NCBI GenBank assembly: GCA_944321005.1
Contig: CALUJT010000014.1
Span: 1 to 17,296, forward strand
Direction of reading: 5' to 3'
Source: an uncultured Atopobiaceae bacterium
Lineage (GTDB): Bacteria > Actinomycetota > Coriobacteriia > Coriobacteriales > Atopobiaceae
Length of the DNA: 17,296 nt
Shown here one piece after another: positions 1-17,296 of the stretch. A model generated the notes under the pieces. That model searched no databases and was not told the origin of the DNA. It saw only the letters and a list, made by a program, of their open reading frames with translations. A program made the translations under genes and the position numbers. Within the stretch, counting starts at the first letter, position 1. Each line of letters opens with the position of its first letter.

Positions 1-75
1 GGAGCCAGCAATCGGACTCGAACCGATGACCCCCGCTTTACGAGAGCGGTGCTCTACCAACTGAGCTATGCTGGC
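1..75 (-). tRNA. tRNA-Thr (anticodon CGU)
   Basis: Read on the minus strand, the sequence folds as a full cloverleaf. The acceptor strands are GCCAGCA (75-69) and TGCTGGC (10-4), the D arm is TAGCTCAGTTGGTAGAGC, and the anticodon stem CCGCT/AGCGG encloses the loop CTCGTAA. The T arm carries GGTTCGAGTCC. The anticodon CGT lies at 42-40 and reads threonine ACG codons. Base 3 is the discriminator (U), and bases 2-1 give the CC of an apparently encoded CCA whose last A falls outside the window. Confidence 0.95.
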
Positions 76-500
76 GCGGTCTCTTATCTTACGAGAAGAC
101 CGGACGGCGCGCAAGCCCCCATTTGCGAGGTCGCAAGCGGATAAGCCCACGTGCCGAGAGGGGCAGCGCGGTGGCTCGCTTCCGTATCGCCCAGCGCCGC
201 GCAACGCAAAAGTTGCGGCGAGATTGTGGAGCCATTCGCCATAACCGAGAAGGGTGCGACGCCCGACACCGTAACAGAACACCGTTTTCCCAGTTCAAAC
301 GTACAAGTAGAAGCTCCGCCGGTTCTTCTCGCCAAACTAAAGCGCAGGTTGAACGGACCCGCGGCCAATTTGAAACCCAGCTGAAACTTCAACAGAATAC
401 TGAACGTTTGAGAAGCACGGCCAGAAACCCGCATATCCGCAGCTTAGACATGCCAAAGACGCTTGACGGTGGGCCATGGGACGAACAGGAGAGAATCAAG
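76..500. other. Intergenic region between tRNA-Thr and the binding-protein operon
   Basis: I see no convincing gene in these 425 bases. The frame of the downstream lipoprotein happens to stay open to about 123, but its translation here is Arg/Ser-rich with no signal peptide or ribosome site, so I treat it as chance. A weak plus-strand promoter candidate is TTGAAA (370-375), 17 bp, CAGAAT (393-398), which would leave a leader of about 95 nt. An interrupted hairpin (CGCCGC...AAC / GTTGCGGCG) lies near 190-216. Confidence 0.4.
86..114 (-). promoter_or_regulatory. Probable promoter of tRNA-Thr
   Basis: On the minus strand a -35-like TTGCGC (114-109) lies 17 bp from a -10-like TAAGAT (91-86). This puts the start site a few bases before the mature tRNA 5' end at 75. 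The spacing is ideal, and no other promoter is visible so close to the tRNA. Confidence 0.5.
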
Positions 501-1325
501 GTGAACGTTACACGCAGGGGGTTCGGGGCGCTCGCGATCGCCTCGCTCTTTGGCGCGGGTTCGCTTGCCGGGTGCGACGAGGGCATCGTCGTGCCGGGCG
601 GCAAGGGGACCATCAGGGCGGGCGTCCGAGCGGACGTCATGAACTTCGGCTACCTCAACGAGCAGACCGGCAACTACTACGGCCTGGAGATAGACCTCGT
701 GAACAGACTCGCCGAGCGCCTTGGCTACGGCGAGGTGGAGTTCGTGACCGTCCTGCCGGAGAACCGCAAGGAGATGCTGCTCGACGGCGAGATAGACCTC
801 ATCTGCGGCTGCTACTCCATCGCCGACTCGCGCCTCGAGAACTTCGACTTCTCCCCCGCCTACTACGACGACAAGGTCGTGGCGGTGGTGCAGAACTCCT
901 CTATGACCGAGACCATCGACGACCTCAGGGGCCGCTCCTTCGGCACCATGGCCGGCTCCAACGCCGCGCCGCTGCTCTCCATCAAGCTCTACGAGATCGG
1001 CTTCTCCAACGGCGAGGTCGTCACCGCCAACGAGGACAACTCCGACTGCACCTTCGACACCTGGCGCCTGCTGCAGTTCCCCAGCTACCAGGAGCTCTCG
1101 GACGCCCTCGAGGCCGGCGACGTGGACGCCATGGTGCTGGACAGCGCCATCGCCCAGACGTACCTGGACGACAAGCGCGCCGTGCTCGAGGACTTCGTGG
1201 TGGCCGAGCAGTCCTACGGCGTGGCCACGCAGAAGGGCTCCGAGCTCTCCCAGCCCGTGGCGGACGCGGTGCAGGAGATGCTCGACGACGGCACCATCGA
1301 AGCGCTCGTGAACAAGTGGAACTAG
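501..1325 (+). CDS. Family 3 extracellular solute-binding lipoprotein
   Basis: This 274-residue protein probably captures a polar amino acid or similar small solute outside the membrane. The GTG start at 501 is chosen because AGGAGA (487-492) lies 8 bp upstream and a clean signal peptide follows. That peptide has a twin-arginine-like TRRGFGA (residues 4-10), a hydrophobic stretch, and the lipobox LAGC with Cys25 as the lipidated residue. Residues 61-74 (GLEIDLVNRLAERL) fit the family 3 signature, and the two-lobed SBP_bac_3 fold seems complete. Binding proteins normally sit beside an ABC permease and ATPase; none is here. Instead a Cache-MscS channel gene starts 12 bp downstream, so the two are probably co-transcribed. 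The ligand cannot be read from sequence. Export by Tat rather than Sec is an inference from the RR pair. Confidence 0.87.
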   Translation: MNVTRRGFGALAIASLFGAGSLAGCDEGIVVPGGKGTIRAGVRADVMNFGYLNEQTGNYYGLEIDLVNRLAERLGYGEVEFVTVLPENRKEMLLDGEIDLICGCYSIADSRLENFDFSPAYYDDKVVAVVQNSSMTETIDDLRGRSFGTMAGSNAAPLLSIKLYEIGFSNGEVVTANEDNSDCTFDTWRLLQFPSYQELSDALEAGDVDAMVLDSAIAQTYLDDKRAVLEDFVVAEQSYGVATQKGSELSQPVADAVQEMLDDGTIEALVNKWN

Positions 1326-1337
1326 GGAGGCCCAACG

Positions 1338-4300
1338 ATGCAGATGTCACGCAGCCTCAAGGTGAAGATCGCGGCGATCGTGCTCGCCGCCGTCGCGAGC
1401 ATCGTCGTCATGGGCGTGCTCCTCACCAACATGCAGGGGGCGCTCACCCGCGCCAACTATGACGCCGAGATGGCCGAGGAGGCCAAGCAGCTCTCCGTCC
1501 TTCTCGACGAGGCGACGGAGGAGAACGCCCAGAACAAGGAGACCTACGACGCCATCTACCAGTCCAAGGCGCAGAGCCTCTCCTTCATGGCGGCCAACGA
1601 GACGGGCTTCGAGGCCACGGACGCCAAGATGCGCGAGTACCAGGAGCTCCTGGACGTGGACAACGTGCTCGTGGTGAGGGCCGACGGCACCGTGGTGGCC
1701 AAGGCGGCCGACACGCGCGCCGACTTTGCCGCCGCCCGCTTCAACTACCTGCGCGAGTCCATCTCCACCGGGGAGCCCTCGCGCGCCGTTGAGATCGACC
1801 TGCCGGACGAGGTGTGGAACACCCGCTACTACGCCGCGCGCATAGATGACGAGACCATGGTCGTCATCGAGCAGGACCCCGTCGAGCTCCACGAGCTCCT
1901 GGACTCCACCGGCTCCACCGCGAGCGTGCTCAAGAACATCCAGATAGGCCAGGACGGCTACGTCTTTGCCCTCTCCGCGCAGACCTACGTGATCGAGTAC
2001 CACCCCAACGACCGCCTCGTGGGCGCCGACGCGCTCGACGCGGGCATCAGGGTGGGCAGCCTCGAGGACGGCTACACGGGCTGGATGAGGCTCGACGGCC
2101 AGGAGATCTATGGCCGCGTGTGCCACATCGGCGACACCTACTACGTCGAGGCCGTCCCCGCGGCGGACATGAACGCCTCGGGCGCCGTCACCGTGGGCGT
2201 CATCCTCTTCGTGTTCTCCGTGGTGGCCGCCTCCATGGCGCTCTACGGCATCTTCGTCCTGCGCGAGGACGAGCGCAGCGGTCACTCCGAGGAGAACCTG
2301 CGCACCTTCGCCGGCGCGCGCGTGAACCGCCGCATCGCCAGCAGGGCCGCCGTCCTCTCCGCGGTGGGCTTCCTCGCCGTGATGATCATCTCCTTCTACA
2401 TGCAGACGCTCTTCGCCCTCTCCTCCCAGTCCCTCACGCTCACCGAGCGCGTGGACCAGGTGGCCTCCACCATCGAGCGCAGCCAGGACCGCGCTGAGGA
2501 GCTCGAGAGCCAGTACAACGAGCGCTACCTCTCCAAGGCGCGCGTCGCCGCCTACGTCCTGGACCGCAACCCCGGGCTCGCCACGCGCGAGAAGCTCCAG
2601 GAGCTCGCGGACGTCCTGCAGATCCAGTACCTCTTCACGTTCGACCTCGCCGGCACCATGACGGCCACCAACTCCAACTTCACCAACTTCGTGCTCTCCG
2701 AGGACCCCGAGGACCAGTCCTACGACTTCCGCAAGCTCCTGCAGGGCGTGGACTACGTGGTGCAGGAGGCCGGCCCCGACGAGGTCTCCGGCGAGCTCAG
2801 GCAGTACATCGGCGTGACCACCCACGACGAGTCCGGCACCGTCAACGGCTTCGTCCAGCTAGGCATCCGTCCCACGCGCCTGGAGACCCTGCTCGAGAGC
2901 GTCAAGATCGAGAACGTCCTCGACGGCGTGCAGGTGGGCGTGGACGGCTTCGCCTTCGCCGTGAGCAAGGCAGACGGCACCTTCGCCTACTACCCCAATG
3001 AGAACACCGTGGGCAAGCTCGCCACCGACTGCGGCATGACCGAGGACGAGCTCAGGGACGGCTACAGCGACTACATCACCGTCAACGGCGAGGAGCTCTA
3101 CGCGGCCTCCGCCGAGACCAGCGACTACTACGTCTTTGCCGCCGGCCCCGACGGCGCGCTCATGGCCGAGCGCGGCCCGCTCACCATGGCCACGGGCGGC
3201 GTCGCGCTCGTCTGCTTCGTCGTCATCTTCGGCCTCATGGTCCTCGAGCCCCTGCCCAAGCAGGTCGAGGGCGAGAGGAGCGCCGAGAAGGACGAGAAGG
3301 TCGACGGGCGCCCCCACATGGTCGACGTCACCGTGGGCGGCCGCACCATGCGCACCGTAAGCGCCGCGAGCCGCTGGTTCCACCGCTCCTTCAACTGGTA
3401 CGAGATGTCCCCCGAGCAGAAGCTCGGCACCGTGCTGCGCTGGTTCGTGGGCGCCGCGGTGATCATCGTATGCCTCGCCGTCATCTTCAAGGACGCGATC
3501 TTCGAGAGGGGCTCCATCTTCGCCTACATCCTCGGCGGCAACTGGCAGCACGGGCTCAACATCTTCGCCGTCACGGCGTCGATCATGTTCGCCTGCGTGA
3601 TTGCCACGGTCGCGGCGATCCTGCAGAAGGTCCTCATGCTCGTCGCCCGCGTGGTGGAGGCCCGCGGCGTGACCATGTGCCGCCTCATCGCGAGCGTGGT
3701 CAAGTACGCCTCCGTGATCTGCGCGCTCTACTGGTGCCTCGCCCTTCTCGGCGTGGACACGGCGACGCTGCTCGCCTCGGCCGGCCTTCTCACCTTCGCG
3801 GTCTCGCTGGGCGCCAAGGACATCGTGACCGACATCATCTCCGGCCTCTTCATCATCTTCGAGGGCGAGTTCCGCGTGGGCGACATCATCCAGGTGAGCG
3901 GCCAGCGAGGCACCGTCATGGAGATCGGCGTGCGCACCACCAAGATCAACGACGGCTCCGGCAACATCCTGGTGCTGCGCAACTCCAACATCTCCAACGT
4001 GGTCAACATGACCAAGGAGCACTCCTACGCCGCCGTCGAGGTGGGCATCGAGTACGGCGAGAGCCTCGAGCGCGTGGAGAACATCCTCTCCAAGGAGTTC
4101 CCCAACATCAAGAAGCGCCTGCCCGCCATCGTGGAGGGCCCGTTCTACAAGGGCGTCACCATGCTCGCGGACAACTCCGTCAACATCAAGATCGTGGCGG
4201 AGTGCGCCGAGAAGGACCGCATGCCCCTCACCAACGACCTCAACCGCGAGATCAAGCTGCTCTTCGACAAGTACGACATCTCGATCCCGTTCCCGCAGGT

Positions 4301-4451
4301 CGTGGTCAACCAGCCCATCGAGTTCAAGAAGGCCACCTACGCCGAGAAGCTCGCCGCCGACAAGTTCAACGCCGAGCAGAAGGAGGCCATCAAGAACATG
4401 GTGGACGAGGACGAGGACTTCGACGACTTCAACGACTCCGACCGCCGCTAG
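1338..4451 (+). CDS. Double-Cache sensor fused to MscS-type mechanosensitive channel
   Basis: This 1037-residue membrane protein starts at ATG 1338, with AGGGAGG (1324-1330) 7 bp upstream. Visible order: TM near residues 9-31; extracellular module to about 283, with the Cache-like run IQIGQDGYVFAL and a later YHPNDRLVGA; TM pair near 284-306 and 337-360 joined by a charged loop; a second extracellular module to about 615, with VQVGVDGFAFAV and YYPNENTVGK; TM near 617-638; a cytoplasmic linker; three TM helices near 702-720, 740-765 and 786-806; then the MscS pore helix (808-840, ASAGLLTFAVSLGAKD) and beta domain (VGDIIQVSGQRGTVMEIG from 847). The C-terminus is very acidic. MscS channels open under membrane tension; Cache domains bind small ligands. 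The two modules align with each other and look like an internal duplication. Ligand gating, perhaps through the upstream binding protein, is inference. Confidence 0.88.
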   Translation: MQMSRSLKVKIAAIVLAAVASIVVMGVLLTNMQGALTRANYDAEMAEEAKQLSVLLDEATEENAQNKETYDAIYQSKAQSLSFMAANETGFEATDAKMREYQELLDVDNVLVVRADGTVVAKAADTRADFAAARFNYLRESISTGEPSRAVEIDLPDEVWNTRYYAARIDDETMVVIEQDPVELHELLDSTGSTASVLKNIQIGQDGYVFALSAQTYVIEYHPNDRLVGADALDAGIRVGSLEDGYTGWMRLDGQEIYGRVCHIGDTYYVEAVPAADMNASGAVTVGVILFVFSVVAASMALYGIFVLREDERSGHSEENLRTFAGARVNRRIASRAAVLSAVGFLAVMIISFYMQTLFALSSQSLTLTERVDQVASTIERSQDRAEELESQYNERYLSKARVAAYVLDRNPGLATREKLQELADVLQIQYLFTFDLAGTMTATNSNFTNFVLSEDPEDQSYDFRKLLQGVDYVVQEAGPDEVSGELRQYIGVTTHDESGTVNGFVQLGIRPTRLETLLESVKIENVLDGVQVGVDGFAFAVSKADGTFAYYPNENTVGKLATDCGMTEDELRDGYSDYITVNGEELYAASAETSDYYVFAAGPDGALMAERGPLTMATGGVALVCFVVIFGLMVLEPLPKQVEGERSAEKDEKVDGRPHMVDVTVGGRTMRTVSAASRWFHRSFNWYEMSPEQKLGTVLRWFVGAAVIIVCLAVIFKDAIFERGSIFAYILGGNWQHGLNIFAVTASIMFACVIATVAAILQKVLMLVARVVEARGVTMCRLIASVVKYASVICALYWCLALLGVDTATLLASAGLLTFAVSLGAKDIVTDIISGLFIIFEGEFRVGDIIQVSGQRGTVMEIGVRTTKINDGSGNILVLRNSNISNVVNMTKEHSYAAVEVGIEYGESLERVENILSKEFPNIKKRLPAIVEGPFYKGVTMLADNSVNIKIVAECAEKDRMPLTNDLNREIKLLFDKYDISIPFPQVVVNQPIEFKKATYAEKLAADKFNAEQKEAIKNMVDEDEDFDDFNDSDRR

Positions 4452-4590
4452 CCCGGGCTTGACAGTTTGCTCAGGTCAAACTGTCAAGTTACGAGAAGGG
4501 GGCCGGACGCAGTTTCGCGTCCGGCCCCCTCTTTGTCTGTCAAGGCGCTCGACTTGACAGTTTGACCTGAGCAAACTGTCAAGCCCGGGC
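4451..4590. repeat. Perfect 38-bp inverted repeat with self-palindromic arms
   Basis: The left arm (4451-4488) is exactly the reverse complement of the right arm (4553-4590). Each arm starts or ends with the palindrome GCCCGGGC and contains its own hairpin, CTTGACAGTTTG - CTCAGGT - CAAACTGTCAAG. An extra half copy, CTGTCAAG, lies at 4537-4544. The left arm overlaps the channel gene's stop codon by one base, and the right arm ends two bases from the end of aspS. The 64-bp centre holds a separate terminator hairpin. The whole element fills the gap between the two convergent genes. Confidence 0.95.
4498..4540 (+). terminator. Rho-independent terminator of the binding-protein/channel operon
   Basis: A perfect 13-bp GC-rich stem (4498-4510 with 4517-4529, GGGGGCCGGACGC) and a 6-nt loop are followed by TCTTTGTCTGT. 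The T-rich tail favours plus-strand termination. For aspS on the other strand the tail is poor, so aspS may rely on the flanking arm hairpins. Confidence 0.85.
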
Positions 4591-4592
4591 GA

Positions 4593-6362
4593 CTACATGA
4601 GCCGCAGGCCGACCTCCTTGAGCTGCTTGCCCGAGACCTCGCTCGGCGCGTCGGACATGAGGTCGGAGCCGGAGGACGTCTTGGGGAACGCCATGACGTC
4701 GCGGATGGAGTCCTCCCCCGCCAGCAGCATGCACACGCGGTCGAGGCCGAGCGCGAAGCCGCCCATGGGAGGCGCGCCGTACTCGAGGGCGTCCATCAGG
4801 AAGCCGAACTGCTCGCGCGCGCCCTCCACGGTGAAGCCCATGAGCTCGAGCATGTCGAGCTGCATCTGTGCGTTGTGGATACGCATGCCGCCGCCGCCCG
4901 CCTCGCAGCCGTCCATGACGAAGTCGTACGTGGCCGAGCCGATGGCCAGCGGGTCCGCCTTGATCTTCTCGACGTCGAGCTCGGTGGGGAGGGTGAAGGG
5001 CTGGTGCTCCGCCTCGTAGCGCTTGGCCTCGTCGTCCCAGTGGAAGAGTGGGAAGTTCACGACCCAGAGGAAGTCGTGGCCCTCGCGCGGGACGTCGAGC
5101 GCGTTCGCCATGTGCAGGCGCATCCCGCCCAGAATCTCGTCGGCCGTCTTGCGGTCGGACACGGCAAACATCACGAGGTCGCCGAGCTCGACGCCCATCT
5201 CCTCGCGCAGGGCCGCCATCTCCTCGTCGGAGAAGAACTTGACGATGGGGCTGTTGACCGAGCCGTCCTCGCGGAAGGCGATCCACGCGAGGCCCTTGGC
5301 GCCAAACTCCGCCGCCACGTTGGCGAGCTTGTCGATCTGCGCGCGCGGCCACTTGCCGGCGCCCTTGGCGTTGATGGCCTTGACGTACTGGCCCTCGGTC
5401 GCCGCGGCGGACGCGAAGAGCTTGAACTTGGAGGAGCCGAAGATGCCCGTCACGTCGTGGAGCTCCATGCCGATGCGCGTGTCCGGCTTGTCGGAGCCGT
5501 AGGTGTCCATCGCGTCCCAGTAGTCCAGGCGGCGCAGCGGCGTGGGCATCTCCACGCCCATGCGGCCGAAGGCGTCGGCCAGGACGTCCTCGAGCTCGCC
5601 CATGACGTCGTCCTGCTCGACGAAGCTCATCTCGATGTCCACCTGCGTGAACTCGGGCTGGCGATCGGCGCGCAGGTCCTCGTCGCGGAAGCACTTGGCA
5701 ACCTGGTAGTAGCGCTCGACGCCGCCCACCATGAGGAGCTGCTTCAGGAGCTGCGGGGACTGCGGCAGAGCGTAGAAGTGGCCGGGCTGGGTGCGGGACG
5801 GAACGAGGAAGTCGCGCGCGCCCTCGGGCGTGGACTTGAAGAGGGCCGGGGTCTCGACCTCCATGAAGTCGCGCCCGTGCAGCGCCTCGCGCAGGGCGAA
5901 GGTGAAGTCGGAGCGCAGCTTGAGGTTGGCCATCATGCGCGGACGGCGCAGGTCGAGGTAGCGGTAGCGCAGGCGCACGTCCTCGGAGGTGTCCACGTGG
6001 TCCTCGATCTGGAAGGGCGGCGTCTTGGAGGAGTTGAGGACCTCGATGTTGTCGATGAGGACCTCGACGTCGCCGGTGGAGAGCTTGGCGTTCTCCATGC
6101 CCTCGGGGCGCTCGCGAACCACGCCGGTGACCTTGATCGGCCACTCGGAGCGGATGGTCTCGGCCGCGTGGAACGCCTCGCCGCCGGAGGGCGCGGGGTC
6201 AAAGGAGACCGGCGTCACGCCGTCGCGGTCGCGCCGGGCGACGAAGAAGGGGCCGCCGTGGTCGCGGCGGTGCCACACCCAGCCCGTGAGCGTGACCGTC
6301 TGGCCGATGTGCTCGCGGCGCAGCTCGCCGCAGGTGTGGGTGTGCATGGTGTGGTTGTCCAT
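4593..6362 (-). CDS. aspS: Aspartyl-tRNA synthetase
   Basis: This class II synthetase of 589 residues charges tRNA-Asp with aspartate in the cytoplasm. The N-terminal OB-fold anticodon domain is visible (VTLTGWVWHRRDHGG). Class II motif 1 is near FMEVETPALFKSTPEGARDF, motif 2 is FRDEDLRADRQPEFTQ (about residues 222-238), and motif 3 is GGFALGLDRV (about 534-543). The length allows the bacterial GAD insertion between motifs 2 and 3. ATG 6362 is preferred because AAGAAAGG (rc of 6373-6380) lies 10 bp upstream; an in-frame TTG at 6368 would leave only 4 bp. hisS, a common partner, is not next to it. A -10-like TACAAT lies about 95 bp upstream, and I see no T-box leader. Its 3' end abuts the inverted repeat shared with the channel operon. 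Confidence 0.97.
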   Translation of the reverse strand: MDNHTMHTHTCGELRREHIGQTVTLTGWVWHRRDHGGPFFVARRDRDGVTPVSFDPAPSGGEAFHAAETIRSEWPIKVTGVVRERPEGMENAKLSTGDVEVLIDNIEVLNSSKTPPFQIEDHVDTSEDVRLRYRYLDLRRPRMMANLKLRSDFTFALREALHGRDFMEVETPALFKSTPEGARDFLVPSRTQPGHFYALPQSPQLLKQLLMVGGVERYYQVAKCFRDEDLRADRQPEFTQVDIEMSFVEQDDVMGELEDVLADAFGRMGVEMPTPLRRLDYWDAMDTYGSDKPDTRIGMELHDVTGIFGSSKFKLFASAAATEGQYVKAINAKGAGKWPRAQIDKLANVAAEFGAKGLAWIAFREDGSVNSPIVKFFSDEEMAALREEMGVELGDLVMFAVSDRKTADEILGGMRLHMANALDVPREGHDFLWVVNFPLFHWDDEAKRYEAEHQPFTLPTELDVEKIKADPLAIGSATYDFVMDGCEAGGGGMRIHNAQMQLDMLELMGFTVEGAREQFGFLMDALEYGAPPMGGFALGLDRVCMLLAGEDSIRDVMAFPKTSSGSDLMSDAPSEVSGKQLKEVGLRLM

Positions 6363-6462
6363 GGGCAACGTGCCTTTCTTCCCTGCCGCCCCGTGTCGTA
6401 CGGGCGGCGACTGACGGAGGGCGGCGACGTGGCGTAGACAGCGCAGCGTCGCGCGCGTGGCG

Positions 6463-6468
6463 ATTGTA
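6463..6468 (-). promoter_or_regulatory. Candidate -10 element for aspS
   Basis: TACAAT on the minus strand is a good -10 hexamer, placing the start site near 6456 and a leader of about 95 nt before aspS. The -35 region is unconvincing (TTCCGA-like at a short 15-bp distance), so this is only a candidate. Confidence 0.4.
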
Positions 6469-6524
6469 CTACGGGCGCATCGGTCGGAACACGGGTGAAA
6501 GCAGACGGAAACGTGGGGCCGGGA

Positions 6525-7877
6525 CTATCCCCTCTCTAGGGCGAGCTCGATGAACTCGTGCGACCGATGCGCAAGATAAAGCGGTATGTTGAGCAGGTCT
6601 CCGTCAAGAGACAGGTTCCGTGCCGACAGACGCACCCTGAGCGGTGTGGACTCGCCATGCTTTCGCGCATAGTACCTGAGGCTCGGCGAGTCAACCGATA
6701 CGCCCGACTTGACCTCGATGGGAACGACGGCATTGCCTGCCTGAACGAGCAGATCGACCTCATGGCGCGGCTTATCGTTCGTCCAATAGCGGGGGGTCAC
6801 GTCGAGCTGCGGGGCGATGGCCTGCAGGGCGTAGTTCTCCGCGAAGGCGCCCTTGAACTCGGAGAACAGGGCGTCCCCCATTGCAAACGCCGACGAGCTG
6901 AGGCGAGACATCCTCCGCAGCAGCCCCACGTCCAGGCAATAGACCTTGAAGGCGGATGGGTCATCGTAGGCGCTCAGCGGAATTCCCTTGCCGCTGTTGA
7001 GGCGCACGCGCTCCGCGAGGCCCGCGTCAACCAGCCACTCGACCGCGTCCTCGTACTCCCGCGCACGCGCCCCCTCACGAACGAGCCCCCACACGAACTT
7101 CTTGTTCTCACGGGCAAGCTGCGCCGGAAGGGAGTGCCAGACCAGGGAGAGCTTGGCAAAGAGCGCACCGCCTCCGTGCTTCGCGAAGTCGCGCTCGTAG
7201 GAGTCAAGAAGATCCGAGAGCACCTTGTCCACAACGTTCATGTTCCCCGTCTGCGTCCAGCGAAGAACCGCCTCGGGCATACCGCCCGTGGAGAAGAACT
7301 GGCGGAGACGCTCCACCAGCTGATGCGAGAAGAGATCGGGAACGGGAGAGAAGTCGTCAATCTGGCGCACAAACTCGTCTAGGTTCCCCGCGCCGACGGC
7401 ACGAAGGAACTCGGAGAACGTGAGCGGGCACATCTCGAGAAACTCAACCTTGCCCACCGGGAACGAGGAGGATGCCCGAGCCAGTCGCACGCCCAGCAGC
7501 GACCCCGCGCATGCCACGTGATACTCTGGCGCCTCATCGCAAAAGTACTTGAGCGCCCCGATGGCGGCCGGACAGTCCTGTATCTCGTCGAGCACGATCA
7601 GGGTCTCTCCGGGGTCAATGGGCTGCCCCGTCGCCAGCGAGAGATTCGACAGGATGCGGCGCGGATCTCTCGTCTGCGAGAAGAGCTGTGCATACTCGCT
7701 CGGCACCCCGGGGGCAATCTCCTCGAGCGACACGTAGACGCAGTTGCGGTAGCGCGTTCTCCCAAACTCCCTGAGGACCCATGTCTTGCCCACCTGGCGG
7801 GCTCCCTTAATCATGAGCGGCTTGCGAAACGGGGAGCCCCTCCAGGAGTCGAGCTTATGCAAAACATCGCGCTCCAT
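6525..7877 (-). CDS. AAA_14/DUF4143 family ATPase, copy 1
   Basis: This 450-residue P-loop ATPase has Walker A GARQVGKT (residues 25-32), Walker B TLIVLDE (92-98) followed by IQD, and the C-terminal DUF4143 half. Near the C-terminus, D375...E388-V-K390 (EVDLLV...VPIEVKSG) fits a PD-(D/E)xK nuclease core. The start ATG has GGAAGGA (rc of 7884-7890) 6 bp upstream. The cellular role of the family is not established; members are often multicopy and patchily distributed, and some archaeal relatives are viewed as mobile. Its promoter lies within the inverted repeat at 7895-7945, which suggests autorepression or control by a dimeric regulator. It is not a recent duplicate of the second ATPase: the Walker A and nuclease-like regions differ widely. 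Confidence 0.85.
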   Translation of the reverse strand: MERDVLHKLDSWRGSPFRKPLMIKGARQVGKTWVLREFGRTRYRNCVYVSLEEIAPGVPSEYAQLFSQTRDPRRILSNLSLATGQPIDPGETLIVLDEIQDCPAAIGALKYFCDEAPEYHVACAGSLLGVRLARASSSFPVGKVEFLEMCPLTFSEFLRAVGAGNLDEFVRQIDDFSPVPDLFSHQLVERLRQFFSTGGMPEAVLRWTQTGNMNVVDKVLSDLLDSYERDFAKHGGGALFAKLSLVWHSLPAQLARENKKFVWGLVREGARAREYEDAVEWLVDAGLAERVRLNSGKGIPLSAYDDPSAFKVYCLDVGLLRRMSRLSSSAFAMGDALFSEFKGAFAENYALQAIAPQLDVTPRYWTNDKPRHEVDLLVQAGNAVVPIEVKSGVSVDSPSLRYYARKHGESTPLRVRLSARNLSLDGDLLNIPLYLAHRSHEFIELALERG

Positions 7878-7894
7878 GTCGAATCCTTCCTAAT

Positions 7895-7945
7895 ATGTGA
7901 TATCAGTCACATTTTACCCAAGGTAATCTGTGACTGATATCACAT
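7895..7945 (-). promoter_or_regulatory. Perfect 17-bp inverted repeat over the promoter of DUF4143 ATPase copy 1
   Basis: The arms are 7895-7911 and 7929-7945 (ATGTGATATCAGTCACA and its reverse complement). Each arm contains TGTGA-N6-TCACA, identical to the core consensus of CRP-type regulators, and the two palindrome centres are 33 bp apart. A -10-like TAAAAT (rc of 7911-7916) sits between the arms, with a weak -35 (TATCAG) in the distal arm 17 bp away. The proximal arm covers the expected start site. A factor bound to both arms would probably repress the gene. Confidence 0.75.
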
Positions 7946-8242
7946 TTTTGGATAATGAAATGGACCTCTCTTCAGTCCGGCCATCTCGTCAAATGGCTCC
8001 TGTCCCACAATGAGCGTTACCTCCTCGAAGCGGCTTTCTGTAAGGGCTTCCCAGAGCGCACGCACCTCGCACTCGCAGGCACCGGCCTCTCCAACGTCCG
8101 CAGCGAGTTTGAGGTCGACTCCCAGCTCGCCTTCTGGCGCGACAGCCGCAAGCGAGAGGTGCCCTACGCACGCGTTGGGATGCTCCTCGGACTTGACGGC
8201 TGACTCGTGCGCGTGGAAGAGCGCCCGGCGAGAAAAGCAACG
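7940..8242 (-). pseudogene. C-terminal remnant of a third DUF4143 ATPase
   Basis: Immediately after the TAG of the upstream ATPase (8243-8245) the same frame stays open for 100 codons, to a TGA at 7942-7940 inside the inverted repeat. From about 8130 down to 8000 its translation, GACECEVRALWEALTESR then FEEVTLIVG, matches the end of the intact ATPase (GTCEREIRALWEALAESR, REEATLIVG). The DNA from 8006 resembles that from 8339 over about 90 bp. There is no ATPase domain and no start codon with a ribosome site. It is best read as the decayed tail of another copy, left by tandem duplication or by loss of a neighbouring gene. Confidence 0.8.
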
Positions 8243-9598
8243 CTACGCAGAGCCGCCCCCATTCAGCAGCCACTTCCACGCCGGCACCTGGACGATGCGC
8301 CCTCCGTCCTTCTCGAGCACCGCATCGGGACCCCTGCCCACAATGAGCGTGGCCTCCTCGCGGCGGCTCTCAGCGAGGGCCTCCCAGAGCGCGCGGATCT
8401 CGCGCTCGCACGTGCCGCCCTGGTCGACGTTGGCACACACCTGGTAGAGGTCGTAGAGCTCGCCCGAGAGCGCGTCACCGACGACAAAGTCGACCTCGTA
8501 GCCATGTCCCTTCGTACGCAGAGATGAGATCGCCTCACGGCGCATCCCCGGCATTCGCCTGCGAAGCTCGAGGTACACGATGTCCTCGAGCCTCTGGCCC
8601 TCGTCGAGCGCGTGAGCCGCCCCACCCGCAAGGGCAAGTCCCGGGTCGATCGCGTAGAGCTTAGGCTGGCTCGTAGTCGACTCGGAGAGCGAGAAGGAGA
8701 GCTCGCGAACGGTAAAGACGAGATATGCCTCCTGATAGTACGCAAGGAGGTCCCCGAGCGTCTCCTTGGTGGTAGAGAGCCCCGCTGCCTTGAGATCGCT
8801 GGTGGCCTTACGCAGGGACAGCTGCCGCGCGTTGAGCCCAAGGAGGCGCTGCGCGAAGAGTGCGGCCACCCGTGGCTGCCTCACGTTGTGTCGCTCGATG
8901 ACGTCGCGGGCCACGACACGCTGGACATAGGACTGCAGCAGGGCGACCGACTGGGTCGCCGGCAGGTCGAGCGTCGCCGGAAAGCCGCCGTCCTGGAGGT
9001 ACGTCCGGAACGCCCCCTCAAGCAGCATCGTCTCCTCAGTGGAGCGTGCGACGGCATCGACCCCCGGAATGCCCCTCGCAAGGGCATATTCTCTAAACGA
9101 GAAGGGCAGGAGCTCGAAGTCGAGGGCACGACCGCGAAACTCCGTCGCGATCTCCGTCGAGAGCATCTTTGACGAGGAGCCGCTCACGTAGATGGTCACC
9201 CTTCGTGTCCCGACGATGCGCCTGAGCCACGCACCCCAGTCAGACATCTCCTGGAGCTCGTCAAAGAAGAGGTAGGCGCCCTCCGAGAGCGCCGACGGGT
9301 TGATGGCGTAGAAGGCCTCGAGCACCGCATCCCCCGTCGCAGGGGTGATGGGCTTGAGGCGGTCGTCGTCGAAGTCGAAGTAGCAGATGCGCGCCGAGGG
9401 CACGCCGGATGAGAGCAGCCGGTCCATCTCCTGGAACAGCCGATAGGACTTTCCGCTGCGCCGCATTCCAATGACGACCTTGACCAGGTTGCCGGCACGA
9501 GGCACCAACGGTTCCCCAAGGTCGAGCTCGCGGGGGATTATGGGCCTGTATGCGTCGAGCGAGAAGTCCCGGAGCGTGGCAGCGATGATCTCGTTCAT
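8243..9598 (-). CDS. AAA_14/DUF4143 family ATPase, copy 2
   Basis: This 451-residue protein has Walker A GMRRSGKS (residues 44-51), Walker B YLFFDE (109-114) followed by LQE, and a sensor-like YVSGSSSKML. The C-terminal DUF4143 part has EVDFVV. The position where copy 1 has E-x-K reads LYQV here, so a metal-dependent nuclease site is not intact by the usual rule. The start ATG has GGGAGG (rc of 9605-9610) 6 bp upstream. The function of this ATPase class is unknown. The promoter is buried in the 23-bp inverted repeat just upstream, and a remnant of a close homologue lies directly downstream in the same frame. The gene is probably monocistronic and switched by whatever binds the repeat. Confidence 0.85.
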   Translation of the reverse strand: MNEIIAATLRDFSLDAYRPIIPRELDLGEPLVPRAGNLVKVVIGMRRSGKSYRLFQEMDRLLSSGVPSARICYFDFDDDRLKPITPATGDAVLEAFYAINPSALSEGAYLFFDELQEMSDWGAWLRRIVGTRRVTIYVSGSSSKMLSTEIATEFRGRALDFELLPFSFREYALARGIPGVDAVARSTEETMLLEGAFRTYLQDGGFPATLDLPATQSVALLQSYVQRVVARDVIERHNVRQPRVAALFAQRLLGLNARQLSLRKATSDLKAAGLSTTKETLGDLLAYYQEAYLVFTVRELSFSLSESTTSQPKLYAIDPGLALAGGAAHALDEGQRLEDIVYLELRRRMPGMRREAISSLRTKGHGYEVDFVVGDALSGELYDLYQVCANVDQGGTCEREIRALWEALAESRREEATLIVGRGPDAVLEKDGGRIVQVPAWKWLLNGGGSA

Positions 9599-9612
9599 GG
9601 AGGACCTCCCAT

Positions 9613-9667
9613 ATTGGCAGTCTTACTCTGCCAATATTATCAAAATTGGCAGAGTAAGACTGCCAAT
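9613..9667 (-). promoter_or_regulatory. Perfect 23-bp inverted repeat over the promoter of DUF4143 ATPase copy 2
   Basis: The arms 9613-9635 and 9645-9667 are exact reverse complements. Each arm is itself nearly palindromic (ATTGGCAG - 7 nt - CTGCCAAT), giving two dyads whose centres are 32 bp apart. On the minus strand TTGGCA (9666-9661, distal arm) can serve as -35, and TTGATA (9643-9638, 17 bp away) or GATAAT (9641-9636, 19 bp) in the spacer as -10. The proximal arm would then cover the start site, right before the ribosome site. Confidence 0.8.
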
Positions 9668-9734
9668 TTTGAAGCTTCCAGAGAGAAGGGGACCTGGCGC
9701 GAGCGGCGTGCGCAAACGGCATAGGGCTGCGAAA

Positions 9735-9749
9735 TCGGAAGGCCTCCGA
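9735..9749 (-). terminator. Weak hairpin after the restriction operon
   Basis: Two bases after the stop of the helicase gene, a short stem TCGGA/TCCGA with a 5-nt loop is followed by TTT on the minus strand. The stem is only 5 bp, so this is a weak terminator candidate. Confidence 0.3.
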
Positions 9750-9751
9750 AC

Positions 9752-12714
<2,963 letters not shown>

Positions 12715-12715
<1 letters not shown>

Positions 12716-14235
12716 CACTCACCGTCCGACATCTTATGAATGAACGACTCGATGAACTCAATTTCATCCGGAGATAGCCCGAACCGGCCATACATCGCCT
12801 CGTCGGTTGGCTCACTGTCAAACTCAATCAGAGGGACAAACTGGAACTTGTCTCTTGATAAGTTAATTGATGATAGAGTCTGAGCAATAAGAACGCGCGC
12901 AAACTTTGTTCGTAGGTAGAGGCTGAGATAGTTCGCCTCCCGCTCAGAGTCGAAAGGACCAACTACAAGATAGGAGTCCGTGCATACATCGCTTGGGCCG
13001 AGCACCTCAACTTTTGAGAGAACACGCATCTTGCCTTCTTTATCAGGCTCGCAAGCATGCTCGTAGATGATGCGGCTGAGCATTACCTTCCATTTGCCTA
13101 GATATTCCTGCCCCTTTTCATTGGTTCCCTGTCTCACATAGGTGATTCCTTTGCTTGAATGGAGACGGTAGTCGGACGAGTCCTCTTGGACATTGCTTCC
13201 TCTGGCAGATGTTGAATAGCCAAATGGATTACGCGACGAGACAATCTCTGACAGAAATCGTGGCGAGCTTTCCAAGATTTTATGTATGACCGAAATGGCC
13301 TGGTTGTAGCGAACAAACACAGGAAATTCGCTCAGCGATCTCTTTGCAGTAGTCCTCGACGTTCCACGAATCGTGGTTATCTCGCAATCATCTTCACAAT
13401 CCCTCTCCCACAGGAAATAATTAACGCCCCCTCCAACGCTGTTCTGAGGAAAGCAATCTTTGGCATTAACGTAGTCGACAAGTTTGGTGATATGCCTGTC
13501 ATGAAGCATCTCGTCCCGAAATGAGCTCAGCCCCTTCCCTCCCGCAAAGTATCGAGAGGGAATAATCATCGTAAGATACCGTGGAGCTAGCTTCTTGGCC
13601 TGTTGCACAAAGAGGTGGTAGATAGGTGACGCGCTGGCTTTATTCCCCCCATCGCTCAGTTGGTACGGCGGATTGCCTACGATCACGTCGAATTTCATGC
13701 CAAAGATCTCCTCGGGGCTGCTGGTGTGGATGAACTCGTAGGCGTGCGATTCGAGGCCCTCGTCGCGGTCGTACTGCTCCTTCGAGGCGCCGCAGTAGAC
13801 GCACTTCCCGTTCCGCCACGTGTGCCGGATGTTGCGGTAGCGGATGTTCCCCTCGTTTCCGTCGAACTCGCTCACCGAGAATCTGCCGTTGGGGAACTTC
13901 GAGCAGTAGAGGCTCCGGCGCGAGAGCAGGGCCGTCATCTCGGTAATGGCGATGCCGTAGAGCTGCTCGTGCATTACGTGGTCCACGCGCTCCTGCAAGT
14001 CCGGGTAAACGTCTTCGAGTCCCCTGATGAAGCGCTTGGCGGCCTCCCGCAGAAAGACGCCGGACTTACAGAACGGATCCAAGATCTTGACGGAAGGGTC
14101 GCGCCAGAGATCGTCAGGCAGCAGGTCGAGAACCTGGTTCGCCAGCTCCGGAGGGGTGAGGACCTCGTCGTTTGAGAGGTTGGCCAGACACATGAGGACG
14201 TCAGGGTTGTAGGTGCGCTCGAGGAGGCTAGCCAT
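12715..14235 (-). CDS. Eco57I-like N6-adenine DNA methyltransferase
   Basis: This 506-residue methyltransferase is the modification and probably specificity subunit. SAM-binding motif I is DPFCKSG (53-59); the K in place of G matches my memory of this family and is not obviously a defect. Catalytic motif IV NPPYQLSDGG starts at N188 and marks adenine-N6 methylation. A CVYCG pair lies between the motifs. The start ATG 14235 has GGGAGGTG (rc of 14243-14250) 7 bp upstream and overlaps the end of the previous gene by 8 bases; the 3' end overlaps the helicase start. From about 13660 to the end, the coding sequence becomes clearly richer in A/T than everything around it. That is the part expected to hold the target recognition domain, which suggests it came by recombination. 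Confidence 0.88.
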
Positions 14236-14908
14236 TTCGACCCACCTCCCGATAGTCCACAGGTGGGTACTCGCATACGGCAGAGGGGAGGTATGCCTGG
14301 GTCTCCTCGTCGAACTCCCAGCTGATCACGTTGTTCTTCTCGCCGAAGAGCGAGAGCGTCTCTCCCTTGTCGACGTTGCCCTCGAGCAGCTCGCTCAGGA
14401 GGAAGTCGCGACGCTTCACGAGGTCGCCGGTCACCATCGACCACTCGGCGAAGCGGATGGGCTCGCCGTCCGCGTCCTTGAGGGTGAGGGCGTCGCCGCA
14501 CAGGATGTTCTTCCCGAGCACGTAGCGCACCGCGTCGAGAAACGCCTGCTCCACGGCGTCCCTGATTGCCGAGCGCGCGTCCTTCTCCACGATGGCGAAG
14601 AGCCGCTCGCGGCACTCCTCGACGTTGTCCTCGAGGATGTCGACGCCGTAGACGCTGCTCACGGCCACGAAGGCGTATCGCTGGTACTCGGCCGGGCTCC
14701 TGCGGTAGCGAGAGGAGACCACGACGAGCTTGCGGCGCAGAACCTCCGCGATGAAGTTGCCGTTGCCGCACGCGGGCTCCAGAAAGCGTGACTCGATGCG
14801 CTCCGTCTCGACCTTCACCAGATCGAGCATGGCATTGACCTCACGCTCGGCAGTGAACACCTCGCCGTGATCGACCACGCGCCGTCGCGATTTGACCTGA
14901 CCAGCCAC
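14228..14908 (-). CDS. Small SAM-dependent DNA methylase-like subunit
   Basis: First gene of the restriction operon, 226 residues. It shows the N6-methylase opening DHGEVFTAEREVNAMLDLV and a good SAM-binding motif I, EPACGNGNF (44-52), but I find no (D/N)PPY catalytic motif. It is also about half the usual length of an active enzyme. It may therefore act as a partner that binds SAM or DNA for the NPPY subunit encoded next. The GTG start at 14908 has GGAG (rc of 14917-14920) 8 bp upstream. Translation of the next gene overlaps its end by 8 bases. Its promoter region is shared with the divergent XRE regulator and holds operator-like boxes, so it is probably under that regulator's control. Confidence 0.78.
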   Translation of the reverse strand: MAGQVKSRRRVVDHGEVFTAEREVNAMLDLVKVETERIESRFLEPACGNGNFIAEVLRRKLVVVSSRYRRSPAEYQRYAFVAVSSVYGVDILEDNVEECRERLFAIVEKDARSAIRDAVEQAFLDAVRYVLGKNILCGDALTLKDADGEPIRFAEWSMVTGDLVKRRDFLLSELLEGNVDKGETLSLFGEKNNVISWEFDEETQAYLPSAVCEYPPVDYREVGRNG

Positions 14909-14919
14909 GTTCTCAACTC

Positions 14920-14988
14920 CAACTGTTGGTTATATTCAACAGTTGAGCTATAGCAGAAATTGGGTCTGTGGTCTATCTCCAACAGGTG
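14920..14988. promoter_or_regulatory. Operator boxes and divergent promoters of the restriction operon and its regulator
   Basis: Box A CAACTGTTG (14920-14928) and box B CAACAGTTG (14937-14945) are perfect reverse complements and near-palindromes, 17 bp centre to centre. A degenerate third box, CAACAGGTG, lies at 14980-14988. For the regulator, TTGGTT (14926-14931), 17 bp, TATAGC (14949-14954) is a plausible plus-strand promoter running through boxes A and B. On the minus strand TATAAC between the boxes may serve the methylase gene. Box A also lies next to the methylase ribosome site. This layout suits control by an XRE-type dimer. Confidence 0.65.
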
Positions 14989-15017
14989 GTTTGTCGACGC
15001 TCGGTAGCCTTTTGAGC

Positions 15018-15326
15018 ATGGATACCAGCGCAACCTGTACATTTGTCCGAACGAAGGTCGGCGAGCGAATTGGCGAGCTCTGCAAGGAGAAGCGGCTCAG
15101 CCAGTCCAAGCTCTCGGCGATGATCTCTATGGATCGCTCCCACCTCAACCAGCTCATCGGCGGGAAGAGCAACGTGACGCTCGACGTGCTCGTCAAAATA
15201 GCTGACGGGCTCGGCGTTCCCCTGACCGATCTCTTCTTCGGGCTCGGGGACGTGCCGCCGCACCAGCTCGTCGAGTACAACGGCGCGGAGTGCGCGAGGG
15301 CCGCCCATGCCCGGGAGCGCGCGTAG
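15018..15326 (+). CDS. XRE-family regulator, probable controller protein of the restriction system
   Basis: This 102-residue DNA-binding protein has a Cro/C1-type helix-turn-helix near residues 28-49 (SQSKLSAMISMDRSHLNQL), followed by the typical helix LDVLVKIADGLGVPLTDLF. It is divergent from the restriction-modification operon and separated from it by palindromic boxes. Controller (C) proteins of many restriction systems have this size, fold and position; they delay the nuclease until methylation has occurred. ATG 15018 is chosen because the HTH fold begins soon after. I see no real Shine-Dalgarno site, which would fit a weakly translated message, and upstream in-frame TTG codons lie too close to the promoter. 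It could also be an unrelated XRE repressor of the island. Confidence 0.8.
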   Translation: MDTSATCTFVRTKVGERIGELCKEKRLSQSKLSAMISMDRSHLNQLIGGKSNVTLDVLVKIADGLGVPLTDLFFGLGDVPPHQLVEYNGAECARAAHARERA

Positions 15327-15359
15327 CCCACTCGCCGCCCTCCCCCGGGCGCGCCGACG

Positions 15360-15367
15360 TGCTACCC
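15360..15367 (+). promoter_or_regulatory. Possible extended -10 before the HAD hydrolase
   Basis: TGCTACCCT starting at 15359 reads like an extended -10 (TGn-TACCCT) and would give a leader of about 55 nt. No good -35 is seen, which is normal for extended -10 promoters but leaves the call weak. Confidence 0.25.
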
Positions 15368-15429
15368 TTGCGTGCGGCCGACGACGCCGGATACAGCGCG
15401 CGTGCGCGGCCTCGAGTGAAGGAGCGTGC

Positions 15430-16089
15430 ATGCCCGCATACAAGACCGTGGTGTTCGACCTCGACGGAACCCTGCTCGACACGCTCGAGGACCTCATGCT
15501 CTCCACCAACGCCGCGCTGGCAGCGCACGGGATGCCCGAGCACACGCTCGACGACGTGCGGCGCTTCGTGGGAAACGGCGTGGCCCTGCTCATCAAGCGA
15601 GCCGTGCCCGCCGGCACGCCGGCAGACGTGGAGGCTGCGGTGCTCGAGGACTTCAAGCGCCACTACGGCGCGCACTGCGAGGACCACACCGGCCCCTACC
15701 CCGGGATCCCCGAGATGCTCGCGAGCCTGCGCGAGGCCGGCGTGGCGCTGGCGGTCGTGTCCAACAAGCCGGACTTTGCCGTGCAGGAGCTCGTGGAGCG
15801 TCGGTTCCCGGGAACCTTCGACGCAGTTCTGGGCGAGAACGAGGCCGCCGGCATCTCCAAGAAGCCGGCGCCCGCCATGGTGGAGGCGGCGCTCGCCCGC
15901 ATGGGTCGCGACCACGAGGGCATGGTCTACGTGGGCGACTCCGAGGTCGACGTGGCAACGGCCGCCAACGCGGGCTGCCCGTGCCTCAGCGTCACCTGGG
16001 GCTTCCGCACGCGTAAGGAGCTCGTGGACGCGGGTGCCACGACGTTCGTCGAGACTCCCGCGGAGCTCGCACGGGTCATCCTGGGCTAG
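15430..16089 (+). CDS. HAD hydrolase, phosphoglycolate phosphatase-like
   Basis: This 219-residue cytoplasmic phosphatase belongs to the HAD superfamily with an alpha-helical cap, in the Gph/PGPase group. All four motifs are present: I DLDGTLLD (D10 nucleophile, D12 acid/base), II VVSNK (S111), III K145 in KKPAPAM, IV VYVGDSEVD (D170, D174). The helical cap lies between motifs I and II. The length is normal for the group. ATG 15430 has AAGGAG (15419-15424) 5 bp upstream. By homology it could dephosphorylate 2-phosphoglycolate, but related enzymes act on other small phosphate esters or pyrophosphate, so the substrate stays open. Base composition returns to the GC-rich backbone here, so I place it outside the island. 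Confidence 0.9.
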   Translation: MPAYKTVVFDLDGTLLDTLEDLMLSTNAALAAHGMPEHTLDDVRRFVGNGVALLIKRAVPAGTPADVEAAVLEDFKRHYGAHCEDHTGPYPGIPEMLASLREAGVALAVVSNKPDFAVQELVERRFPGTFDAVLGENEAAGISKKPAPAMVEAALARMGRDHEGMVYVGDSEVDVATAANAGCPCLSVTWGFRTRKELVDAGATTFVETPAELARVILG

Positions 16090-16284
16090 CGGCCGCTCGT
16101 TCTTCTCGGCACGTCTGATGACACCTCCCGGGACGATTCCGGGACGCAACCGGTATGCAACCGGGAACGTTCGTGGAACCTCGCCAGACGCTCGCCTAAC
16201 AATTTGAGAACCGGCGCATAACACGCCGCTGCTCGGGTTACACTCTACCTAACGTCCGTTTGGCCTCCGTCGAAAGGAACCGCC

Positions 16285-16593
16285 ATGGGAAAGAAGGCAG
16301 CCGAGGCCCTCGACATCAACTACGATGGCCTGGTGGAGTACCTGCACTGCAACCACTCCGTCTACATGAAGATTGGCTCGTCCGTCTACTACCTCACCGA
16401 CTGCAACTATGAGTCCTGGCGCGCCCAGGACACGAGCCGTCGCAACGAGAAGAACCACTTCGTCGACTGCTCCGAGCTCGTTCCCACCGTCGACGAGTTC
16501 CTCGCGCTCCCCTTTGTCAACGGCAAGACCATCAAGGACGTCTTCGACCACGCCACGTTCTACGCCTCCCTCTCCGGCGAGAAGGACGAGTAG
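16285..16593 (+). CDS. Small acidic protein of unknown function
   Basis: I do not recognise this 102-residue protein. It has a good ribosome site (AAAGGA 16273-16278, 6 bp before ATG), backbone-like codon use and a strong hairpin about 30 bp after the stop, so it is a real, probably single-gene transcript. A -10-like TACACT lies at 16239-16244. The protein has no signal peptide or membrane segment. It is rich in Asp/Glu, Tyr and His, has three cysteines (in LHCNHS, TDCNYE and VDCSEL), and ends in an acidic tail (SGEKDE). The Cys/His content might bind metal, but no standard zinc motif is formed. Confidence 0.8.
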   Translation: MGKKAAEALDINYDGLVEYLHCNHSVYMKIGSSVYYLTDCNYESWRAQDTSRRNEKNHFVDCSELVPTVDEFLALPFVNGKTIKDVFDHATFYASLSGEKDE

Positions 16594-16623
16594 CGGCGGG
16601 TCCTCCTTATATCTGAGCTGACG

Positions 16624-16655
16624 GCGGGGCCGGTTCCTCTGGGGACCGGCCCCGC
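16624..16655 (+). terminator. Strong GC hairpin after the small acidic gene
   Basis: A 14-bp stem (16624-16637 with 16642-16655; GCGGGGCCGGTTCC against GGGACCGGCCCCGC, one G-T pair) closes a TCTG loop. No T tract follows, so it may act as a factor-dependent stop or as a 3' stabilising stem. Confidence 0.65.
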
Positions 16656-16719
16656 TGCCGTGCGCAGAGCTGCCGGTGGCCGCGCGACCGTACAGGGCGC
16701 GACCCATCACGCGTGGGCG

Positions 16720-16857
16720 GGGATTTCTAAAATCCCGAGTTGCGCGTCCTTCTCGGCACGCGTAACTCGGGATTGTTCGCGAATCTGCAGGAAAATCCCG
16801 ACCTGCGCATGGGATAGTTCGAAAACTATCGCGCGCAAGTCGGGATTCGCATAATCC
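16720..16857. repeat. Compound palindromic intergenic repeat (GGGATT/AATCCC units)
   Basis: Three stem-loops follow one another: GGGATTT-CTA-AAATCCC (16720-16736); ATCCCGAGTTGCGCGT (16732-16747) pairing with ACGCGTAACTCGGGAT (16758-16773) with one mismatch; and ATCCCGACCTGCGC (16795-16808) pairing with GCGCAAGTCGGGAT (16833-16846) with one mismatch, enclosing GATAGTT-CGAA-AACTATC (16813-16830). The last GGATT also pairs with AATCC at 16853-16857. The shared unit is ATCCCGA-NN-TGCGC. It resembles a REP-type element. A frame open across it on the minus strand is not a credible gene. Confidence 0.8.
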
Positions 16858-16886
16858 GGGGCTACGCGTCACCCGTCAAACGACGA

Positions 16887-16906
16887 GGGGCACCGCGCCG
16901 CGCCCC
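16887..16906 (-). terminator. Candidate terminator of gldA
   Basis: On the minus strand, about 20 bp after the gldA stop, GGGGC and GCCCC pair around a 10-nt GC-rich loop, followed by TCGTCGTTTG. The T content after the stem is modest. Confidence 0.35.
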
Positions 16907-16928
16907 GCCCTGGCTCAGCCGAAGGCGT

Positions 16929-17296
16929 CTACTCCGCGAGCGCCGCGCGACCGTAGGCGTCGGCCGCGAGCATGGCGGCGGCGACCTTCTCCGGCGTGAC
17001 CTCGAAGGGCATGTTGCCGAGGGTGTCGTTCTCCGCGCAGGCCAGCTTGGCGACCTCGAGCACGCGCTCGTAGCTCGCGTCCTCGACGCCGAGCTGCGCG
17101 AAGGTCACGGGCAGGCCCACCTCCACGCAGAAGTCGAGCACCTCGTAGAGCTCGTCGGCGTTCTCCAGCACGAGCTGGGTGAGCGTGCCAAAGGCGACCT
17201 TCTCGCCGTGGTAGTAGGCGTGGGTCTCGGGCATGGCGGTCATGCCGTTGTGGATGGCGTGCGCGCCGGCGAGGCCCGCCGACTCGAAGCCCAGGC
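16929..17296 (-). CDS. gldA: Glycerol dehydrogenase, C-terminal part (cut by window edge)
   Basis: The last 121 codons of an iron-containing-type alcohol dehydrogenase family protein are visible; the frame continues past the right edge, so the start is not seen. The enzyme oxidises glycerol to dihydroxyacetone with NAD+. The stretches GFESAGLAGAHAIHNG and YYHGEKVAFGTLTQLVLEN are close to the GldA family sequences I know and carry the two histidines that serve as metal ligands. An internal ATG at 17243 is not the start, because the conserved sequence runs on upstream of it. The stop at 16931-16929 gives the usual C-terminus. Confidence 0.92.
   Translation of the reverse strand, partial: LGFESAGLAGAHAIHNGMTAMPETHAYYHGEKVAFGTLTQLVLENADELYEVLDFCVEVGLPVTFAQLGVEDASYERVLEVAKLACAENDTLGNMPFEVTPEKVAAAMLAADAYGRAALAE

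Follow-up and report, generated by a model that had tools for sequence, protein, structure and literature searches.

The window, by which we mean the whole stretch of DNA that was analysed (17,296 nucleotides), holds two adjacent genes on the forward strand (Table 1). The first encodes a lipoprotein with an SBP_bac_3 domain (PF00497, E = 1e-24; hereafter SBP) and is preceded by AGGAGA. Its 3' end lies 12 nt upstream of the ATG of the second gene, which has its own upstream GGGAGG and encodes a channel of the MscS type. An intrinsic-terminator-like site closes the two-gene unit. Since the terminator scan found no more sites here (2) than expected in shuffled sequences (2.5), the support for this site is the stem itself. 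The channel ORF contains two TM-dCache-TM units in tandem (residues ~32-274 and ~363-604), followed by a linker, a further TM segment and the MscS part. Both the topology of the channel and the lipidation of the SBP are predicted.

Table 1. Features of the two-gene unit (positions refer to the window; residues to the encoded protein).
Feature	Positions	Strand	Remarks
SBP_bac_3 lipoprotein, putative ligand-binding subunit	501..1325	+	274 aa; GTG start; lipobox LAGC
Tandem-dCache MscS channel	1338..4451	+	1037 aa
TM1, residues 11-29	1368..1424	+	hydropathy
Extracellular Cache1, dCache fold, residues 32-274	1431..2159	+	
TM2, residues 284-302	2187..2243	+	hydropathy
TM3, residues 337-355, leading into near-invariant FYMQTLF.LS	2346..2402	+	hydropathy
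Extracellular Cache2, dCache fold, residues 363-604	2424..3149	+	Pfam dCache_1 E 2e-8 (below cut-off); AF2 and PDB matches
TM4, residues 618-636	3189..3245	+	hydropathy
Variable linker, residues 638-698, predicted cytoplasmic	3249..3431	+	topology; least conserved part
TM5, residues 699-717	3432..3488	+	hydropathy
TM6, residues 744-762, MscS-TM1-like	3567..3623	+	hydropathy; PDB profile alignments begin at position 745-747
TM7, residues 783-803, MscS-TM2-like	3684..3746	+	PDB profile alignment; AF2 model
Pore-lining helix, MscS-TM3-like, residues 808-842	3759..3863	+	peak conservation, 82%
MS_channel_2nd (lower pore helix and beta domain)	3819..4016	+	Pfam
MscS C-terminal domain, residues 900-983	4035..4286	+	Pfam MS_channel_3rd E 0.005 (below cut-off); 3udc alignment
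Intrinsic-terminator-like site closing the unit	4497..4530	+	14-bp stem; T-rich tail

The original prediction read the second gene as an MscS channel carrying two extracellular Cache modules, and this is borne out by the agreement of Pfam, the AF2 model, PDB matches and the match to 3udc. The MscS pore helix and beta domain are recovered above cut-off (PF00924 and PF21088). The best solved relative is 3udc, which we take to be the Thermoanaerobacter MscS; it matches the pore, beta and C-terminal parts (E = 4e-46), and the HMMER alignment to it extends through profile position 996, showing that the C-terminal alpha/beta domain is present. The AF2 model has pLDDT values below 60 over most of the pore region. 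As had been proposed, both extracellular regions fold as dCache according to the AF2 model and structure matches, and both are complete folds resembling the ligand-binding domains of chemoreceptors. Cache2 has a long N-terminal helix that carries two PAS-like sheets, and lies between TM segments, with a Pfam score under the curated cut-off; Cache1 likewise has the dCache fold. When the PDB was searched by sequence, Cache2 gave weak dCache matches (E = 0.017) and Cache1 gave no match of this fold. The two modules are homologous and thus arose by duplication, again as suspected at the outset. The channel is the sole dCache_1 match found in its own genome, which is 85% complete. Over 34 loci, the SBP and the channel as wholes have the same mean pairwise identity (64% each). 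Within the channel, the pore helix is at 82%, the Cache modules at 62% and 64%, and conservation is lowest in the linker (47% over residues 638-700). The conservation of the Cache modules, as read from these alignments, fits a role in docking or relay, or the binding of some ligand.

We then analysed the pairing of the two genes in a class sample of 296 genomes, including the window's own, with thresholds of E ≤ 1e-40 for the channel and E ≤ 1e-30 for the SBP. A channel match occurs in 43 genomes (own included), and in 40 of these (own counted) the channel is immediately preceded by a co-directional SBP match. The gap between the aligned ends of the two genes is 8-43 nt in 38 of the 40 pairs and 58 nt in one; in the last (G183) it is 321 nt, and the channel match there begins only at residue 106. 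The association is also tight when seen from the SBP: 39 of the 40 matches with at least 49% identity adjoin such a channel. The exception is a genome with a truncated SBP match and no channel match (G243). Beyond this close set, the identity of SBP relatives does not exceed 42%. An earlier set of loci, which includes two duplicate pairs, gave the same picture, with the SBP found at 37 of 38 and a single miss due to a flank that was too short. The SBP was not found at E ≤ 1e-30 in three genomes with divergent channels: one of them retains the whole channel architecture (G250), and in the two others the channel is matched over part of its length only (G237 and G290). A further divergent genome (G208) encodes a divergent SBP (35% identity) adjoining the channel. 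In one pair (G145), two in-frame TAG stops interrupt the SBP match, and the channel reading frame is open.

The pairwise distances of the SBP and the channel correlate with r = 0.77, a value that linkage alone would give. The SBP and channel trees conflict at L034, where an f2 channel is accompanied by an f1/f3-type SBP (support 0.74), and also at L035/L036. These conflicts suggest that SBPs may have been exchanged between channels. Such exchange would be compatible with a common docking surface, but cautions against a strict one-to-one coevolution.

The channel gene has a patchy distribution. All 43 genomes belong to the window's own order, where they are scattered over four families, and a search of the phylum retrieved the channel in 9 of 396 genomes, every one of them in the same order. 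Among the 31 genomes of the window's genus, 10 have the gene (8 full-length copies and 2 broken ones, G001 and G024), and the remaining 21 have matches to MscS pore regions only. Copies are also broken in the assemblies of G183 and G293. Hence, assembly errors apart, the system appears dispensable. Loci with named hosts come from Olsenella and Collinsella, and named proteins include those of Collinsella, Eggerthella, Gordonibacter and Enteroscipio, which suggests that the order is Coriobacteriales; homologues bear names of the type 'mechanosensitive ion channel domain-containing protein'. A divergent subfamily, with about 30-40% identity, retains the full architecture. Protein searches started from its members returned 8 and 9 proteins (~8000 candidates scored in each), and a scan of contigs with a single protein query and no alignment gave 4 loci. 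The system may occur in genomes beyond the class.

We searched the loci for an ABC importer that could accompany the SBP. None of the 26 PF00528 and 79 PF00005 matches of the window's own genome lies on its contig. We also searched the window and 17 relative loci by tblastn with 50 ABC proteins of the own genome. No importer-type permease/ATPase pair was found near the channel in the 17 relative loci, and 10 of the 18 loci have no ABC gene whatever by this test. With no importer-type genes accompanying the pair, either on its own contig or in these loci, we rejected the SBP as a subunit of an ABC importer. In 6 of the 18 loci (L060, L061, L062, L066, L067 and L069), an exporter-type ABC gene lies 65-1439 nt from the channel; its product joins membrane and ATPase parts in one chain, and the alignments span some 500-590 aa. 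An ATPase gene lies 3.1 kb from the channel in one locus and 6.1 kb in another. The tblastn search found no exporter-type gene at the window, nor within 1439 nt at 11 other loci. As this neighbour is not constant, we do not count it as part of the system, although it may be linked to the pair in some lineages. Clustering of the ORFs of the window and 29 other loci revealed no further family in more than 7 of the 30. For this analysis, ORFs were picked by length and without overlap, and in genomes of such high G+C content antisense ORFs mask some real genes (the SBP itself shows up partly as an antisense family), so that it understates the conservation of neighbours.

The lipoprotein gene was overlooked by the original prediction; we regard it as the more telling part of the locus. 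Among solved structures, the closest relative of the SBP is PEB1a (2v25, entry title 'major cell-binding factor'; E = 1.5e-22), and the glutamate-binding protein 5eyf ranks third. We found 58 positions that are invariant in 36 aligned SBPs, including R89, C104, S106, R111, Y196 and D214, which correspond to Arg, Thr, Thr, Arg, Tyr and Asp in PEB1a. In the mycobacterial GlnH, Ser164, Arg169 and Asp250 contact the amino and carboxyl groups of the ligand, and its acidic side chain is held by Arg147, Trp232 and Thr162 (PMC6069109). R89, S106, R111 and D214 correspond to Arg147, Ser164, Arg169 and Asp250 of GlnH, and the spacings between the first three (17 and 5) are the same in both proteins. The equivalents of Thr162 and Trp232 are Cys104 and Tyr196 (Thr and Tyr in PEB1a). 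Judging from these alignments, the SBP retains the general amino-acid anchors (Ser, Arg and Asp) and the arginine for the acidic side chain, with Thr replaced by Cys. The changes at Cys104 and Tyr196 make the specificity for aspartate or glutamate uncertain, and we name these two amino acids as our best guess for the putative ligand.

A precedent for such a pair is found in mycobacteria. GlnH is an aspartate/glutamate-binding lipoprotein. It is genetically linked to the membrane protein GlnX, in which two periplasmic sensor modules are predicted, and is proposed to signal through GlnX to a kinase (PMC6069109). In our pair a pore forms the end of the second component, and we therefore propose that the loaded SBP docks on the channel and biases its MscS pore. 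From its anchor on the outer face of the membrane, the SBP_bac_3 lipoprotein would bind an extracellular amino acid, most likely aspartate or glutamate. In its closed, ligand-bound form it would dock on the tandem dCache ectodomain, and the change would pass from the TM-dCache-TM units to the pore by way of TM4, the linker and TM5. Opening would be set jointly by ligand and membrane tension, the latter acting as co-stimulus, and the physiological role might be an efflux of ions and osmolytes tuned to the amino-acid supply or osmolarity of the gut. In gut bacteria of the Collinsella/Eggerthella group, this looks like a channel under external chemical control, and not solely under that of stretch. 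That the pair is a two-protein sensory channel, in which an amino-acid-binding SBP modulates an MscS-type pore via the tandem dCache ectodomain, is the reading we favour, with a confidence that falls just short of even. It draws on the gene pairing, the missing importer-type neighbours in the loci searched, the conserved SBP pocket, the two dCache folds and the GlnH-GlnX precedent. The three divergent channel genomes with no SBP match, the stops in the SBP of G145, the tree conflicts, the exporter-type neighbour at 6 of 18 loci, the residues Cys104 and Tyr196 and the low pLDDT over the pore weigh against it. Its more specific form, a two-gene amino-acid-gated channel in which an aspartate- or glutamate-binding, lipid-anchored Venus-flytrap protein opens or closes the pore via the duplicated dCache, is more tentative, and on balance we lean against it.

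The leading alternative is that small extracellular ligands bind to the Cache modules, by another motif, and that the modules gate the channel, with the SBP as an additional or independent receptor. The completeness of both folds and their similarity to the ligand-binding domains of chemoreceptors speak in its favour, as does the lack of a detected SBP in the three divergent channel genomes. We aligned the modules by MAFFT together with a dozen dCache domains from relatives in the class and read the pocket positions by eye. Residues R134, R163, Y164, Y165 and E178 of Cache1 and F464 of Cache2 are invariant among 17 aligned channels and are candidate pocket residues, which also agrees with this alternative; Y462 of Cache2 is invariant in the same 17 channels and is replaced by Phe in some other members. 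The evidence from the known amino-acid motif points the other way. This motif starts with YxxxRxWY and has an Asp further on (PMC9901441), and the roles of its residues are set out in PMC11237719. A motif scan found YxxxRxWY in none of the 124 full-length channel homologues, nor in the protein of the window. In the alignment read by eye, Cache2 has Gln, Tyr and Gly in place of the motif's Arg, Trp and Asp, and the Asp of the motif corresponds to Glu in Cache1. We therefore rejected the modules as standard amino-acid sensors. The original prediction of a chemically gated osmotic valve with two ligand sensors thus survives in part: a chemical input is plausible, the osmotic valve stays a supposition, and the motif counts against the two-sensor reading. 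Sensing by the Cache modules through another motif is, overall, unlikely, and the likelier ligand receptor of the pair, to judge from the residues conserved on either side, is the SBP.

A second alternative is an ordinary tension-gated osmotic valve, in which the ectodomains are structural (for clustering or contact with the cell wall) and the SBP serves another purpose. The pore, beta and C-terminal parts do match a solved MscS, and no MscL match was found in the own genome (at 85% completeness), which would leave it few safety valves. On the other hand, this genome encodes a second MscS-type gene, so that plain tension relief need not be the job of this channel, and most genomes of the genus (the 21 with pore-region matches only) do without the gene. 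Ectodomains totalling ~500 aa, kept at 62-64% mean identity, and a dedicated SBP would also be superfluous for gating by tension. We consider this alternative improbable. It is very improbable that the two proteins form a transport pair, in which the pore receives an amino acid from the SBP, or in which glutamate leaves through the channel, as through MscCG in Corynebacterium, and is sensed or recaptured by the SBP. SBP_bac_3 proteins mostly act in transport and, with no importer-type permease or ATPase found beside the pair, it has no constant membrane partner other than the channel. Against this, MscS pores are wide and passive, and the dCache ectodomains would be idle in substrate presentation.

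MscS channels are mainly familiar as stretch-gated safety valves. In a literature search that covered subscription journals thinly, we found no description of a dedicated SBP together with an MscS pore whose dCache ectodomain is duplicated, nor, by title and abstract, any report of a Cache domain fused to MscS or of an SBP paired with MscS. Every part of the system is already known, and what appears to be new is their combination. If real, an extracellular nutrient receptor on an MscS channel would mean that gut bacteria couple membrane permeability directly to a chemical outside, and chemical gating of MscS would become testable with two defined proteins. A channel would also join the outputs of systems that combine an SBP with tandem sensors, such as GlnH-GlnX. 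The ligand domain of ionotropic glutamate receptors has the SBP fold too, and the pair, if our proposal is true, would represent a route to an amino-acid-gated channel that is independent of that line.

Several known systems share parts of this arrangement. The pore helix, beta and C-terminal domains are common to the MscS superfamily (Thermoanaerobacter 3udc/3t9n; E. coli MscS, MscK and YbiO), to which the channel adds ~740 N-terminal residues, five TM segments, two extracellular dCache modules and the paired SBP gene. The bCNG channels consist of an MscS pore and a fused cytoplasmic cyclic-nucleotide domain; they resemble our channel in fusing a ligand domain to this pore, but lack its extracellular dCache modules and SBP. 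That some MscS subfamilies have ligand-binding domains and large loops outside the cell is mentioned in general terms in PMC4560390. With the dCache_1 chemoreceptors PctA, Mlp24 and PscC the channel shares an extracellular dCache fold between TM segments; it differs from them in its channel output, in having two dCache units per chain and in the absence of the amino-acid motif. The alpha2delta subunits of animal calcium channels also have two dCache_1 units working with an ion channel, but there they belong to a separate GPI-anchored subunit with a VWA domain and the channel is of a different family, so this is an analogy only (PMC9901441). Finally, in the GlnH-GlnX-PknG system of mycobacteria and other Actinobacteria, the gene of an SBP lipoprotein likewise accompanies that of a membrane protein predicted to carry two extracytoplasmic sensor modules, and the arginine of the aspartate/glutamate pocket is common to both SBPs. 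PknG_TPR is above cut-off in none of the 296 class genomes, and we rejected the SBP as a PknG-linked GlnH. The modules of GlnX are predicted to be four-helix bundles and its output is a kinase, whereas here they are dCache folds and the output is a channel pore. On the reading we favour, GlnH-GlnX-PknG is the nearest working analogue of the pair, with a pore replacing the kinase.

The two-dCache MscS architecture is kept in a divergent subfamily that comprises the channel at locus L051 (genome G250) and eight homologous proteins (P0121-P0128). The divergent channel of G250 occurs without the solute-binding protein (SBP), and a divergent SBP is retained in G208 (L052). At L054 (G290) we observed a further large MscS-type ORF (6207-9822), to which the query aligns only from about its own residue 446 onward, with a lipoprotein-like ORF downstream. 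The SBP and channel trees conflict at three loci, L034 (G254), L035 (G093) and L036 (G188), which suggests that SBPs were swapped between gene pairs.

Of the 18 loci examined, six (L060, L061, L062, L066, L067 and L069) have an exporter-type ABC gene close to the channel, at distances of 65-1439 nt; the window, itself one of the 18, has none by the channel.

Other features of the window are tabulated below. PADLOC candidate PDC-S01 models match both AAA_14/DUF4143 ATPases. The three ORFs further along encode an Eco57I methylase, a second, methylase-like protein and a T5orf172/type IIG-like protein, and form a restriction-modification-like cluster.

Other features of the window
Feature	Position	Strand	Remark
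tRNA-Thr (cgt)	1-75	-	window edge, upstream of SBP
31-bp near-palindrome, inverted pair	4458-4488 and 4553-4583		copies flank the channel's terminator-like stem
AAA_14/DUF4143 ATPase, first of two	6525-7877	-	
AAA_14/DUF4143 ATPase, second of two	8243-9598	-	
Restriction-modification-like cluster	9752-14908	-	three ORFs, slight overlaps
HTH, Cro-type regulator	14943-15326	+	adjoins the cluster

The inverted 31-bp pair enclosing the terminator-like stem has a folding z of -17. Allowing at most 2 mismatches, the repeat has 57 matches in its own genome (33 forward and 24 reverse, certain sites being scored on both strands), while its reversed control has 0. Inverted pairs are a frequent arrangement of the copies in this genome, which also encodes four Y1-type transposases, and one of these genes (C161) lies close to repeat copies. 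Together, the repeat and the transposases constitute a REPIN/RAYT-like element.
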